From NCBI RefSeq assembly GCF_907163105.1, contig NZ_OU015321.1:806001-870000 (forward strand): a stretch of 64,000 nucleotides of DNA. The letters are read 5' to 3'. Origin of the DNA: Cloacibacterium caeni. Its GTDB lineage: Bacteria > Bacteroidota > Bacteroidia > Flavobacteriales > Weeksellaceae. The position numbers and the translations under genes are program-made. A model generated the notes under the pieces. The model saw only the letters and a list, made by a program, of their open reading frames with translations, made no database searches and was not told the origin of the DNA. Of this stretch, positions 1 to 64,000 are shown in pieces. Numbering within the stretch: the first letter of the stretch is position 1; every line of letters starts with the position of its first letter.

Positions 1-3000
1 ACTTCGAAGACGTAACTGTTTCAGACGAAATTGCCATTCTATTTGCTGGTGTCATTGGTGCTTTAGCTTTTACTTTTTCAGATACCTTTTGGTTTTCTGC
101 GGTAGAAGGAGAGGTTTATTCTATGTCATCTATGTTTATTGCACTTTTGGTTTGGCTCATTACGAAATGGGAAAACGAATATCATGACAGTGATAATGAA
201 CGTTGGCTCATTCTAATTTTCTTCATTACAGGACTTTCTGTAGGAGTTCACATGATGGTGATGTTAGCAGTTCCAGCCGTTTGTTTGATGTATTACGCTA
301 GAAATTATGAATTTACATGGAAGAGTTTTATCATCGCTAATTTGGTGACACTTTTCATTCTAGCAGTAGTTTTCAAAGGGATTTTCCCAATTATCATGAG
401 TCTTTTCGGTAAATCTGAAATTTTCTTTGTTAATGGGTTAGGTTTACCTTTCCATTCAGGAACAATTGCAGCATTTATCATTTTGTTTGCTCTAATGTAT
501 GTAGGAATTTCTTATGCTAGAAAATCTAAAAGCAAATTATATCAAACCATCGCACTATCAGTAATTTATATGATTATTGGTTTTTCTTGTTGGTTAGTCA
601 TTCCGATTAGAGCGAACGCAAATCCGCCAATGAACCTTAATGATCCAGATAACGCCATCGGAATGCTAGATTATTACAATCGTGAACAATACGGAGATTG
701 GCCAACTTCTTACGGACAAAACTATACTGCATATTTAGACAATTATGGTATTGAAAAAAATGATGATGGTAGTTATAAAACGCAAAAAACAGGTGATGTT
801 TACGAAAAAAATGAAAAAACTGGTCGTTATGATATCGTAGGAGAGCGTTTCAATTATGTTTATTCTAAAGAACATGTAAGCATTATGCCGAGAATGTTCA
901 ATGAAGATGAAACCGTGATGAGCAATTACATTTCTATGTATGGAGCGCCAGATTTTGAATTCAATTATGACAATCAAGATATTGCAGATAATCCTCAAGC
1001 TAAAGAAGTTTTTGACCAATTAAGACAAAAATTTGAAAACGGAAGTATCACGCTTGATGATTACAAACAAGCCAGAGAATATGATTTAATCAAGGTTCAT
1101 AGACCTACATTAGCACAGAATCTTACCTATTTTGTAGAATTTCAAATTGGATATTATTTTGTAAGATATCTCATGTGGAATTTTGTAGGAAGACAGAATG
1201 ATTTAGAAGGTCACATGGAAAATACCAATGGAAACTGGGTTTCTGGTATTCCTGCAATTGATGACAATTTATGGGGAAGTCAAAAAGATATGCCTGCAAA
1301 ATTCAAAAATGAAAGTACGGTTTATTTCTTCTTTTTACCATTGATTTTAGGACTTTTGGGAGCATTTTTCCAGTTCAACAAAGATTTTGGAAGATTTTGG
1401 GCAATTCTTTCTTTATTCGTGTTAACCAGTTTTGGAATTATTTTCTATACTGGTGTAAAACCTTTTGAACCAAGAGAAAGAGATTATGCAATGGTAGGAA
1501 GTTTTTACGCCTTTGCAATTTGGATAGGTTTCGGAGCTGCAGCAATTCTTTGGTATTTACAAGAAAAAATTAAATCAAATGCAGCTACTTGGATTACTGG
1601 AATTGTTTTATTAGGAGTTCCATTAATGATGGGCTTCCAGAATTATAATTCTCACGATAGAAGTGAACGTTATGCTGCTTATGATTTCGCTTATTCTTCA
1701 TTAAAATCTCTTCCAAAAAATGATATTTTCTTCGTTTATGGTGATAATGATACGTATCCAATTTGGGGATTACAAGAAACAGAGCAATTCAGAGATGATG
1801 TAAAAGTGGTGAATTTCACGCTTCTAGGAACACCTTGGAATATTGACCAAGTAAAACGCAGAACATACAATTCAATGCCAGTTCCGTCAGTTCTTACGCA
1901 TGAAGAATACAGAGATGGAACCAATGATCAAGTAGTTTTACTTTCTGCAGAAGATTGGAAAAATTTTATTCAGAATAATGTAGATGCTGGTGTTCCAGAG
2001 AGTTTATTTGAGCCTTACAAAAAATACATGGTTCAAGATTCTATGAACATCAAAGACGCAGTAAATTTCTTAAGAAAAAGAAGTCCAGAAAAAGATGAAA
2101 TTTTAAAATTACTTTTTGGAGAAGATAAATATGAACGTTTTAATTTCTTACCTGTTTCTAGATTTGTTTTACCTGTAAATAAAGCAAATGCCGTGAAATC
2201 TGGAATCATTTCTGCAAAAGATTTACCGAATACAGTAGACCAAATTACCATAGATTACAGAAGAGGAAATATGTTTAAAGCCAATTATATTTTGATGGAT
2301 ATTTTGGCGAATTTCGATTGGAAACGTCCTATCAATTTCTCAGTGGGCGGAATTTATGATGACGAAAACATTTTCTATTTGAAAGAATATCTTCAGTTTG
2401 ATGGATTCAGTTATAGATTGGTTCCTATTAAAACAGAAGAAAGAGAAGATGGCGAAATGGGAAGAGTAGATGCTGAAGATTTATATAAAATTGTCAAAAA
2501 TTACAAATGGGGCAATTTCAAAAATCTAAATGTTCACATGGACGAAACGTGTACACAGAACATCGTAAGTTACAGAAGTTCTGCAAGTAGAGCTGCAGAA
2601 GCATTAACTTTAGAAGGTAAAAAAGCAAAAGCCATCGAAGTTTTAGATTTGGCAAGCAGAGAAATTCCTTCTACCAAATATAATGACCCACGTTCTTTAA
2701 GCGCAATGGTTTATGGATATATTGTTGCAGGTCAAGAACAAAAAGGATTACAATTGGCAGAGCAATTAAAAAGAGATATTTTCGAAGAATATGACTATTA
2801 TTTGTCGCTTTCTAAATACGAACAAAAATATGTGAAAAAACAGATGAATGCTCAACCTATCTTGTATTCATTGGTAACAGGAGCAGTTTCTGATGCGTAT
2901 AAGAAAATCGGTCAAAAAGATAAAGGTTACAATTACTTGTTAAAATCCATCGAACCGATTGATAAGAGATTTAAAAACTTCATCAGTGATTTGCAAATGG

Positions 3001-3155
3001 CAGGAAAAGAAAAAGCATTCAACGAAGCTGAGAAAGTACAAAAAATCACACCGTTTTATTCTTATTTGTTCGAAGTAATGAAACCTTATGATTCTACTTA
3101 TCCAAAAGAAAAAGAAGCAGAAATCACCAGACAAATGATGAAAGCTACGAACTAG
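1..3155 (+). CDS. DUF2723 family polytopic membrane protein, 5' partial
   Basis: The frame is open from base 3 without a start codon, so the gene begins upstream; about 1,050 residues are visible. The segment FWFSAVEGEVYSMSSMF near residues 30-46 is the hallmark of the DUF2723 family, which belongs to the GT-C-like membrane glycosyltransferase superfamily (the eukaryotic relative TMEM260 is an O-mannosyltransferase). Several hydrophobic helices follow in the first 180 residues, then a loop rich in charged residues, more helices around residues 440-560, and a long soluble C-terminal part with TPR-like helices. An ATG at 123 lies inside the conserved motif and is not the true start. It ends just before a strong terminator. 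A role in protein or envelope glycosylation is likely from the family, but the substrate is unknown. Confidence 0.85.
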   Translation, partial: FEDVTVSDEIAILFAGVIGALAFTFSDTFWFSAVEGEVYSMSSMFIALLVWLITKWENEYHDSDNERWLILIFFITGLSVGVHMMVMLAVPAVCLMYYARNYEFTWKSFIIANLVTLFILAVVFKGIFPIIMSLFGKSEIFFVNGLGLPFHSGTIAAFIILFALMYVGISYARKSKSKLYQTIALSVIYMIIGFSCWLVIPIRANANPPMNLNDPDNAIGMLDYYNREQYGDWPTSYGQNYTAYLDNYGIEKNDDGSYKTQKTGDVYEKNEKTGRYDIVGERFNYVYSKEHVSIMPRMFNEDETVMSNYISMYGAPDFEFNYDNQDIADNPQAKEVFDQLRQKFENGSITLDDYKQAREYDLIKVHRPTLAQNLTYFVEFQIGYYFVRYLMWNFVGRQNDLEGHMENTNGNWVSGIPAIDDNLWGSQKDMPAKFKNESTVYFFFLPLILGLLGAFFQFNKDFGRFWAILSLFVLTSFGIIFYTGVKPFEPRERDYAMVGSFYAFAIWIGFGAAAILWYLQEKIKSNAATWITGIVLLGVPLMMGFQNYNSHDRSERYAAYDFAYSSLKSLPKNDIFFVYGDNDTYPIWGLQETEQFRDDVKVVNFTLLGTPWNIDQVKRRTYNSMPVPSVLTHEEYRDGTNDQVVLLSAEDWKNFIQNNVDAGVPESLFEPYKKYMVQDSMNIKDAVNFLRKRSPEKDEILKLLFGEDKYERFNFLPVSRFVLPVNKANAVKSGIISAKDLPNTVDQITIDYRRGNMFKANYILMDILANFDWKRPINFSVGGIYDDENIFYLKEYLQFDGFSYRLVPIKTEEREDGEMGRVDAEDLYKIVKNYKWGNFKNLNVHMDETCTQNIVSYRSSASRAAEALTLEGKKAKAIEVLDLASREIPSTKYNDPRSLSAMVYGYIVAGQEQKGLQLAEQLKRDIFEEYDYYLSLSKYEQKYVKKQMNAQPILYSLVTGAVSDAYKKIGQKDKGYNYLLKSIEPIDKRFKNFISDLQMAGKEKAFNEAEKVQKITPFYSYLFEVMKPYDSTYPKEKEAEITRQMMKATN

Positions 3156-3176
3156 TTTTTTAATTAAATTCTATAT

Positions 3177-3210
3177 AAAATCCGTTAGAAATTTTCTGAC
3201 GGATTTTTTT
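3177..3210 (+). terminator. Intrinsic terminator of the DUF2723 gene
   Basis: Arms AAATCCGT and ACGGATTT enclose a 13-nt spacer and are followed by a T run. It lies 22 bp after the stop codon. Confidence 0.85.
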
Positions 3211-3231
3211 ATGACTGAAAGTCTAAAATCT

Positions 3232-3261
3232 TTGACAGCGATTTTTTTAAAACTATATTTG
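3232..3261 (+). promoter_or_regulatory. Bacteroidota-type promoter of the membrane protein gene
   Basis: TTG at 3232-3234, 19-bp spacer, then TATATTTG at 3254-3261. This matches the -33/-7 consensus used by the Bacteroidota primary sigma factor. The gene starts 20 bp downstream. Confidence 0.75.
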
Positions 3262-3280
3262 TAAAAATTTACACGAAAAA

Positions 3281-4771
3281 ATGTCTGAAACTTTACAGAA
3301 GTACGCGAAATTTCCTCTTTTGGCAGTAGTTTTTACCGTTTTGGTAAAACTTCTTTTTTTGCTCACGCATCATATTCAGGAAGATGCTTTTATCACGTGG
3401 AGAGTTGCGCAAAACTTATTGGATTACGGTGTTATTGGTTTCAATGGAGAAACTAAAATTTCTGCTTCTACTACGCATTTGTATGTGTTTGTTTCTTATT
3501 TTTTTAACCTGATTTTTGGCAAAGAAGACTTCATTTTCCCATTATTGATTTTCAATTCATTATTGTTTACGATTGGTAGCTACTTTCTTTCAAAATTAAT
3601 TCTTGAAAATCCTGTACATCAAGCTATTTTTATTTTTTTATTTGGTATTTTGCCACCTTCCATCAAAATTTCAATTCTCGGAATGGAATACGGAATTCTG
3701 TTCTTTCTAGAAATGTCTTTGTTGTATTTTGGGTTCAAGCAAAATAAAATCTGGGCACAAATTCTTTTCCCCATTCTCATTCTTTTCACCAGAATTGATA
3801 CAGTGATTTTCTTAGGTGTCGTCTTTTTAGTCGATATTATTTGGAATAAAAAAATTCGTTGGTTCTACATTTTAGGTGGAATGTTAGGAGTTGCCGTTTT
3901 GATGAGTTTCAACTGGTTTTACTTCGGGGAATTGGTAAATAATACCATTGTTGCCAAAAGTGTGACGTATGCAAAAAACATGAGTTTGGCACTCCAATGG
4001 AAATATTTCCTAATGAATTATGGTAATTTCTGGGGAATGCTGAAACTTCCAGGAGATTTTAATCCTTTCACGATTTTACTTCTAGTTTTTGAGCTTTTAG
4101 CGTTTTTATACATCGTTTCGAAGAGAGAAAGTAAAAACCTTTTCATCTGGATTATTTTTCTTTTTGGCTGGACAAAACAATTGATTTTTATTTCTCAAAG
4201 AAGTTATTTTGATTGGTATTATTGGGTTCCACAGATTTTGCTTTTTGCAGTGATTTTGGTATTTGTTTTAGAGCAAAAAACATATAAATTGTGGTGGATT
4301 TCTCTGCTTGTCATTTTTTATATTTTACCGATGGCAGCTTTTCAAACGATTCATTCTATCGCCACAGGAAACGGAGAGTGGAATTACAGAAGAAGCATTG
4401 GTTTGTTTCTGAAAGACTATGAAAAAGATAAAAATCAATACATTTTACTGGAACCAGCTGGTTATATTCCATATTTTTCAGGTTTAAAAGCGATAGATGA
4501 AGTCGGTTTGGTGGATAAAGAAATTCAAACTGAAATCAAAAAAGACAAAGCCAATTATTGGAAAAATACCGTCGAAAAAAGAAAACCAAAGTACTTATTG
4601 GCTCCGAAAAATTTATTTGAAGGAAAAGATGGAAGTTTTTATCAAGAAAATTATCGATTGTTGAAGGAGTTTAGAATTAAAAATCACTTAAATTCTGACA
4701 ATAAAATTTTAGAAAAAATATACAGATTAAAACCTTCTGGAACAGATTATAATCTCTACGAAAGAAAATAA
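3281..4771 (+). CDS. GT-C-like polytopic membrane protein, putative glycosyltransferase
   Basis: A 496-residue protein with about ten hydrophobic helices and a soluble C-terminal tail from roughly residue 370. Near the N-terminus, after the first helix, is QEDAFITWRVAQNLLDYG, which resembles the D/E-D-A-[FY]-I-T-x-R motif with catalytic acidic residues in the first periplasmic loop of GT-C enzymes such as arabinofuranosyl- and ArnT-like transferases. It has its own promoter and follows another GT-C-like gene, so a role in transferring sugar from a polyprenyl carrier to the envelope is plausible. The polyprenyl diphosphate synthase at 12.2 kb would supply such carriers, but the link is only inference. 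Substrate unknown. Confidence 0.6.
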   Translation: MSETLQKYAKFPLLAVVFTVLVKLLFLLTHHIQEDAFITWRVAQNLLDYGVIGFNGETKISASTTHLYVFVSYFFNLIFGKEDFIFPLLIFNSLLFTIGSYFLSKLILENPVHQAIFIFLFGILPPSIKISILGMEYGILFFLEMSLLYFGFKQNKIWAQILFPILILFTRIDTVIFLGVVFLVDIIWNKKIRWFYILGGMLGVAVLMSFNWFYFGELVNNTIVAKSVTYAKNMSLALQWKYFLMNYGNFWGMLKLPGDFNPFTILLLVFELLAFLYIVSKRESKNLFIWIIFLFGWTKQLIFISQRSYFDWYYWVPQILLFAVILVFVLEQKTYKLWWISLLVIFYILPMAAFQTIHSIATGNGEWNYRRSIGLFLKDYEKDKNQYILLEPAGYIPYFSGLKAIDEVGLVDKEIQTEIKKDKANYWKNTVEKRKPKYLLAPKNLFEGKDGSFYQENYRLLKEFRIKNHLNSDNKILEKIYRLKPSGTDYNLYERK

Positions 4772-4772
4772 T

Positions 4773-4802
4773 TAACCTAAACCTTTGCCTTTGCCTTAAC
4801 CT
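4773..4802 (+). repeat. Five hexamer units abutting a start codon
   Basis: Exactly 30 bp made of five hexamers of the form NNNCCT, two of them TTGCCT, ending directly at the ATG of the DUF1697 gene at 4803. The middle part contains CCTTTG, close to the TTTG end of a -7 element, so the repeat may also carry a promoter-like sequence. Confidence 0.75.
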
Positions 4803-5336
4803 ATGAAATACTGTGCTTTTTTACGCGGCGTAAACGTAAACGGAACTGCAATGAAAATGGCAGAAGTCTGTGATGTTTTCAAAAAAGCAGGAATGAAAGA
4901 CGTTTCTAGTGTTTTGGCAACAGGAAATATTTTATTTGAATCTGATGAAGTTCCAGAAAATTTAAAACAAAAACTGGAAAAATCACTTTCCGAGCATTTT
5001 CAATACGAAGCTTTTTTGTTTTTAAAAACTGATGAAGAAGTGAAAGAAATTTTAGAAAATTCTCCTTTTGAGAAAGACGAAAATCTACATATTTACAGTT
5101 TTATTTGTAATTCGGGAGACGGAAATCTTTTGATGCAAGAGTTTCTAAAAACCAATCATCAAGAACAGGAAGAAGCCAAATTAAACAACGGTAATTTTTA
5201 TTGGAAAATTCCTAAAGGAAGTACGCTTGACAGTGAGTTTGGTAAGATTTTGGGAAAGAAATCTTTTAAAAACATTCTAACCAGCCGAAATATCAATACC
5301 ATCGAAAAAATTGTCAATAAATTTTTCATCCTTTAA
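4803..5336 (+). CDS. DUF1697 family protein
   Basis: A 177-residue soluble protein. The N-terminus MKYCAFLRGVNVNG and the following segments AGMKDVSSVLATGNILFES are typical of DUF1697, and the length matches the family (about 170-180). The biochemical function of DUF1697 is not established. It starts immediately after the hexamer repeat and ends 64 bp before the next gene, with no terminator in between, so it could be co-transcribed with the upstream membrane protein. Confidence 0.85.
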   Translation: MKYCAFLRGVNVNGTAMKMAEVCDVFKKAGMKDVSSVLATGNILFESDEVPENLKQKLEKSLSEHFQYEAFLFLKTDEEVKEILENSPFEKDENLHIYSFICNSGDGNLLMQEFLKTNHQEQEEAKLNNGNFYWKIPKGSTLDSEFGKILGKKSFKNILTSRNINTIEKIVNKFFIL

Positions 5337-5400
5337 GAATGAGGCAAAGAAAATTAATCCATAAATTTAAGTAATTTTAGACCGCTAAAATCATTATAAA

Positions 5401-7392
5401 ATGAAACTAAAACATACAATTATCGCTCTAGCAGCACCTTTCCTTATGAAAGCACAACAGGTAATGACGCCAGAAATTCTCTGGACGCTTAATAAATTCT
5501 CGGTTACCGCAGTAGAACCGTCTCAATCTGGGCTATTTTACAGCGTAGGAAAAGTAGATTTGAAAACCGAAAAGACTAATAAAGAACACTTTTACTACGA
5601 TTTGTCAAAAAATCAAACTTCTAAAGTTGATTTTGGTAAAAAATCTTTAATTCAGTGGGACAAAAACGGAATTTACGCTTCAGAAGGCGATAAAATCTAC
5701 ATTTCTAAAGACAGAGGATTGACTTGGACTGAATTTTATACCATTGGCGATGCAGACAATATTATCATATCTCCTGATGGTAAAAAAATCGCTTTTAGTA
5801 AGTCGGTTCACGTAGAAAAATTGTTGGGAAAAGAGAAATATTCTGACCTTCCTAAAACGACAGCTCAAATTTATACAGACCTTAACCATAGACATTGGGA
5901 TGCTTGGAATGAAGGAAAATATAATCACGTTTTCGTTGCCAATGTTGGCGAAGATGTTGCTAAAGCTAAAGATTTATTAGAAAATTTACCTTTTGATGCT
6001 CCTCAAAAACCTCATGGCGGAAGCGAAGATTTCGTGTGGAGTCCAGATTCTTCTAAAGTTTTATACGTTTGTAAGAAAAAATCGGGCAAAGATTATGCAA
6101 CCAGCACCAATACAGATATTTACGCTTATGATTTAGCTTCTGGTAAAACCGAAAACTGGACAGAAGGAATGATGGGTTATGATGTAAACCCTAAGTTTTC
6201 GCCAGATGGAAAATCTTTGCTTTGGCAATCTATGGCGAGAGATGGTTACGAGGCAGACAAAAATGACATTGTAGTGATGGATTTGGCTTCTAAAAAAATC
6301 ACAAATCTTACTAAATCTTGGGACGAAAGTATAGTGGGAGATGTAGCATGGAGTCCAGATTCTAAAAATATTTATTTTTCTACTGCTTACAGAGGTGTAA
6401 AACAGCTTTTCCACATCGGTTTAGATGGGAAAGTGAAGCAAATTTCTGGTGGTAATTTTGATGTGAATGAAATTATTGCCTTCCAAAGCGGAAATATTTT
6501 GGTAACCAGAACAGATATTAATCATAATGCAGATTTATTTAAAGTTAATGTAAAAGACGGAAGTATGTTGCAGTTAACTTCTGTAAATGAAAGTACTTAC
6601 GCTAAATTATCTCAAGGAAAATCTGAACTGAAAATGGTGAAAACTTCAGATGGTAAAGAAATGGGAGTTTGGTTCCATTATCCACCGAATTTTGACCCAA
6701 ATAAGAAATATCCTACACTTTTATATTGTCAAGGAGGTCCGCAATCTGCTTTAACTCAATTTTTCTCTACTCGTTGGAATTTCGCTTTGATGGCTGCAAA
6801 TGATTACATCGTAGTTGCGCCAAATAGAAGAGGAATGCCAGGTTGGGGAACCAAATGGAACGAAGATATTTCTAAAGATTGGGGAGGACAACCAATCAGA
6901 GATTATTTAGCAGCGGCAGATTTTGCCAAAACTTTACCTTATGTAGATGGTGATAGAATGGGAGCAGTTGGTGCAAGTTATGGTGGTTACAGCGTTTTCA
7001 TGTTGGCTGGAGTTCACGAAAATAGATTCAAAACGTTCATTGCTCATGACGGATTGTTTGATATGAAATCTTGGTACGGAACGACCGAAGAGTTGTGGTT
7101 TGCCAATTGGGATTTAGGTTCGCCTTGGGAAAAACCTTTACCAAAAGCGTATACCGATTTTAACCCAATCAATTTTGTTGACCAATGGAATAAGCCAATT
7201 ATGGTGATTCAAGGAGGATTGGATTTCAGAGTAGGGTATGAACAAGGTCAGGAAGCTTTTCAAGCAGCAAAAATGAAAGGTTTGAAAACTAAATTCCTTT
7301 ATTTTCCTAACGAAAACCACTGGGTTTTACATCCTCAAAACGGTCTAGTTTGGCAAAGAGAATTCTTCGATTGGTTGAAAGAAACTTTGTAG
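5401..7392 (+). CDS. S9 family prolyl oligopeptidase/acylaminoacyl-peptidase-like
   Basis: A 663-residue exported serine peptidase. A short hydrophobic N-terminus ending in KAQQ is a probable signal peptide. Residues about 25-400 form a beta-propeller with repeated SPDG/SPDSK strands. The C-terminal alpha/beta-hydrolase domain (PF00326) carries the nucleophile in GASYGGYS, the acid in GGLDFRVGYEQ and the histidine in NENHWVLHP, so the triad is complete. Members of this family cut oligopeptides after proline or release blocked N-terminal residues in the periplasm of asaccharolytic Bacteroidota. A TAAATTTA sequence at 5362 may be the -7 element (one mismatch). It ends at a shared terminator. 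Confidence 0.88.
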   Translation: MKLKHTIIALAAPFLMKAQQVMTPEILWTLNKFSVTAVEPSQSGLFYSVGKVDLKTEKTNKEHFYYDLSKNQTSKVDFGKKSLIQWDKNGIYASEGDKIYISKDRGLTWTEFYTIGDADNIIISPDGKKIAFSKSVHVEKLLGKEKYSDLPKTTAQIYTDLNHRHWDAWNEGKYNHVFVANVGEDVAKAKDLLENLPFDAPQKPHGGSEDFVWSPDSSKVLYVCKKKSGKDYATSTNTDIYAYDLASGKTENWTEGMMGYDVNPKFSPDGKSLLWQSMARDGYEADKNDIVVMDLASKKITNLTKSWDESIVGDVAWSPDSKNIYFSTAYRGVKQLFHIGLDGKVKQISGGNFDVNEIIAFQSGNILVTRTDINHNADLFKVNVKDGSMLQLTSVNESTYAKLSQGKSELKMVKTSDGKEMGVWFHYPPNFDPNKKYPTLLYCQGGPQSALTQFFSTRWNFALMAANDYIVVAPNRRGMPGWGTKWNEDISKDWGGQPIRDYLAAADFAKTLPYVDGDRMGAVGASYGGYSVFMLAGVHENRFKTFIAHDGLFDMKSWYGTTEELWFANWDLGSPWEKPLPKAYTDFNPINFVDQWNKPIMVIQGGLDFRVGYEQGQEAFQAAKMKGLKTKFLYFPNENHWVLHPQNGLVWQREFFDWLKETL

Positions 7393-7402
7393 AAAATTAT
7401 AT

Positions 7403-7430
7403 AAAAAGTTCAGTTAATCTGAACTTTTTT
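7403..7430. terminator. Bidirectional terminator with a stop codon in the loop
   Basis: AAAGTTCAG, loop TTAAT, CTGAACTTT, flanked by A and T runs on the two sides. The TAA stop of the minus-strand gene lies in the loop (7414-7416). Confidence 0.85.
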
Positions 7431-7641
7431 CATTTTCATTCAACTCGTCATATTTGGTTTTTAATCTAAATTCATCTTCGAAAAAATTTTCATAAAAATT
7501 TTCATTGCCTTTAATGTATGAGCATTCATATTCATCATCATTTGAATGTGAGATAATTGTTAGTTCTTGTCCTTCATGTAAACCTTGAGCATAAGTTGTA
7601 AGAATAACTTTTTGCCCTGAAAAATAATTTGGTCTTTTCAT
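7414..7641 (-). CDS. Small hypothetical protein
   Basis: A 75-residue soluble acidic protein starting MKRPNYFSGQKVILTTYAQG, without signal peptide or membrane segment. I do not recognise a family; the GQKV...GLHEGQELTI pattern suggests a small beta-barrel. A minus-strand TATATTTG (7670-7663) lies 22 bp before the start and is a likely -7 element. The gene sits convergently to the S9 peptidase and divergently from the DNA glycosylase, whose promoter overlaps its first codons. Confidence 0.6.
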   Translation of the reverse strand: MKRPNYFSGQKVILTTYAQGLHEGQELTIISHSNDDEYECSYIKGNENFYENFFEDEFRLKTKYDELNENEKSSD

Positions 7642-7660
7642 ATTTTGTTATTTAAATTTG
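7629..7660 (+). promoter_or_regulatory. Probable promoter of the DNA glycosylase gene
   Basis: TTG at 7629-7631, 21-bp spacer, TAAATTTG at 7653-7660. The -33 part overlaps the first codons of the divergent small gene, and the minus-strand -7 of that gene lies only 2 bp downstream (7663-7670), so the two divergent promoters almost touch. Confidence 0.55.
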
Positions 7661-7703
7661 AACAAATATAATATATAACTTAGAAAAAAACTTTTTGCTT
7701 AAA

Positions 7704-8192
7704 ATGAAGATATCCTCATTTCCTCCAATCATTGATAACGAATCAAAGATTCTGATTTTAGGCTCTATTCCAGGGATTAAATCTTTGGAAATGAAGCAAT
7801 ATTACGCACATCCTCAAAATAAATTTTGGAAAATTATTTGTGAATTGTTTCATGAAGAATTAACAACAGATTATGCCGAAAGAATTAAAATTTTAGAAAA
7901 ATACCACGTTGCACTTTGGGATGTGATAGACACTTGCGAAAGAAAAGGAAGTTTAGATTCAGAAATCCGAAATGAAGAGGCGAATAAAATAGGAGAGTTG
8001 CTACACAATTATCCGAACATAAAAGCTATTTTCTGCAACGGACAAAAATCCTATAAAAATTTGCAAAAAATTCTACCGAAAGATTTTCATCTGCCAATTA
8101 TTGTTTTACCATCTACAAGTCCTGCTCATGCAAGTTTGAGGTATGAAGAAAAATTATTATCTTGGCAAAAAATTAAAAACTATTTACCATGA
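7704..8192 (+). CDS. DNA-deoxyinosine/uracil-DNA glycosylase family protein (HDG-like)
   Basis: A 162-residue protein of the UDG superfamily, closest to the hypoxanthine (deoxyinosine) DNA glycosylases. The N-terminal motif LGSIPGIKSLEMKQYYAHP and NKFW, together with the C-terminal motif LPSTSPAH, are those expected for the active site and the DNA-intercalating loop. The enzyme would remove deaminated adenine from DNA and start base excision repair. I use the ATG at 7704; a TTG nine bases upstream gives an in-frame extension with no support. The stop codon overlaps the next start by 4 bp (ATGA). Confidence 0.8.
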   Translation: MKISSFPPIIDNESKILILGSIPGIKSLEMKQYYAHPQNKFWKIICELFHEELTTDYAERIKILEKYHVALWDVIDTCERKGSLDSEIRNEEANKIGELLHNYPNIKAIFCNGQKSYKNLQKILPKDFHLPIIVLPSTSPAHASLRYEEKLLSWQKIKNYLP

Positions 8193-8821
8193 AAAAACTA
8201 TTTATTTCTTTCGTTTTACTATTTTCTTTATTTGTTTTTTCTCAAGAGTATCAATTTGATAAAAAATGTGTTAGTAATTCCACTAGAATTAGTCCAAAAA
8301 TTGGAAATAAAAATTCATGGAAAAGTTATATTTATTTTAATTCTAGCAACAATAATTATTATATGAATCAAAGAAATGATGATTCTTATTACTATATAAC
8401 GGATAATTCTTTAAAAGAGGTTATTGCTTTACAACGTATAAACAGTGAAAAACCATATTATTCTTATTTAGATAAGAAAACTTTTGATTACACTTATAGT
8501 GAAAAAGAAATTGGAAAAATAATAATCAAAGAATTAGCAGAAGATGAGTTCCTAGTTCAATGTTTTGTAAATGATGATTCTAAAAAAACAAATTTAGAAG
8601 TGAAATTTAAGTTATATAAATCAAAAACTCCAATGATTGAAATTAGGTTTATGGATTTAGGTCAAATTATTCATAAAAAAATATACGATTCTTTAAAGGA
8701 AAGATTAAATGGAAATAATTTTTGGATTTTATATGCTGAAGTAGATTACAAAAATGGATATAAATTTCTATTTGAGTTTGATGACTGTGAAGAAATAGCT
8801 CTTAATCTGAAATTTAACTAG
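8189..8821 (+). CDS. Exported hypothetical protein
   Basis: A 210-residue protein with a clear signal peptide (MKKLFISFVLLFSLFVFSQ, cleavage expected after FSQ). The mature part is rich in Y, N, K and D and probably beta-stranded; no family is recognised. It overlaps the upstream glycosylase gene by ATGA, which suggests translational coupling although the two proteins work in different compartments. No terminator is visible before the queA promoter. Confidence 0.65.
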   Translation: MKKLFISFVLLFSLFVFSQEYQFDKKCVSNSTRISPKIGNKNSWKSYIYFNSSNNNYYMNQRNDDSYYYITDNSLKEVIALQRINSEKPYYSYLDKKTFDYTYSEKEIGKIIIKELAEDEFLVQCFVNDDSKKTNLEVKFKLYKSKTPMIEIRFMDLGQIIHKKIYDSLKERLNGNNFWILYAEVDYKNGYKFLFEFDDCEEIALNLKFN

Positions 8822-8849
8822 TGTTTTTTCAAAATACTTCCCAAAACAC

Positions 8850-8881
8850 TTGACAACCCCTGTTTTCATATCGTATATTTG
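8850..8881 (+). promoter_or_regulatory. Promoter of queA
   Basis: TTG at 8850-8852 (in TTGACAA), 21-bp spacer, TATATTTG at 8874-8881 followed by CAGG. The queA start is 37 bp downstream. Confidence 0.75.
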
Positions 8882-8917
8882 CAGGCTTAAAAAATTTAAA
8901 TAAAATCCGTAAATTTT

Positions 8918-9967
8918 ATGAAAACATCTGATTTCAATTTTCACTTGCCAGAACATTTGTTGGCAGAACACCCTTCAGAACACAGAGACGAAGCAAGATT
9001 AATGGTTCTTGACAGAAAGACACAAACCATTGAACATAAACTATTTAAAGACGTAATCGATTATTTTAACGAAGACGATTTATTTATCTTTAACAATACC
9101 AAAGTTTTCCCAGCTAGACTATACGGAAACAAAGAAAAAACTGGTGCTAAAATCGAAGTTTTCTTATTAAGAGAACTTGATAAAGAAACCAGAGTTTGGG
9201 ACGTATTAGTAGATCCAGCTCGTAAAATTAGAATTGGGAACAAACTTTTCTTTACAGAAGATGAATCTTTAGTAGCAGAAGTAATTGACAATACTACTTC
9301 TAGAGGTAGAACTCTAAGATTTTTATTTGACGGTTCTTACGAAGAATTTCGTGCTAAATTAAAAGAATTGGGAGAAACTCCACTTCCTAAATACATCAAA
9401 AGAGAAGTAGAACCAGAAGATGCAGAAAGATATCAAACTATTTATGCTAAAATAGAAGGTGCAGTAGCAGCTCCAACTGCAGGTTTACACTTTTCTAAGC
9501 ACTTAATGAAGCGTCTAGAAATCAAAGGAATTAACTTTGCAGAAGTTACACTTCACGTAGGTTTAGGAACATTTAATCCAATTGAAGTAGAAGATCTTTC
9601 TAAGCACAAAATGGAGTGTGAAGAAGCAATTATCGACGAAAAAACTGCTAATATAATTAACAAAGCAGCTGATGAAAACAGAAGAATTTGCGCGGTAGGA
9701 ACTACTACAATGAGAGCTTTGGAGACTTCAGTTTCTTCAAATAAAAAACTTTCTGCTTATCAAGGTTGGACCAATAAATTCATTTATCCACCTTATGATT
9801 TTGGGGTAGCAAACGCTATGATTACCAATTTCCACACGCCAAAATCTACATTAATTATGATGATTGCAGCTTTTGCAGGAACAGATTTTATTATGCACGC
9901 TTATGAAGAAGCTGTGAAAAATGAATACAAATTCTATTCTTACGGAGACGCAATGTTGATTTTGTAA
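8918..9967 (+). CDS. queA: S-adenosylmethionine:tRNA ribosyltransferase-isomerase
   Basis: A 349-residue protein that transfers and isomerises the ribosyl part of SAM onto preQ1 at tRNA position 34, making epoxyqueuosine. Recognised by the N-terminus [20 protein letters not shown], then [35 protein letters not shown] and [12 protein letters not shown], all in family order. The length is as expected. It has a good promoter of its own, and the repeat-derived hairpin after its stop could end the transcript. The next gene, rlmN, is another RNA-modifying enzyme. Confidence 0.95.
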
Positions 9968-9987
9968 GATTAATTTTAAAATAATTT

Positions 9988-10051
9988 TCTCGCAGATTTG
10001 GCTGATATTGCAGATGAATTAAAATCTGCTAAATTTGCTGGATCTGCGAGA
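9988..10051. repeat. Imperfect palindromic repeat, TCTCGCAGAT family, copy 1
   Basis: A 64-bp element that starts TCTCGCAGATTTGG and ends with its near reverse complement GATCTGCGAGA, with further AGCAGAT/CTGCT words inside. It is followed by C and six T, so it may also end the queA transcript. It stops 9 bp before the rlmN start codon. A second copy lies at 11131-11200. Confidence 0.75.
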
Positions 10052-10060
10052 CTTTTTTAT

Positions 10061-11098
10061 ATGAAAGACATCAGAACATTAAGTTTAGAACAACTCAAAG
10101 AATATTTTGTCACTCTTGGCGAAAAACCTTTTCGTGCGAAACAGGTTTATGATTGGTTATGGTCTAAAAATCTACATTCGATAGATGAAATGACCAACCT
10201 TTCTAAAGAGTTGAGAGAAAAAATTTCTCAAGAATTCACCATTAATCCTATTTCTGTAGATTTATTGCAAAAATCTAAAGATGGAACCATCAAAAATGGA
10301 GTAAAACTCCATGATGGACTTTTGGTAGAATCTGTTCTTATTCCTACAGAATCTAGAACTACTGCTTGTGTTTCATCTCAAGTAGGTTGTAGTCTAAACT
10401 GTGAATTTTGTGCAACTGCAAAACTCAAAAGAATGAGAAATTTAGAAGTTGCCGAAATTGTAGACCAAGTTGCACTGATTGATAAGCAAAGCAAATTATA
10501 TTTTGACAGACCTTTATCAAACATCGTTTTTATGGGAATGGGAGAGCCTATGATGAACTATAAAAACGTAGTAGATGCCATCAGAAAAATTACTCAAGAA
10601 GACGGTTTGGGAATGTCTGCACGAAGAATTACCGTTTCTACGTCTGGAATTCCAAAAATGATGAAAATGCTAGCTGATGAAAATCTAAAAGTCAAATTAG
10701 CGCTTTCTCTTCACTCAGCAATAGAGCATAAAAGAAATGAAATTATGCCTTTTTCTACTAAATTTCCGTTAACAGAAATTATGGAAGCGATGCAATATTG
10801 GTATGATAAAACTGGAAGCAGAATCACCTTTGAATATTGTGTTTGGAAAGGGATTAATGATGGCGACGAAGATATAAAAGCCTTAATTAAATATTGTAAA
10901 CAAGTTCCTTGTAAAGTGAATTTGATTCAATATAATCCAATTGGCGAAGGGAAATTTGACCATAGAAGTATAGAAGCCGAAGAAAAATATGTTCGTGAAT
11001 TAGAAAAAGCGGGAATTACTGCTTTGGTGAGAAGAAGTAGAGGTGGAGACATTGATGCTGCTTGTGGACAATTGGCCAACAAAAATTCTGGAGAATAA
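10061..11098 (+). CDS. rlmN: 23S rRNA (adenine2503-C2)-methyltransferase, radical SAM
   Basis: A 345-residue radical SAM enzyme that methylates A2503 of 23S rRNA and A37 of some tRNAs. The iron-sulfur motif CxxxCxxC is at C110, C114 and C117 (CSLNCEFCATAKL). Also seen are GMGEPMMNY, RRITVSTSGI, LALSLHSA, NPIGEG and the C-terminal RRSRGGDIDAACGQL with the conserved cysteine. I start at the ATG at 10061, because an upstream TTG at 9998 lies inside the palindromic repeat. The gene is flanked on both sides by copies of that repeat. Confidence 0.95.
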   Translation: MKDIRTLSLEQLKEYFVTLGEKPFRAKQVYDWLWSKNLHSIDEMTNLSKELREKISQEFTINPISVDLLQKSKDGTIKNGVKLHDGLLVESVLIPTESRTTACVSSQVGCSLNCEFCATAKLKRMRNLEVAEIVDQVALIDKQSKLYFDRPLSNIVFMGMGEPMMNYKNVVDAIRKITQEDGLGMSARRITVSTSGIPKMMKMLADENLKVKLALSLHSAIEHKRNEIMPFSTKFPLTEIMEAMQYWYDKTGSRITFEYCVWKGINDGDEDIKALIKYCKQVPCKVNLIQYNPIGEGKFDHRSIEAEEKYVRELEKAGITALVRRSRGGDIDAACGQLANKNSGE

Positions 11099-11130
11099 TT
11101 TGATGTTTTAATTAAATTTCAAGTCTAGTA

Positions 11131-11200
11131 TCTCGCAGATTAAGCAAATTTTGCTAATTTTTTATTGTTTAAATCTGCCGAATCAGCAAAATCAGCGAGA
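11131..11200. repeat. Imperfect palindromic repeat, TCTCGCAGAT family, copy 2
   Basis: A 70-bp element that starts TCTCGCAGATTAAGC and ends AATCAGCGAGA, with inner words AAATCTGCCG and GCAAA. Same outer ends and inner words as the copy at 9988-10051. The rest of the 186-bp gap before 11285 is AT-rich and shows nothing more. Confidence 0.75.
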
Positions 11201-11284
11201 ATAATTATAAAAAAATCTTTTAAAATAAAAATAATAAAGTTTTAAGATTTTATTTTTTAAGCGGTAGCAATCTTAATTTATTTT

Positions 11285-12142
11285 ATGAAAAAGTTGTTGT
11301 TTTTTCTTTCTTTTCTAATTTCACTTCATTCTTTTTCTCAAAAAACAGAAAAGTTAGCTCTTAGGAAATACAAAATTGCCACGTTATCAGATTCTTTGAA
11401 AGAAACTTCTGGTCTCACTTTTCTTAAAGATAAACTCTACACTTTGAATGATGGTGGCAATACCAATGAGATTTTTGAAATTGATAAAAATTCGGGTAAA
11501 ATTTTATCAAAACTGAAAATTAATTTTCCGAATAAAGATTGGGAAGCGATGACCAGTGATGGTGAAAATTTTTATATAGGCGATTTCGGGAATAATGCAG
11601 GAAATCGAAAAGATTTAGCTATTTATAAAACTGATTTTCAGGGAAATTATTCTAAAAATTCCTTTAATTATTCTGCACAAGACGATTTTTCTACGCGATA
11701 TCTTTCTCATAATTTTGATGCAGAAGCCATGATTTTCCTCAATGAAAAAATTCATGTTTTTTCGAAAGAATGGAGTTCTAAAAATATTTCTCATTATACT
11801 ATTGATTTACAAAATTCAGAAAATCAATCACTTGTAAGTTTAGAGTCTTTTCATGCAGGATTTGTCATTACAGATGCTGCTTATTTTCAAGGGAAATTAT
11901 ATGTGGTAGGTTACACCAGAAAAGCGAAAGTGTATTTGATGATTTTTGAGGAAAATTCTGAAGGATTATTTTTCTCTAAACCATTGAAAAAGTATAAGTT
12001 AGGTTCTTTTCTTTCGATAGGTCAAGTAGAAGGAATTGCAGTGAATAAAGATGGAATTTACATTTCTAATGAAGATTTTTCTAAGTTTATTTTCAGTGTA
12101 AAACAGCGTTTGTATTTTATTCCTTTTGAAAAGTTAAAATAA
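11285..12142 (+). CDS. Exported beta-propeller-like hypothetical protein
   Basis: A 285-residue protein with a signal peptide ending LHSFSQ. The mature part has strands of the type ETSGLTFLKDKLYTLNDGG, IFEIDKNSGKILSKL, WEAMTSDGENFYIGDFGNN and VEGIAVNKDGIYISNED, as in six- or seven-bladed propellers of the SdiA-regulated or esterase-like phytase type. No catalytic motif can be named, so function remains open; a periplasmic or secreted binding protein is possible. It stands alone on the plus strand. Confidence 0.6.
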   Translation: MKKLLFFLSFLISLHSFSQKTEKLALRKYKIATLSDSLKETSGLTFLKDKLYTLNDGGNTNEIFEIDKNSGKILSKLKINFPNKDWEAMTSDGENFYIGDFGNNAGNRKDLAIYKTDFQGNYSKNSFNYSAQDDFSTRYLSHNFDAEAMIFLNEKIHVFSKEWSSKNISHYTIDLQNSENQSLVSLESFHAGFVITDAAYFQGKLYVVGYTRKAKVYLMIFEENSEGLFFSKPLKKYKLGSFLSIGQVEGIAVNKDGIYISNEDFSKFIFSVKQRLYFIPFEKLK

Positions 12143-12239
12143 TTTTTTTATTGCTTTCAACGGATTATGTAAGTATAGTTTTAATTAATTATATTTGTAT
12201 GATTTTATAATTATTGTCAATAATCATTCCATTAATAGC

Positions 12240-13217
12240 GTGTCAAACATCGTAGAAGAAATCAAGAAGCCGATTAACGAAGAAATGAAACTTTTTGAAC
12301 AAAAGTTTTATGAATCAATGCAAAGCAGAGTTCCTTTGCTTGATAAAGTTACTCGTTTTATTGTAACCACCAAAGGAAAGCAAATGCGACCAATGTTTGT
12401 ATTTCTTACCGCTCAATTGGTAGGAAATGTAAACGAAAAGACGTTTCGAGGCGCTTCTATGATTGAGTTGATTCACACCGCTACTTTGGTTCATGATGAC
12501 GTAGTAGACGAAAGTTTTAAACGTCGTAATTTCTTTTCTATCAATGCTTTATGGAAAAATAAAATTGCAGTTTTAGTAGGTGATTATTTGCTTTCTAAGT
12601 CAGTTTTACTTTCTACTGATAATAAAGATTTTGATTTATTGGCTGTTATTTCTAGAACCATCAGAGAAATGTCTGAAGGAGAGTTGCTTCAGTTAGAAAA
12701 AGCTAGAAAATTAGACATTACAGAAGACGTTTACTACGAAATTATTCGTCAAAAAACGGCTACACTTATTGCTGCTTGTTGCGAAGTAGGCGTTTTGTCT
12801 AATGGTGCTGATGAAGTTTTAGCCAAAAAAATGCAGGATTTCGGTACTTATACGGGAATGGCGTTCCAAATCAAAGACGATTTGTTTGATTATCTTTCTA
12901 AAAATATAATTGGAAAACCAGTTGGGATTGACATAAAAGAGCAAAAGATGACTTTGCCACTTATTCATACTTTAAAAACGGCGAATGAAGCTGATAGAAA
13001 GTACTACTTCAATACTATTAAGAGATATAATAACGACCAAAAACGCGTAAAAGAGCTGATAGAATTTGTGAAAAAATCTGGAGGATTGGATTATGCAATT
13101 GGAGTGATGAAAGATTTTCAGCAAAAAGCAAAAGATATCCTTGCAGAATTCCCTGATTCTGAAGCGAAACATTCTCTTAATTTGATGCTTGATTACGTTA
13201 TAGAGAGGAAGTTTTAA
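12240..13217 (+). CDS. Trans-polyprenyl diphosphate synthase
   Basis: A 325-residue all-helical prenyl synthase that chains isopentenyl diphosphate units onto an allylic primer, supplying the menaquinone side chain. KGKQMRP (about 46-52), the first aspartate-rich motif HDDVVDE (85-91) and the second, FQIKDDLFDY, are present. I choose the GTG at 12240, because the alternative TTG at 12195 lies inside a -7-like TATATTTG (12190-12197) and would precede the transcription start. Its 3' end overlaps the convergent AraC-type gene by 20 bp. Confidence 0.85.
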   Translation: MSNIVEEIKKPINEEMKLFEQKFYESMQSRVPLLDKVTRFIVTTKGKQMRPMFVFLTAQLVGNVNEKTFRGASMIELIHTATLVHDDVVDESFKRRNFFSINALWKNKIAVLVGDYLLSKSVLLSTDNKDFDLLAVISRTIREMSEGELLQLEKARKLDITEDVYYEIIRQKTATLIAACCEVGVLSNGADEVLAKKMQDFGTYTGMAFQIKDDLFDYLSKNIIGKPVGIDIKEQKMTLPLIHTLKTANEADRKYYFNTIKRYNNDQKRVKELIEFVKKSGGLDYAIGVMKDFQQKAKDILAEFPDSEAKHSLNLMLDYVIERKF

Positions 13218-14916
13218 TATTTTCCTTCATCATTTTAATGAAATACGAAGGTTTAATCTCAAATTTTCTCTGGAAGTTATCCGAAAATGCTTCTGCATTC
13301 GTAAATCCTGCAATATTTGCTAATTCTTTGATGTCTCTATTTAAGTATTTATGTTCTGTTTTGAGCAATTCCACAATATATTCTAATCTTAAGTCATTGA
13401 GATAATTACTAAAATTTTTCTCTTTATAAACATTAATAATTTTAGATAGATAAGTTGGGTTGGTTCCCAGTTTTTCACTGAGTAATTTTTGAGTGATTTT
13501 ATAATCCAGAAATTGTTGTTCCTTTTCGAAAATTTCTAGCTGTTCTAGTATGTATGTAATGGTTGATTCACTAAGTCCCGTGATTTTTGGAATTACAGTT
13601 TTATTCTCTTCAACAATTGTAACTGGGATTTTCTCTATTTCTGTATTTTTTGATATGATTTGTTCAAAACGCTCTTTATATTTCCTTTGCATTTGGAAAT
13701 ATTTATAAGTAGAAAAAGAAATAATCAGTATACTTAATATAATTATGAAAAGCGTGAGGTATTGATGAATTTTTAAGCTATTTTCAATACTGTTTTTCTC
13801 GTCAATCAATTTTTTTGTATCATATTCTTTATGAATTTTGGCAAAAAGATATTTGTAGTTCTTTTCGTAGGATTTATCTAGAGACATTAATTTATTAATG
13901 TATTCGAGTTGCTTATCTGTGTTATTTTTAGAAGCGTAATATTCTATAAGTAATTCATAGGCAGGTCTGAACTGAGGATCTTGATTTTTGTCTTTGTGAT
14001 ATTCTTTGTCTAATTTTTCGAAATATTTTACAGCTTCTTTTTTATTTCTTAATTTCCAATAAGACATTCCTATGTAGAAAATTTCTGTATAGTGAGGCCA
14101 ATTGTCTTGGTATAAATGCTGTGCTTTTTTAAGTTTATTAATTGCTACAGAATAGTTTTTAAGATAATAAGCATCAGTTCCTTCGCAAGAAATAAAATAT
14201 GGTATTAAATATTTTGCATTGTTTTTATTTATGAATTCATATGCTTCTTTAAGTAAAGTTATATTTTCTGAATTTTTTTTAAGTTTTGTATTACAATCAA
14301 TTAAACTCATAAGAGAATAGCTGTAGTATATTTCATAATCATCTCCTAGTTCATTGATTTCATTACTTCTGAAAAAATTAACACATTCTACTAAATCCTT
14401 TTTTGCTTCATTATACTGTCCTAATATTATTCTATTTTGGGCAATATAATATAGAGTCTTATGATTGATGTAATCATTTTTTACATTATTTAAGTATTCT
14501 TTTGCCTTTAAAATAAAATTTAATGCGGGCTCATATTGAAAATGATCCATAAGAAAAACACCTTTATTGAGTAAAGCATCAGAAATAAGTTCGTTATTCT
14601 TAGTTTTTTTAGCAACTATTATTGCACTATCTACATATTTACTTGCTAAATTATATTTATTTGCTTTGCTAGAATATCTGTAAGCATAAAATAAGGCTTG
14701 AAGATTATTTTCTTTTTTGGATTTTTTAATATAATATTTAATTAATGGCAAAGCATTTTGGTTAGAAGAATTTAAACTATCAATTTTATGTTCTAATTCT
14801 AAAAAAGATAAATCTTCTAATTTTTTTTCTTGAGCGTTTACTGAGATTTGGAAAAAAAACAGAACTGTAAGAAATAAGTTTTTGATTATTAGATAGTTAT
14901 TGGTTTTTGTTTTCAC
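13198..14916 (-). CDS. Membrane TPR-AraC regulator, paralogue A
   Basis: A 572-residue protein in four parts: signal peptide or anchor (to about residue 29, ending VNAQ), a TPR-like helical region (about 30-375), one transmembrane helix (about 386-404), and a cytosolic AraC-type DNA-binding domain at the C-terminus (about 470-570). The HTH helices are seen in LSEKLGTNPTYLSKIINVY and LANIAGFTNAEAFSDNFQRK. This layout predicts a one-component sensor: periplasmic TPR sensing a ligand or protein, HTH acting on DNA. It is about 90% alike to paralogue B over the last 200 residues, including a stretch of about 118 identical bases, whereas the TPR part has diverged. Its 3' end overlaps the prenyl synthase gene by 20 bp. 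Confidence 0.82.
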   Translation of the reverse strand: MKTKTNNYLIIKNLFLTVLFFFQISVNAQEKKLEDLSFLELEHKIDSLNSSNQNALPLIKYYIKKSKKENNLQALFYAYRYSSKANKYNLASKYVDSAIIVAKKTKNNELISDALLNKGVFLMDHFQYEPALNFILKAKEYLNNVKNDYINHKTLYYIAQNRIILGQYNEAKKDLVECVNFFRSNEINELGDDYEIYYSYSLMSLIDCNTKLKKNSENITLLKEAYEFINKNNAKYLIPYFISCEGTDAYYLKNYSVAINKLKKAQHLYQDNWPHYTEIFYIGMSYWKLRNKKEAVKYFEKLDKEYHKDKNQDPQFRPAYELLIEYYASKNNTDKQLEYINKLMSLDKSYEKNYKYLFAKIHKEYDTKKLIDEKNSIENSLKIHQYLTLFIIILSILIISFSTYKYFQMQRKYKERFEQIISKNTEIEKIPVTIVEENKTVIPKITGLSESTITYILEQLEIFEKEQQFLDYKITQKLLSEKLGTNPTYLSKIINVYKEKNFSNYLNDLRLEYIVELLKTEHKYLNRDIKELANIAGFTNAEAFSDNFQRKFEIKPSYFIKMMKENIKTSSL

Positions 14917-14929
14917 TTTTCACTTTTCT

Positions 14930-15109
14930 ACAATGATAAAACAAAAAATTGGAATAAGAAATATGATATTTTTTCAAAAAATCCCGGTTGATTTTTATGA
15001 ATTCCGAGTTCAGTTTTTAGTAAGGAAATAATGAAAAGAGTAGTTTTGTTTCATCTTAAAACACAATAAAAAGAGGTAAGATTTAATGACCAAAAAAAAC
15101 ATTACTATT
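14930..15109. repeat. 180-bp duplicated intergenic block, copy 1
   Basis: By eye this block is identical base for base to 16912-17091. It holds the region upstream of regulator A on the minus strand (with TATCATTG, one mismatch to a -7 element, near 14930) and, on the plus strand, TAGTTTTG at 15041-15048, a perfect -7 match without a clear -33. The first codons of a short open frame lie at its right end. Confidence 0.85.
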
Positions 15110-15167
15110 CCGAATAGTAAAGTATTTCTTCAAGGGGACTTCAACATGAAAATGTTGAAGTTTTTTT
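15055..15167 (+). ncRNA. Candidate small RNA or short leader ORF, unit A
   Basis: Inferred from a plus-strand -7 element (15041-15048) and a strong intrinsic terminator (15138-15167) with nothing else between. A 36-codon frame starts at the ATG at 15086 (MTKKNITIPNSKVFLQ) but its second half runs through the terminator hairpin, so it may be a leader peptide or not translated. Start position is approximate. The same unit recurs upstream of regulator B. Confidence 0.4.
15138..15167 (+). terminator. Intrinsic terminator of the candidate small RNA, unit A
   Basis: ACTTCAACAT, tetraloop GAAA, ATGTTGAAGT, then a T run. It points along the plus strand, opposite to both flanking regulator genes. Confidence 0.8.
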
Positions 15168-15179
15168 ATTTAGATGTTT

Positions 15180-16898
15180 TTAAGAATGTGTTTTAATATT
15201 TTCCTTCATCATTTTAATGAAGTACGAAGGTTTAATTTCAAATTTTCTTTGGAAATTATCAGAAAATGCTTCTGCATTTGTAAATCCTGCAATATTTGCC
15301 AATTCTTTAATTTCTTTTTCTAAAAATTGATGCTCTGTTTTGAGTAATTCTACAATATATTCTAACCTTAAATCATTGAGGTAATTACTGAAATTTTTCC
15401 CTTTATAAGCATTAATAATTTTGGAAAGATAAGTAGGATTGGTTCCCAATTTTTCACTGAGTAATTTTTGAGTGATTTTAGAATCCAGAAATTGTTGTTC
15501 TTTTTCGAAAATATCTAGCTGTTCTAGAATATATGCAACAGTGGATTCACTAAGTCCAGCGATTTTAGGAGTTATTGTTTTACTTTTTTCAACAATAGTA
15601 ACTGGGATTTTCTCAATTTCTGTATTTTTTGAAATGATTTGCTCAAAACGTTCTTTATATTTCCTTTGCATTTGGAAATATTTATATGTAGAAAACGAAA
15701 TCAAAACAATGCTGATAATGATTACAAAAAGTGTGAGGTATTGATGAATTTTTAAGCTGTTTTCAATACTATTTTTCTCGTCAATAAGCTTCTGAGAATC
15801 ATATTCTTTATGAATTTTGGCAAAAAGATATTTGTAGTTCTTTTCGTAGGATTTATCTAGAGACATTAATTTATTAATGTATTCGAGTTGCTTATCTGTG
15901 TTATTTTTAGAAGCGTAGTATTCTATAAGTAATTCATAGGCAGGTCTATATTGAGGATTTTTATTTACTCCTATATAATATTCTTTGTCTAATTTCTCGA
16001 AATATTTTACAGCTTCTTTTTTGTTTCCTAATTTCCAATAAGACAAGCCTATGTAGAAAATTTCTGTGTAGTGTTGCCATTGGTCATTATAAGAATCTAA
16101 AGATTTTTGTAAATATTTAATTGCTGAAAGAAAGTTATTATTATAATATGCTTCAGTTCCCAATGATGAAACAAAATAAGGATAATATTCTTTTAAATTT
16201 TTCTTTTTAATGTAATTGAAAGCTTCATTTAATAGAGAAACGTTTTCTTTGTGATTTTTAATTTTGCTATTTGAGTCAATTAATGACAAAAGAGAATACA
16301 TATAGAATAATTCATTATCAACCCCCAATTTATTTTCTTTTAGATTTGATCTAAAGTATTTTACACAAGACTTTAATTCTTTATTAGCTTCTGAATTTAA
16401 GCCTAAATAAATTTTATTTTGAGCAATAAAATATTTTGACTTATTAATCAAATAATAATCTCCAATTTTAGATGCTACATTATGTGCCTGAATAATATAT
16501 TTTAAAGCTTCCTTATGCATAAAATTATCCATAAGTGTGTAGGATCTATTAATTAATGACTCTGTAATTAGTTTTTTATTTTTATTTTTTTGAGCTATAA
16601 ATAGTATACTATCTGAATATTTTAAATTTTCAGGAAATACAGAGTAACCACTTGCATATCTATAAGCGTAAATTAATGCTTCATCATTTTTTTCTTCTTT
16701 AGATTTTTTTATATAATGATTTATATATATCCACAATTCTTCCTTTCTGTTATAAGAACTATCAATTTTTTTTTCTAATTCTAAAAAAGATAAATCTTCT
16801 AATTTTTTTCCTTGAGCATTTAACTGAATGTGGAACAAAAATAAAAGTGCTATTGTTAAATGTTTGATAATTAGGTGTTTATGTTTATAGATTTCCAA
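15180..16898 (-). CDS. Membrane TPR-AraC regulator, paralogue B
   Basis: A 572-residue paralogue of A with the same plan: N-terminal hydrophobic export signal ending LNAQ, TPR-like region, one transmembrane helix (HQYLTLFVIIISIVLISFST) and a C-terminal AraC HTH domain. The last 260 residues are almost the same as in A, while the sensor half is only about half identical. The pattern suggests recent duplication or gene conversion of the output half and diversification of the sensing half. The short intergenic stretches on both sides carry the duplicated blocks. Confidence 0.82.
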   Translation of the reverse strand: MEIYKHKHLIIKHLTIALLFLFHIQLNAQGKKLEDLSFLELEKKIDSSYNRKEELWIYINHYIKKSKEEKNDEALIYAYRYASGYSVFPENLKYSDSILFIAQKNKNKKLITESLINRSYTLMDNFMHKEALKYIIQAHNVASKIGDYYLINKSKYFIAQNKIYLGLNSEANKELKSCVKYFRSNLKENKLGVDNELFYMYSLLSLIDSNSKIKNHKENVSLLNEAFNYIKKKNLKEYYPYFVSSLGTEAYYNNNFLSAIKYLQKSLDSYNDQWQHYTEIFYIGLSYWKLGNKKEAVKYFEKLDKEYYIGVNKNPQYRPAYELLIEYYASKNNTDKQLEYINKLMSLDKSYEKNYKYLFAKIHKEYDSQKLIDEKNSIENSLKIHQYLTLFVIIISIVLISFSTYKYFQMQRKYKERFEQIISKNTEIEKIPVTIVEKSKTITPKIAGLSESTVAYILEQLDIFEKEQQFLDSKITQKLLSEKLGTNPTYLSKIINAYKGKNFSNYLNDLRLEYIVELLKTEHQFLEKEIKELANIAGFTNAEAFSDNFQRKFEIKPSYFIKMMKENIKTHS

Positions 16899-16911
16899 TT
16901 TTAGTTTTTTT

Positions 16912-17091
16912 ACAATGATAAAACAAAAAATTGGAATAAGAAATATGATATTTTTTCAAAAAATCCCGGTTGATTTTTATGAATTCCGAGTTCAGTTTTT
17001 AGTAAGGAAATAATGAAAAGAGTAGTTTTGTTTCATCTTAAAACACAATAAAAAGAGGTAAGATTTAATGACCAAAAAAAACATTACTATT
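16912..17091. repeat. 180-bp duplicated intergenic block, copy 2
   Basis: Identical to 14930-15109 as far as can be read. The plus-strand TAGTTTTG is at 17022-17029. Confidence 0.85.
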
Positions 17092-17150
17092 AAGAATAGT
17101 AAAGTTCTTCTTCAAAGGGAGCTTCAACATGAAAATGTTGAAGTTTTTTT
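17036..17150 (+). ncRNA. Candidate small RNA or short leader ORF, unit B
   Basis: Second copy of the unit at 15055-15167. Its frame from the ATG at 17068 begins MTKKNITIKNSKVLLQ but one extra base before the hairpin shifts it relative to unit A, which argues against strong selection on a peptide C-terminus. The hairpin itself is conserved. Confidence 0.4.
17122..17150 (+). terminator. Intrinsic terminator of the candidate small RNA, unit B
   Basis: CTTCAACAT, GAAA, ATGTTGAAG, then a T run; same hairpin as at 15138-15167. Confidence 0.8.
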
Positions 17151-17163
17151 ATTTAGATGTTTT

Positions 17164-18927
17164 TTAAGAATGAGTTTTAATATTTTCCTTCATCATCTTA
17201 ATAAAGTAAGAAGGTTTAATCTCAAATTTTCGTTGGAAATTATCAGAAAAATTCTGTGTATTAGTGAATCCAGATAGTAATGCTAATTCTTTGACATCCA
17301 TATTAAGATATTTTGCATCAATTTTCATTAGGCTAATTAAATATTCAAGTCTTAAATCATTGATATAAATACTCACATTTTTGCCTTTATATACATTTAT
17401 TATTCTTGACAAGTAGGTAGAATTAGTATTTAAAATTTCACTTAATAATCCTTTAGAGACTTGATTATCTAGGAATTTATTTCCTTTTTCAAAATCATCT
17501 AGTTTATTTAAAATATTTTCTACAATTAAAGGATTTAGACCAGGTATTTTATTATAATATTCTAAATCAATAGAATTTTTAGGTTTAGGAAAATTAATAT
17601 TTAGTTCACTATTGCTAAATACTTCTTCTGCTATATCTACTTCATTTACTTTCTCTTCTGGTTCTTTATTTTTATTTGGAATTTCTGAAATAATTTTTTC
17701 AAATTTTTCTTTATATATTTTTTGTAAGGAATTGTATCTATTCCAAAAAAATAATGTAGCTAAAATAGCAAAAAGTAAAATAGTACTTATTATTGTTCTT
17801 TGTGTTTTTAAAGAGTTTTCAATTTTATTTTTTTCAATAATGAGTTTTTTGGTGTCGTATTCTTTATTAATTTTAGAAAATAGATATTTGTAATTTTTTT
17901 CGTAATTTCTATCAAGAGCCATTAATTTATTGATATATTCCAATTGTTTATCTCTATTACCAATGGAGTCATTATACTTAATTAATAATTCATAAGCAGG
18001 TCTGAATTGTGGATCTAATTTTTTAGTTTCATTATAATCTTTATCAATTTCTTCAAAATATTTAACTGCTACATCAGTTTTTCCTAATTTCCAATTAGAC
18101 ATTCCTAGATAAAAAACTTCTACAAAATGTGGCCAATAATCATTGTAAAGGCGTAATGATTGACTAAGTTTTGTTATGGCTAAATTATAATTTCCTAAAT
18201 AATAAGCGTCTGTACCTTCAGATGAAATGAAATATGGAATATAATTTTCTAATTTATTTTTATTTAGATAATTAATGATTTCTTTTATTAGTGTTGTGTT
18301 TTCAATTTGTTTTCCAATTCTTGTATTGGTATCTATGTAACTCATCATAGAATATATATAGAATTGTTGGTAATCTTTTCCATACTGGGAATTATTTAAG
18401 TTTTCTTTAAAATAATTCATACATGAACTTAATTCTACATTTGCTTCTTCATACAGGCCAAGATAAATTTTATTTTGGGCCATATAGTATTTTGTTTTAT
18501 TATTAAAATATTCATCATCAATTTTTAATGAATATTGATTGGCTATCAAAATATCATCTAATGCTTTTTGATGTTTTGATTCATCCATATATATAATGCC
18601 TCTATTAAGATAAGCTATTGTTAGGAGTTTAGCATTTTGTGATTTTTTTGCAACATTTAATGCACTATCTGCATATTTAAAGTTTTTGGGATGTTTCGCA
18701 TAAACACTTGCAATTTTATAAGCATTAAGTAGCCCCTCTTCATTCTTGTTTTTTTTTGTTTCATCTATGTAGTGATAGATAAGCTTCCACATTTTTGGGG
18801 GATTATTACTAATTGATGTAATTTTAACTTCTATTTTGTCATAATTTTTAGTCAATTGCGCATTTAATAGTATAGTAAATGCTAAACTAAAACTAAAGCT
18901 AAAAATATATTTTAAATAAAAGCTCAT
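17164..18927 (-). CDS. Membrane TPR-AraC regulator, paralogue C
   Basis: A 587-residue, more distant paralogue of A and B. Signal sequence ending LLNAQ, TPR-like region, one transmembrane helix (ISTILLFAILATLFFWN), a longer acidic linker, and an AraC HTH domain that ends with the same EIKPSYFIKMMKENIKT tail. It is first in the tandem array and divergent from the small lipoprotein gene at 19102; the 174 bp between them hold the lipoprotein promoter. It could regulate that gene, but no operator can be named. Confidence 0.8.
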   Translation of the reverse strand: MSFYLKYIFSFSFSLAFTILLNAQLTKNYDKIEVKITSISNNPPKMWKLIYHYIDETKKNKNEEGLLNAYKIASVYAKHPKNFKYADSALNVAKKSQNAKLLTIAYLNRGIIYMDESKHQKALDDILIANQYSLKIDDEYFNNKTKYYMAQNKIYLGLYEEANVELSSCMNYFKENLNNSQYGKDYQQFYIYSMMSYIDTNTRIGKQIENTTLIKEIINYLNKNKLENYIPYFISSEGTDAYYLGNYNLAITKLSQSLRLYNDYWPHFVEVFYLGMSNWKLGKTDVAVKYFEEIDKDYNETKKLDPQFRPAYELLIKYNDSIGNRDKQLEYINKLMALDRNYEKNYKYLFSKINKEYDTKKLIIEKNKIENSLKTQRTIISTILLFAILATLFFWNRYNSLQKIYKEKFEKIISEIPNKNKEPEEKVNEVDIAEEVFSNSELNINFPKPKNSIDLEYYNKIPGLNPLIVENILNKLDDFEKGNKFLDNQVSKGLLSEILNTNSTYLSRIINVYKGKNVSIYINDLRLEYLISLMKIDAKYLNMDVKELALLSGFTNTQNFSDNFQRKFEIKPSYFIKMMKENIKTHS

Positions 18928-19056
18928 TGCTTATTTATAAAAGGAAAATTAGACGTTATGAAAAAAATATTTACAATAATACATCAATTTTTTTTAAATC
19001 ACTAACAAAAATTTTTGTTTTTACATTGATTTTTTTTGAATTGAAGGTTCTAAAAT

Positions 19057-19088
19057 TTGACTTTAGGCATAATGTTGATATACATTTG
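19057..19088 (+). promoter_or_regulatory. Strong promoter of the small lipoprotein gene
   Basis: TTG at 19057-19059, 21-bp spacer, TACATTTG at 19081-19088. The ATG is at 19102, so the 5' untranslated leader would be only a few bases. An in-frame TTG at 19057 is the -33 element itself and not a start. Confidence 0.8.
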
Positions 19089-19101
19089 TCAAAAAAAAAT
19101 C

Positions 19102-19359
19102 ATGAAGAAAATTTTAGTATCTACCGTATGTTTCTTAGTTGTATTAATCTCATGTAGACAGCAAGAAGATGTTTCACTTTCTCAAGAAGATTTAGCTAAC
19201 ATTAAGCTGATTCAAAAAAATAGAAATTATAGAAAGGCTAATAATATTACAAATATTAAAACTGATACAGTTTATAGAACTCAAACATTAGATATGGGTA
19301 CAGTAGAGTTAGATGTAATATCTGAGGTAGATCCTAATAAACCACCAAAACAACAATAA
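19102..19359 (+). CDS. Small lipoprotein, member 1 of a local peptide family
   Basis: 85 residues, MKKILVSTVCFLVVLISC with a lipobox ending at Cys18, so a lipid-anchored protein is predicted. After the anchor come a helix with LSQEDLANIKLIQKNRNYRK and a proline-rich tail. The LS..D.....IQ..R..R pattern is shared with the protein encoded at 19561. I do not recognise a named family. It faces the regulator C gene and has a perfect promoter and a terminator of its own. It may be a target, partner or ligand precursor of the TPR regulators; this is inference from arrangement. Confidence 0.7.
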   Translation: MKKILVSTVCFLVVLISCRQQEDVSLSQEDLANIKLIQKNRNYRKANNITNIKTDTVYRTQTLDMGTVELDVISEVDPNKPPKQQ

Positions 19360-19406
19360 ATCTAATAAAAAAGTAAAATAAATTTTTTTTTCATCGTTTG
19401 TGTTTT

Positions 19407-19447
19407 CTCCTTTCGCTGTTTGTTCTCAGAGCAGCGAAGGAGATTTT
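19407..19447 (+). terminator. Terminator hairpin of small lipoprotein 1
   Basis: CTCCTTTCGCTG pairs with CAGCGAAGGAG (one bulged T) across a 12-nt loop, followed by ATTTTT. Together with about 45 bp before it, this region is nearly the same as 19799-19886. Confidence 0.75.
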
Positions 19448-19560
19448 TAAAAGAAAATTTTAAAATACAATTTAAAGGAATATCTAAGATGTACTTTGTT
19501 AAATTCATAACCATATTTTAATCTTAGAAATTTAAAATATTAATTTAAAAATTTACTGTT

Positions 19561-19782
19561 ATGAAAAAATTTACACCAATATTGTTAGCATTGGCTTCAA
19601 TCGCAGTATTATCATTTAAACAATCAAATAGTTCAGAAAAATCTGATGCTGCTTTAAGCAAAAATGATATTGAGATTTTAGAAATTATACAAAATAAAAG
19701 AAAATTAAGAAATAGTAATGAGAATAAAACTAATATAGTTTTACATAATGAAGAGGAGGCATTAAGATTTCTGAATAAATAA
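19561..19782 (+). CDS. Small exported protein, member 2 of a local peptide family
   Basis: 73 residues with a hydrophobic N-terminus (MKKFTPILLALASIAVLSF). The position of the lipobox cysteine is Phe19 here, so it looks secreted or periplasmic rather than lipidated. The helix LSKNDIEILEIIQNKRKLRN matches LSQEDLANIKLIQKNRNYRK of member 1. The 200 bp upstream hold the terminator of member 1 and then nothing clear; TACTTTG near 19491 is an imperfect -7. No known family recognised. Confidence 0.65.
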   Translation: MKKFTPILLALASIAVLSFKQSNSSEKSDAALSKNDIEILEIIQNKRKLRNSNENKTNIVLHNEEEALRFLNK

Positions 19783-19844
19783 AGTGCAGCTAGAAATAAA
19801 TCTAATAAAAGTAAAATAAAATTTTTTTTCATCGTTTGTGTTTT

Positions 19845-19886
19845 CTCCTTTCGCTGCTTGTTCTCAGAGCAGCGGAGGAGATTTTT
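19845..19886 (+). terminator. Terminator hairpin of small exported protein 2
   Basis: CTCCTTTCGCTG with CAGCGGAGGAG, then ATTTTT. The only stem change relative to the first copy is A to G, which keeps pairing as G-U. Confidence 0.75.
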
Positions 19887-19937
19887 AAAGAACATCATCA
19901 CAATTATTCATACATTCATATTAATTAAGTTAAGCTC

Positions 19938-19975
19938 AACACAGTATTTCACTAGAAATATTGTGTTTTGTTTTG
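19938..19975 (+). other. Long hairpin upstream of the E1 gene
   Basis: AACACAGTATTTC, loop ACTA, GAAATATTGTGTT: a 13-bp stem with one G-U pair, then TTGTTTTG. It could be a second terminator that insulates the E1 gene; the rest of the gap 19783-20057 is AT-rich and holds TATCTTTG at 20030-20037, a likely -7 of the E1 gene. Confidence 0.5.
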
Positions 19976-20057
19976 TAATTGAAAAATAATCAAAAAAATC
20001 AAATAATTTTATCAATTCCATAATTTTATTATCTTTGTAAAAATCCTTATCCAAGAT

Positions 20058-22487
20058 ATGCAAACTACTTATATCGAAACACAAACAGTTTCTTTTCAAG
20101 ATTTTAAGAATCAAATATTAGCAGACTATAAACTAGGTAGAATTTCTCGTGAGATGTCTTACATGGCAAGAAGAGAAGTTTTAACAGGCAAAGCTAAGTT
20201 CGGGATTGTAGGTGATGGTAAAGAATTACCACAATTAGCCATGGCAAAAGTTTTTAGAAATGGAGATTTTAGAAGTGGTTATTATAGAGACCAAACCTTC
20301 GCATTAGCAGTTGGAGCTTTATCAGTAGAGAGTTTCTTTGCACAATTATATGCAGATACTTCTGTAGAAAGAGAACCTGCTTCAGCCGGAAGACAAATGA
20401 ATAGTCACTTTGCAACACGCAGTTTAAATGAAGATGGAACTTGGAAAGATTTAACTCAAATTAAAAATATATCATCAGATATTTCGCCAACTGCAGGACA
20501 AATGCCTAGACTTCTAGGTTTGGCTCAAGCCTCTAAGGTTTACAAATCGGTAAAATTTCAAGGTTCAGAAAAATTCAGCAATAATGGAAACGAAGTTGCT
20601 TTCGGAACTATCGGTGATGCGTCTTCTGCAGAAGGTCATTTCTGGGAAACTTTGAACGCAGCTTGTGCTTTGCAAGTTCCTATGATTTTATCCATTTGGG
20701 ATGATGGTTACGGAATTTCTGTTCCTACTCATGACCAAAGAGCAAAAGAAGACATGGCAGAAATGCTTTCTGGCTTCCAAAGAAAAGAAGGAAAAACAGA
20801 AGGTTGCGAAATTATTCAAGTAAAAGCTTGGGATTATCCTGCACTTCTTGACGCTTATGCTAGAGCCGAACATTTTGCAAGAACAGTGTCTGTTCCTGTG
20901 GTGATTCATGTGACAGAAGTTACTCAACCACAAGGTCACTCTACATCTGGTTCTCACGAAAGGTATAAATCTGAAGATAGATTGAAATGGGAAGCAGATT
21001 TCGACGGTTTAGAAAAATTTAAAGAATGGATTCTTAATTATTCTATTGAATTAGAAGGAAAAGAAGAAATTTTAGCTACAGTAGAAGAACTTGAAAATAT
21101 AGAAAAAGAAGCTAAAAAAATAGCAAAAGACGGTCAGAAAAAAGCTTGGGAAAATTATAGAAATTCTATAGAAGTTCTTAAAAATGAAGTGCTTCCATTA
21201 GTAGAGAATCTAAAATCTCAGAATAGCGAAGTAGAAGCAGAACTGCAAAAATTTAGTTCTTTGATTTCTTATGCTAAAAAGGATGTATTTAGTTTGATGA
21301 GAAAAGTTTTGCTTTTGACTAGAACTCATCAATCTACTGAAAGACAATGGCTTGCTTCTAAATATCAACAGCTTTTAGCGCAAGAAAAAGATAATTATTC
21401 ATCACACTTGTATTCAGAATCTGAATGGAAATCAACCAATGTAAAAGAAGTAAAACCAATTTACTCAGAAAATTCTGAAATGGTAGATGGAAGAGTAGTG
21501 GTAAGAAATAATTTTGATAAAATCTTTGAAAAATATCCTGAAACTTTGGTTTTCGGTGAAGATGCAGGGAATATTGGTGATGTAAACCAAGGTTTAGAGG
21601 GACTTCAAGAAAAATACGGCAAAGTAAGAGTAGCAGATACAGGTATTAGAGAAGCTACAATTTTGGGACAAGGAATTGGTATGGCAATGCGTGGACTTAG
21701 ACCGATTGCAGAAATTCAGTATTTAGACTACATTTTGTATTGTTTACAAGGAATTAGTGATGATTTGGCAACACTTCATTACAGAACAAAAGGTGGACAA
21801 AAAGCTCCAGTCATCATCAGAACTCGTGGTCATAGATTAGAAGGAATTTGGCACTCTGGTTCGCCAATGGCAGGAATTATTAACCTGGTAAAAGGTGTTA
21901 ATGTTTTGGTTCCTAGAAATTTAACTAAAGCAGCAGGTTTTTATAACACGATGCTTCAGAGTGATGAACCAGCGATTATTGTAGAAACGCTCAATGGTTA
22001 TAGATTAAAAGAAAAACAACCAGACAATTTAGGTGAATTCACCGTTCCAGTTGGAAAAATTGAAGTGACTAAAGAAGGAAAAGATGTTACTTTAGTAACT
22101 TACGGTTCTACTTGGAGACTGGTGATGGAAGCTGCCGAAGAATTAGAAAAACTTGGAATTTCTGCCGAAGTTGTTGATATTCAGTCTTTAATACCATTTG
22201 ATATTTCACATGAAATTGCAGAAAGCGTGAAGAAAACCAATCGTTTAGTGATTATAGACGAAGACGTAGAAGGCGGAACCTCTGCATTTATTCTTCAGCA
22301 AATCGTAGAAAAACAAAAAGCATTCAGATATTTGGATTCGGTTCCGTTAACGATTGCAGCAAATGATCACAGACCAGCTTATGCAAGTGATGGAGATTAT
22401 TTCTCAAAACCATCTGTAGATGATATGGTAGAAAAGGTATACGGAATTTTTCATGAAGCGAATCCTTCTCAATTTCCAAAAATTTAA
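20058..22487 (+). CDS. Fused alpha/beta E1 component of a 2-oxoacid dehydrogenase
   Basis: An 809-residue fusion of the thiamine-diphosphate-binding alpha subunit (about 1-320) with the beta subunit (about 475-809), joined by a helical linker. The TPP motif begins GDASSAEGHF at 186-195. The beta half has VFGEDAGNIGDVNQG, GIREATILGQGIGMAMRGLR and DEDVEGGTSAFILQQ. Such fused E1 proteins in flavobacteria are usually branched-chain 2-oxoacid (or pyruvate-type) dehydrogenases; substrate cannot be fixed from sequence. Downstream lies an E3 gene, but no E2 acyltransferase is present in the window. Confidence 0.88.
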   Translation: MQTTYIETQTVSFQDFKNQILADYKLGRISREMSYMARREVLTGKAKFGIVGDGKELPQLAMAKVFRNGDFRSGYYRDQTFALAVGALSVESFFAQLYADTSVEREPASAGRQMNSHFATRSLNEDGTWKDLTQIKNISSDISPTAGQMPRLLGLAQASKVYKSVKFQGSEKFSNNGNEVAFGTIGDASSAEGHFWETLNAACALQVPMILSIWDDGYGISVPTHDQRAKEDMAEMLSGFQRKEGKTEGCEIIQVKAWDYPALLDAYARAEHFARTVSVPVVIHVTEVTQPQGHSTSGSHERYKSEDRLKWEADFDGLEKFKEWILNYSIELEGKEEILATVEELENIEKEAKKIAKDGQKKAWENYRNSIEVLKNEVLPLVENLKSQNSEVEAELQKFSSLISYAKKDVFSLMRKVLLLTRTHQSTERQWLASKYQQLLAQEKDNYSSHLYSESEWKSTNVKEVKPIYSENSEMVDGRVVVRNNFDKIFEKYPETLVFGEDAGNIGDVNQGLEGLQEKYGKVRVADTGIREATILGQGIGMAMRGLRPIAEIQYLDYILYCLQGISDDLATLHYRTKGGQKAPVIIRTRGHRLEGIWHSGSPMAGIINLVKGVNVLVPRNLTKAAGFYNTMLQSDEPAIIVETLNGYRLKEKQPDNLGEFTVPVGKIEVTKEGKDVTLVTYGSTWRLVMEAAEELEKLGISAEVVDIQSLIPFDISHEIAESVKKTNRLVIIDEDVEGGTSAFILQQIVEKQKAFRYLDSVPLTIAANDHRPAYASDGDYFSKPSVDDMVEKVYGIFHEANPSQFPKI

Positions 22488-22490
22488 AAA

Positions 22491-22727
22491 ATGAAAATTT
22501 TATTTTTTATCATAGCAGCTTTTACTCTTTCGAGTTGTGCTGTGGCAAAAATCCAAGATTGCCCAGAAGAAAAAATCATCAATAAGATGCCAAAAGTGAT
22601 TGCTGGTAACTCAGAAACACCTAATGAATATTATATTTACAAAGGACAAAGAAGAGAAATCAAGGAATTTGATACCACTTGGATAGAGAAAAACTGCCCG
22701 AATATAAAAGTACAAGAAGTTTATTAA
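22491..22727 (+). CDS. Small lipoprotein, unknown function
   Basis: 78 residues with signal peptide and lipobox LSSC (Cys16). The short mature part has three further cysteines and a central YYIYKGQRREIKEFDTTWIE. It starts 3 bp after the E1 stop, so it is co-transcribed with E1, and ends at a terminator. No family is recognised. Confidence 0.65.
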   Translation: MKILFFIIAAFTLSSCAVAKIQDCPEEKIINKMPKVIAGNSETPNEYYIYKGQRREIKEFDTTWIEKNCPNIKVQEVY

Positions 22728-22737
22728 GATAAATAAG

Positions 22738-22767
22738 AAACAACTCTTATCAGGAGTTGTTTTTTTA
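22738..22767 (+). terminator. Intrinsic terminator of the E1-lipoprotein unit
   Basis: AACAACTC, loop TTATCAG, GAGTTGTT and a T run. Confidence 0.85.
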
Positions 22768-22848
22768 TTTTAAAAAATCATATTTATATCATAGTAAAAC
22801 CCGAATTTTCTGAAAAATTCCGTAAATTCGCAAAAATTTAATCTCGAA

Positions 22849-24237
22849 ATGAATTACGATATTATTGTTATAGGTTCTGGACCTGGTGGTTACGTAACCG
22901 CAATTAGAGCATCACAATTAGGTTTTAAAACGGCTATCATAGAAAAAGAAAATCTAGGTGGTATTTGTTTAAATTGGGGGTGTATTCCTACCAAAGCATT
23001 ACTGAAGTCTGCTCAAGTTTTCAACTATATAAAACACGCCGAAGATTACGGTCTTAATAAAGTAGAGGGAAGTTTTGATTTTCCTAATGTAATTGCTAGA
23101 AGTAGAGGAGTTGCCACTAAAATGAGTGGCGGGATTTCTTTCTTGATGAAGAAGAATAAAATTGACGTTATCATGGGAACTGCCAAAGTTCAAAAAGGCA
23201 AAAAAGTTTCGGTAACAGACAAAGAAGGAAAAGTTACAGAATACGCTGCAAATCATATTATCATCGCAACTGGAGCTCGTTCTAGAGAATTGCCAAATCT
23301 TCCACAAGATGGAGTAAAAGTAATTGGTTACAGACAAGCTTTGTCTTTACCAACTCAACCAAAATCTATGATTGTAGTGGGTTCTGGAGCAATCGGAGTA
23401 GAGTTCGCGGATTTTTATAATACAATGGGAACTAAAGTGACGATTGTAGAATTCATGCCAAATATCGTTCCTGTAGAAGACGAAGAAATTTCTAAACACT
23501 TAGAAAAATCTCTTAAAAAATCTGGAATTGATATCATGACCAATGCATCTGTAGAATCTGTAGATACTTCTGGAAACGGTGTTAAAGCGAATGTAAAAAC
23601 CAAAGATGGAAACAATACATTAGAAGCAGATATTCTACTTTCAGCGGTGGGTATCGCAGCAAACATCGAAAACATTGGACTTGAAGAAGTAGGTATTGCT
23701 ACAGATAAAGGTAGAGTTTTGGTAAATGAATGGTACCAAACTTCTGTTCCTGGTTATTATGCAATTGGTGACATTATTCCTACTCAAGCTTTAGCTCACG
23801 TAGCATCAGCAGAAGGAATTACTTGTGTAGAAAAAATCAAAGGAATGCACGTAGAAACAATTGACTACGGTAATATTCCAGGTTGTACTTACTGTCATCC
23901 AGAAATTGCATCTGTTGGTTTAACTGAAAAACAAGCTAAAGAAAAAGGATACGAAATTAAAGTTGGTAAATTCCCGCTTTCAGCATCTGGTAAAGCTACC
24001 GCAAATGGTAATACAGATGGTTTTATCAAAGTAATTTTTGATGCAAAATACGGAGAGTGGTTAGGTTGCCATATGATTGGTGACGGTGTTACAGATATGG
24101 TTGCAGAAGCTGTGGTTGCTAGAAAATTAGAAACTACTGGTCACGAAATCATCAAATCTATTCACCCGCATCCAACTGTTTCTGAAGCAATTATGGAAGC
24201 TGTGGCTGCTGCTTACGGAGAAGTGATTCACATTTAA
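22849..24237 (+). CDS. lpdA: Dihydrolipoyl dehydrogenase (E3)
   Basis: A 462-residue flavoenzyme that reoxidises the lipoyl groups of 2-oxoacid dehydrogenases with NAD. FAD-binding IGSGPGGYVTAIRAS at the N-terminus, redox-active cysteines C40 and C45 in GGICLNWGCIPTKALL, NAD-binding VVGSGAIGVEFADF, GYYAIGD and the C-terminal HPHPTVSE with the catalytic His-Glu pair are all present. It follows the E1 unit in the same direction but after a terminator, so it likely has its own promoter (TAAATTCG at 22823 is a one-mismatch -7). Confidence 0.95.
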   Translation: MNYDIIVIGSGPGGYVTAIRASQLGFKTAIIEKENLGGICLNWGCIPTKALLKSAQVFNYIKHAEDYGLNKVEGSFDFPNVIARSRGVATKMSGGISFLMKKNKIDVIMGTAKVQKGKKVSVTDKEGKVTEYAANHIIIATGARSRELPNLPQDGVKVIGYRQALSLPTQPKSMIVVGSGAIGVEFADFYNTMGTKVTIVEFMPNIVPVEDEEISKHLEKSLKKSGIDIMTNASVESVDTSGNGVKANVKTKDGNNTLEADILLSAVGIAANIENIGLEEVGIATDKGRVLVNEWYQTSVPGYYAIGDIIPTQALAHVASAEGITCVEKIKGMHVETIDYGNIPGCTYCHPEIASVGLTEKQAKEKGYEIKVGKFPLSASGKATANGNTDGFIKVIFDAKYGEWLGCHMIGDGVTDMVAEAVVARKLETTGHEIIKSIHPHPTVSEAIMEAVAAAYGEVIHI

Positions 24238-24256
24238 TATTTATGTAATAAATACA

Positions 24257-24288
24257 AAAAAAACCACAGTTTTTGCTGTGGTTTTTTT
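24257..24288 (+). terminator. Intrinsic terminator of lpdA
   Basis: AAACCACAG, loop of about 6 nt, CTGTGGTTTTTTT, 20 bp after the stop codon. Confidence 0.85.
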
Positions 24289-24313
24289 AATTTTAAAAAA
24301 TGAAACTAATAAT

Positions 24314-25081
24314 ATGAAGAAAGAAATCGGGTTAGTACTTTCAGGTGGTGGAACTAAGGGAATTGCGGAAGCTGGTGCACTGAAATTTTTAGAAGAAAAA
24401 AATATTTTTCCTGAAGTGATTGCAGGAACGAGTGCTGGTGCAATTGTTGGTGGATTGTATTCTTTTGGAAAATCTCCAGATGAGATTTTAGAATTTTTTA
24501 AATCGGTTTATTTTTTCAATTGGAAACATTTTACTTTGACTAAACCGGGATTTATCAATTCTGAAGTTTTTAGATTGTACTTGAAACCTATTATTGGAGA
24601 AATTAAAATTAAAGATTTAAAATTAGAATTGCTCATTACAGCGACTGATTTGGTTCAAGGGGTTACGCACGTTTTTGATGGAGACACTTATTTGCTTGAT
24701 GCGATTATAGCTTCATGTTCGGTTCCAGGATTGACCAGTCCGTTCCAAAAAGATGGAATGTTATTAAGTGATGGCGGGATTTTGAATAATTTTCCTTCAA
24801 ATCTCATCAGAGAGAAATGTGAAAAACTAATCGGAGTGTATGTTTCGCCACTTCAAGACATTGAAGGCAAACAGCTAAACAGCATCAAAGCTGTTTCTAC
24901 CAGAGCTTATGAATTGCTGAGTCATAGTGTAGAAAACTATAAATTCAAAGATTGTGACTGGTTTATCTCTCCCAAAGAATTATCCAATTATGGAATGTTC
25001 GAGAGCAATAAAACCAGAATGGACGAAATTTTTAAATTGGGTTACGAAGAAGCTGTAAAAACTTTCCCCAAAAATTTTTAA
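24314..25081 (+). CDS. Patatin-like phospholipase
   Basis: A 255-residue protein with the full patatin signature: oxyanion glycine loop LSGGGTKGIAEAG, nucleophile serine in GTSAGA and the aspartate of the Ser-Asp dyad in SDGGILNNFP. Patatins are lipid acyl hydrolases. No signal peptide is seen, so a cytosolic or membrane-associated role is likely. The ATG at 24314 gives the conserved N-terminus MKKEIGLVLSGGG; earlier in-frame starts lie in the lpdA terminator. It converges on the dgk gene with 6 bp between the stops. Confidence 0.88.
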   Translation: MKKEIGLVLSGGGTKGIAEAGALKFLEEKNIFPEVIAGTSAGAIVGGLYSFGKSPDEILEFFKSVYFFNWKHFTLTKPGFINSEVFRLYLKPIIGEIKIKDLKLELLITATDLVQGVTHVFDGDTYLLDAIIASCSVPGLTSPFQKDGMLLSDGGILNNFPSNLIREKCEKLIGVYVSPLQDIEGKQLNSIKAVSTRAYELLSHSVENYKFKDCDWFISPKELSNYGMFESNKTRMDEIFKLGYEEAVKTFPKNF

Positions 25082-25087
25082 TTTTTT

Positions 25088-25441
25088 CTAAAAAACATAT
25101 TTTGAATAGACTAAAACTCCTGTAATTAAGGAAAGTAGAGTAGCTGTTACCACACTTGCTGCTGCTAGATCCTTTATCAATCCTATTTTTTCATTAAAAT
25201 TTGGTTCTATGAAATCACAAATTTTTTCAATGGCTGTATTGATGATTTCTGCAATGAGAACCAAAAAACAAACGATAAAAATTAAAACAGCGTCTGTAGA
25301 GTTTAATTGGAAATAAACCATTAAAAATAAATTAATAACAAGTGCTAAAACTTCTAACTGAAAGTTTCTTTCGGTTTTTAGCATCCAAAAAAGTCCTTTG
25401 AAAGCATAATAAACACTTTTGTAAAATGGAGGTCTTTTCAT
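25088..25441 (-). CDS. Diacylglycerol kinase family membrane protein
   Basis: A 117-residue protein with three transmembrane helices. The motifs TERNFQLEV, AEIINTAIEKICDFIEP and KDLAAASVV are those of the prokaryotic DagK family, which phosphorylates diacylglycerol or undecaprenol. The start is coupled to the upstream peptidase by a TAATG overlap (stop TAA and start ATG share a base at 25441), which decides the start MKRPPF. Substrate (lipid or undecaprenol) cannot be told from sequence alone. Confidence 0.85.
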   Translation of the reverse strand: MKRPPFYKSVYYAFKGLFWMLKTERNFQLEVLALVINLFLMVYFQLNSTDAVLIFIVCFLVLIAEIINTAIEKICDFIEPNFNEKIGLIKDLAAASVVTATLLSLITGVLVYSKYVF

Positions 25442-26805
25442 TACCAATTTTTATCAACCATGTAAATAAGTTGTGTCATAACAACTGCTCCTAACAATAA
25501 TTCTCTGCGATTTACTTTTTCGAAAGTATCTTCTGGAGTATGATGAATGTCAAAATATCTTTGTGAATCTGTTACCAATCCAGATGCAGGAATTTTAAGT
25601 TCTCTCAGAGGTTCTATGTCTACGCCAGAATGATTTCCTGCGAATTCATAAATACCGTATGGGTTAAAAAGTTTTTCCCAAGATTTCATAGATTTGGCTT
25701 TGTCAGGATGCATTCCTAAGCTAAAACTTCTCGGTGTAAAACCTCCACTGTCACTTTCTAGAGCAAAAACGTGCGGTTCTTCAGATTTTTTTACCGTTTC
25801 CATATACGTTCTACCACCTCTTACACCATTTTCTTCATTGGCAAAACAAACTACTCTTATGGTATGATTATTTTTGAGTTTTAAATTTTTGAAAGTTCTC
25901 AGCACCTCTATACTTTGTACAATTCCAGCACCATCATCATGAGCGCCTTCACCTACATCCCAAGAATCAAGATGTGCGGCAACTACAATTACTTTTTCGT
26001 CTGATTTTCCTTTGATTTCGCCAATGACAGATTTGGTCATCATTTGTCCATTCATTCCGCAATTAGAATTGAGAACGGCTTGAACTTTTTGTTTTTTGAG
26101 TAAAATTTCTTCTAAATAATCCGCAGATTCTGCACCAATTGCAACGGCAGGAATTTTAGGAATTCCATCTTCGTAACGAGTAGAGCCAGTGTGAGGAACA
26201 TCGTCAAAAGAAGAAGTAAGTGAACGAATAATTACGGCTTTTCCGCCTTTTTTTGCAACTTCAGACGGAGTAACTCTTCTGTATTTTCCTGCATCTCCAT
26301 AAGCTTGTCCAGTTACCACAAACTCTTGTTTAAAGGCATAGTTGAAAAACACAATTTTATCTTTTACAGCATAATCTGGTAATTTTTCGAAATCTTCTAA
26401 AGTTTTTACTAAAATTACTTCTCCTTCTAAATCTTTACCTTTGGTTCCTTCGGAATTGCCTAAAGAAAGCATTTTTACTTCTTTCCATTTTCCGTGATTC
26501 ACTCTTAATTTTAAAGATTCATCACCTCGAGTCCATACGTTTACCATTACAGGTTGAAACCAAACTTGGTCTGCACCAGCTTCTAGCAATTTTTTCATCG
26601 CCCAGTCTGCAGATTTTTCGTAATTACTGCTTCCTGATAATCTGCTGCCAATGTCTTTGGTTAATTCTCTTAGATCTTCATAAGACTTACCATTGACCAA
26701 AATTTCGTCTGAAATTTTCTTGAATTGAAGAGAATCTTGTTTGAAATTTTGAGACCAAAAAAATCCGCCCAAAAAGAGCGGAAGTATATAAAGTAGTTTC
26801 TTCAT
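25441..26805 (-). CDS. M28 family aminopeptidase/carboxypeptidase Q-like
   Basis: A 454-residue exported metallopeptidase. Signal peptide MKKLLYILPLFLGGFFWSQ, a PA-type insertion around residues 130-240 and the co-catalytic zinc site: HLDSWD, AHDDGAG, ANEENGVRGG and the last ligand in DIHHTPEDT. This is like mammalian carboxypeptidase Q. The start is set by the signal peptide; a 40-residue upstream extension lacks support. It is followed by dgk with a 1-bp overlap and lies downstream of the DUF1015 gene. Confidence 0.88.
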   Translation of the reverse strand: MKKLLYILPLFLGGFFWSQNFKQDSLQFKKISDEILVNGKSYEDLRELTKDIGSRLSGSSNYEKSADWAMKKLLEAGADQVWFQPVMVNVWTRGDESLKLRVNHGKWKEVKMLSLGNSEGTKGKDLEGEVILVKTLEDFEKLPDYAVKDKIVFFNYAFKQEFVVTGQAYGDAGKYRRVTPSEVAKKGGKAVIIRSLTSSFDDVPHTGSTRYEDGIPKIPAVAIGAESADYLEEILLKKQKVQAVLNSNCGMNGQMMTKSVIGEIKGKSDEKVIVVAAHLDSWDVGEGAHDDGAGIVQSIEVLRTFKNLKLKNNHTIRVVCFANEENGVRGGRTYMETVKKSEEPHVFALESDSGGFTPRSFSLGMHPDKAKSMKSWEKLFNPYGIYEFAGNHSGVDIEPLRELKIPASGLVTDSQRYFDIHHTPEDTFEKVNRRELLLGAVVMTQLIYMVDKNW

Positions 26806-26864
26806 GTTGTGATTTCTTTTTGGAAATCTAAAAGTACTATTTTTTTGTAATAAATCAAGAAAAA

Positions 26865-28115
26865 TTACCAATCCATGTCGTACATTAACAGTGCAGTAAC
26901 CAGTTTTGGCTCTATGTAAGTACATTTTGGAGGCATTTGCAAATTCTGATTCGCCAGTTTTGTAATATCATTAAAACTTACTGGGAACAATCCAAAGCCA
27001 ACGGAATAATCGCCAGAATCTACTTGTTCTTTAAGCTTGATAATGCCTTCAATATTAGAATTTCCTTTTACAAAATTCATTTTGCTGTTTTCTTCTTCCT
27101 CATAATCATTAATTCCAAGAATAGGTTTGAAGATATATTTGTCTAATAAATGATGGTCTACATTATCTAATCCTTGGTCTAAATCTCTTAGATTATGCTT
27201 TACGTGAAGTGAATAAAATTTACCACCCAAATACATAGAAATGTGGAATTTCTGTGATGGATAGTAAGCGTTTTCACCTTTTTCGTGAATAAGGAAGTTT
27301 TCTGATACTTTTTGTAAAAATTCTTCTTCAGAATTTCCGTTTAGGTCTTTTACAACTCTGTTGTAATCATTAATTTTAATCGACTGACTAGAAACAATAA
27401 AGCTGAAAACAAAATTATAAGGTTCATTGCCATTATGTCTTTTGTTTTTTTCTTTGTGTTTTTGAGCGTATAATGCTGCAGAAGCAATTCTGTGGTGACC
27501 ATCTGCTACATAAAAAGAATCAATTTGGTCTATTACTTCTTTAAATTGCTGAAGTTTTAGACGATTGTCTATTCTCCAAACTTTATGTCTTACTCCAGTT
27601 TCGTCTGTATGATTAATAATGGGAACGTTTTTTTCTTCATGATTCATCAGTAATTCTATTTTAGAATTAGCTTGATAGGTAAGAAGAACTGGTTCTGCTT
27701 GAAGTGAAACTTTCTCTAAGAAATGAGCGAGTTTTTCTTTTTTATAGGTAAGGGTAGATTCATGTTTTTTGATTTTTCCGTTCCAGAAATCTTCTACACT
27801 AGCTAATCCTAATAAGCCTCTGAAAACAGATTTATTGGGTAAAATTTGCTCATACAAATAATAAGAAGAGCTGTCTTGAAGAAGTTTATTGTCGCCCAAC
27901 ATTTCTTCGTAATTGCTTCTTACTTTTCGTAGATTTCTATCAACATCTTTCGATTTGCTACAAACATATGGTTTAATCATCTGTATGTAAGAAGAGTCTT
28001 CCGTCGCTTTTTTATTGATTTCTTCCTGCGTAAAATTATCCAAAGGATGAGTTGGGAATTTATCAATATAATCAGGGTGCGGTCTAACTCCTCTAAATGG
28101 TTTAAAAACTGGCAT
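26865..28115 (-). CDS. DUF1015 family protein
   Basis: A 416-residue soluble protein starting MPVFKPFRGVRPHPDYIDKF, with DSFYVADGHHRIASA in the middle, which is the conserved core of DUF1015. The family is often found beside serA and serC, as here, but its biochemical role is not established. It has a minus-strand TATATTCG about 50 bp before the start, close to a -7 element, so it might be transcribed alone or with the serA-like gene 74 bp upstream. Confidence 0.88.
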   Translation of the reverse strand: MPVFKPFRGVRPHPDYIDKFPTHPLDNFTQEEINKKATEDSSYIQMIKPYVCSKSKDVDRNLRKVRSNYEEMLGDNKLLQDSSSYYLYEQILPNKSVFRGLLGLASVEDFWNGKIKKHESTLTYKKEKLAHFLEKVSLQAEPVLLTYQANSKIELLMNHEEKNVPIINHTDETGVRHKVWRIDNRLKLQQFKEVIDQIDSFYVADGHHRIASAALYAQKHKEKNKRHNGNEPYNFVFSFIVSSQSIKINDYNRVVKDLNGNSEEEFLQKVSENFLIHEKGENAYYPSQKFHISMYLGGKFYSLHVKHNLRDLDQGLDNVDHHLLDKYIFKPILGINDYEEEENSKMNFVKGNSNIEGIIKLKEQVDSGDYSVGFGLFPVSFNDITKLANQNLQMPPKCTYIEPKLVTALLMYDMDW

Positions 28116-28189
28116 GTTCTACGTTTAATTAATTTGAGGTTTTATATAGTTTAATTTTTTAAATTTTGCGAATATAATAAATTTTTAAA

Positions 28190-29149
28190 TTATATAAGTT
28201 TTTGTAAGTCAATAATTTGTTGTGCTAATTCTGTTCCTATTCTTTCTTTGGTTTCTAAAGTGCTTCCACCAACATTCGGAGAAAGCGAAAGCGAAGGATG
28301 CATCAGAATCTGAATTTCTGGTTTTGGTTCGGTTTCGAAAACATCTAGAGCAGCTCCTGCAACTTTTTTATTTTCTATATAATCTATGAGTGTTACTTCA
28401 TTGATTACACCACCTATTGCTGTATTTACAATGAAAACGCCATCTTTCATCATTTCAAATTCTGGCGTGTCTATTATATATTCAGTAGTTTCCGAAGTAT
28501 TAATGCTGATGAAATCTGCCTCTTTTAGAAACGCTTCCATATCATTGGTAGAAGTGAATTCAAAATCCATAGTTCTTCCGTCAAAAAATTCTAAAGAAAC
28601 GGTATCTGTTTTAGGTTTTCTGGTGTAGAAAATAATTTTCATTCCAAGACCTATTCCTATTTTGGCAACTTCTTTTCCGATGTTACCAAAACCGATGATT
28701 CCTAGCGTTTTGCCTGAAAGTTCTGTTGCTTTTTCGTAAGATTTTTTGAGAAACGCAAATTTAGTATCACCTTCTAAAGGCATATTTCTATTGGAATCGT
28801 GCAAAAATCTAATCAAAGTCAGAAAATGTGCAAAAACCAATTCGGCTACGGATTTAGCAAAAGCGTTTGGAGTATTAATGACGAAGATTCCTTTAGATTT
28901 GGCGTATTCTACCTCTATATTATCCATTGATTCGCCACCTTTTCCAATGATTTTTAAACTTGGACAAGCGTCTATAAGTTCTTTAGTTACTTGTGTAGCG
29001 TTTTTTACCAATAAAACTTCAACTTGATTTTCATTGATAAAAGGAATGAGGTGTTCCTGAGAAACTCTGTTGTCAAGAAGATTTAATCCAGCTTCTTTCA
29101 AAACTTTTTCTCCAGAATTTGAAATACCGTCGTTTGCTAAAATTTTCAT
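28190..29149 (-). CDS. D-2-hydroxyacid dehydrogenase, SerA-like, with altered active site
   Basis: A 319-residue protein in the serC neighbourhood, so the expected job is D-3-phosphoglycerate dehydrogenase, the first step of serine synthesis. The NAD motif GIIGFGNIGKEVAKIG is intact. Yet the catalytic arginine of the N-[AT]-x-R-G-G motif is replaced: the sequence reads VNTAIGGVINE (Ile for Arg). The catalytic histidine of the SPHxGG motif is also replaced: LSPNVGGST (Asn for His). The glutamate (INE) is kept. The substrate loop reads GKGGESMDN where GRGGxGxDN is usual. Either activity is lost or changed, or another enzyme makes phosphohydroxypyruvate. Confidence 0.85.
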   Translation of the reverse strand: MKILANDGISNSGEKVLKEAGLNLLDNRVSQEHLIPFINENQVEVLLVKNATQVTKELIDACPSLKIIGKGGESMDNIEVEYAKSKGIFVINTPNAFAKSVAELVFAHFLTLIRFLHDSNRNMPLEGDTKFAFLKKSYEKATELSGKTLGIIGFGNIGKEVAKIGIGLGMKIIFYTRKPKTDTVSLEFFDGRTMDFEFTSTNDMEAFLKEADFISINTSETTEYIIDTPEFEMMKDGVFIVNTAIGGVINEVTLIDYIENKKVAGAALDVFETEPKPEIQILMHPSLSLSPNVGGSTLETKERIGTELAQQIIDLQKLI

Positions 29150-29164
29150 ATTTTTCTTTAGATT

Positions 29165-30220
29165 TTAAATAGATTTCATAACATCTACCAAAACCTGTAC
29201 GCTTTCTATTGGTAATGCATTGTAAAGACTTGCTCTGTAACCACCTAAACTTCTGTGTCCGTTTAATCCATTGATTCCAGCAGCTTTCCAAGCGTTGTCA
29301 AAAGCTTCTTTTTTAGATTCGTCTGTAATTTTGAATGAAACATTCATTAAGCTTCTATCTTCTGGAACGCAGAAACATTCAAATAATGGATTTCTGTCTA
29401 TTTCATCGTAAAGAAGTTTCGCTTTAGCAATATTTCTTTCTTCTGCAGCAGCTATTCCGCCATTATTTTCTAACCATTGTAGGGTAAGAAGTGAAGCGTA
29501 CACTGCAAAAACTGGTGGCGTATTAAACATAGATTCTTTTGCTACATGTTGAGCGTAATCTAAGTATGAAGGAATAACTCTTCCTGATTTTCCTAGAATT
29601 TCTTTTTTTACCACAACAAGAGTCGTTCCAGCTGGTCCCATATTTTTTTGAGCACCTGCATAGATTAGGTCAAATTTAGAATAATCTATCACTCTAGAGA
29701 AAATATCCGAACTCATGTCAGAAACCATTAACGTATTGGCTTTTGGGAAATCTTTGATTTGAGTTCCATAGATGGTATTGTTAGAAGTGCAGTGGAAATA
29801 ATCATATTCTGCACCTACTTCTTCAATTTTTGGAATGTAAGAATAATTTTCTTCCTTAGAAGAACCGATTACATCTACTGTTCCTAATTTTTTGGCTTCT
29901 TTAATTGCATTAGCAGCCCAGTTTCCAGAATCTAAATAAGCAGCTTTACCGTTTTCTTTCATTAGGTTAAATGGAACCATCGCAAATTGTAAACTTGCGC
30001 CTCCACCTAAAAATAATACATCATAGTCGTCATTAAGATTCATCAATCTTTTTACGATGGCTCTGGCTTCGTCCATTACTGCGATAAAATCTTTGCTACG
30101 GTGAGAAATTTCTAAGATAGAAAGTCCCATTCCGTTAAAGTCTAAAATCGCTTCTGCTGATTTTTGGAAAACTTCTTGAGGGAGAATGCAAGGTCCTGCA
30201 CTGAAATTATGTTTTTTCAT
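29165..30220 (-). CDS. serC: Phosphoserine aminotransferase
   Basis: A 351-residue PLP enzyme of class V that makes phosphoserine from phosphohydroxypyruvate and glutamate. Starts MKKHNFSAGPCILP, with ILEISHRSKDF, LFLGGGASLQF, TSNNTIYGTQ and the PLP lysine in YAGAQKNMGPAGTT. All expected substrate residues visible to me are kept, in contrast to the SerA-like protein 15 bp downstream, with which it forms an operon. I start at 30220 since the family begins there; upstream in-frame codons lie in a terminator. Confidence 0.95.
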   Translation of the reverse strand: MKKHNFSAGPCILPQEVFQKSAEAILDFNGMGLSILEISHRSKDFIAVMDEARAIVKRLMNLNDDYDVLFLGGGASLQFAMVPFNLMKENGKAAYLDSGNWAANAIKEAKKLGTVDVIGSSKEENYSYIPKIEEVGAEYDYFHCTSNNTIYGTQIKDFPKANTLMVSDMSSDIFSRVIDYSKFDLIYAGAQKNMGPAGTTLVVVKKEILGKSGRVIPSYLDYAQHVAKESMFNTPPVFAVYASLLTLQWLENNGGIAAAEERNIAKAKLLYDEIDRNPLFECFCVPEDRSLMNVSFKITDESKKEAFDNAWKAAGINGLNGHRSLGGYRASLYNALPIESVQVLVDVMKSI

Positions 30221-30255
30221 ATTTTTATTGAGAATGATTGTAAGTTTATTGAAAC

Positions 30256-30293
30256 AAAAAATCCCGCTCATGCAGAATGAAGCGGGATTTTTT
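30256..30293. terminator. Terminator between ferredoxin and serC
   Basis: AAAAAATCCCGCT and AGCGGGATTTTTT pair around a 12-nt loop. On the minus strand it ends the ferredoxin transcript just before serC. Confidence 0.85.
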
Positions 30294-30298
30294 AATTT

Positions 30299-30649
30299 TT
30301 ATTCGCCGTGTAAAAATGCTTTTTTACCTAAAAGTTCTGCGTCTGTTTCTACATGGTTGTCATCTGGAACACAACAGTCAACCGGACAAACCGCCGCGCA
30401 TTGTGGTTCTTCGTGGAAACCTTTACATTCGGTACACTTATCCGGAACAATGTAGTAAACATCATCACTTACAGGTCTTTGAGGTGCATTAGCATCTATT
30501 ATTAAACCTGATTTCAAAGTTACGGTTCCTTTTAAACTGGTTCCGTCTGAAGCTTTCCAGTCTACAGCTCCTTCATAAATCGCGTTATTAGGGCATTCTG
30601 GTTCGCAAGCTCCACAATTAATACATTCGTCTGTTATTATAATAGCCAT
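30299..30649 (-). CDS. 4Fe-4S dicluster ferredoxin
   Basis: A 116-residue electron carrier with two cluster motifs: CINCGACEPECP near the N-terminus and CTECKGFHEEPQCAAVCP near the C-terminus (with the longer 8-residue spacing typical of the YfhL/Alvin type). An insertion of about 40 residues separates them. TAATTTTG on the minus strand (30683-30676) is a likely -7 element. It is divergent from the acyl-CoA reductase gene, 136 bp away. Confidence 0.92.
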   Translation of the reverse strand: MAIIITDECINCGACEPECPNNAIYEGAVDWKASDGTSLKGTVTLKSGLIIDANAPQRPVSDDVYYIVPDKCTECKGFHEEPQCAAVCPVDCCVPDDNHVETDAELLGKKAFLHGE

Positions 30650-30785
30650 TGCTAGGTATTTTTTTTAAATTTGCACAAAATTAGTAAATTTCAGTTGATT
30701 TGGAAAAGTTTTGCATGGTAAAACTTATCTTTTTTGAGGTAATTTTTAATAATAAGTGCAAAAATAATAGGATTAAATAAATAAA

Positions 30786-31823
30786 ATGAAACAAGATCTC
30801 AAAATACAGGGTTTAAGTAAATTAGGACATTATCTTCAACAATTTTTACAAAAATCAGAAATTGATTATACTCATGATGAGGAAGAATTAGCCGCATTGA
30901 TGAGACGAAGCGAGGTAGAAAACCCTTGGTTTACACAAGAAAACATAAGATTTTGTTTTAAAAATTGGGCAGATATTTTAACCGAAGAAAACATTAAAAA
31001 TTGGCTTGCAGCTTATCAAGTTTCTCAACTATCTAAAAAAGTAGGATTGATTTTGGCGGGAAATATTCCTTTGGTAGGCTTTCATGATGTGATGTGTGTG
31101 ATTCTAAGCAATCATATTCCGCTGATTAAGCTTTCTTCTAAAGATAGACTTCTTTTGCCTTTCTTTTTGAAAAAATGGGGCGAATTTTCTGAGTGGAATT
31201 TAGAGTTTCAAATTGTAGAAAGATTGACAGAATATGATGCGGTAATTGCTACAGGAAGTAATAATACAGCGAGATATTTAGAATATTATTTTAAAGATGC
31301 TTTGTCTATTATTAGAAAAAACAGAACTTCTGTGGCGGTAATTAAAGGAGATGAAACTGATGAAGAATTGCAATTATTGGCAGAAGATATTTTCAGGTAT
31401 TTTGGCTTGGGTTGTAGAAATGTAACGAGACTACTTATGCCGAAAGATTATGAATTAAGCAGGCTTTTTGAAAACTTTTTAGGTTTCAAAGACGTAATTA
31501 ATCATCACAAGTATGCTAACAACTATGATTATAACAAAGCGGTTTATCTCTTGAATCAAGAAAATTTTTGGGATAATAATTTTGTAATGCTCAAAGAAGA
31601 TAGCGCACTATTTTCGCCGCTTTCTGTGCTTAATTTCAGCAGATACGAAAGTGTAGAAGAAGTTCATGCTTTTCTCGTGGAAAATGAATCAAATATTCAG
31701 TGTGTGGTAGCAAAACCAGAATTGGGAATAGAATATTCTGTAAACTTCGGTGAGGCGCAAAATCCTAGTCTAAATACTTATGCAGATAATATTGATACGA
31801 TGGCTTTTTTAAGTGTTGTTTAG
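30786..31823 (+). CDS. LuxC-like acyl-CoA reductase
   Basis: A 345-residue protein of the LuxC/acyl-CoA reductase family (aldehyde dehydrogenase-like fold). AGNIPLVGFHDV, ATGSNNTARYLEYYF and the probable catalytic cysteine in FGLGCRNVTR are present. The predicted reaction is NAD(P)H-dependent reduction of an acyl-CoA to an aldehyde, but the substrate is unknown. The neighbouring ferredoxin is divergent and may share regulation. It ends at a terminator shared with the next gene. Confidence 0.8.
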   Translation: MKQDLKIQGLSKLGHYLQQFLQKSEIDYTHDEEELAALMRRSEVENPWFTQENIRFCFKNWADILTEENIKNWLAAYQVSQLSKKVGLILAGNIPLVGFHDVMCVILSNHIPLIKLSSKDRLLLPFFLKKWGEFSEWNLEFQIVERLTEYDAVIATGSNNTARYLEYYFKDALSIIRKNRTSVAVIKGDETDEELQLLAEDIFRYFGLGCRNVTRLLMPKDYELSRLFENFLGFKDVINHHKYANNYDYNKAVYLLNQENFWDNNFVMLKEDSALFSPLSVLNFSRYESVEEVHAFLVENESNIQCVVAKPELGIEYSVNFGEAQNPSLNTYADNIDTMAFLSVV

Positions 31824-31848
31824 TAAAAATAATTACAAATAATAAATT

Positions 31849-31883
31849 AAAAAATCCAGATTGTTAAAATCTGGATTTTTTTT
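31849..31883. terminator. Bidirectional terminator with a stop codon in the loop
   Basis: AATCCAGATT, loop GTTA, AATCTGGATT with A and T runs on the two sides. The stop of the convergent minus-strand gene (31864-31866) lies in the loop. Confidence 0.85.
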
Positions 31884-32178
31884 CGTTCAATTCTGTTTTG
31901 AAAATCATCACATTTTCCCCGAATTTTCGAGCGATTATTTCAGAAAGATTGTAGAGTTCAGTTTCTGTGAATTCTTGTCTTTTTTCATCACTTTCGAAGA
32001 TGAGAAGGAGGTTGGTGTTCTTGCCTTCGGTAAGCATTTCGGTATTTACTTCAGAAAGGATATATTTTTCTACATCTATAAAGTTTTCAACTAAACTCAT
32101 CAATTCATTCTCTAAATACTGTTCCCAAGTCTGCAATTGGCTTTCTACGGTGTGGAATGTTATGCTTAAAATGCTCAT
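31864..32178 (-). CDS. DUF4286-like small protein
   Basis: A 104-residue soluble protein, probably a ferredoxin-like alpha/beta fold: ITFHTVESQLQTWEQYLENE at the start, LLLIFESDEKRQEF in the middle and ARKFGENVMIFKTEL at the end. This resembles DUF4286, whose function is unknown. It is divergent from the DUF486 gene, with only 41 bp between their starts. Confidence 0.65.
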   Translation of the reverse strand: MSILSITFHTVESQLQTWEQYLENELMSLVENFIDVEKYILSEVNTEMLTEGKNTNLLLIFESDEKRQEFTETELYNLSEIIARKFGENVMIFKTELNEKKSRF

Positions 32179-32219
32179 TTTTCTTATTTTTGGAAATTAT
32201 TTTGCAAAAATACTCAAAA

Positions 32220-32591
32220 ATGACAAAAGGAATTCTTACCGTTCTACTTTTATTGATTTCTAATATTTTCATGACGTTTGCGTGGTATGGTCATCTCAAA
32301 TTCCAAGAATGGGGTTGGATGAAAAAATCTGTACTTTCTTCGGTTATTCTCATCAGTTGGGGTTTTGCCTTGTTTGAGTACATCTTTCAAGTTCCAGCTA
32401 ATAGAATTGGTTTTAGAGAAAATGGAGGTCCTTTTACCTTGTTTCAGTTGAAAATTATACAAGAAGTAGTTACACTAGTTGTTTTTACCGTATTTGCAGT
32501 GTTTTTCTTTAAAAATGAATCGTTTAAATGGAATCATTTAGCGGCTTTTGTCTGTTTGGTTTTGGCGGTTTATTTTGTTTTCAAAAAATGA
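32220..32591 (+). CDS. DMT family protein (DUF486)
   Basis: A 123-residue protein with four transmembrane helices. TFAWYGHLKF, SWGFALFEYIFQVPANRIG and FTLFQLKIIQEVVTL are the conserved signature of DUF486, a small member of the drug/metabolite transporter clan. Substrate unknown. The ATG at 32220 gives the family N-terminus MTKGILTV. A TATTTTTG at 32185-32192 may be the -7 element. Confidence 0.88.
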   Translation: MTKGILTVLLLLISNIFMTFAWYGHLKFQEWGWMKKSVLSSVILISWGFALFEYIFQVPANRIGFRENGGPFTLFQLKIIQEVVTLVVFTVFAVFFFKNESFKWNHLAAFVCLVLAVYFVFKK

Positions 32592-32744
32592 TAAATATTA
32601 GCTTATTTGTGGATAACAAATTGTGAATTTTCATCACTTTTTTCGGCATTTTTTCGTATATTCGTGCGTTATTTAAAATTGAAAAATTTAGAAATCAGTT
32701 TGTTTTTTTATAGGTCTGATTTTCAAATAATTAAAAAATAAAGT

Positions 32745-35306
32745 ATGCATAAAGAAGGAGAAAGACTAATTCCTATCAACATCGTTGATGAAATGAAATC
32801 CTCTTACATTGATTACTCAATGTCGGTAATTGTTTCCAGAGCTTTGCCAGATGTAAGAGACGGCTTAAAACCTGTTCACAGAAGAGTTTTATACGGGATG
32901 TATGGTTTGGGCGTTTTTTCGAACAGAAAATATTTAAAATCTGCAAGAATTGTAGGGGATGTTTTAGGTAAATATCACCCTCATGGAGATTCTTCGGTTT
33001 ATGATGCGATGGTGAGAATGGCGCAACCATGGAGTTTGCGCTATCCGCAAGTAGATGGTCAAGGTAACTTCGGTTCTATGGACGGAGATCCACCAGCTGC
33101 AATGCGTTACACCGAAGCGAGATTAAAGAAAATTTCAGACGAAGTTCTTTCTGATTTAGATAAAGAAACGGTAGATTTTCAAAATAACTTTGATGATTCA
33201 TTGACTGAACCAAAAGTAATGCCTACCAAAATTCCTAATCTTTTAGTAAATGGAACTTCGGGGATTGCTGTAGGTATGGCTACCAACATGGCGCCTCACA
33301 ATTTATCTGAAGCTGTAGATGCTATCTGTGCTTACATTGATAATAAAGAAATCACGATTGATGAATTGATGAAGCATATCATTGCTCCAGATTTCCCAAC
33401 AGGTGGTATTATTTATGGTTATGAAGGGGTAAGAGATGCTTTCCATACAGGAAGAGGCAGAATTGTGCTTCGTGCTAAAGTTAGTTTCGAGGAAATAGGC
33501 AATAGAAATGCCATCATCGTTACCGAAATTCCTTACCAAGTCAATAAAGCAGAAATGATTGCCAGAACTGCAGAATTGGTAAAAGATGAAAAAATTCCTG
33601 GAATTTACGAAATCAGAGACGAGTCTGACAGAAACGGTCTTAGAGTAGTTTATGAATTGAAGAATGATGCGATTCCAAATGTTGTTCTTAACTTATTGTA
33701 TAAATACACTTCGCTTCAGACTTCTTTCTCTGTTAATAATATCGCTTTAGTTCATGGTAGACCAGAACAATTAAATCTAAAAGATATTATTCATCATTTT
33801 GTAGACCACCGTCACGAAGTGATTGTGAGAAGAACAGAATATGAACTTAGAAAAGCAAAAGAAAGAGCGCATATTTTAGAAGGTTTTATGAAGGTAATTG
33901 GTTCGCAAGAATCTCTTGATAAAGCCATTGCCATTATTCGCCATTCTGCAAATCCACAAGAAGCGAAAGAAGGATTAATTGCAGAATTTGAACTTTCTGA
34001 AATTCAAGCTCAAGCGATTCTAGATTTACGTCTTGCTCGTTTAACAGGAATGGAGCTTGATAAAATTAGAGCTGAATATGAAGAAATTATGGCTTTAATT
34101 AAAGATTTGGAGGATATCTTGACCAACGAACCAAGAAGATACCAAATCATCAAAGATGAATTGCTAGAAATTAAAGAAAAATACGGAGACGAAAGACGTT
34201 CAGAAATAGATTACTCAGGTGGAGAAATGTCTATCGAAGACTTAATTCCAGACGAAAAAGTAGTTCTTACCATTTCTCACGCCGGTTATATTAAGAGAAC
34301 GCCACTTTCTGAATACAAAGTTCAAAGTAGAGGTGGGGTTGGTAACAAAGCTGCTACAACTAGAGATGCAGATTTCTTAGAATACATTGTTTCGGCAACG
34401 AATCACCAATACATGATGTTCTTTACCGAAAAAGGAAAATGTTTCTGGTTAAGAGTTTTCGAAATTCCTGAAGGTTCTAAAACAGCGAAAGGAAGAGCAG
34501 TTCAGAATTTAATTAACATAGAACCAGATGATAAAATCAGAGCATACATTAGAACCAATGATCTAAAAGATGTAGATTATGTAAATTCTATGTATGTAGT
34601 AATGGTGACTAAAAATGGTATTATCAAGAAAACATCTCTTGAACAATATTCTAGACCTAGAGTAAATGGTATTAACGCTATTGAAATTAGAGAAGATGAC
34701 CAATTATTAGAAGCTAAATTAACTACAGGAACTTCTGAAATCATGATTGCTACTAAAGGTGGTAAATGTATCAGATTCCCAGAAGAAAAAGTAAGAGCAG
34801 TTGGTAGAAGTTCTATTGGAGTTCGTGGTGTAGATTTATCTGATGGCGATGAAGTAATTGGCATGATTGTGGTAAATGATATTCAAAATGAAACGGTATT
34901 GGTCGTTTCGGAGAAAGGATATGGTAAACGTACTGCAGTAGAAGATTATAGAATTACCAATAGAGGTGGAAAAGGAGTAATCACGCTTAATATTACTGAA
35001 AAAACAGGAAATCTTATTGCGATTCAGTCGGTTACAGATGAAGATGGTTTGATGATTATCAATAAATCTGGAGTAGCTATTAGAATGGGAATGGATGACC
35101 TAAGAGTAATGGGTAGAAATACTCAAGGAGTAAGAATGATTAACTTGAAAAATAATGACGAGATTGCTGCTGTTGCTAAAGTGATGATGGACAAAGAAGT
35201 AGAAGAAGAAACTGAAGATACAGTAGAGAATATCGACGAAGAAGCTCAGAATCAAGCTCCTCTTGAATCTCAAGAAGATACATTAAATAAGAACGAAGAA
35301 GAATAG
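32745..35306 (+). CDS. gyrA: DNA gyrase subunit A
   Basis: An 853-residue type II topoisomerase subunit. Active-site Tyr122 in [10 protein letters not shown]. The quinolone-determining region reads [19 protein letters not shown]; Ser83 and Asp87, in E. coli numbering that here matches exactly, are wild type, so no target mutation for fluoroquinolone resistance is seen there. The C-terminal beta-pinwheel carries repeats such as [11 protein letters not shown] and the GyrA-box-like TNRGGKG, followed by an acidic tail. gyrB is not in the window. Confidence 0.97.
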
Positions 35307-35315
35307 TATTATATT

Positions 35316-35344
35316 GAGGACAAGCCATAAACTTGTCCTTTTTT
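35316..35344 (+). terminator. Intrinsic terminator of gyrA
   Basis: AGGACAAG, loop of 7 nt, CTTGTCCTTTTTT. Confidence 0.85.
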
Positions 35345-35364
35345 AAAAATTTAATTTTTACATT

Positions 35365-36753
35365 ATGAAAAAAATAATTTTAAGTGCAGCAGTTATTGCC
35401 TTTGGTTTTTCATTTGGACAAAAAAAAGAAATTTCAGCTGCTTTCAAAGCAATCGAAGCAAATGATACTGCTACAGCAAATACACAGATTGGTGCTGCAG
35501 ATGCAGTTTTAGGTGGTAAAACTTACCTTTTAGAGCCTACCATTTTAGAACAATATTATTATGCTAAAGGTCTTGGCCTTTTAAATTCAGGAAAAATTTC
35601 GGAAGGAGCTTCTGTTTTAGCTCATATTTCTGCACTTGGGAAATCTAAAATTTATGTAGGTAAAAACACCGAAAAACAAAAAGTGTATTACATAGGAAAA
35701 CAAGCTGCAGATGCTTCTGGAGTGGCTAATCTTAAAGAAGAAACTTTTGTGCCTACACTTGTAGGAAATCTTGGAGCAAAGATTAATCCACTTTTGACTA
35801 AAGCTAATGAAGAAGCTATGGCTGCTTATAACGCAAAAAACCATGAACTAGCAGGTCAAAAATTCTTAGAAGTAAATAATTTATTAGCTGCAGCAGGTAG
35901 TGAAGATAAATTATATAAATATTATGCAGGTGTATCTTTTGCTCAAGGTCAAAAAAATGTAGAAGCTGCAAAAGTATATACTGAATTAATTAATGAAGGT
36001 TATACTGGTGTAAAAACAGAATATAAAGCAAAAAATAAGAAAACAGGAGCAGTAGAAAATCTTGACAAAAATTCTTTTGAGCTTTACAAAAAAATGGGTG
36101 CTACTGGCGATTATACTGATTTCAAAACAGAAGATACTCCAAGTGTAGAACAAGAATTGTATGAAACGGCTGTAGCTTTAGAGATAGAAAACCAAAACTA
36201 TGACTCAGCTTTAGCATTGATTGAAAAAGGTTTGGTGAAATTTCCAAAAAGTAGTAAATTAACAGAACAGCAAGGTACTGTTTATTATAAATCTGGTAAA
36301 ATGGATCAATTCATGGCTAATCTAAAAGATCAAGTTACTAAAAATCCTAACGATAAAGTTTCTTGGTATAATTTAGGAGTTTTGGCAAGCAAAGATCCAA
36401 GTAAATTAGCTGAAGCAGAAGGATATTTTAAAAAATCTTTAGAAATAGATCCTAATTATATGGAAGCTTTACAAGGAATGATTTATAATGTTTATGTGAA
36501 TGGCGATGACAAAGCAATCGAAGCTATTGATGCTGCTAGAAAAGCAAAAAAAATGGATTTATTCAATAAATTATTGGCAGAAAGAAGAGCTAAGTTGGGA
36601 AAAGCTATTCCTTTTGCTGAAAAAATCTACGCTTTAGATCCTAAAAATGTAGAAAATGTATCTTTATTAAAAGGTTTATACCAAACTTCACATAATGATG
36701 CCAAGTTCCAGGAAATGAAAGCAGTAGAAGCTGCTCTAAAAGCTGGAAAATAA
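35365..36753 (+). CDS. Exported tetratricopeptide repeat protein
   Basis: 462 residues with a signal peptide (MKKIILSAAVIAFGFSFGQ). Several TPR units follow, the clearest around residues 270-400 (NYDSALALIEKGLVKFPKS, DKVSWYNLGVLAS, AEGYFKKSLEIDPNYMEAL). A periplasmic scaffold for protein-protein contacts is likely; no partner can be named. It is the only gene between the gyrA terminator and its own terminator. Confidence 0.82.
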   Translation: MKKIILSAAVIAFGFSFGQKKEISAAFKAIEANDTATANTQIGAADAVLGGKTYLLEPTILEQYYYAKGLGLLNSGKISEGASVLAHISALGKSKIYVGKNTEKQKVYYIGKQAADASGVANLKEETFVPTLVGNLGAKINPLLTKANEEAMAAYNAKNHELAGQKFLEVNNLLAAAGSEDKLYKYYAGVSFAQGQKNVEAAKVYTELINEGYTGVKTEYKAKNKKTGAVENLDKNSFELYKKMGATGDYTDFKTEDTPSVEQELYETAVALEIENQNYDSALALIEKGLVKFPKSSKLTEQQGTVYYKSGKMDQFMANLKDQVTKNPNDKVSWYNLGVLASKDPSKLAEAEGYFKKSLEIDPNYMEALQGMIYNVYVNGDDKAIEAIDAARKAKKMDLFNKLLAERRAKLGKAIPFAEKIYALDPKNVENVSLLKGLYQTSHNDAKFQEMKAVEAALKAGK

Positions 36754-36776
36754 TTCATATTTCAATACATAAAAAC

Positions 36777-36809
36777 AAAATCCCGAAGAAATTCGGGATT
36801 TATTTTTTT
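36777..36809. terminator. Bidirectional terminator, TPR gene and DtxR-type gene
   Basis: AAATCCCGAA and TTCGGGATTT around a 4-nt loop, with A and T runs. The minus-strand stop codon (36800-36802) overlaps the right arm. Confidence 0.8.
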
Positions 36810-37450
36810 ACCAATAGCTTCTCGCAGACCATTTTACTTAGAACTTCTGTTCTATCTGAAAAATCTATCTGCATAGAACCATCAAATTTTTCTATATTTT
36901 TAATTAAAATTTCTGCACCTAAAGCTAAATTTCTCTGGTTGAGGTAATTCAGGAAATCATCTGTAGAAATAGTCACAGAAGTAAGAATTACCATATCATT
37001 TACTTTGCACTCACTTAGTTTTTTAAGATTTTGTGTGATAATGATACCATCTTTATCTGGAATAGGTTCACCATGAGGATCTACTTTTGGGAAATTCAGG
37101 ATTTCATCCATCTTGTCAAAAAAATCTTCAGAGTGTACATGTTCTAATTGTTCTGCAATTTCGTGTACATTTTCCCAACCGAATCCCATTTTTTCAACCA
37201 AAAACATTTCTGTTAATCGGTGTTTTCTAACCACTATAGCCGCTTCTTTTCTTCCCAATTCTGTGACTTTTATTGGTTTATAGGTTTCGTAGATTACCCA
37301 ATTTTTATCTGCAAATTTTTTCATCATGCTATTTACAGAAGGCATTTTGATTTGTAGAAATTTGCTTAATTCATTTACAGTAACCTGATTTTCAGAATCT
37401 AATAGATGGAAAATGGCTTTTAAATAGTTTTCTTCGGTAAGGGAATTCAT
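36800..37450 (-). CDS. Metal-dependent transcriptional regulator, DtxR/MntR family
   Basis: A 216-residue repressor: winged HTH (LTEENYLKAIFHLL, VTVNELSKFLQIKMPSVNSMMKKF), a metal-binding and dimerisation domain with the typical EQLEHVHSEDF and FPKVDPHGEPIP, and a C-terminal FeoA/SH3-like domain. It should control manganese or iron uptake in response to the bound metal. I prefer the ATG at 37450 (MNSLTEENY); an in-frame ATG at 37483 is possible. Upstream is a leader RNA with its own terminator, so expression of this gene probably needs read-through or a second promoter. Confidence 0.88.
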   Translation of the reverse strand: MNSLTEENYLKAIFHLLDSENQVTVNELSKFLQIKMPSVNSMMKKFADKNWVIYETYKPIKVTELGRKEAAIVVRKHRLTEMFLVEKMGFGWENVHEIAEQLEHVHSEDFFDKMDEILNFPKVDPHGEPIPDKDGIIITQNLKKLSECKVNDMVILTSVTISTDDFLNYLNQRNLALGAEILIKNIEKFDGSMQIDFSDRTEVLSKMVCEKLLVKK

Positions 37451-37493
37451 GTTGTTAGATGTAATATTTTTCAAATCTAACATTTTATTTTTA

Positions 37494-37523
37494 CATAAAA
37501 AAAACCTCCAATTGCTTGGAGGT
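37494..37523 (-). terminator. Minus-strand intrinsic terminator in the leader of the DtxR-type gene
   Basis: Read on the minus strand: ACCTCCAA, loop GCAA, TTGGAGGT, then eight T. It lies between a minus-strand promoter and the regulator start, so it would act as an attenuator or as the end of a small RNA. Confidence 0.8.
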
Positions 37524-37622
37524 AAAAACTAATAACCATGAAAACTCAAATTAAACATGAGAATCGTTATTAATATTGCAAATAACGTGCCAAAAGAAAA
37601 TGGCTCTCTTTGAAATAAGTTT
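37494..37622 (-). ncRNA. Candidate leader or small RNA upstream of the DtxR-type gene
   Basis: Predicted from the perfect minus-strand promoter (37658-37629) and the terminator (37523-37494): about 125-130 nt. It contains a 9-codon frame, ATG at 37558 to TAG at 37529, encoding MFNLSFHGY. The stop codon is six bases from the terminator stem, a layout like leader-peptide attenuators. The 5' end is an estimate. Confidence 0.5.
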
Positions 37623-37625
37623 CCT

Positions 37626-37655
37626 TTGCAAAAGTACAAAAAAATCTTACATTTG
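37626..37655 (+). promoter_or_regulatory. Promoter of ndk
   Basis: TTG at 37626-37628, 19-bp spacer, TACATTTG at 37648-37655. It overlaps the minus-strand promoter almost completely: each -7 directly adjoins the other's -33. Confidence 0.8.
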
Positions 37656-37658
37656 CAA
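37629..37658 (-). promoter_or_regulatory. Minus-strand promoter of the leader RNA
   Basis: On the minus strand: TTG (37658-37656), 19-bp spacer, TACTTTTG (37636-37629). It fills the spacer of the plus-strand ndk promoter end to end. Confidence 0.75.
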
Positions 37659-37678
37659 AAAATATTTTAAAAAAAATT

Positions 37679-38098
37679 ATGTCAGGTAACATTACATTTA
37701 CAATGATTAAGCCAGATGCAGTTGCAGATGGGCACATTGGAGCAATTTTAGGGAAAATTGCAGAAGCAGGATTTACATTCAAAGCATTAAAATTAACTCA
37801 ATTAACAGTTGCAGATGCTAAAAAATTCTATGAAGTACACGCAGAAAGACCTTTCTACGGAGAATTAGTAGAATTTATGTCTTCTGGACCAATCGTAGCT
37901 GCGGTTTTAGAAAAAGAAAAAGCAGTAGAAGATTTCAGAAAACTAATCGGTGCTACTAATCCTGCAGATGCGGCAGAAGGAACCATTAGAAAGATGTTTG
38001 CAAGAAGCGTAGGAGAAAATGCAGTTCACGGTTCAGATTCTGATGAAAATGCTCTAATTGAAGCGCAATTCCATTTTTCGGGAAGAGAAATTTTCTAA
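37679..38098 (+). CDS. ndk: Nucleoside diphosphate kinase
   Basis: A 139-residue enzyme that balances nucleoside triphosphates by phosphate transfer through a histidine. FTMIKPDAV at the start, [15 protein letters not shown] and the active-site His117 in [12 protein letters not shown]. Length and motifs are ordinary. Divergent from the DtxR leader with interlocked promoters and ended by its own terminator. Confidence 0.96.
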
Positions 38099-38123
38099 TC
38101 AAATAGTTTTACCCAAAATTTAT

Positions 38124-38155
38124 AAAAAAAGTTCGAGAATTTTCTCGAACTTTTT
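38124..38155. terminator. Intrinsic terminator of ndk (and possibly rpe)
   Basis: AAAGTTCGAGAA and TTCTCGAACTTT around a short loop with A and T runs; it sits between the convergent ndk and rpe genes. Confidence 0.85.
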
Positions 38156-38179
38156 ATTTTTTTATCTCTTTAAGTAATT

Positions 38180-38830
38180 TTAAACTTTTAACAGTTCAAT
38201 TGTTCTTTCTGGATTTTCACTGGCAAAAACAGCATTTCCTGCCACCAGAACATCTGCACCTGCTTCGAAGAGTTTTGGAGCGTTTTCGGTATTTACGCCG
38301 CCGTCTATTTCGATGAGCGCTGTAGAATTATTCTCCAGAATCAATTCTTTGGTTTCTCTGATTTTTTTGTAAGTGTTTTCTATGAATTTTTGTCCACCAA
38401 AACCAGGATTTACGCTCATTAATAAAACCAAATCTACTTCGGTAATAATATCTTCTAATACCCAAACTGGAGTAGAAGGATTAAGTACTACACCAGCTTT
38501 TGCACCTTTGTCTTGAATGAAATTAATGGTTCTGTGAAGATGTGTACACGCTTCATAATGTACAGAAACTAAGTCTGCGCCGTAATTGATAAATTCTTCT
38601 ACATATTTTTCAGGCTCTACAATCATAAGATGCACATCAACAAATTTTTTGGCGTGTTCTTGAATCGCTTTCATCACTGGGAAGCCAAAAGAAATATTAG
38701 GAACGAATCTTCCATCCATCACGTCTACGTGAAACCAATCTGCTTGACTGCGGTTGATCATTTCTATATCTCGCTGTAAATTCCCAAAATCTGCAGATAA
38801 AACTGAAGGTGCAATAAGTTTTGTTTTCAT
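38180..38830 (-). CDS. rpe: Ribulose-phosphate 3-epimerase
   Basis: A 216-residue TIM-barrel enzyme of the pentose phosphate pathway, interconverting ribulose 5-phosphate and xylulose 5-phosphate. APSVLSADFGNLQRDIEM, WFHVDVMDGRFVPN, FVDVHLMI, LLMSVNPGFGGQKF and IEIDGGVN hold the metal and catalytic residues. A repeat element separates it from rpoD, which lies upstream in the same direction. Confidence 0.96.
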   Translation of the reverse strand: MKTKLIAPSVLSADFGNLQRDIEMINRSQADWFHVDVMDGRFVPNISFGFPVMKAIQEHAKKFVDVHLMIVEPEKYVEEFINYGADLVSVHYEACTHLHRTINFIQDKGAKAGVVLNPSTPVWVLEDIITEVDLVLLMSVNPGFGGQKFIENTYKKIRETKELILENNSTALIEIDGGVNTENAPKLFEAGADVLVAGNAVFASENPERTIELLKV

Positions 38831-38839
38831 TTAAATTGC

Positions 38840-38951
38840 TTTCTGCTGTCAGCTTTTAGCTTTCAGCTTAATTAATAAAATATTTTAAAATAAAAAAGAT
38901 AGCTTTCGCTATCCTTTTGCTGTTTGCAGATAGCTGAAAGCCGACTGCTAA
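38840..38951. repeat. Dispersed intergenic repeat, GCTTTCAGC/GCCGACTGC family, copy 1
   Basis: Left arm with TTTCTGCTGTCAGC and AGCTTTCAGCTT; right arm with TTTGCAGATAGCTGAAAGCC and GACTGCT, its imperfect reverse complement. A related element lies at 50663-50747. The rpoD terminator sits in its centre. Confidence 0.65.
38892..38914 (-). terminator. Intrinsic terminator of rpoD
   Basis: On the minus strand: GGATAGC, loop GAAA, GCTATC, then six T. Confidence 0.8.
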
Positions 38952-38952
38952 A

Positions 38953-39819
38953 TTATTTACCAAGGTAAGACTTCAAGATTTTGCTTCTAGAGTTGTGTTT
39001 CAATCTCTTAATCGCTTTTTCTTTAATCTGTCTTACTCTTTCTCTCGTTAAGTCGAAAGTTTCACCTATTTCTTCTAAAGTCATAGGATGTTTTCCGTTT
39101 AGACCGAAATATAATCTTACCAAATCTGCTTCTCTTGGAGTAAGCGTTTGTAAAGCTCTTTCAATCTCTATTTGTAGAGATTCTAGCATTAAGTCTTTAT
39201 CAGGACTTGGAGATTCACCAGAACGTAAAACGTCATATAAGTTAGAATCTTCTCCTTCTACTAATGGTGCGTCCATAGAAAGGTGACGACCAGAGTTTTT
39301 CATAGATTCTTTAATATCTTCTTCGCTCATGTCTAGAACTTCTGCCAATTCTTCTGGTGAAGGTGGTCTTTCGTTTTCTTGTTCTAAGTGTGCGTAAGCT
39401 TTGTTGATTTTATTGATTGAACCAATTTTGTTCAAAGGTAATCTTACAATTCTAGATTGCTCTGCAAGAGCTTGTAAGATAGATTGTCTAATCCACCAAA
39501 CTGCATAAGAAATAAATTTGAAACCTCTGGTTTCGTCATATCTTTTAGCAGCTTTCATTAGGCCAAGGTTTCCTTCATTAATAAGGTCAGGAAGAGATAA
39601 TCCTTGGTTTTGATATTGTTTTGATACAGACACCACGAAACGCAAGTTGGCTTTAATCAACTTTTCTAGAGCAGCTCTGTCTCCGTTACGGATTCTTTGA
39701 GCGAGTTCTACTTCTTCGTCTGCTGTGATGAGTTCTACTTTACCAATTTCTTGCAAATATTTGTCAAGGGAAGCGGTTTCTCTATTGGTAACCTGTTTTG
39801 TAATTTTTAACTGTCTCAT
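38953..39819 (-). CDS. rpoD: Primary RNA polymerase sigma factor, RpoD/SigA family
   Basis: 288 residues, the short form usual in Bacteroidota. Region 1.2 ([23 protein letters not shown]), region 2 ([52 protein letters not shown]), region 3 and region 4 with [20 protein letters not shown]. It directs RNA polymerase to the TTG/TAnnTTTG promoters seen all over this window. Region 1.1 is absent, as in the family. Confidence 0.95.
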
Positions 39820-39911
39820 ATCTTATTATACGTTCATTATAACGAAAAGGTTACACACTTTATTGAAAATAATGAAAAAATAGCTAAATTTTATAGAAAA
39901 AGCAAATAATT

Positions 39912-40012
39912 TGGGCGCCATTTCCAGCTTTCGCCAGTCGCTATCTCAAAAGCCAATCCCAATTCCCGATTTTTTGAGATGAGCTCCAACAATGGCTCAA
40001 TCTGGGGCGCAG
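39912..40012. repeat. Dispersed intergenic repeat with GGGCGCC and GGGGCGC ends
   Basis: Starts GGGCGCCATTTCCAGC and ends CTCAATCTGGGGCGCA, with an inner inverted repeat ATCTCAAAA/TTTTGAGAT. It has the same build as the GCGC-ended elements at 45.9 and 61.0 kb (GGCGC start, CGCT-TATCT word) but is not the same sequence. Lies in the 483-bp gap between rpoD and the aldolase gene; 40013-40198 is AT-rich with no feature seen. Confidence 0.55.
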
Positions 40013-40198
40013 TTTTCGTATTTTATTAAACTTTTTGAATTAAGTTTTTCGATTTTTATGACCTATGAAACGGAGGCGTTTAAAAATTTTGAAAAATTTT
40101 TGTAAAGAAATTTCCACTGTTTGAGTAAGTAAGGAAAAAGCTAGGGACGAGTTTTGGAAATTTTAGAAAATTATTTAAAATTTTAGCCGAGTTTCCAG

Positions 40199-40237
40199 TC
40201 TTGAATTTTTGGTTCTTTTGTTTCAAGACAAAAGAAC
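40199..40237. repeat. Two interlocking inverted repeats
   Basis: GTCTTGAA (40199-40206) is complementary to TTCAAGAC (40222-40229), and GTTCTTTTGT (40212-40221) to ACAAAAGAAC (40228-40237). The right arm of the first lies in the loop and stem of the second, so the hairpins exclude each other or form a pseudoknot. About 65 bp upstream of the aldolase start. Confidence 0.7.
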
Positions 40238-40302
40238 ATGTTAATTTTAAAATTAATATTGTAAGTATTAACAATCTTGCACTTTTTCCTTAATTTAGTC
40301 CT

Positions 40303-41334
40303 ATGAAATATTCTTTTAAAAACGACTATTCAGAAGGTTGTCATCCCAGCATTTTAGAAGCGTTAATGCGTACTAATTTTTCTCAGCAAAATGGTTACGG
40401 TTTAGATGATTATTGTGCAGAAGCAGAAAAACTCATTCTTCAAAAAGCAAATGCACCTCAATCCAAAGTCCATTTTGTAAGCGGAGGAACTCAAGCGAAT
40501 TTATTGGTGATTTCAGCAATTCTAAGACCTCACGAAAGTGTGGTTTCTGCAACTACTGGTCATATTTTTACCAATGAAGCAGGTGCGATAGAAGCAACAG
40601 GTCACAAAGTTCATGGGGTAGAAACTCCCGATGGAAAACTGAAACCAGAAGATATTCAGAAAGTGTTAGATGTTCATACCAATGTTCCTCATCAATTAAA
40701 ACAAAAGTTGGTTTATATTTCTAATTCTACCGAAATTGGAACGATTTATACCAAAAAAGAATTAGAAGATTTATCAAATTTTTGCAAAGAAAAAAATCTA
40801 TATTTATTTATGGATGGTGCCAGATTAGGACAATCACTTACTGCAGATAGCAATGATTTAACGCTAGAAGATGTAGCGAAGTTTACAGATGTTTTTTATC
40901 TTGGCGGAACTAAAAACGGAGCTTTATTAGGAGAAGCAATCATTATAAACAGACAAAATCTGCAAGAAGAATTTGGGTTTCATGTCAAGCAAAAAGGCGC
41001 AATGCTCGCGAAAGGAAGATTACTCGGAATTCAGTTTCAAGAGTTGATGAAAGACGATTTATATTGGGATTTAGCAAGACATGCCAATCAACAAGCCATG
41101 AAAATCAAGCAAACTTTCAAAGAAATTGGAGCAGAATTTTTAGCAGAAACAGATACCAATCAGATTTTCCCGATTTTAGAAAATTCACAAATTGAGAAAC
41201 TTTCAGAGCAGTTTGATTTTTACGTTTGGAAGAAAATATATGCACAAAAATCTGCTATTAGAATTATCACATCTTGGGCTACCGAAAGCGAAGTGGTAGA
41301 AGGTTTTTGTAAAGAAATTTTGAAATTAAAATAA
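40303..41334 (+). CDS. Low-specificity L-threonine aldolase family (beta-eliminating lyase)
   Basis: A 343-residue PLP enzyme of the aromatic amino acid beta-eliminating lyase/threonine aldolase family. HFVSGGTQANLLVISA, HIFTNEAGAIEATGHKV, LFMDGARLG and the PLP lysine in YLGGTKNGALLGEA. It probably splits threonine into glycine and acetaldehyde, or acts in reverse. It is 19 bp from the next gene and may be co-transcribed with it. Confidence 0.85.
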   Translation: MKYSFKNDYSEGCHPSILEALMRTNFSQQNGYGLDDYCAEAEKLILQKANAPQSKVHFVSGGTQANLLVISAILRPHESVVSATTGHIFTNEAGAIEATGHKVHGVETPDGKLKPEDIQKVLDVHTNVPHQLKQKLVYISNSTEIGTIYTKKELEDLSNFCKEKNLYLFMDGARLGQSLTADSNDLTLEDVAKFTDVFYLGGTKNGALLGEAIIINRQNLQEEFGFHVKQKGAMLAKGRLLGIQFQELMKDDLYWDLARHANQQAMKIKQTFKEIGAEFLAETDTNQIFPILENSQIEKLSEQFDFYVWKKIYAQKSAIRIITSWATESEVVEGFCKEILKLK

Positions 41335-41353
41335 ATAAAACTCACTCTAAATA

Positions 41354-42694
41354 ATGAAAAAAATTATACTTTCAGTTTTATTAATACCTGCTGTATTTTC
41401 TGCGCAACAAACTGTTTCCAGAGATGCAGAAATTGCGAATTATGTGTCTCAAGTAAGCGCAGATTCTTTAAAATCTCACATCCATAAATTAGTAAGTTTC
41501 GGTACTCGTCATACTATGAGTTCTACGACTGATGCCAAAAAAGGAATCGGTGCTGCTAGAAATTGGGTGCTTTCTAAATTTAAAAATTATGCTAAAAACT
41601 CTGATGGAAGAATGGAAGTTTTTCTACAAAGTCAAACCATTCAACCTGATGGAAAACGAATCAATCAGCCTACAGATTTAGGAAACGCTATTGCCATTTT
41701 GCGTGGAACTGATCCCAATGATAAAAGAATTTTTATGATTGGCGGACATCTTGATTCCAGAGTTTCTGATGTGATGAATGCCAAAGATTTCGCACCTGGA
41801 GCAAATGACGACGGAAGCGGAGTAGGTGCTGTAATAGAATCTGCCAGAATTTTGAGCCAATCAAAATTTCCTGCAACTATAGTTTTTGTAGCATTTTCTG
41901 GCGAAGAACAAGGTTTGTTAGGTGCTAAAATGCTTGCAGAAAAGGCAAAAAATGAAAATTGGCAATTAGAAGCTTTGTTGAATAATGATATGATTGGTAA
42001 TAATTTAACTAGCGAGACCAATTTAATTAATGCCAATCAGTTAAGAGTTTTTTCAGAAGGTTTGCCGCAATTTGATTTGGATAAAAAAGCTCAAGGAATT
42101 AGAAATTTAGGTTTAGAAAATGATGGCGAAGCTAGACAATTGGCAAGATACATCAAAGAAATCGGAGAGCGTTATGTTGACAATTTAGAAGTGAAACTTA
42201 TTTACAGAAATGACAGATTTCTTCGTGGTGGAGATCACACTTCATTCGTGAATCAAGGTTTTTCAGCGGTAAGATTGACTGAATTTAATGAAAATTACGA
42301 CCATCAACATCAAGATATCAGAAAAGAAAATGGTAAGCAATTTGGGGATTTACCAGAGTTTATGGATTTTGAATATTTCAAGAAAAATGTTGGGGTAAAT
42401 GTTTCTGTTTTGGCAAATTTGGCAAAATCTCCTTCTAAACCAGAAAATGTGAAAATGGATGTAAAAGAATTGACCAATTTCACTACCATTCATTGGGAAA
42501 AACCAAAAAATGGAGAAGTTTCAGGTTACTACGTTCTCATGCGTGAAACCGATTCTTCTACATGGCAAAAGAAATTTTTTACCAAAGAAAATTCTATAAA
42601 ACTGCCTTATTCTAAAGACAATTATTTCTTTGCAGTTCAAGCGGTAAATAGTTCAGGAAACGAAAGTCTCATCGTAATCCCAAGTGTAAGATAA
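41354..42694 (+). CDS. Exported M28 family peptidase
   Basis: A 446-residue zinc aminopeptidase. Signal peptide ending AVFSAQ; zinc ligands and catalytic acid in GGHLDSR, GANDDGSG, SGEEQGLLGA, NNDMIG and GGDHTSF. The last 80 residues (KPENVKMDVKELTNFTTIHWEKP to the end) look like a fibronectin type III-like beta domain, possibly for substrate or surface binding. Together with the other exported peptidases in this window, it fits a protein-degrading lifestyle. Confidence 0.88.
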   Translation: MKKIILSVLLIPAVFSAQQTVSRDAEIANYVSQVSADSLKSHIHKLVSFGTRHTMSSTTDAKKGIGAARNWVLSKFKNYAKNSDGRMEVFLQSQTIQPDGKRINQPTDLGNAIAILRGTDPNDKRIFMIGGHLDSRVSDVMNAKDFAPGANDDGSGVGAVIESARILSQSKFPATIVFVAFSGEEQGLLGAKMLAEKAKNENWQLEALLNNDMIGNNLTSETNLINANQLRVFSEGLPQFDLDKKAQGIRNLGLENDGEARQLARYIKEIGERYVDNLEVKLIYRNDRFLRGGDHTSFVNQGFSAVRLTEFNENYDHQHQDIRKENGKQFGDLPEFMDFEYFKKNVGVNVSVLANLAKSPSKPENVKMDVKELTNFTTIHWEKPKNGEVSGYYVLMRETDSSTWQKKFFTKENSIKLPYSKDNYFFAVQAVNSSGNESLIVIPSVR

Positions 42695-42697
42695 TAG

Positions 42698-42727
42698 AAA
42701 AGTCCCGAAATTTTCGGGACTTTTTTT
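42698..42727 (+). terminator. Intrinsic terminator of the M28 peptidase gene
   Basis: AAAGTCCCGAAA and TTTCGGGACTTTTTTT, immediately after the stop. Confidence 0.85.
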
Positions 42728-42765
42728 GTGTTAACTTTTAAACGTAAAGATTATTATTGCTTTAT

Positions 42766-42891
42766 AAAGATTTTAAGGAAGCAAAGAAAGTGAATAAATT
42801 CACTCTTGAAGCGTTCGCTTAATCAATTCCGTTTACGGAATAAGCTTTGCTCACTAAAAGAGATATTTTTTTAAATTCTTTGCGTTTTAAA
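42766..42891. repeat. Intergenic repeat-like element with small inner palindromes
   Basis: Bounded by GGAAGCAAAGAAA on the left and TTCTTTGCGTTTTAAAA on the right, with inner hairpins TGAATAAATTCA, GAAGCGTTCGCTT and ATTCCGTTTACGGAAT. It fills most of the 198 bp between the two convergent genes. No second copy in this window, so the assignment rests on its structure. Confidence 0.45.
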
Positions 42892-42892
42892 A

Positions 42893-45844
42893 TCATAATT
42901 GCTTTTTGAAGCCCACTTCTTTTCTCCATTTTTTAAATTCTCCGGGAGACATTGTTCCTTGCGGAACTTCGGTTACTCTTTTGCTTTTAGATTTAGGTCT
43001 TTCTTTCACTTCCAGCGATTTCTTTTCCGTAACTCCATTGATAGAAATTTCTACTGTATATTTTCCTGGAGTGATGTAAACATTGCCATCATCTGCTTTT
43101 TTAGACTTTTCACTTGCATTTACCGTTAAATCATAACTGATGGTATTAAATCCTTTGTCAGCAATTTGATTAATGGTTTTTATCGTTTCATTTTGAGCAT
43201 TGATGATTTTGATAACAGCGTTTCCAGCATTTTTTGTGTAAAATTCTATTGGGAAATTCTGCTTTTCAATTTCAGTGAAATTACTGTAAGATTTGCCCCA
43301 ATTTTCTTTGAAATTAATGCTTTCAACATCAAAAACGATTAAATTTTTAGCTAAATTTTCTGGCGTTAATTTTTGTAATTTCTTCACATCGGCAATGTAT
43401 ATGCTTCTTCCGTGAGTTGCTACAATCAATTCATTATCTCTGTGATGAACTTTTAAATCGTGAATAGCAACGTTTGGAAGAGTAGCATTATTGGCAGACA
43501 TAAATGTTTTTCCTCTATCCAAAGAAATGTACAATCCGTTATCCGTTCCTACATACAAAAGATTTTCGTTATTGTAATCTTCTCTGATGACATTAATAGG
43601 TTCTGAAGGTAAATCTTCGCCAATTTTCTTCCAAGTTTTCCCAAAATCATCAGAAATGTAAAGCAATGCACGGAAATCGTCTTCTCTGTAAGCATTTAAG
43701 CTCAAATAAACTCTAGATTCTGAGAAAGAAGAAGGTTGAACCATAGAAACCCAAAATCCTGGGAAATCGCCAATTTTTTGCCAAGAATTTCCACCGTCTT
43801 TGGTTACATTGACCAATCCATCATCACTTCCTGCATAGATTAAACCGAATTTTTTCGGACTTTCTTCCACTGTTGAAAGAGTAGAATAAGGCACATTTTC
43901 TTGTTTGGTATTTCTGGTTAAATCTCCAGAAATTTTTTGCCAAGTTTCGCCTTTGTCCATACTTCGGTAAACGCTTTGCGAAGCAAAATAAACGATGTCT
44001 TGATTATGACGAGAAATCTGGAAAGGTGCTTCCCAATTGAAACGAAGTGGATTTTCGCCAATTTCTCTAGGAACTTCTAGATATTTTCTTTCATTGGTTT
44101 TTCTGTTAATTCTGAAATAATTTCCGAACTGAAAACCAGTATAAATAGTAGCATTATCTCTGAAATCTACACGCACTTGCATTCCGTCTCCTCCTAGAAG
44201 AAATTTGAAATTATCGCCGTTATCAAATTTTCCTTTTTTATAGTCAAATTTATTGCTTGATGGGCCAAACCAAACGCCATTATCTTGCATTCCTCCATAA
44301 ACATTGTAAGGTTTTTCTAAATCATAATCCACCGAATAAAACTGTGAAACGGACAATGAATTGCAATGAATGTAAGAATTTCCATTGTCGTAAGAAATAT
44401 TGATTCCTCCGTCATTTCCATTGATGAAATGATTGTCATTATTCGGGTTAAACCAGATTGAATGATGGTCTGCGTGAACATTTGGAGAATCTATCGATTT
44501 GAATGATTTTCCGCCATTTTCTGAAACCAAAATCGGAACGCCTGCAATAATTACTTTATCTGGATTGGTTGGCGAAACCCAAATTTGCCCGAAATAATAA
44601 CCGTAAGTATAATATAAACCATCTAGATTTTTTTCGTTGGTTTTTCTCCAAGATTTTCCGGCATCATCAGAACGGTAAACTTCTGCACCTTCAATTTCGA
44701 TGTTGAATAAATCATCATTTCCATTGTGTGTATAGTTGAAAATATCTTTTACCGTGATTTTATTTTCTCTGAGCGATTTTTTAAGGTTTTCTGAAGTGTA
44801 TCTTTCTGGGAAACGTTCTCCATCAAGGTATTCATTAACCGTTTTATCATCTAAAGCCAAGAATTCTTCTTTGGTGATTTTTTGCATTTTGGCTTTGTCC
44901 AAAGATTTTTCAGTTTTTTCTTCTTTTATGGCGGAAACAGGTCTTGTTTTTTGATTGTCAACAATCGCATAAATGATATTTGGATTTTTTGGGAAGATGG
45001 AAAGTCCTATTCTTCCTACGTTTTCATCTGCTGGAAAGCCAGAATCTTTAGTGGAAATTTTTTGCCAAGATTCACCACCATCATTGGATTTGAAAATACC
45101 TGATGATGCGCCACTTTCTACAAATTTCCACGCTTTACGTTCTTTGTGCCAAAGTGTTGCATAAACTTCTTTTGGATTTTGAGGGTTTATGGCTAAATCA
45201 ATTGCTCCAGAATTTTGGTCAGCTGAAAGCGGTTTTTTCCAAGTTTTACCGCCATCATTGGTTTTGAAAACGCCTCTTTCTGCGTTTGGTGAATATAAAT
45301 GACCAACTGCAGCTACCCAAATTTCGTCCAGATTTTCGGGATTTACTACAATTCTTCCAATGTGATGCGTGTCTTTTAAGCCTAAGTTTTGCCAAGTTTT
45401 TCCTTGGTTTGTACTTTTATAAATTCCCATTCCTGCATAAGAAGAACGAGAAGAATTGCTTTCGCCAGTTCCTACAAAAATGGTTTTTGTTTTCCAATCT
45501 ATTGCAATGTCGCCAATGGTCATTACAGCTTCTCTATCAAAAATAGGAGTGAATGTAGTTCCGTTGTTATTGGTGTACCACAATCCACCAGAAGCATACG
45601 CTACATAAAATTCTGTAGGATTTTCTGGATTCGCATCTATATCTGTAACTCTACCACTCATTGTAGTAGGACCTACATTTCTGAATTCTAAATTTTTGAG
45701 AATAGAATTTTCTTCTAATTTTTTTCTTTGTTCGTAACCTTTCCAGCGTTCTTCTGCCGAAGTAGGATTGAGCTTAAGGTTTTGCGCATGATGAAAAGAA
45801 AATGCTAAAATAGCGGTAGAAAGTAGAAATTTTCGATAATTCAT
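42893..45844 (-). CDS. VPS10/sortilin-like Asp-box propeller protein
   Basis: A 983-residue exported protein. Signal peptide ending FHHAQ, then a large beta-propeller with at least nine Asp-box motifs (S-x-D-x-G-x-[TS]-[WF]), such as STNQGKTW, KTNDGGKTW, KSNDGGESW, RSDDAGKSW, RSMDKGETW and SDDFGKTW. The C-terminal 180 residues form beta-domains (NAVIKIINAQNETI, PGKYTVEISING) and a basic tail. Proteins like this are often labelled glycosyl hydrolase, but Asp-boxes mark a fold, not catalysis. No T9SS sorting domain is evident. Substrate or binding partner unknown. Confidence 0.82.
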   Translation of the reverse strand: MNYRKFLLSTAILAFSFHHAQNLKLNPTSAEERWKGYEQRKKLEENSILKNLEFRNVGPTTMSGRVTDIDANPENPTEFYVAYASGGLWYTNNNGTTFTPIFDREAVMTIGDIAIDWKTKTIFVGTGESNSSRSSYAGMGIYKSTNQGKTWQNLGLKDTHHIGRIVVNPENLDEIWVAAVGHLYSPNAERGVFKTNDGGKTWKKPLSADQNSGAIDLAINPQNPKEVYATLWHKERKAWKFVESGASSGIFKSNDGGESWQKISTKDSGFPADENVGRIGLSIFPKNPNIIYAIVDNQKTRPVSAIKEEKTEKSLDKAKMQKITKEEFLALDDKTVNEYLDGERFPERYTSENLKKSLRENKITVKDIFNYTHNGNDDLFNIEIEGAEVYRSDDAGKSWRKTNEKNLDGLYYTYGYYFGQIWVSPTNPDKVIIAGVPILVSENGGKSFKSIDSPNVHADHHSIWFNPNNDNHFINGNDGGINISYDNGNSYIHCNSLSVSQFYSVDYDLEKPYNVYGGMQDNGVWFGPSSNKFDYKKGKFDNGDNFKFLLGGDGMQVRVDFRDNATIYTGFQFGNYFRINRKTNERKYLEVPREIGENPLRFNWEAPFQISRHNQDIVYFASQSVYRSMDKGETWQKISGDLTRNTKQENVPYSTLSTVEESPKKFGLIYAGSDDGLVNVTKDGGNSWQKIGDFPGFWVSMVQPSSFSESRVYLSLNAYREDDFRALLYISDDFGKTWKKIGEDLPSEPINVIREDYNNENLLYVGTDNGLYISLDRGKTFMSANNATLPNVAIHDLKVHHRDNELIVATHGRSIYIADVKKLQKLTPENLAKNLIVFDVESINFKENWGKSYSNFTEIEKQNFPIEFYTKNAGNAVIKIINAQNETIKTINQIADKGFNTISYDLTVNASEKSKKADDGNVYITPGKYTVEISINGVTEKKSLEVKERPKSKSKRVTEVPQGTMSPGEFKKWRKEVGFKKQL

Positions 45845-45884
45845 TGTAAAGAAGTTTTTTCCAAATATAACTAATTTTTCTTAT

Positions 45885-46101
45885 CTGCGTTCACCGCGCT
45901 AACGATGGAAGCGGCATCCTTTTTTAAATATTCAGCCTCGGAAAATAAGTTTGGAGAAAATTTAAAAAAGATATAGCGGACAGCGTGTTAAAGCGCCATA
46001 AAAAAAATCCATTCAACAAAGTGCTGAATGGATTCTGTATTTTGAACACCCCGTCAAAATTTTTAATTAAAAATTTTGCCACCCCTCTAAAAGAGGGGAA
46101 T
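45885..46101 (-). repeat. Composite intergenic repeat, copy A
   Basis: Read on the minus strand it starts CCCCTCTTTTAGAGG with GTGGCA, a palindromic spacer and TGACGGGGTG, then (after the fabI terminator) GGCGCTTTAACACGCTGTCC, GCTATATCTTTTTTAAAT, a variable core, AAAAAAGGATGCCGCTTCCA, and ends TCGTTAGCGCGGTGAACGCA. The same modules in the same order are at 60943-61115 on the plus strand. It fills the 266-bp gap between the propeller gene and fabI. Confidence 0.8.
46001..46034 (-). terminator. Intrinsic terminator of fabI
   Basis: On the minus strand: AATCCATTCA, loop GCACTTTG, TTGAATGGATT, then seven T. It lies between the two modules of the composite repeat, where copy B has no hairpin of this kind. 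Confidence 0.8.
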
Positions 46102-46110
46102 TGAGTAAAT

Positions 46111-46917
46111 TTATTCTCCGTTGTATTTATCTACTACTTTTTGAGAAACTCCAATATTGCTGAAACCACCGTCATTAAACAGGTTTTGCATAGTAACTCT
46201 CTTTGTAAGATCAGAGAACATTGCTACGCAATAATTAGCACAATCTAGTGCAGTAGCGTTTCCTAGAGGAGACATATCTTCTGCAAATCCCATAAAACCT
46301 CCAAAACCTTTTACACCAGAACCTGCTGTAGTTACGGTAGGAGATTGAGAAATGGTGTTTACTCTTACTTTTTTCTCTCCCCAATAATAACCGAAAGATC
46401 TTGCGATAGATTCTAGGTAAGATTTATTGTCTGCCATATCATTATAATCTGGGAAAGTACGCTGTGCAGCAATGTAGGTAAGGGCTAAGATAGAACCCCA
46501 TTCATTCATACAATCTTTTTCCCAAGCTGTTTTCATTACTTTGTGGAAAGAAACTGCAGAAACATCCCAACCTTTTTCTAACCAATCATAGTTGATATCT
46601 GTATAATGTTTGCCTTTTCTTACGTTTACAGACATTCCGATAGAGTGAAGGATGAAATCTATTTTACCAAATTTAGCGATAGCTGCATCAAAAAGTTTTC
46701 CTAAATCTTCCATAGAAGTAGCATCTGCGCCAATTACTTCTGAATTAGTTTTTTGTGCTAAAGCATCTATTTCGCCCATTCTCATTGCTATAGGAGCGTT
46801 TGAAAGGATAAATTCTGCACCTTCTTCATGACAACGTTCTGCTACTTTCCAAGCGATAGATTGATCATTAAGCGCGCCGAAAATAATTCCTTTTTTACCT
46901 TTAAGTAATCCGTACAT
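46111..46917 (-). CDS. fabI: Enoyl-[acyl-carrier-protein] reductase
   Basis: A 268-residue SDR-type enzyme that reduces enoyl-ACP in the last step of each fatty acid elongation cycle. KGIIFGALNDQSIAWKVAER at the N-terminus is the NAD-binding loop; the Tyr-x6-Lys pair is seen in DYNDMADNKSY, and the substrate loop is QSPTVTTAGSGVKGF. TAAATTTG on the minus strand (46941-46934) is a likely -7 element. Single gene with its own terminator. Confidence 0.93.
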   Translation of the reverse strand: MYGLLKGKKGIIFGALNDQSIAWKVAERCHEEGAEFILSNAPIAMRMGEIDALAQKTNSEVIGADATSMEDLGKLFDAAIAKFGKIDFILHSIGMSVNVRKGKHYTDINYDWLEKGWDVSAVSFHKVMKTAWEKDCMNEWGSILALTYIAAQRTFPDYNDMADNKSYLESIARSFGYYWGEKKVRVNTISQSPTVTTAGSGVKGFGGFMGFAEDMSPLGNATALDCANYCVAMFSDLTKRVTMQNLFNDGGFSNIGVSQKVVDKYNGE

Positions 46918-46965
46918 AATAATTTATTTTAGGCAAATTTATAAAAATATTGCTTATAGCATAAA

Positions 46966-46994
46966 AGAATCCCGAAAAATTCGGGATTCTAAAT
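46966..46994 (-). terminator. Terminator of the LEA-like gene
   Basis: AGAATCCCGAA and TTCGGGATTCT around a 3-nt loop; on the minus strand followed by TTTT. Confidence 0.7.
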
Positions 46995-47012
46995 CAAAAT
47001 GATGAATAAAAA

Positions 47013-47291
47013 TTAATGGGTTCTGTCTCTGTACTCATCTTTTACATCATCTATCATGTCTTCGGTTTTATCCTTAACGTTTTCAGCGACATCTTTGGTT
47101 TTCTCCCAAATGTCATTGGCAACATCTTTGGTTTTTTCCCAAGCATTTTCTGCAGTATCTTTTACATCATCTGCAAAATTTTCTGCTCTTTCTGACATGT
47201 TTTCTGCTGTATTTTCTACAGAGTTTACTGTTCTGTCTCTTGCTTCGTCTAATCTATCAGAAGCATTGTCTAATGGTTTGTTCGTGTCCAT
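47013..47291 (-). CDS. LEA-like small hydrophilic repeat protein
   Basis: 92 residues, almost wholly charged and helical, built from approximate 11-residue repeats (AENAWEKTKDV, ANDIWEKTKDV, AENVKDKTEDM, IDDVKDEYRDR). This resembles group 3 late embryogenesis abundant and YtxH/CsbD-type stress proteins. No signal peptide. A role in protection from desiccation or osmotic stress is suggested by composition only. Confidence 0.65.
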   Translation of the reverse strand: MDTNKPLDNASDRLDEARDRTVNSVENTAENMSERAENFADDVKDTAENAWEKTKDVANDIWEKTKDVAENVKDKTEDMIDDVKDEYRDRTH

Positions 47292-47386
47292 AATAATATA
47301 TTTTGATTGGTTAGTAAAGCAAATGTAGAAGTATTATACACGGCAGTTCTTACAGAATTATGAAGAATTGTTATATCGTTAAAAAG

Positions 47387-47417
47387 AAAGAACCTCTGAA
47401 TTTATCAGAGGTTCTTT
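47387..47417 (-). other. Long hairpin between divergent genes
   Basis: AAAGAACCTCTGA and TCAGAGGTTCTTT, a perfect 13-bp stem with a 5-nt loop. Only on the minus strand is it followed by a T-rich tract (CTTTTTA), so it would terminate something transcribed leftwards from the region 47420-47590. A minus-strand TAAATTTG (47508-47501) is a possible -7. The 306-bp gap 47292-47597 holds nothing else I can name. Confidence 0.5.
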
Positions 47418-47597
47418 GCAGCAAAAATTTGATTTTTTATGAATAACTATTATTAGGAAGGTTGTATCTTTACCTAGATTTTGTGAATTTTCACATAACA
47501 AATTTACTCAATACTTTCACAAGATTTTGTTAATCAATTGATAAAGTTTTATTAAATTTTTTAACGTAAAATATTAATTATCAATACTATCTATAAT

Positions 47598-48152
47598 ATG
47601 GAAGTAGTAAGATGTGCATGGTGCGAAAAAGACGATTTATACCGAAGTTATCATGATGAAGAATGGGGAAAACCTATTTATGATGATGAAACAATTTTTG
47701 AATTTCTGATTTTAGAGAGTTTTCAGGCTGGCTTAAGTTGGTACACCATTTTAGCTAAAAGAGAGAACTTCAGAGCAGCTTTTGACCAATTTGATCATCA
47801 AAAAATTGCACAATATTCAGAGGATAAAGTAGAAGAACTCATCCAAAATACTGGAATTATAAGAAATAGACTGAAAATTCTCGCCACGATTAATAATGCT
47901 CAAAAATTTATGGAAGTTCAAAAGGAATTTGGCTCTTTCAGTAAATATATTTGGGGTTTTGTGAATCATGAACCGATTGTCAATCGTCCTAAAACCTTGA
48001 AAGAAGTTCCTGCGACTACTGAAATTTCTGATGCTCTTGCCAAAGACTTAAAGAAACGAGGCTTTAAGTTTATGGGTTCTACTGTAGTTTATGCACATAT
48101 GCAAGCCACAGGAATGGTGAATGATCATGTAGAAGACTGTTTTGTAAAGTAA
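47598..48152 (+). CDS. tag: DNA-3-methyladenine glycosylase I
   Basis: A 184-residue base-excision repair enzyme that removes 3-methyladenine. Zinc ligands: the N-terminal RCAWCEKD cysteine and YHDEEWG histidine, with the C-terminal NDHVEDC (His-x3-Cys). Also FEFLILESFQAGLSW and FMGSTVVYAHMQATGMV. It lies 17 bp upstream of the next gene and may be co-transcribed. Confidence 0.94.
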   Translation: MEVVRCAWCEKDDLYRSYHDEEWGKPIYDDETIFEFLILESFQAGLSWYTILAKRENFRAAFDQFDHQKIAQYSEDKVEELIQNTGIIRNRLKILATINNAQKFMEVQKEFGSFSKYIWGFVNHEPIVNRPKTLKEVPATTEISDALAKDLKKRGFKFMGSTVVYAHMQATGMVNDHVEDCFVK

Positions 48153-48169
48153 AAATCTAAATAAATCTA

Positions 48170-49612
48170 ATGAAAGGCTATTTTTTAATTTTTTTATTCT
48201 TTTTTTCATTTTCTTCTGGGCAAAATTCTAATGATTTGGTATTGAAAATCAAAGAGAACCAAAAGTTGATGAAAAGCGAAATGGAACGAGGTTTTCAAGA
48301 GCTGAAAACGCTGGAAAAAACAGCGGTTTTACAGCGAAATGAAGAAGCACAATTAGAAGTTCTGAACAATAAAGCATTTTATTATTTTACAAAAGCGGAA
48401 TACAACAAAGCTTATAAAATTGCTAAAGAACTAGAAGTTAAAGCTACTGCTGCTAAAAATATAAGACTGATTGCCATTGCTAAAAATAGATTAGGAGTTA
48501 CTCTAAATTTTTTACAAGTTTATGATGAATCAGAAAAAAAACTGAAAGAAGCGGAACAATTTATTGATGACAATGAGTTTCAAGATAAAAATCTCATTAG
48601 AGCCAATAATTTTCAGTTTCAATCTGATTTATATACCCATATTTTAAAGCATGATAAAGCTGTAGCTTATATTAAAAAAACAATTCCCGAGTATGAAAAA
48701 ATTAAAAATCTGGAAGAAAGAAAAAATCAACTTGCGAAAGGTAACGTAAACATTGGCTTGAAATTTCTTTCTGTAGATTTAGATTCTGCTGCTCATTATT
48801 TCAAAAAATCATTAGCAATTCAAGATAAAATAGAGGCTAAAAATTTCAATGTGGCTAATTATACTGGTTTAGGAGAAGTCTATAACCGAAAAAATGAACA
48901 CAAAAAAGCAGTGGAATACCTTAAAAAAGCGGAAGAGCTTAATGAAAAAGTACAAGATGGTTTTTATATGACTTCTATCTATGAACTTTTACAAGATTCT
49001 TATAATAATCTAGGCAATGAGAAGGAATATGAGAAATATAAACTTCGCTATCTAGAAAATTTAAAGATAGAAAATGAAGAAAAATTAAGTGGAGTAAAAA
49101 CTTTTGTAGACGAAGTAAAAGCACAATCTGAAGAAGCCATTAAAGATAACAGAAATAAAACCTTTTTAATTATTTTCATCGGAATAGTGGCACTGTCATT
49201 GTTGATTTTTATTTTTTATTCTTTGAGAAAAATCAGAAGAAAGAAGAAAGAGAATAGTATTATAGAATTACAACTCGTAGAAAAAGAGAAAAAGATAGAA
49301 AATTTAGAAAATAAAATAAGTGATTTGCACTCTGAGGTAATAGAATTGGCACAGCAAAATAGTCCTCATTTTTACTCCAGATTTTTGGATTTATATCCAG
49401 AATTTGAAAAAAATATTTTTGAGCTTAATCCTAAAATCTCTATCTCTGAAATACAATTTTGTGCGTTATTAAAACTCAATTTCTCTTCTAAAGACATCGC
49501 GAATTACACCTTTACGTCAATCCGAACAGTACAAAACAAGAAGTATAGAATTAGAAATAAATTAAATATTCCTAAGGAAGTAGATACTTATGTGTTTATT
49601 AATAATTTGTAA
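48170..49612 (+). CDS. Membrane TPR regulator with C-terminal LuxR-like HTH
   Basis: 480 residues: signal sequence (ending SFSSGQ), TPR units (about 30-310), one transmembrane helix (TFLIIFIGIVALSLLIFIFY), a coiled-coil stretch (VEKEKKIENLENKISDLHSE) and a C-terminal helix-turn-helix (FSSKDIANYTFTSIRTVQNK, KYRIRNKLNI) of LuxR/GerE type. Architecture parallels the three AraC-type regulators at 13-19 kb, with a different output domain. No small exported gene is beside it. Signal and targets unknown. Confidence 0.8.
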   Translation: MKGYFLIFLFFFSFSSGQNSNDLVLKIKENQKLMKSEMERGFQELKTLEKTAVLQRNEEAQLEVLNNKAFYYFTKAEYNKAYKIAKELEVKATAAKNIRLIAIAKNRLGVTLNFLQVYDESEKKLKEAEQFIDDNEFQDKNLIRANNFQFQSDLYTHILKHDKAVAYIKKTIPEYEKIKNLEERKNQLAKGNVNIGLKFLSVDLDSAAHYFKKSLAIQDKIEAKNFNVANYTGLGEVYNRKNEHKKAVEYLKKAEELNEKVQDGFYMTSIYELLQDSYNNLGNEKEYEKYKLRYLENLKIENEEKLSGVKTFVDEVKAQSEEAIKDNRNKTFLIIFIGIVALSLLIFIFYSLRKIRRKKKENSIIELQLVEKEKKIENLENKISDLHSEVIELAQQNSPHFYSRFLDLYPEFEKNIFELNPKISISEIQFCALLKLNFSSKDIANYTFTSIRTVQNKKYRIRNKLNIPKEVDTYVFINNL

Positions 49613-49737
49613 ATCAGTTTTTTATGAAGTAGAGTAGGTGATGAGTATCATAAATTTTGTAAGAGAGTATTAAAAATAACAATCTTTGCATAAATATTTA
49701 AGGACTATATTTTACTAAATACAGAAAACACAAATGA

Positions 49738-49772
49738 TGAAAAAACCAGCTAATTTTTAGCTGGTTTTTTTA
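49738..49772. terminator. Bidirectional terminator
   Basis: AAAAAACCAGCTAA, short loop, TTAGCTGGTTTTTTT between the convergent TPR regulator and nucleoside phosphorylase genes. Confidence 0.85.
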
Positions 49773-49795
49773 TTTATTAAGTAAGAGATTTTTAA

Positions 49796-50650
49796 TTACT
49801 TGATAACTCTTTCTAATACCCATTCAATCATATTTTTTTCTGATTGATGATGGTCTGCAGAAAACTCTCCACGTCTTCTATTTGCAATCACGTTATTAAT
49901 GGTAACTGCTTTGTGTCCTAAAAGTTTAGACAAACCATAAATCGCAGAAGTTTCCATTTCGAAATTAGTAACGCCTAATTCATTAAGTGTTTCTAAAAAT
50001 TTATCATCTACAGCTTTTAGACGCAATTGTCTTCCTTGAGGAGCATAGAAACCTGGGAAAGTAGCCGTGTTTCCTACGTATTTAGCATCTTTGAAGTAAT
50101 CATACTGAGATTCTGTCCATTCAGAGAAATAAAGCATTGGTTTAATTCTTTCGTATGGGAATTTTTCCATGAAATTTCTAGAAAATTCATTTTCGAACTC
50201 ATAATCTTGGTAAAAATGCATTAAACCATCTAAACCAACTACGTTTTGAGAAACCAACATGTTATCTACTTCCACATCAGGATTTACAGAACCACAAGTT
50301 CCGAGTCTGAATAATTGAAGCGCAGTATGTTCTGATTTGAATTCTTTTTCTTTTAAATCAATATTCACCAAAGCATCCAGCTCGTTCATTACGATATCGA
50401 TGTTTTCTGTACCAATTCCGGTAGACATTACCGTAATTCTTTCACCTCTTAAAGTTCCAGTATGCGTGTAGAATTCTCTTTTATTTTTTTGAATTTCGAT
50501 GGTATCAAAATATTGAGAAACTTTTGGCACTCTGTCTGGATCGCCTACTAATAAAATTTTCTCTGCAATATCTTCTGGTTGAAGATTAAGGTGATAAACG
50601 CTTCCGTCTGGATTTAAAACCAATTCTGAAGCAGCTAATTTATTCAACAT
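49796..50650 (-). CDS. Nucleoside phosphorylase (uridine phosphorylase-like)
   Basis: A 284-residue enzyme of the NP-I family that splits nucleosides with phosphate. ILLVGDPDRVPKVSQYFD, RERFY-equivalent NKREFYTHTGTLRG, VMSTGIGTENIDIVMNEL and NFEMETSAIYGLSKLLGH carry the phosphate, ribose and base-binding residues. The pyrimidine preference is likely but not proven by sequence. The gene ends at a bidirectional terminator. Confidence 0.88.
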   Translation of the reverse strand: MLNKLAASELVLNPDGSVYHLNLQPEDIAEKILLVGDPDRVPKVSQYFDTIEIQKNKREFYTHTGTLRGERITVMSTGIGTENIDIVMNELDALVNIDLKEKEFKSEHTALQLFRLGTCGSVNPDVEVDNMLVSQNVVGLDGLMHFYQDYEFENEFSRNFMEKFPYERIKPMLYFSEWTESQYDYFKDAKYVGNTATFPGFYAPQGRQLRLKAVDDKFLETLNELGVTNFEMETSAIYGLSKLLGHKAVTINNVIANRRRGEFSADHHQSEKNMIEWVLERVIK

Positions 50651-50662
50651 AATTTTATTTTT

Positions 50663-50747
50663 TGCTTTCGGCTTTCAGCACTCTGCATTCAGCCAAATTG
50701 TTTAACAATTATTTTTTCTGCAGAAAGCTAATTGCCGACTGCCGATG
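50663..50747. repeat. Dispersed intergenic repeat, GCTTTCAGC/GCCGACTGC family, copy 2
   Basis: TTTGCTTTCGGCTTTCAGC on the left; TCTGCAGAAAGCTAATTGCC and GACTGCCGA on the right. It shares the words GCTTTCAGC and GCCGACTGC with 38840-38951 and fills the gap between SUI1 and the phosphorylase gene. Confidence 0.65.
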
Positions 50748-50753
50748 GCATAT

Positions 50754-51077
50754 TTATCCTCCAACTCTTTTGGTTTTATAGCCCATATCTTGAAGGATTT
50801 TCATGATTTTATCACGATTATCTCCTTGAATCACGATGATTCCGTCTTTCTCTGAGCCACCAATTCCAAGAGTGGTTTTTATTTTTTTAGAAATTTGTTT
50901 CAGTTCTTCTTCTGTTCCTTCGAAACCTTCTATTAAAGTCACAGGTTTACCATTTCTTCCTTTTTTTTCGAATTTACAGATAAGAGGATTCTTCTGCTCA
51001 AATTTTTCTTCTGGCATTTCAAAATCTTGTTCCTCGTGTTCTGGGAAAAGGTTTTTTAATTGGTCTCTTAAATCCAT
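50754..51077 (-). CDS. SUI1/eIF1-like translation factor (YciH family)
   Basis: A 107-residue protein; the last 75 residues (CKFEKKGRNGKPVTLIEGF, LKTTLG-like IKTTLGIGGSEKDG, IIVIQGDNRDKIMKIL) are the SUI1 domain. Bacterial homologues of eIF1 are thought to affect start-codon selection; their role in Bacteroidota is not settled. The N-terminal 30 residues are acidic and probably flexible. Confidence 0.9.
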   Translation of the reverse strand: MDLRDQLKNLFPEHEEQDFEMPEEKFEQKNPLICKFEKKGRNGKPVTLIEGFEGTEEELKQISKKIKTTLGIGGSEKDGIIVIQGDNRDKIMKILQDMGYKTKRVGG

Positions 51078-51236
51078 ATTACTGTTTCAAAAAAAGGAGT
51101 GTAAAGTTACAAATTAACTGACAACAGAAAAACTAATCTTTAAAAATATTTTAATTACTGATAAATATCGCCTTTAAAAAGAATTATTTTATGCCTAGAA
51201 ATTTCGTAAATTTGCATCATTAAAAAAAATACTAAA

Positions 51237-52766
51237 ATGGCTAAAAAAGCAATACTTGCCATTCTTGATGGATGGGGTTTAGGAACGGATAATAAAGTGT
51301 CTGCAATTTACCAAGCAAACACACCTTTTATAGATTCTTGTTATACAAAATTTCCAAATACCACGCTAGAAGCTTCTGGACTTGCAGTAGGTTTACCAGC
51401 AGGACAAATGGGAAATTCTGAAGTAGGACACATGAATTTAGGCGCAGGAAGAGTAGTTTACCAAAATTTGGTAAAACTGAATATGGCGGTAGAAAAAAAT
51501 ACTCTAGGATTAGAGCCGGGAATTCAAATGGCTTTTGAATATGCTAAATTAAATCATAAAAAAGTACATTTTATCGGTTTAGTTTCAGATGGTGGAGTTC
51601 ACTCTCATATCAATCACTTGAAAGGTTTATTAACTGCTGCTCAAGAATTTGGATTGACAGAAAATGTTTACGTACATGCATTTACAGACGGTAGAGACTG
51701 TGATCCTATGTCTGGAAAAGGTTTCATAGAAGATTTACAAAATCACATGAAAATCTCTACAGGGAAATTAGCAACTGTAGTTGGAAGATATTTCGCAATG
51801 GATAGAGATAAGAGATGGGAGCGTGTGAAATTAGCTTATGATGCAATGGTAAATGGAGTAGGAGAAATCACCAAAAATCCTGTAGAAGCGATTGAAAAAT
51901 CTTATGCAGAAGGAGTTACTGATGAGTTTTTAAAACCAATTATCGTTTCAGAAAATAATAATCTTCCTACTGCTAAAATTGAGGAAAATGATGTGGTTTT
52001 CTGTTTCAATTTCAGAACAGACAGAGGTAGAGAAATTACAGAAGTGCTTTCTCAACAAGACTTTCCAGATTTTGGAATGAAAAAATTGAATCTTTACTAT
52101 GTTACTTTAACCAATTATGACGAAAGTTTCCAAAATGTAAAAGTTATCTTTGATGAAGAAGTTTTACAGGAAACAATGGGCGAAGTTCTAGAAAGAGCAG
52201 GTAGAACTCAAATCAGAATTGCTGAAACAGAAAAATATCCTCACGTTACTTTCTTCTTTTCTGGTGGTAGAGAAAAAGAATTTGTAGGAGAGAGAAGATT
52301 GCTTTGTCCGAGTCCAAAAGATGTTGCTACCTACGATTTAAAACCAGAAATGTCTGCTTTTGATATTAGAGATGCTATTTTACCAGAATTAGAAAAAGAA
52401 TCTGCAGATTTCATTTGCTTAAATTTTGCGAATGCAGATATGGTAGGTCATACTGGTGTTTTCGAAGCGGCAGTAAAAGCTTGTGAAGCGGTAGACAAAT
52501 GTATAGAAGCAGTAGCAACTACAGCTTATGAACATGGTTATGCTGTTTTCATTTTGGCAGACCACGGAAATTCTGATTACATGATTAATCCAGATGGAAG
52601 TCCTAACACACAACACTCTACTAATTTAGTTCCGCTAATTGTAATGGATAAAGACCAAACTTGGAATCTGAAACCGGGTAAATTAGGAGATGTAGCGCCA
52701 TCTATTTTAAAAGTTATGGGCGTAGAAATTCCAGAAATTATGACTGGAGAAGTTTTAGTCTCTTAA
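51237..52766 (+). CDS. gpmI: 2,3-bisphosphoglycerate-independent phosphoglycerate mutase
   Basis: A 509-residue di-manganese glycolytic enzyme. Metal and nucleophile residues: ILDGWGLG near the start, Ser61 in GQMGNSEVGHMNLGAG, HVHAFTDGRDCDP-type motif (VYVHAFTDGRDCDP), NFANADMVGHTG and ILADHGNSD. TAAATTTG at 51207-51214 is the likely -7. The following hairpin, which overlaps the next gene's start, is its terminator. Confidence 0.96.
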   Translation: MAKKAILAILDGWGLGTDNKVSAIYQANTPFIDSCYTKFPNTTLEASGLAVGLPAGQMGNSEVGHMNLGAGRVVYQNLVKLNMAVEKNTLGLEPGIQMAFEYAKLNHKKVHFIGLVSDGGVHSHINHLKGLLTAAQEFGLTENVYVHAFTDGRDCDPMSGKGFIEDLQNHMKISTGKLATVVGRYFAMDRDKRWERVKLAYDAMVNGVGEITKNPVEAIEKSYAEGVTDEFLKPIIVSENNNLPTAKIEENDVVFCFNFRTDRGREITEVLSQQDFPDFGMKKLNLYYVTLTNYDESFQNVKVIFDEEVLQETMGEVLERAGRTQIRIAETEKYPHVTFFFSGGREKEFVGERRLLCPSPKDVATYDLKPEMSAFDIRDAILPELEKESADFICLNFANADMVGHTGVFEAAVKACEAVDKCIEAVATTAYEHGYAVFILADHGNSDYMINPDGSPNTQHSTNLVPLIVMDKDQTWNLKPGKLGDVAPSILKVMGVEIPEIMTGEVLVS

Positions 52767-52798
52767 AAATTTCAAATTTTTAAAATAATTTATTAACT

Positions 52799-52838
52799 TT
52801 AGCCAACTAATGATCATTATGTTGGCTAATTTTTTTTA
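52799..52838 (+). terminator. gpmI terminator hairpin overlapping the next start codon
   Basis: TTAGCCAAC and GTTGGCTAA pair, and the inner palindrome TAATGATCATTA can extend the stem; nine T follow. The ATG codons at 52810 and 52819 of the histidine kinase lie inside the hairpin. Confidence 0.8.
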
Positions 52839-55518
52839 TAAGTACTTATATTCCAAAAACAAAAAAGTAGTTGGCCTGTTTTTTATTGTTCTCTCTTCTT
52901 TTCTTTTTTCTCAAGAGGCTTCTATTATTGAAAATATTACCGAAACAGAAGGTTTGCCTAGTAATTATGTTTTTAATGCCAATGAAGATCAAAATGGAGT
53001 GATTTGGTTAGGAACAGACAAAGGTCTGGCTACGTATCAAGATGGAAAATGGATTACGCTAGATGTAGATAATGGAATGCCTGGAAACTATATTAATAAA
53101 GCGATTTCAGATAAAAAAAATGGATTATTAATTTACCTTTCAGAAAGAGGTTTATATTATTTTGACACCAATAAAAGAAGGATTACATTAAAATATCCAA
53201 GTTTAGGTAATTTGATATTGAGGGATTTCAAAATTTCTAATTATAACAGCAATTATATCTTAATTAATGGAGTAAATCATAAAACAAATCAGGAAAAGTT
53301 TTATGCTATTGATATTAATAATGTTAAGACATTCATTCCTTTGTACATTGAACAAAATAGTATTTTTCTTAAAGGAAAGAATTCAAAAATAAAACTGGCT
53401 GATCGAGATTTTTTATTACAGAATGATAAAATTGTTCTTAATCGTTTTACATTAGAAAAAATAGAAAATACCATTTTTATAAAGCAAAATGGTAAAATTA
53501 AAGATACGCTTTCCGAAAAAAATGGACTGGGAAATAACAGCATTAATCATATTTTAAAAACTTCTAAGAATGATGTGATTATTTCTACACTGGGAGGTGG
53601 TATTTCTATCATTCGTAATAACAACCCGAAAATAACTTTTAACCATAAAAGTATAAATGCTAGACGGATTTTAACTTTTCAAAATAAACAATATATTCTT
53701 GCAGATGGTTTTTTATACGTCATTCAAGATGACAAAATACTGTCAAAAGTTTTCCTTAGAAAAGATGCACTTACTTTCCATTTAGATGGTGATTTTCTTT
53801 ATTTAGGTTCTTTTGCTGGATTAGAAACCTATAAAATGAATGGCAATCAATTGCAATTCATAGATTTATTTCCTTTTACTGCTGGTGTTTCTAAGATTTT
53901 AAAATTCAATAATCAGATTATTTTTACAACTTATGGAGGTGGTTTTTTTGTGAAAAATGGAAATTCAGTGACTAAATATCAAAATAAACCTTTTGACAAT
54001 ATTGAGAATTTCTTTAAAATTAAACAAGGTTTTGGTTTAGTTTCTTATGAATCTGGTCTTTCAATCCTCAATGAAAAACTTAATTTTATAAGTCATGTGA
54101 GTAATAAAAATGGGTTACATAGTAATTTTGTAACTACCGTTTTTGCAGATACAGATACTGTCTATATTGGTGCTAGAAAAGGAATTGCACAATGGTATAA
54201 CAATAAAATAGTCAAAACTTTTAAAGCAGAAGAAGGATTTAGTGGGAATCTTACACGATTGATTTTTAGAGATGTTAAAAATAGAATTTGGGTATTGACT
54301 GACAAAGATTTATTGTTGAAAACCAAAAATATTTTAAAACCTATTGGTTCTATTAGAATTTTAGATAATAAGGAAGACTTGATTTTAAAAGGAGATTATT
54401 CCTCATCTAATCAGAAACTTACGGTAGTTTCTAAAAACAAAATTACAATCATTGATTTAGATAAAATTATTCCAAATGCTTTGGTGAAATCTACTGAAAT
54501 TTCAAAAATTCTTCATGATGGAGAATTGGGTAATTTAGGAGAGAAAATCTATTTTGAAGACCATAACCGTGATATACAATTTGTATTTTCCTCAGTAGAT
54601 AAAAATTTTTTAGGGAAAACTACTTTATTCTATAAAATTAATGATGATGCTTGGAAACCCTTTAAAGAACCTAGAACACTTAAGTTTTCTCACATAGACC
54701 AAGGAAAATATTCATTGCAAATAAAATCTGTAAATGAAGACGGCTACGAAAAAATGATGCCTAATAAAATAGAATTTACAGTTTTAGGGCCTTTCTATAT
54801 AAGATGGTGGTTTATTGTTTTTACCCTTTTAGTAGCTGGTTTGTTTTTATATAATTATGTAAACGAAATCAATAAGAAAAAGTACATTAAAAGATTAAAT
54901 CAACTCAGAGTAAAACATCAATTAGAAAACGAAAGAAAAAGAATCAGTAGAGATTTGCATGATAATATTGGTGCTTATGTAACCAGTTTGATTTCTAAGA
55001 TTGATAAGTTAAAGAACTCTGTAAACGAAAATATCGAGCCCAAAAATGAAATTAGCTGTGATGATGTAAGATTAGATGCAGAACACATTCTAGCACTTCT
55101 TAGACAAACCATTTGGATTTTAGGTAATAAAGATACCAATATTATTGCATTATATGATAATTTTAAAAGTTATGCACGTAAATTTCTCCAAACAAATGAA
55201 ATTAAAATAATTTTCGAGGAAGAGATAGAAAATAATAGAAAATTTGATGCAACTACAGGGAGCGGAATTTTTAGAATTATGCAAGAAGCATTACAAAATA
55301 TCTATAAACATGCAAATGCTACGAAAGTAGAAGTGAATGTGATTTCTAAAAATAAAATTATTTTTTATATCAAAGATAATGGACGTGGTTTTAATCCAAA
55401 CAATCTTAGAGAAGGTAATGGGTTAATCAATATGAAAGAAAGAGCAAGAGAGTTAGGATTTAAGCTTAATATTTATTCAGATTCATCTGGTACTACGATA
55501 GAACTTTACGAAATGTAA
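52810..55518 (+). CDS. Two-component sensor histidine kinase with periplasmic propeller
   Basis: 902 residues: signal anchor (LFFIVLSSFLFSQ), beta-propeller of the two-component-regulator type (about 35-560; ITETEGLPSNYVFNANEDQN, GVIWLGTDKGLATY), a Y_Y_Y-like domain (LFYKINDDAWKPF), a transmembrane helix (IRWWFIVFTLLVAGLFLYNY), and the HisKA_3/HATPase_c output with phospho-acceptor histidine in ISRDLHDNIGAY, the N box EALQNIYKHA and DNGRGF. It is the partner of the NarL-type regulator 66 bp downstream. The two possible ATG starts lie in the gpmI terminator; no later start fits the signal sequence. Confidence 0.9.
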   Translation: MIIMLANFFYKYLYSKNKKVVGLFFIVLSSFLFSQEASIIENITETEGLPSNYVFNANEDQNGVIWLGTDKGLATYQDGKWITLDVDNGMPGNYINKAISDKKNGLLIYLSERGLYYFDTNKRRITLKYPSLGNLILRDFKISNYNSNYILINGVNHKTNQEKFYAIDINNVKTFIPLYIEQNSIFLKGKNSKIKLADRDFLLQNDKIVLNRFTLEKIENTIFIKQNGKIKDTLSEKNGLGNNSINHILKTSKNDVIISTLGGGISIIRNNNPKITFNHKSINARRILTFQNKQYILADGFLYVIQDDKILSKVFLRKDALTFHLDGDFLYLGSFAGLETYKMNGNQLQFIDLFPFTAGVSKILKFNNQIIFTTYGGGFFVKNGNSVTKYQNKPFDNIENFFKIKQGFGLVSYESGLSILNEKLNFISHVSNKNGLHSNFVTTVFADTDTVYIGARKGIAQWYNNKIVKTFKAEEGFSGNLTRLIFRDVKNRIWVLTDKDLLLKTKNILKPIGSIRILDNKEDLILKGDYSSSNQKLTVVSKNKITIIDLDKIIPNALVKSTEISKILHDGELGNLGEKIYFEDHNRDIQFVFSSVDKNFLGKTTLFYKINDDAWKPFKEPRTLKFSHIDQGKYSLQIKSVNEDGYEKMMPNKIEFTVLGPFYIRWWFIVFTLLVAGLFLYNYVNEINKKKYIKRLNQLRVKHQLENERKRISRDLHDNIGAYVTSLISKIDKLKNSVNENIEPKNEISCDDVRLDAEHILALLRQTIWILGNKDTNIIALYDNFKSYARKFLQTNEIKIIFEEEIENNRKFDATTGSGIFRIMQEALQNIYKHANATKVEVNVISKNKIIFYIKDNGRGFNPNNLREGNGLINMKERARELGFKLNIYSDSSGTTIELYEM

Positions 55519-55584
55519 AATACGTAATTTGTAGTATTGATTTTAAACAACAAAAAAAATATATTGTAAAACCATTAAAAAGCC

Positions 55585-56250
55585 ATGATAAAAGTAGCAA
55601 TAGTAGATGATAATCAAATCAATAGAATTACGATTAAAGAAAAGTTAGCGCCCTATCAAGACGTACTTTTAGTATTCGAAGCCACAAATGGGGAAGATTT
55701 TTTTGATAAATTAGAAAGTCTTCCCAAAGAAGATTATCCTCAAGTGGTATTGATGGATTTAGAAATGCCTATTCTCGATGGTATTGTTACCATTGCTTCT
55801 GCGTCTATTAAATTTCCAGAAATTAAATACATTGTTTTAACGATTTATGAAGATGATGATAAAATTTTCGAAGCCATTAAAGCTGGAGCCAGTGGTTATT
55901 TACTAAAAGAAGACAAAGCTATAAACATAGTAGAAGCCATGAAAAATGTGGTTCAGTTTGATGGAATACCTATGAGTCCAGCCATTGCAAGAAGAGCAAT
56001 GGATTTGCTAAGAGATACGCCAAAACCTACTGCAAGTATGCAGAATGCGATTATAGACCACCAATTAAGCGACCGAGAAATGGAAATTCTAAGAGAAGTG
56101 GTAAAAGGTTATAATCATCACGAAATCGCAGATAAATTATTTATCAGTCCTAATACAGTGAGAACTCACGTGAATAATATTTATAAAAAACTCCATCTTA
56201 ATTCCAGAAGTCAAGTCATGAATCTGGCTTATAAAAATAAATGGATATAA
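55585..56250 (+). CDS. NarL/FixJ-type response regulator
   Basis: 221 residues: receiver domain with acidic pocket VDDN and phospho-acceptor aspartate in VVLMDLEMP, conserved LTIYEDDD and GYLLKED, followed by a LuxR HTH (LSDREMEILREVVKGYNHHE, IADKLFISPNTVRTHVNNIY). It is the likely partner of the upstream kinase. The downstream terminator closes the unit. Confidence 0.93.
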   Translation: MIKVAIVDDNQINRITIKEKLAPYQDVLLVFEATNGEDFFDKLESLPKEDYPQVVLMDLEMPILDGIVTIASASIKFPEIKYIVLTIYEDDDKIFEAIKAGASGYLLKEDKAINIVEAMKNVVQFDGIPMSPAIARRAMDLLRDTPKPTASMQNAIIDHQLSDREMEILREVVKGYNHHEIADKLFISPNTVRTHVNNIYKKLHLNSRSQVMNLAYKNKWI

Positions 56251-56257
56251 TATTTCT

Positions 56258-56286
56258 AAAAGGCTTATTTTATTAGCCTTTTTTTA
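56258..56286 (+). terminator. Intrinsic terminator of the two-component unit
   Basis: AAAAGGCT, loop of about 9 nt, AGCCTTTTTTT. The -7 element TATATTTG (56292-56299) of the next gene follows at once. Confidence 0.8.
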
Positions 56287-56318
56287 TTTCATATATTTGC
56301 AAAAACTAAATCAATAGA

Positions 56319-56750
56319 ATGTTAAGTAATAAAAAACTCGCTATAGATTTTGATGGAACCATTGTAGAAGATGCTTATCCATCAATTGGAAAACCAAAAA
56401 TTTTCGCTTTCGAAACCCTAAAAAAATTACAATCCGAAGGATATCGATTAATTCTTTGGACTTATAGACACGGCAAGTCTTTAGAAGAAGCGGTAGAATT
56501 TTGTAGAAAAAATGGAGTAGAATTCTACGCAGTAAACTCTAGTTTCGAAGGTGAAATCTTTGATGATGAAACTCAATCCAGAAAAATAGATGCAGATTTA
56601 TTTATAGATGATAGAAACTTAGGCGGTTTTCCAGGTTGGGGAGAAATCTACAACATCATCACCGAAAGAATAGAATTCAGAGTAGAAGGAGGCGAGGTTT
56701 TAGCTTATTCTAAAATGAAAAAAGAAAAGAAAAGAGGTTTGTTTTGGTAG
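56319..56750 (+). CDS. HAD superfamily hydrolase-like protein
   Basis: A 143-residue protein with the HAD nucleophile motif in LAIDFDGTIVEDAYP, motif II ILWTYRHGK (T instead of the usual S/T position kept) and motif III/IV in KIDADLFIDDRNLGG. It resembles small capless HAD proteins of Bacteroidota such as BT0820. Substrate unknown. The last 20 residues are basic. TATATTTG at 56292 gives a promoter directly upstream. Confidence 0.82.
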   Translation: MLSNKKLAIDFDGTIVEDAYPSIGKPKIFAFETLKKLQSEGYRLILWTYRHGKSLEEAVEFCRKNGVEFYAVNSSFEGEIFDDETQSRKIDADLFIDDRNLGGFPGWGEIYNIITERIEFRVEGGEVLAYSKMKKEKKRGLFW

Positions 56751-56787
56751 AAGTAAAAGACCCAAGTAAAAAGTAAAAAGACACAAG
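56751..56787. repeat. AAGTAAAA word repeat before the four-helix gene
   Basis: Three runs of AAGTAAAA with GACCCAAG and GACACAAG words between. Its complement (CTTTTTACTT) recurs on the far side of the gene at 57158-57189. Confidence 0.6.
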
Positions 56788-56803
56788 TTTTAAAATCTAA
56801 TGT

Positions 56804-57151
56804 ATGCAAAATAATAATCTGTTAGATAGAACTTTTAAATTTGGGGTGAACTGTATTATTTTCTTAAGAACTTTACCTCGTGATTTTGAATATAATGTAA
56901 TAAAATTACAGTTAACAAAATCGTCAACTTCAATTGGTGCTAATTATGAAGAATCACAAGCTGGATCTTCTAAAGCTGATTTTAAAAATAAAGTAAGAAT
57001 ATCTCTTCGAGAAGCTAGAGAGTCCAATTATTGGTTAAGAGTAATTAAAGCTTTAGAAAGGTCAGAAAATGAACAGTTAGAATCTCTTATACAGGAGAGT
57101 AAAGAACTTAAAAATATTTTAGCTTCTATTATAAACAATACTAAACTATAA
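56804..57151 (+). CDS. Four-helix bundle protein, S23/IVP family
   Basis: A 115-residue helical protein. LPRDFEYNVIKLQLTKSSTS and IGANYEESQAG with KVRISLREARESNYWLRVI are the signature of the S23 (23S rRNA-intervening-sequence) protein family, which also includes the Avd partner of diversity-generating retroelements. Here the gene stands between ordinary genes, with no rRNA and no reverse transcriptase nearby. It is bracketed by word repeats of opposite orientation. Function unknown. Confidence 0.88.
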   Translation: MQNNNLLDRTFKFGVNCIIFLRTLPRDFEYNVIKLQLTKSSTSIGANYEESQAGSSKADFKNKVRISLREARESNYWLRVIKALERSENEQLESLIQESKELKNILASIINNTKL

Positions 57152-57157
57152 ATAATA

Positions 57158-57189
57158 CATGGTTCTTTTTACTTTTGCCATGGCTCTTT
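57158..57189. repeat. CTTTTTACTTTTG word repeat before map
   Basis: Starts CATGGTTCTTTTTACTTTTG and contains TACTTTTG (57170-57177), a perfect -7 element 19 bp before the map start. Partly the inverse of the repeat at 56751-56787. Confidence 0.6.
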
Positions 57190-57196
57190 AAATAAA

Positions 57197-58006
57197 ATGA
57201 TTATACTTAAAACAATTGAAGAACTCCGTTTAATGCGCGAAAGTGCTCAGCTCGTTTCTAAAACTTTAGGAATGATTGCTGCAGAAATTAAACCAGGAGT
57301 TACCACATTACATTTAGATAAATTAGCTCATGATTTTATCAAAGATCATGGTGGCGAACCTGCGTTTTTAGGAATGTATGGTTTCCCAAATTCCCTATGT
57401 ATTTCTCCCAATGAAGAGGTAGTTCACGGAATTCCAAAAGATATTCCGTTGGAAGAAGGAGACATTCTTTCTGTAGATTGTGGGGTTTACATGAATGGTT
57501 TTTATGGCGATCATGCTTATTCATTCGAAGTGGGAGAAGTAGCACCAGAAACCAAAAAATTACTTCAAGTAACCAAAGAATCACTTTACAAAGGAATAGA
57601 ACAATGTGTTCGCGGAAAAAGAATAGGAGATATTTCAAACGCTATTCAAACGCACTGCGAAAAACATGGTTATGGAGTGGTAAGAGAATTGGTAGGTCAC
57701 GGTTTGGGAAGAACCATGCACGAAGATCCTCAAGTTCCTAATTACGGAAGAAAAGGCAGCGGAAAAGTCATAAAAGACGGCTTAGTTGTCGCTATAGAAC
57801 CTATGGTTAATCTGGGAACGCATCAGGTAAAATTCCATAAAGATGGATGGACAGTAACTTCATTAGACAAAACACCTTCTGCACATTTTGAACATGATGT
57901 TGCAGTGATTAATGGAAAGCCAGTTTTACTTTCTACCTTCAAATATATTTACGAAGCATTAGGAATTAAAAGTAATGAAGAAGAACCATTTACAATGGAT
58001 TTTTAG
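57197..58006 (+). CDS. map: Methionine aminopeptidase, type I
   Basis: A 269-residue metalloenzyme that removes the initiator methionine. Metal ligands and catalytic histidines: EVVHGIPKD, SVDCGVYMNGFYGDHAYSF, GHGLGRTMHEDPQVPNYG, VVAIEPMVNLG and SAHFEHDVAV. The gene would be driven from the -7 sequence in the adjacent word repeat and ends in a terminator. Confidence 0.96.
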   Translation: MIILKTIEELRLMRESAQLVSKTLGMIAAEIKPGVTTLHLDKLAHDFIKDHGGEPAFLGMYGFPNSLCISPNEEVVHGIPKDIPLEEGDILSVDCGVYMNGFYGDHAYSFEVGEVAPETKKLLQVTKESLYKGIEQCVRGKRIGDISNAIQTHCEKHGYGVVRELVGHGLGRTMHEDPQVPNYGRKGSGKVIKDGLVVAIEPMVNLGTHQVKFHKDGWTVTSLDKTPSAHFEHDVAVINGKPVLLSTFKYIYEALGIKSNEEEPFTMDF

Positions 58007-58032
58007 AAATACTTCATTCATAACCAAAATAC

Positions 58033-58057
58033 AAGCAGACTTTTGTCTGCTTTTTTT
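58033..58057 (+). terminator. Intrinsic terminator of map
   Basis: AAGCAGAC, loop TTTT, GTCTGCTTTTTTT. Confidence 0.85.
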
Positions 58058-58140
58058 ATTTTCTAAAAATGAAAGTTGAACTAAGGAAATAATTTTATTC
58101 TTTTATAGGGATATTTTTTTAAATTTGAATTAGAAATTAT

Positions 58141-58905
58141 ATGAAGAAAATCGCCTCATTTTTACTGAATAAAATTCCAAGACCTATGCTTATTAATCTA
58201 AGCATTTTTCTTCGCCCTTTAATCTATCTTTTTTTCAAAGGAAATAAATTCACCGACCCGATTGACGGGAAATCCTACCGTAAATTTTTACCTTATGGTT
58301 ACGGAAAACAGCGTGAAAATGCACTTTCTCCTGGAACTTTAAGTTTAGAGCGTCATCGTCAAATGTGGTTGTATCTAAAAAATGAAACCGATTTTTTTAC
58401 TCAAAATTATAAAGTGCTTCACATTGCTCCAGAGCAAGAATTCTTGAGAAAATTCAAGAAAATGAAGAATTTAGAATACACTTCTGCAGATTTGTTTTCG
58501 CCGATTGTAGATGTAAAAGCAGACATTCTAGATTTGCCTTTTGAAGATGAAAGTTTTGATGTTATTTTCTGTAATCACGTTCTAGAACATATTATAGACG
58601 ATAAAAAAGCGATGAGCGAACTGTACAGAGTGATGAAAAAAGGAGGTTGGGGAATTCTGCAAGTTCCCATGAAAAATTCTTTAGAGAAAACTTATGAAGA
58701 TTTTACCATAACAGAACCAAAAGAACGCCAAAAACATTTCGGGCAATACGATCATGTTCGTTGGTACGGAATGGATTATTTCGAAAGGTTAAAATCAGTA
58801 GGATTTTCAGTAGATATTAATTTCTATTCTCAAAAATTTTCTAAAGAAGAACAAAAAAGATTCGGACTAAACGTAACCGAAATTTTACCTGTGGTAAGAA
58901 AGTAA
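58141..58905 (+). CDS. Class I SAM-dependent methyltransferase
   Basis: A 254-residue protein of the Methyltransf_11 type. SAM-binding residues in VLHIAPEQEF, YTSADLFSPIVDVKADILDL and the motif FDVIFCNHVLEHIIDDKKAM, then ELYRVMKKGGWGILQVPM. The usual glycine-rich motif I (E/DxGxGxG) is replaced by HIAPEQ, a variant seen in a subgroup of these enzymes. Substrate unknown. No clear operon partners. Confidence 0.85.
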   Translation: MKKIASFLLNKIPRPMLINLSIFLRPLIYLFFKGNKFTDPIDGKSYRKFLPYGYGKQRENALSPGTLSLERHRQMWLYLKNETDFFTQNYKVLHIAPEQEFLRKFKKMKNLEYTSADLFSPIVDVKADILDLPFEDESFDVIFCNHVLEHIIDDKKAMSELYRVMKKGGWGILQVPMKNSLEKTYEDFTITEPKERQKHFGQYDHVRWYGMDYFERLKSVGFSVDINFYSQKFSKEEQKRFGLNVTEILPVVRK

Positions 58906-58928
58906 TTAAAAAAATAAAACACCTTTTT

Positions 58929-58945
58929 GTCATTCCGTAGGAATC
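58929..58945. repeat. Short palindromic word GTCATTCCGTAGGAATCT
   Basis: Contains ATTCC-GTA-GGAAT, a perfect 5-bp inverted repeat, in the gap between two convergent genes. Only copy in the window. Confidence 0.4.
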
Positions 58946-58949
58946 TAAA

Positions 58950-59411
58950 TTATTTTTTTATCTTTAGTTCATAAACCAAAGAATCAATTCTTTTATTAAG
59001 TATTTCATAAGCGTTTTCATTATTGTAATTTTTGAATAAAGAAATAAATGAAATTATCATTGGTATTGTTACTGCAAAAATTTTAAATAGTAAGTTTAGA
59101 AATCTATTTATAAGTAAATTACTTAATAAAGCATTGATGCCGCATTCATTTATAGAGTAGGTGTGGTTTCTGTTATCTTCGTCTTTTGTACATATTTTCA
59201 AAAAATTTTCTTTATATAATTCAAAACATAAGTTTTTACTTTCTTCTATTTTGATTTTGGCTAATTCTGCAATTCTTTCACAATCAAATTGAAATTGATA
59301 TTTATTTTTATTTTTTTCTTTTTCAAATTGCAATAAACCTTTATAAAAGATTTTTAAAATTTCGTGTTTTTTCAAGTTTTTTAGAATGGTCATATGTTTA
59401 TTTTTTTTCAA
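58950..59411 (-). CDS. Hypothetical protein with one membrane helix
   Basis: 153 residues, lysine- and asparagine-rich. The first 95 residues (KNLKKHEILKIFYKGLLQFE, FDCERIAELAKIKIEESKNL) may be a winged-helix-like domain; a hydrophobic helix follows (NLLFKIFAVTIPMIISFISL) and a short charged tail. An in-frame ATG at 59393 is a possible later start. More AT-rich than its neighbours, so it may be an accessory gene. No family recognised. Confidence 0.55.
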   Translation of the reverse strand: MKKNKHMTILKNLKKHEILKIFYKGLLQFEKEKNKNKYQFQFDCERIAELAKIKIEESKNLCFELYKENFLKICTKDEDNRNHTYSINECGINALLSNLLINRFLNLLFKIFAVTIPMIISFISLFKNYNNENAYEILNKRIDSLVYELKIKK

Positions 59412-59528
59412 ATTTCCAAAATAAAAATTTTAAATGCAAATTGAATTATCAACATATCTTTCTATTTTCCTTACCTTTGCAAAAAAGAAATTTTAAATCT
59501 TTTAATCCTTTAATTTTAAGTAAAACAA

Positions 59529-60404
59529 ATGCACAAAGCAGGATTTGTAAACATAGTCGGGAAACCAAACGCAGGAAAATCTACCTTGCTCAATCAATTG
59601 ATGGGCGAAAAATTAGCGATTGTGACCCAAAAAGCACAAACAACTAGACACCGTATTTTCGGGATTTATAATGAAGAAGACCTACAAATCGTATTTTCTG
59701 ATACTCCTGGAGTTCTAGAACCAAAATATGAATTGCAAGAAAAAATGATGGATTTTGTAAAGGATTCTTTACAAGATGCAGACGTTTTCTTATTTATCGT
59801 AGATGTTAATGATAAAGAAGAACCGAATGAATTTTTGGTAGATAAACTGAACAAAATTCCAGTTCCAGTCCTTATTTTACTCAATAAGATAGATGTGTCT
59901 AACCAAGAAGCGATGCTCGAAAAAGTGGAGTACTGGCATAATAAAATTGAAAAAGCAGAAATTTTACCGATTTCAGCGTTAGAAGGTTTTAATACCGATT
60001 TAATTTTGCCAAAATTAAAAGCTTTATTGCCAGAAAATCCGCCTTACTACGACAAAGACCAATACACAGATAAATCTGAACGTTTCTTCGTAAATGAAAA
60101 TATCAGAGAGAAAATTTTATTGAATTACGACAAAGAAATTCCGTATTCTGTAGAAGTGGTAACAGAAATGTTCAAAGAAAAAGAAGGAATTATCTTTATA
60201 GACTCTATTATTTACGTAGAAAGAGACACACAAAAAGGAATTCTCATCGGTCACAAAGGTGAAGCCATCAAAAAAGTGGGAACCGAAGCCAGAATAGATT
60301 TAGAGAAATTTTTTGACAAGAAAATTCACCTTAATCTTTTTGTAAAAGTCAAAAAAGATTGGCGTAAAAACGAAAGAGATCTTAAAAATTTCGGTTACAG
60401 ATAA
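59529..60404 (+). CDS. era: GTPase Era
   Basis: A 291-residue GTPase needed for 30S ribosome assembly. G1 GKPNAGKST, G2 around TTRHRIFGI, G3 DTPGV, G4 NKID and the C-terminal KH domain with GILIGHKGEAIKKVGTEAR. TACCTTTG at 59472-59479 is a probable -7. The 25 bp before the start are made of short AATCTTTTAA-like words. Confidence 0.96.
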   Translation: MHKAGFVNIVGKPNAGKSTLLNQLMGEKLAIVTQKAQTTRHRIFGIYNEEDLQIVFSDTPGVLEPKYELQEKMMDFVKDSLQDADVFLFIVDVNDKEEPNEFLVDKLNKIPVPVLILLNKIDVSNQEAMLEKVEYWHNKIEKAEILPISALEGFNTDLILPKLKALLPENPPYYDKDQYTDKSERFFVNENIREKILLNYDKEIPYSVEVVTEMFKEKEGIIFIDSIIYVERDTQKGILIGHKGEAIKKVGTEARIDLEKFFDKKIHLNLFVKVKKDWRKNERDLKNFGYR

Positions 60405-60407
60405 AAT

Positions 60408-60438
60408 AAAAACTCAATCTTTTTGGTTGAGTTTTTTT
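60408..60438 (+). terminator. Intrinsic terminator of era
   Basis: AAAAACTCAA, loop of 9 nt, TTGAGTTTTTTT. Confidence 0.85.
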
Positions 60439-60502
60439 ATGATAAAAAGAACATCATTTCAGATTTATTTTTTATTTTTGAGAGTCTAAAAATAAAGAGA
60501 AA

Positions 60503-60913
60503 ATGAAGAATCTTAATACAACGGGTTACAACAAAACCTTGTTAGATTGGGCGTTATTAGCCATTAGAATTTTTGTAGGATTAGGAATGCTCACTCATGG
60601 ATTTCCGAAGCTCATGCAATTTCTCGGAGGAAGTCATGATTTTATTAATTTCTTCGGAATCGGCAGCAAAACATCCCTCGTTTTAGCAGTTCTTGCAGAA
60701 GTTCTTTGTTCACTTTTCTTAATTTTAGGACTTTTTACCAGATTTGTTTCTATTCCACTCATTATCACGATGTTAGTTGCAGTTTTCATGGTTCATGGAA
60801 ACGATCCTTTTGCCAAACAAGAAATGGCATTGCTCTATTTATTCCACTACATTTTAATTTTTGTAGCAGGTCCCGGAAGCATTTCCATCGACAGAATGAT
60901 TAATCGAAAATAA
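60503..60913 (+). CDS. DoxX family membrane protein
   Basis: A 136-residue protein with four transmembrane helices. ALLAIRIFVGLGMLTHGFPK, EVLCSLFLILGLFTRFVSIP and LYLFHYILIFVAGPGSISID match DoxX. The family is found as a quinone-linked or redox-stress membrane subunit; no specific role can be given. Confidence 0.88.
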   Translation: MKNLNTTGYNKTLLDWALLAIRIFVGLGMLTHGFPKLMQFLGGSHDFINFFGIGSKTSLVLAVLAEVLCSLFLILGLFTRFVSIPLIITMLVAVFMVHGNDPFAKQEMALLYLFHYILIFVAGPGSISIDRMINRK

Positions 60914-60918
60914 ATTCT

Positions 60919-60941
60919 AAGGCGCTTCTAGCGTCTTTTTT
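60919..60941 (+). terminator. Intrinsic terminator of the doxX-like gene
   Basis: AAGGCGCT, loop TCT, AGCGTCTT (one G-U pair), then Ts. The composite repeat begins directly after it. Confidence 0.75.
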
Positions 60942-60942
60942 G

Positions 60943-61115
60943 TTCCCCTCTTTTAGAGGAGTGGCATTCAGATTTTCTGAATGACGGGGTGTTTTTTGGC
61001 GCTTTAACACGCTGTCCGCTGTATCTTTTTTAAATTTTAGTTCTCTCTTTTAGGAGAGTCAGTGAGGAAAAAATTTAAAAAAGGATGCCGCTTCCATCGT
61101 TAGCGCAAACGCAGA
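60943..61115 (+). repeat. Composite intergenic repeat, copy B
   Basis: Modules in order: CCCCTCTTTTAGAGG, GTGGCA, inner palindrome TTCAGA/TCTGAA, TGACGGGGTG, GGCGCTTTAACACGCTGTCC, GCTGTATCTTTTTTAAAT, a variable core, AAAAAAGGATGCCGCTTCCA and TCGTTAGCGCAAACGCAG. Same order as copy A at 45885-46101 but on the opposite strand. It fills most of the 303-bp gap 60914-61216; the remainder (61116-61216) is AT-rich and ends in AATCTA-type words. Confidence 0.8.
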
Positions 61116-61216
61116 AATCTTCAGAAATTTCAGGAAAAATTGTAACTTTCCCCTCAATAAAGTCACTAATCATTAAGATTTAGAATCTAAAATTTATAAT
61201 CTATAATTTGAAAAAT

Positions 61217-63619
61217 ATGAGATCTATCAAAATTTCTGTTTTATTCCTCGCTTTATCCATTTGTGGATTCGCGCAAGAAAATTTAACCTACCAAAAACCT
61301 TCCGCCGAAATTCTTCAACTCGCTGATTTCCAAAGAACACCTTCTGTTTCTATGAACAGCAAAAAAGACTGGATGGTTTTTTCTTACAGACCTACTTATA
61401 AAACGTTAGACGACCTTAACCAAGAAGAAATGAAATTGGCAGGTTTGCGTGTAAATCCTGTAACCAATATTTCGAGTTCTGTTACGTATATTAGTAATTT
61501 AAAGGTTAGAAAATTCAACGAAAAGCAAGAAACACAAGTAATTGGATTACCTCAAAATCCTAAAATGACCAATCTTTCTTGGTCTCCCGATGAAAAAAAA
61601 TTAGCGTTTACCAATACTACAGAAAAAGGAGTAGAACTTTGGATTTTAAATTTAGAAACCAGAACCGCAAAAAAAATCTCAAGTGATAATCTTAATGCCA
61701 ATTTAGGTTCTCCGTTTGTTTGGCTGAAAAATTCTAAGGAATTAATCGTGAGAAAACTTCCAGCAAATAGACCAGCCCTTTTAAATGAAAAGAAAAATCT
61801 TCCAACTGGACCAATTGTTTCTAATGCAGACGGAAAAGTTTCACAAAACAGAACGTATCAGGATTTGTTAAAAAATCCTATGGATGAATCCAATTTCGAG
61901 ACTTTAACCAGAGCAGAATTGGTAAAAATGAATCTTGATGGAGCAGAAACTCCTTATAAATCTGCTGATATTTATGCAGGAATTCAACTTTCACCAGACG
62001 GAAATTATTTGATGATTTCTACCATCAAAAAACCATTTTCTTATATCGTTCCGCTTTCTAGATTTCCTATGACTGCTCAAGTTTTTGATTTACAAGGAAA
62101 TTTAGTAAAAACCGTAAATGATGTTCCATTGAATGAAATTATGCCAAAAGGTTTTTCATCAGTTAGAACAGGAAAAAGAAATATGTCTTGGAGAGCAGAC
62201 AAACCTGCAAGTTTATATTTTGTAGAAGCTTTAGATGGTGGTGACCAAAGCAAAAAAGCAGAATTCAGAGATGAAGTTTTTACTTGGGATGCACCTTTTT
62301 CGGCTGAACCTAAATCTTTGATGAAAACCAAACAAAGATTTGCAGGAATTCAATTCGGGAATGAAGAAAACGCTGTAGTAATGGATTCTTGGTATGATAC
62401 TCGTTCACAAAAAACGTATTTCCTTAATCCAAAAACAGGAGAAAATAAAGAAATTGCAGAAAGAAATTATCAAGATGTTTATGCAGATCCAGGAAATTTC
62501 CAAACCGATAAAAATGAATTCGGACAATACGTAATTTCCATCAAAAACGGAAAAGCACACTTAATTGGTGATGGTTTTACCAAGGATGGTCAGTTTCCTT
62601 TTATTGACGAATTTGATTTTAAAAACTTCCAAACTAAGAGATTATATACTTCTAAAACACCAAATGTAAAAGAAGATATTATTGACATTATTGATGCCAA
62701 TAAAGGAACGGTTTTAGTAACTCAACAGTCTAAAAATCAGTATCCTAATTATTTTGTTAGAAATATTAAAAACAACAAAGCAGAAGCGGTAACGCAATTT
62801 TCAAATCCTTTTGCGAGTATTTCTACTATTCATAAAGAAGTCATCAAATATAAGAGAAATGATGGAGTAGAACTGAAAGGAACACTTTATCTACCAGCAA
62901 ATTACGATTTCAAAAAGAAACCAAAATTGCCACTTTTAGTTTGGGCGTATCCAGAAGAATTTAAGGATAAAGCAACAGCTGGACAAAACACTGCAAACCC
63001 GAACGAATTTACTTTCCCAAGTTATGGTTCGTTTATTTATTGGGTGACTAAAGGTTATGCGGTTTTAGATGATGCGAGTTTTCCAATTATTGGTGAAGGA
63101 ACTACAGAACCGAATGATACTTTTATTCCGCAATTGGTTGCCAATGGAAAAGCGGCAATTGATGCTGTTGATCAATTAGGCTATATCGATAGAAATAGAG
63201 TAGCAGTGGGTGGCCATTCTTACGGTGCATTTATGACCGCAAATTTATTAACTCATTCTAACGATTTTGCTTGTGGAATTGCCCGAAGTGGCGCTTATAA
63301 CAGAACTTTGACACCTTTTGGCTTCCAAAGTGAACAGCGTAATTATTGGGATGTTCCTGAAATCTACAACGGAATGTCACCATTTATGAATGCTAATAAA
63401 ATGAAAAAACCAATGCTTTTAGTTCATGGTGAAGCAGATAACAATCCTGGAACGTTTACATTGCAAACAGAGCGTTATTTCCAAGCGTTGAAAAACTTAG
63501 GAGCACCTGTAAGAATGGTGATTTTACCGAAAGAATCTCACGGTTATGTTGCTAAGGAAAACATTTTACATTTGCTTTGGGAACAAGACCAATTCTTAGA
63601 AAAATGTTTGAAAAAATAA
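61217..63619 (+). CDS. S9 family prolyl oligopeptidase-like protein
   Basis: 800 residues. Signal peptide ending ICGFAQ, a long propeller (about 40-590) and a C-terminal alpha/beta-hydrolase domain with nucleophile GGHSYGAF, acid in HGEADNNPG and histidine in ESHGYVAKEN. Probable periplasmic or secreted oligopeptidase (glutamyl or prolyl type cannot be told). I start at the ATG at 61217; a TTG at 61208 is weaker. It has a terminator of its own. Confidence 0.88.
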   Translation: MRSIKISVLFLALSICGFAQENLTYQKPSAEILQLADFQRTPSVSMNSKKDWMVFSYRPTYKTLDDLNQEEMKLAGLRVNPVTNISSSVTYISNLKVRKFNEKQETQVIGLPQNPKMTNLSWSPDEKKLAFTNTTEKGVELWILNLETRTAKKISSDNLNANLGSPFVWLKNSKELIVRKLPANRPALLNEKKNLPTGPIVSNADGKVSQNRTYQDLLKNPMDESNFETLTRAELVKMNLDGAETPYKSADIYAGIQLSPDGNYLMISTIKKPFSYIVPLSRFPMTAQVFDLQGNLVKTVNDVPLNEIMPKGFSSVRTGKRNMSWRADKPASLYFVEALDGGDQSKKAEFRDEVFTWDAPFSAEPKSLMKTKQRFAGIQFGNEENAVVMDSWYDTRSQKTYFLNPKTGENKEIAERNYQDVYADPGNFQTDKNEFGQYVISIKNGKAHLIGDGFTKDGQFPFIDEFDFKNFQTKRLYTSKTPNVKEDIIDIIDANKGTVLVTQQSKNQYPNYFVRNIKNNKAEAVTQFSNPFASISTIHKEVIKYKRNDGVELKGTLYLPANYDFKKKPKLPLLVWAYPEEFKDKATAGQNTANPNEFTFPSYGSFIYWVTKGYAVLDDASFPIIGEGTTEPNDTFIPQLVANGKAAIDAVDQLGYIDRNRVAVGGHSYGAFMTANLLTHSNDFACGIARSGAYNRTLTPFGFQSEQRNYWDVPEIYNGMSPFMNANKMKKPMLLVHGEADNNPGTFTLQTERYFQALKNLGAPVRMVILPKESHGYVAKENILHLLWEQDQFLEKCLKK

Positions 63620-63624
63620 ATTTT

Positions 63625-63649
63625 AAAAGACGCTGAAAAGCGTCTTTTT
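63625..63649 (+). terminator. Intrinsic terminator of the S9 peptidase gene
   Basis: AAAAGACGCT, GAAA, AGCGTCTTTTT. Confidence 0.85.
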
Positions 63650-63697
63650 ATTTTTGAAATAATCTTGAATTTGATAAAATTGTGTAATTTTAAAAAA

Positions 63698-63727
63698 GTC
63701 TAGAATCTGAAATCTAACATCTAACAA
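63698..63727 (+). repeat. Word repeat of ATCTAA type abutting a start codon
   Basis: About 30 bp of near-repeated words (TCTAGAATCT, AAATCTAACA, TCTAACAA) ending at the alkB start. A similar stretch (61176-61210) precedes the S9 peptidase start. Confidence 0.6.
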
Positions 63728-64000
63728 ATGAATAATCTTTTACCAAAAGACGGCACTGTACATTATTATGGAAAAATCTTCACAGAGGAACAAAGTGCAA
63801 TATATTATGTTAAATTGCTGAATGAAATCAATTGGCAACATGATGTAGTTAAAATTTTTGGAAAAGAGATTGTCACCAAAAGAAAAGTTGCTTTTTTAGG
63901 AGATGAAGGAATTTCTTATAAATATTCTGGTAAAAATAAAATCGCTGAGAATTGGCTAAAATTTATTTTAGAAATAAAATATACGGTGGAACAAATCTCA
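63728..64000 (+). CDS. alkB: AlkB-like 2-oxoglutarate/iron dioxygenase, 3' partial
   Basis: The first 91 codons of a gene that runs off the window. MNNLLPKDGTVHYYGKIFT, LNEINWQHDVVKIFGKEIVT, KRKVAFLGDEGISYKYSG match the N-terminal part of AlkB/ALKBH2-type proteins, which remove methyl groups from DNA bases by oxidation. The HxD...H iron site lies beyond the window, so activity cannot be judged. Confidence 0.8.
   Translation, partial: MNNLLPKDGTVHYYGKIFTEEQSAIYYVKLLNEINWQHDVVKIFGKEIVTKRKVAFLGDEGISYKYSGKNKIAENWLKFILEIKYTVEQIS

Follow-up and report, generated by a model that had tools for sequence, protein, structure and literature searches.

A small RNA candidate in identical control regions of tandem TPR/AraC-type regulator genes in Cloacibacterium caeni

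The regulator locus

We analyzed a 64,000-nt stretch of the single-contig Cloacibacterium caeni genome (NZ_OU015321.1, positions 806,001 to 870,000), referred to here as the window, in which three regulator genes (R1, R2, and R3) lie in tandem on the minus strand, with two identical intergenic blocks sitting between them. The features, in window coordinates, are as follows.

13198 to 14916, minus strand: regulator R1, with a signal-like N-terminal stretch, a TPR sensor, one transmembrane helix, and HTH_18 (Pfam; hydropathy)
14929 to 15109, either strand: identical block, copy 1 (exact match)
14930 to 14937, minus strand: predicted -7 box of R1, TATCATTG (TAAATTTG in G001/G004), its position kept in nine copies and in the lipoprotein-linked relatives
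14971 to 15012, either strand: two 21-bp direct repeats (14971 to 14991 and 14992 to 15012), predicted operator, copy 1 (21-bp lag; low divergence)
15041 to 15048, plus strand: -7 box TAGTTTTG of the predicted RNA, copy 1 (matches TAnnTTTG; conserved)
15053 to 15168, plus strand: predicted small RNA, copy 1, ca. 116 nt, with a hairpin at 15102 to 15120 and a terminator at 15139 to 15160 plus a T-run (covariance model; folding z -3.1, single-strand fold of the predicted RNA versus dinucleotide shuffles)
15180 to 16898, minus strand: regulator R2, a paralogue of R1 (Pfam; C-terminal tree)
16911 to 17091, either strand: identical block, copy 2 (exact match)
16953 to 16994, either strand: predicted operator repeats, copy 2, within the identical block
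17023 to 17030, plus strand: -7 box TAGTTTTG of the predicted RNA, copy 2 (as copy 1)
17035 to 17151, plus strand: predicted small RNA, copy 2, ca. 117 nt (covariance model; folding z -4.4, calculated likewise)
17164 to 18927, minus strand: regulator R3, of a sister clade (Pfam; C-terminal tree)
19105 to 19359, plus strand: small lipoprotein gene (CRQxED...KPP) divergent from R3, in the same place as the RNA of R1/R2

The three regulators are TPR proteins with a C-terminal DNA-binding domain of the AraC/XylS type (HTH_18/HTH_AraC; PF12833 above the Pfam cut-off in all of them). Hydropathy indicated a hydrophobic helix near residue 380 in R1, R2, and R3, and an N-terminal signal-like stretch in R1 and R2. 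The small lipoprotein gene (CRQxED...PPxK) was found divergent from all R3-type regulators examined and from the single locus regulator in G017 and Chryseobacterium, always behind the same layout as the RNA: regulator -7 box, repeats, and TAnnTTTG box. In a tree of the C-terminal halves, the nine RNA-linked regulators grouped in a single clade (100/99) that excluded the 11 lipoprotein-linked regulators. Since the lipoprotein gene occupies this same place in the sister regulators and the tree splits the two kinds, one regulator clade of the genus has the RNA in place of the lipoprotein gene.

Identical blocks in a mosaic locus

The two blocks share 181 nt without any difference in an exact-match comparison, at an offset of 1982, and a search of the whole genome (2.72 Mb) recovered exactly two copies. 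An earlier, sequence-only reading had described them as identical over 180 bp next to diverged coding DNA, and both points were confirmed. To the left of the block 16 of 36 sites differ between the copies, and to the right 7 of 31, plus one gap. Between R1 and R2, 25% of the four-fold sites differ in the C-terminal half, and the N-terminal halves are only 48% identical in protein, which is not what duplication of the whole unit with equal identity throughout would leave. The flanks of copy 1 resemble G003/G006 on the left and G003 on the right, those of copy 2 G005 on the left and G005/G006 on the right, while the block itself, identical within the C. caeni genome, differs from G006, G003, and G005 by 3, 7, and 7 substitutions, respectively. 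Such mosaic flanks around an identical block fit gene conversion of a short tract. The sequence-only reading had left the choice between recent gene conversion and selection on an RNA or operator, and there are signs of each: abrupt edges and flanks of different cross-species lineages for the former, low divergence of operator and terminator (see below) for the latter.

The block copies appear to be kept identical by gene conversion in a locus where sensor domains swap between species. When R3 of G003 was compared with that of G005, the N-terminal half showed 0/61 differences at four-fold sites and the C-terminal half 24/71; the near-identical tract runs on through the lipoprotein gene. Another N-terminal cassette, common to the R1 genes of G003 and G006, stops short of the block, and trees of the regulator N-terminal and C-terminal halves disagree. 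Along 13198 to 18927, TPR sensor halves were exchanged between species as cassettes. In R3, the divergent lipoprotein gene is part of the exchanged tract, as though the receptor were moving together with its partner.

This R3-lipoprotein pair recalls the RRNPP (Rap-Phr) systems, in which TPR receptors are found with small exported peptides. Here too a TPR receptor lies beside a gene for a small exported protein, both are fast-evolving, and co-transfer of sensor and lipoprotein is seen in the sequences compared. However, R3 is a membrane AraC-type protein, the lipoprotein is not a processed Phr peptide, and no homology is apparent.

Control region and predicted small RNA

Reading along the plus strand, the region comprises the R1 -7 box, the 21-bp repeats, TAGTTTTG, an A/purine-rich stretch, hairpin 1, and the terminator. 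TAnnTTTG is the -7 box of flavobacterial promoters; in Flavobacterium psychrophilum it is of the sigma-A type and spans -12 to -5 (PMC9723704). TAGTTTTG at 15041 to 15048 fits this box, so the RNA start is expected near 15053. On the other side, the conserved plus-strand TACAATGATA at 14929 has as its reverse complement TATCATTG, which fits the -7 box for R1.

Between the two boxes, a lag of 21 bp was the strongest self-similarity in both the RNA-linked and the lipoprotein-linked promoter classes and was reached by 0 of 500 shuffles, a contrast that kinship within each class inflates somewhat. AraC acts at 21-bp direct half-sites (araI1-I2), and the locus resembles the AraC/XylS type in its HTH_18 domain, its divergent layout, and the paired direct repeats 21 bp apart, which stand as tandem half-sites just upstream of the target promoter. 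The difference lies in the sensor, which in R1/R2 is a TPR domain predicted to be periplasmic and joined by one transmembrane helix, and in an operator that is a prediction.

The first ca. 57 nt of the predicted RNA lie inside the block and the terminator just outside it. Because the identical block stops before the terminator, promoter and operator make up about two-thirds of it, and only its last ca. 57 nt are RNA. The blocks had been taken to encode divergent small RNAs; the RNA part of that proposal holds, with the qualification that most of the block is promoter/operator and that the RNA extends past it to the terminator. The block is thus probably the divergent control region of the regulator plus the 5' part of the predicted small RNA.

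The terminator has a 9-bp stem (CTTCAACAT/ATGTTGAAG), a GAAA loop, and T7, running from 15139 to 15167 in copy 1 and ending at 17151 in copy 2. It begins 90 to 91 nt past the TAGTTTTG box in both copies, in line with the ca. 90 to 95 bp estimated before. A simple terminator scanner did not report this GAAA-loop hairpin; fold and sequence nonetheless show a terminator. Beyond the block, the two copies of the predicted RNA differ in loop and spacer. The 5' half carries the conserved A/purine-rich stretch AATAAAAAGAGGTAAGATTTAATGACC, and hairpin 1 has 7 to 8 bp (TTACTATT-nnn-AATAGTAA). As its paired positions are invariant among the seven close copies, except for the outermost pair, and the hairpin is missing in G001/G004, hairpin 1 is uninformative about covariation. 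In contrast, three pairs of the terminator stem are changed on both sides in G001/G004, compensatory changes that would nevertheless be expected in the terminator stem of any terminated transcript.

The block also holds a short frame, MTKKNITI(P/K)NSK, which is shifted between the copies after residue 16, owing to a one-base length difference. The ATG frame is present in four copies, but the ATG is lost in five of the nine: among the seven close copies, three (G005 and the two of G002) have ATA in its place, and it is missing from G001/G004. The frame of G003 carries a frameshift, as do the two C. caeni copies with respect to each other. Since neither the ATG nor the frame is conserved, we reject the reading of the block as coding for a short peptide (MTKKNITI...) as extremely improbable. 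Together with the compensatory changes in the terminator stem, this bears out the preference of the sequence-only reading for an RNA over a peptide.

At the sequence level, the predicted transcript has its own promoter, an intrinsic terminator, and no conserved frame. Rfam gave no family at the block at the gathering threshold and nothing credible in a relaxed scan (best weak hit, BTnc049, 23.5 versus a threshold of 81.9). These features support the predicted RNA as a non-coding, genus-specific small RNA candidate beside a regulator gene. It can be compared with Rfp18, an independent sRNA of Flavobacterium psychrophilum, and similar flavobacterial sRNAs, with which it shares a short structured intergenic form, conservation within a genus, and the TAnnTTTG -7 box (PMC9723704). 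However, the Cloacibacterium RNA is fixed beside the regulator that probably controls it and duplicated with it, and no sequence relation is apparent.

Distribution and conservation

With a covariance model, the region was found in 7/7 Cloacibacterium species genomes examined, always beside one regulator clade. Identity of the region is 97% in G006, 95 to 96% in G003, 92% in G005, and 87 to 89 and 82% for the two copies of G002, and G001 and G004 have a diverged but alignable version of the region. When the same model was run on about 140 further genomes from the family, it revealed no homologue; its single marginal match there was an unrelated terminator. Weak matches that we inspected (G138; positions 2531175 and 1083570 of the C. 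caeni genome) were terminators beside unrelated genes. Plasmid and viral collections searched for the region gave no match, and the locus did not come up in literature searches.

Substitutions per site between species were 0.000 in the terminator (for the species copies compared in the segment-divergence analysis), 0.029 in the operator, 0.051 in the RNA core motif, and 0.15 to 0.18 in the spacer. Four-fold sites of neighboring housekeeping genes were 12 to 20% different between species in most comparisons. For the more distant species, conservation of the RNA body exceeds that of four-fold sites only modestly and is below that of the operator. The covariation of the terminator stem, the invariant terminator, and the low operator divergence support the action of selection.

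Proposed function and alternatives

The anatomy of the locus is one of promoter-like boxes, repeats, a terminator, no frame, restriction to one genus and one regulator clade, and homogenized tandem copies. We consider that the best explanation as a whole (probability ca. 0.6) is a TPR/AraC-type membrane regulator with a divergent control region and a trans-acting RNA of ca. 116 nt, duplicated and homogenized. The fast-evolving TPR domain would read a periplasmic signal, and the HTH domain would bind the 21-bp repeats, control its own gene, and activate the plus-strand promoter as the regulated output, a role that the lipoprotein genes may likewise have in the sister clade. The small RNA, with its conserved A/purine-rich 5' half, would act in trans on mRNAs. 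The RNA module would have been duplicated along with the regulator, and recent gene conversion under purifying selection would have removed the differences between the blocks.

The main rival is that the transcript is a relic, retained only for the sake of the operator. The lipoprotein frame would have been lost after duplication of a regulator-lipoprotein pair, with the regulated promoter and terminator remaining and a transcript lacking its own function, and conservation of the block would be that of the operator and the regulator promoter. This would account for the lipoprotein gene at this place in all the sister regulators examined and for the operator being conserved more than the RNA body, and the 3' UTR of the G017 lipoprotein gene contains AATAAAAGGGTATAACTAATAACCA, which resembles the RNA core. 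However, a pure relic would not predict that seven species, over a large divergence, keep the transcript start, the core motif, and the terminator, nor does it sit well with an invariant terminator, and we regard it as a serious but rather unlikely possibility. A role in cis, with the plus-strand transcript being antisense to the 3' end of a convergent regulator mRNA (R2 or R3), or the terminator just insulating convergent genes, is suggested by the terminator of copy 1 ending 12 nt before the R2 stop codon. Moreover, G005 and G002_2 have an A-run on the other side of the hairpin, which could therefore terminate both ways. Yet on the C. caeni minus strand no U-run follows the hairpin, and the conserved part of the RNA is far from the overlap, which makes this role improbable.

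As for targets of the predicted trans-acting RNA, a genus-wide search for complements of its conserved core gave no excess over the control (9 sites versus 10 in the C. caeni genome). Pairing between AAAACACAA in the RNA and TTGTGTTTT in the conserved 3' UTR of the lipoprotein genes was discarded, as it is not kept in G001/G004 and its duplex energy is at shuffle level; RNA duplexes with lipoprotein mRNAs were no better than shuffled ones.

As an sRNA candidate, the RNA is new but of an ordinary kind; more interest attaches to the surrounding locus with its swapped sensors. In Bacteroidota, the mapping of small RNAs and of their regulators is still poor. Should R1/R2 control the expression of this RNA, it would give the phylum a genus-specific small RNA whose sensor is identified, in a locus that exchanges the sensor half of the regulator between species with operator and RNA constant, and the signal sensed by TPR/AraC membrane regulators would become directly testable. 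More speculatively, and in our opinion doubtful, one receptor class of this fast-evolving, horizontally swapped membrane TPR locus could report via a small self-encoded lipoprotein and the other via a constant RNA coupling many sensors to one output. Many interchangeable sensors would then feed one fixed output.

Other elements in the window

An 83-nt repeat (96%) with TTTTTCATCGTTTGTGTTTT was found at 19369 to 19451 and 19807 to 19889, where it makes up the 3' UTR and terminator of each of two genes for small exported proteins. In other species, the lipoprotein genes are followed by related 3' UTRs that share this core, and a further copy of a 3' UTR of this kind stands alone in G003, G005, and G006. 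The same TTTTTCATCATTTGTGTTTT motif appears at 49725 to 49744 on the minus strand, immediately past a terminator-like hairpin that lies behind an unrelated gene, and a fourth copy is located at genome position 1896384; the reversed control pattern had no match. The window also contains two Flavo-1 RNAs (RF01705), at 45888 to 45994 on the plus strand and at 61001 to 61109 on the minus strand.

Follow-up and report, generated by a model that had tools for sequence, protein, structure and literature searches.

A hypervariable small lipoprotein and a membrane-spanning AraC-type regulator as a putative ligand–receptor cassette in Cloacibacterium caeni and its relatives

In the 64-kb stretch of Cloacibacterium caeni DNA analyzed here (the window), two genes for small exported proteins, m1 and m2, lie beside a gene for an AraC-type regulator that is predicted to span the membrane. 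Judged by sequence, m1 is a member of a family of tiny lipoproteins that are encoded next to such regulators and seem not to have been described; a literature search that covered few subscription journals and preprints returned no description of this Bacteroidota pair. On balance, we favor the reading that m1 and the regulator form a cognate lipoprotein-ligand/transmembrane-receptor cassette with a pherotype-like signal. The features on which the argument draws are as follows.

13198..14916, minus strand: the second of two tandem regulator paralogues
14200..19360: hypervariable block, with best matches in four sister genomes at mostly 65–80% identity apart from conserved islands (flanks mostly 93–98%)
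15180..16898, minus strand: tandem paralogue of the regulator, without an adjoining small gene
17164..18927, minus strand: the adjacent regulator, 587 aa; Pfam HTH_18 and TPR; AlphaFold2 model with pLDDT 88.1
18928..19101: divergent intergenic region common to the regulator and m1
18962-18999/19004-19041, within that region: direct repeat, 71% identity, 42-bp spacing, possible operator
19081..19088, plus strand: TACATTTG upstream of m1
19102..19359, plus strand: m1, 85-aa small lipoprotein with lipobox LISC; no Pfam/NCBIfam match above cut-off
19369..19451, plus strand: 3′ repeat copy 1 (predicted m1 terminator); hairpin 19406-19443, then U5
19561..19782, plus strand: m2, 73-aa exported paralogue under purifying selection, Phe replacing the lipobox Cys, PP tail absent
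19807..19889, plus strand: 3′ repeat copy 2 (predicted m2 terminator); hairpin 19844-19881, then U5

Both small exported ORFs had been recognized in an earlier note on this DNA, and both were found. In m1, acidic positions follow the lipobox Cys (CRQQED), the helix is LSQEDLANIKLIQKNRNYR and the C-terminal tail reads ..DPNKPPKQQ. The anchor difference described in the earlier note, LISC in m1 against VLSF in m2, can be read from the codons (TCA TGT AGA, SCR, against TCA TTT AAA, SFK), and the helix motif that it considered common to the two proteins is indeed present in each (LS..D...L..IQ..R..R). Whole-protein identity between m2 and the m1 alleles is merely 22–32%, and the PP(K/R) C-terminal tail is present in every m1 allele and absent from m2. 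No Pfam or NCBIfam family scored above its curated cut-off for m1, m2 or eight relatives; weak matches of m1 and m2 to Phr_nterm, FAM176, BSAP5b and other families were far under the cut-offs, lay mainly in the signal peptide region and were set aside.

The adjacent regulator consists of a signal peptide, a TPR solenoid (about residues 43–352), a long helix containing a TM segment (359–414) and an AraC-type HTH domain (452–587), a layout from which we infer a periplasmic TPR and a cytoplasmic HTH. When its AlphaFold2 model, built on a 44-row alignment, was compared with solved structures, the leading rows were LGN and APPBP2, and the best-ranked bacterial entries were NprR and Rap (Z 20–22.6), in a list from which the absence of a family is uninformative. 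LGN and APPBP2 are TPR proteins that bind linear peptides, and NprR and Rap are pheromone receptors. RapJ (4gyo) was also reached by a sequence profile (E 3.6e-4). TPR folds are common, and the fold match of the model indicates no particular function.

In all seven genomes of the genus, m1 lies divergently next to a regulator gene encoding this signal peptide–TPR–TM–AraC layout. The regulator genes form a tandem array of varying length (two to three in the genomes read), sited between a gene that, by its sequence, is polyprenyl synthetase-like and a pair that is presumably pdhAB. In the window, the three tandem regulator genes (13198-18927), which are the only such regulators in this genome, have near-identical C-termini and mosaic N-halves; together with the different array lengths among sister genomes, this suggests recombination between paralogues. 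In G003, an 830-aa regulator ORF (L050, 3241-5733, minus strand) matches the profile in two separate pieces, as if two regulator genes had been fused or partly duplicated. Another small conserved lipoprotein (78 aa; 22491-22727), whose gene separates pdhAB from the dihydrolipoamide dehydrogenase gene in the window, has an ordinary dS and matched no Pfam or NCBIfam family above cut-off.

We scanned the regulator alignment against 84,980 genomes, which yielded 80 named loci; 76 of them could be evaluated, the upstream sequence being too short at L118, L160, L173 and L178. At 51 of the 76, the regulator is flanked by a small, divergently oriented ORF that carries the tail motif (49 found by regular expression, after a spurious case at L148 had been dropped, and L156 and L166 by eye), at some 34–285 bp by called start in the 49 regular-expression loci. 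A lipobox was recognized in 48 of the 49 motif ORFs and in m1, and not in m2 or in the ORF of L116. The lipoproteins are 63–122 aa long, with mature forms of about 45–95 residues, and share a general plan: an acidic N-terminus, a variable middle that cannot be aligned, and a conserved tail, PPP[KR][KR] or DPP.K.G..W. In each of the 48 mature N-termini, two or more acidic residues lie between +2 and +7, in a count that did not require the exact consensus of the lipoprotein export signal (LES), and 46 of 48 have a basic residue at +2. Such N-termini resemble those of the Bacteroidota LES surface lipoproteins, in which acidic residues follow the +1 Cys and the signal is minimally K-(D/E)2 or Q-A-(D/E)2 in C. 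canimorsus, or else a polar-acidic run; Sus-like uptake proteins are among the known examples, as are enzymes, the mucinase MucG for one (PMC5080379). The lipoproteins described here differ from those in being tiny and regulator-linked, and in having the basic residue at +2, not mainly at +3 as in that account (PMC5080379).

The tails fall into two classes. Class A (DGEIVPPPKK, EGDPIPPPKR, DKPPR and similar) is mostly linked to pdhAB; class B comprises DPPVKNGTHWK, DPPPKNGHQW, DPDPPVRDGTRW and similar tails. The tail motif is repeated in tandem in several lipoproteins, three times in L152 and twice in L128, L135, L139, L147, L153 and L164. In three groups, tail identity exceeded middle identity in every pair compared (55/55, 15/15 and 21/21; 0.87–0.90 against 0.34–0.57), and in a fourth group, of close relatives, in 4 of 6 pairs. 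When the labels A, B and none were placed on the 77-row regulator tree, six changes sufficed, against a mean of 36.4 after shuffling, and none of 200 shuffles was as low. Tail subtypes also follow regulator subclades across genera, L163 of Chryseobacterium grouping with L177 of Pedobacter, and systems with differing tails may coexist in a single genome (Epilithonimonas hungarica L151, L167 and L168; Chryseobacterium sp. ERMR1:04 L127 and L163). This clustering is a sign of stable pairing and not of binding, because physical linkage alone also clusters labels.

The pairing also held in the reciprocal direction. Profile A5, built from 20 class-B lipoproteins chosen by regulator adjacency, gave 50 matches in 60 family genomes; all 24 matches at E≤3e-6 adjoined a divergent regulator, as did 4 of the 26 weaker ones, in a test that is partly dependent because some of the 60 genomes contain the lipoproteins used for A5. 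A first profile, A1 (178 of 296 genomes at E≤0.01), matched many unrelated lipoproteins by the signal peptide alone and was not used for counts.

Several loci depart from, or add to, the basic arrangement. A Chryseobacterium regulator clade (L132, L134, L136, L141, L144, L148, L150 and L159), encoded downstream of, and co-directionally with, an outer-membrane efflux-like gene, lacks a lipoprotein partner despite its nested position among regulators that have one. In four Flavobacteriaceae loci (L123, L131, L137 and L169), a divergent lipoprotein of 205–219 aa, with no Pfam family, replaces the small one and is perhaps another partner class. G002, G006 and G003 hold a second, class-B-like lipoprotein–regulator system (L182, L183 and L184, respectively) with tails ..DPPVKDRQDW.. 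or ..DEPKRDKQHW... At L149, L163, L177, L190 and L192, the class-B lipoprotein gene is followed in the same direction by a gene for a four-helix membrane protein, which resembles MauE/DoxX, and some of these loci encode an additional small exported protein; both are candidate regulated genes.

Within Cloacibacterium, m1 is hypervariable and m2 lies outside that diversity. Between the window and G001, G002, G005 and G006, dS was 0.75–1.11 for m1 (0.49–0.79 in most other pairs), 0.28–0.34 for m2 and 0.17–0.30 for pdhAB; over five genomes, pdhAB gave 0.12–0.34 and the polyprenyl synthetase gene 0.13–0.23. Over the first 200 codons of the adjacent regulator gene, dS exceeded 1.2 in all pairs except G001/G005. 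In that pair, m1 is identical and the regulator N-half has a dS of 0.01, against 0.20 for pdhAB, 0.41 for the TPR C-half and 0.45 for the HTH. The near-identical block (G001 6967-8599; 1,633 bp with 3 differences, where the background is 4.0%) spans m1, the intergenic region and 229 N-terminal codons of the regulator; beyond it, into m2, differences are still fewer than background. On this sequence evidence, m1 and the regulator N-half moved jointly, as one block, between two Cloacibacterium species. G001 and G002, in turn, have the N-half of the second regulator in common (98–100%), but not that of the first. Taken together, these two cases indicate that the sensory halves move as modules, the first with its lipoprotein. 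A raised lipoprotein dS is no general rule: it was seen in none of four close pairs outside Cloacibacterium (0.32 v 0.43, 0.12 v 0.17, 0.78 v 0.73 and 0.60 v 0.75), three of which showed a raised dS for the regulator N-half.

The region between m1 and the regulator was inspected for control elements. TACATTTG matches the TAnnTTTG −7 element of Bacteroidota promoters and lies 21–22 bp before the start codon in four of seven m1 genes; TAnnTTTG was not found within 120 bp upstream of m2. AraC-type proteins often bind direct repeats. Two copies of TATRAAAYRACR, spaced 21 bp from each other, precede m1 in five of the seven genus genomes; G004 has one copy there, and the window none. Across 53 intergenic regions, close relatives included, spacings of 21, 22 and 42 bp were mildly prominent among the 31 tested. 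These observations hint weakly at an operator in the common promoter region.

In the reading that we favor, each lipoprotein of the m1 family would be a surface-type protein whose gene diverges from that of a membrane-spanning transcription factor, and the periplasmic TPR solenoid of this factor would act as the sensor. The lipoprotein's conserved proline/basic tail, or a fragment released from the lipoprotein, would bind the TPR superhelix at its N-terminal half and thereby alter the action of the AraC-type domain on direct repeats in the common promoter region, so that the lipoprotein would serve as an autoregulated self-recognition or cell-density signal. Divergent alleles would be maintained and swapped between species as a block of TPR N-half, promoter and lipoprotein, as for pherotypes. 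Against a ligand–receptor relationship, linked genes co-segregate on a tree even without mutual binding, a surface lipoprotein would need to be released or returned to reach a periplasmic TPR, and 25 of the 76 evaluable regulators have no such lipoprotein.

The best surviving alternative, which we nevertheless hold to be unlikely, is that the lipoprotein serves the regulator permanently as a structural or sensory subunit responding to something else, as ToxS does ToxR or VtrC does VtrA, and not as a diffusible or cell–cell signal. Co-component systems (ToxR/S, TcpP/H, VtrA/C and PsaE/F) likewise join a membrane-tethered HTH transcription factor with an adjacent, fast-evolving exported partner, a pattern (PMC9214523) that our pair matches, and the joint transfer of m1 with the TPR N-half would suit an obligate complex equally well. 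However, the partners covered there are folded, mostly with a lipocalin-like domain, the HTH is N-terminal and the genes are co-directional (PMC9214523), whereas here we find a short lipoprotein with a linear tail, a C-terminal HTH and a divergent gene order, at odds with the same-direction downstream gene by which co-components are found. A mature protein of this size, with an unalignable middle and a short conserved tail, would seem to leave no room for a folded sensor domain; tandem tail repeats would be odd for a fixed 1:1 partner, and the acidic, export-type N-termini point to the surface.

It is likewise unlikely that the lipoprotein gene is simply a target gene, with a regulator that senses an envelope condition and a product with an unrelated surface role, its diversity reflecting phage or immune selection and the linked receptor half hitch-hiking. 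Divergent regulator–target pairs are commonplace, and both the regulators without a lipoprotein and the ordinary lipoprotein dS outside Cloacibacterium fit such a relationship. By contrast, it does not account for the agreement between tail classes and regulator subclades across genera, for different tail classes in paralogous systems of one genome, for a tail that is conserved where the middle is not, for an identical block that spans exactly the sensory N-half and excludes the HTH, or for family matches confined to regulator neighborhoods.

The history of m2 bears on how the locus arose. The near-identical 3′ regions with a terminator reported in the earlier note extend over 83 nt at 96% identity; by chance, 0.00 occurrences of the core 23-mer, as many as 3 mismatches being allowed, are expected in the 64-kb window. 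The full element occurs at only two sites in the 2.72-Mb genome, the remaining matches being 15–38 nt long, and at two to three per sister genome, at this locus, which disposes of a mobile or genome-wide repeat. With hairpins of −21.4 kcal/mol (z −4.5) and −23.3 kcal/mol (z −4.3), each followed by a U run, both copies are predicted to be intrinsic terminators. Pairing is preserved between the two stems, as had been noted, but they differ at two positions (U/C in the 5′ arm and A/G in the 3′ arm) and not at one. Among 13 terminator copies from sister genomes, a compensatory change from CTCC/GGAG to CTCT/AGAG indicates that the stem is under pairing constraint. An extra terminator copy, with no gene before it, lies ~130 bp past that of m1 in L046, L047 and L048 (G001, G002 and G005). 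A T-run with CATCNTTTGTGTTTT is a flank common to several terminator-like sites in the genus, standing beside unrelated hairpins at 49721-49743 (minus strand) of the window and in L003, L004 and L024.

m2 is present in five of the seven genus genomes, at 86–95% identity to the window copy, and its residue 19 is Phe in all five; the earlier note had proposed that a Cys at this position in relatives would mark a recent mutation, and none was found. Since dN/dS was 0.09–0.24 in all 10 pairs from five genomes, m2 is a real protein-coding gene under purifying selection, and neither a pseudogene nor a recent mutant. The complete locus of G003 has a single lipoprotein and one diverged terminator followed by pdhAB, without m2; in G004 the contig ends within the locus. 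At the same place in a second genus, L098 encodes one lipidated protein plus two with Phe, the latter retaining a ..TPPRD tail. In Halpernia humi (L116; L193 is from this genome too), two almost identical copies stand in tandem, with Ile at the lipobox Cys site. These cases indicate that loss of lipidation recurs. The shared terminators and the invariant Phe support the proposal that a duplication was followed by loss of the lipidation Cys. As a full account of the pair, a split into anchored and free forms falls short because m2 has also lost the tail and because m1 and m2 evolve very differently. That the two genes are recent lipoprotein duplicates, one anchored and one free, with no special system behind them, is very unlikely, since the duplication with common terminators and the Cys-to-Phe change are real but leave the regulator pairing (24/24 family matches), the hypervariable block with its G001/G005 transfer and the tail loss of m2 unexplained. 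In the cassette that we favor, m2 would derive from m1 by tandem duplication together with the terminator, then loss of lipid anchor and tail; now a stable exported protein, this non-lipidated, tail-less duplicate is perhaps a modulator of the pair, or may act otherwise.

In its working, the cassette may resemble both co-component systems and the RRNPP systems of Firmicutes (Rap-Phr, NprR-NprX, PlcR-PapR and Rgg-SHP). As in the latter, a gene for a small exported precursor lies beside that of a TPR-solenoid regulator, the functional unit would be at the precursor C-terminus, and each system has private variants. In RRNPP systems, the mature peptide has 4–10 residues and is bound after re-import into the cell. 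Unlike the cytosolic RRNPP receptors, the receptor here has a signal peptide, a predicted N-terminal periplasmic TPR, a TM helix and a C-terminal AraC HTH; the precursor is a lipoprotein and the host belongs to the Bacteroidota. Because its receptor is predicted to span the membrane, the cassette is not an RRNPP member. The loci comC/comD, agr and comQXPA are pherotype loci of Gram-positives that use histidine kinases; in these, too, the signal and the sensory half of the receptor are hypervariable and swapped jointly within conserved flanks. The RRNPP_detector survey covered Firmicutes genomes only (PMC10075063).

More tentatively, and with considerable doubt, Bacteroidota may possess a peptide-signaling superfamily of their own, in which surface lipoprotein pheromones with C-terminal PP..(K/R/W) tails would be recognized in the periplasm by one-component receptors of the TPR–TM–AraC type through several private channels per genome, hypervariable pherotypes would be swapped as cassettes, and m2 and other non-lipidated paralogues would be soluble agonists or decoys. 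If m1 and the regulator are indeed signal and receptor, they would represent a genetically encoded recognition system for Bacteroidota that combines RRNPP and co-component features in a new architecture. Nature would already supply dozens of variants of it, along with a specificity code in the match of tail to TPR half, and short synthetic peptides would allow direct tests in harmless environmental species. Genes annotated as hypothetical lipoproteins would become predicted ligands with likely receptors named, and m2, together with the variants of the second genus, would be a natural experiment on the contribution of lipidation.
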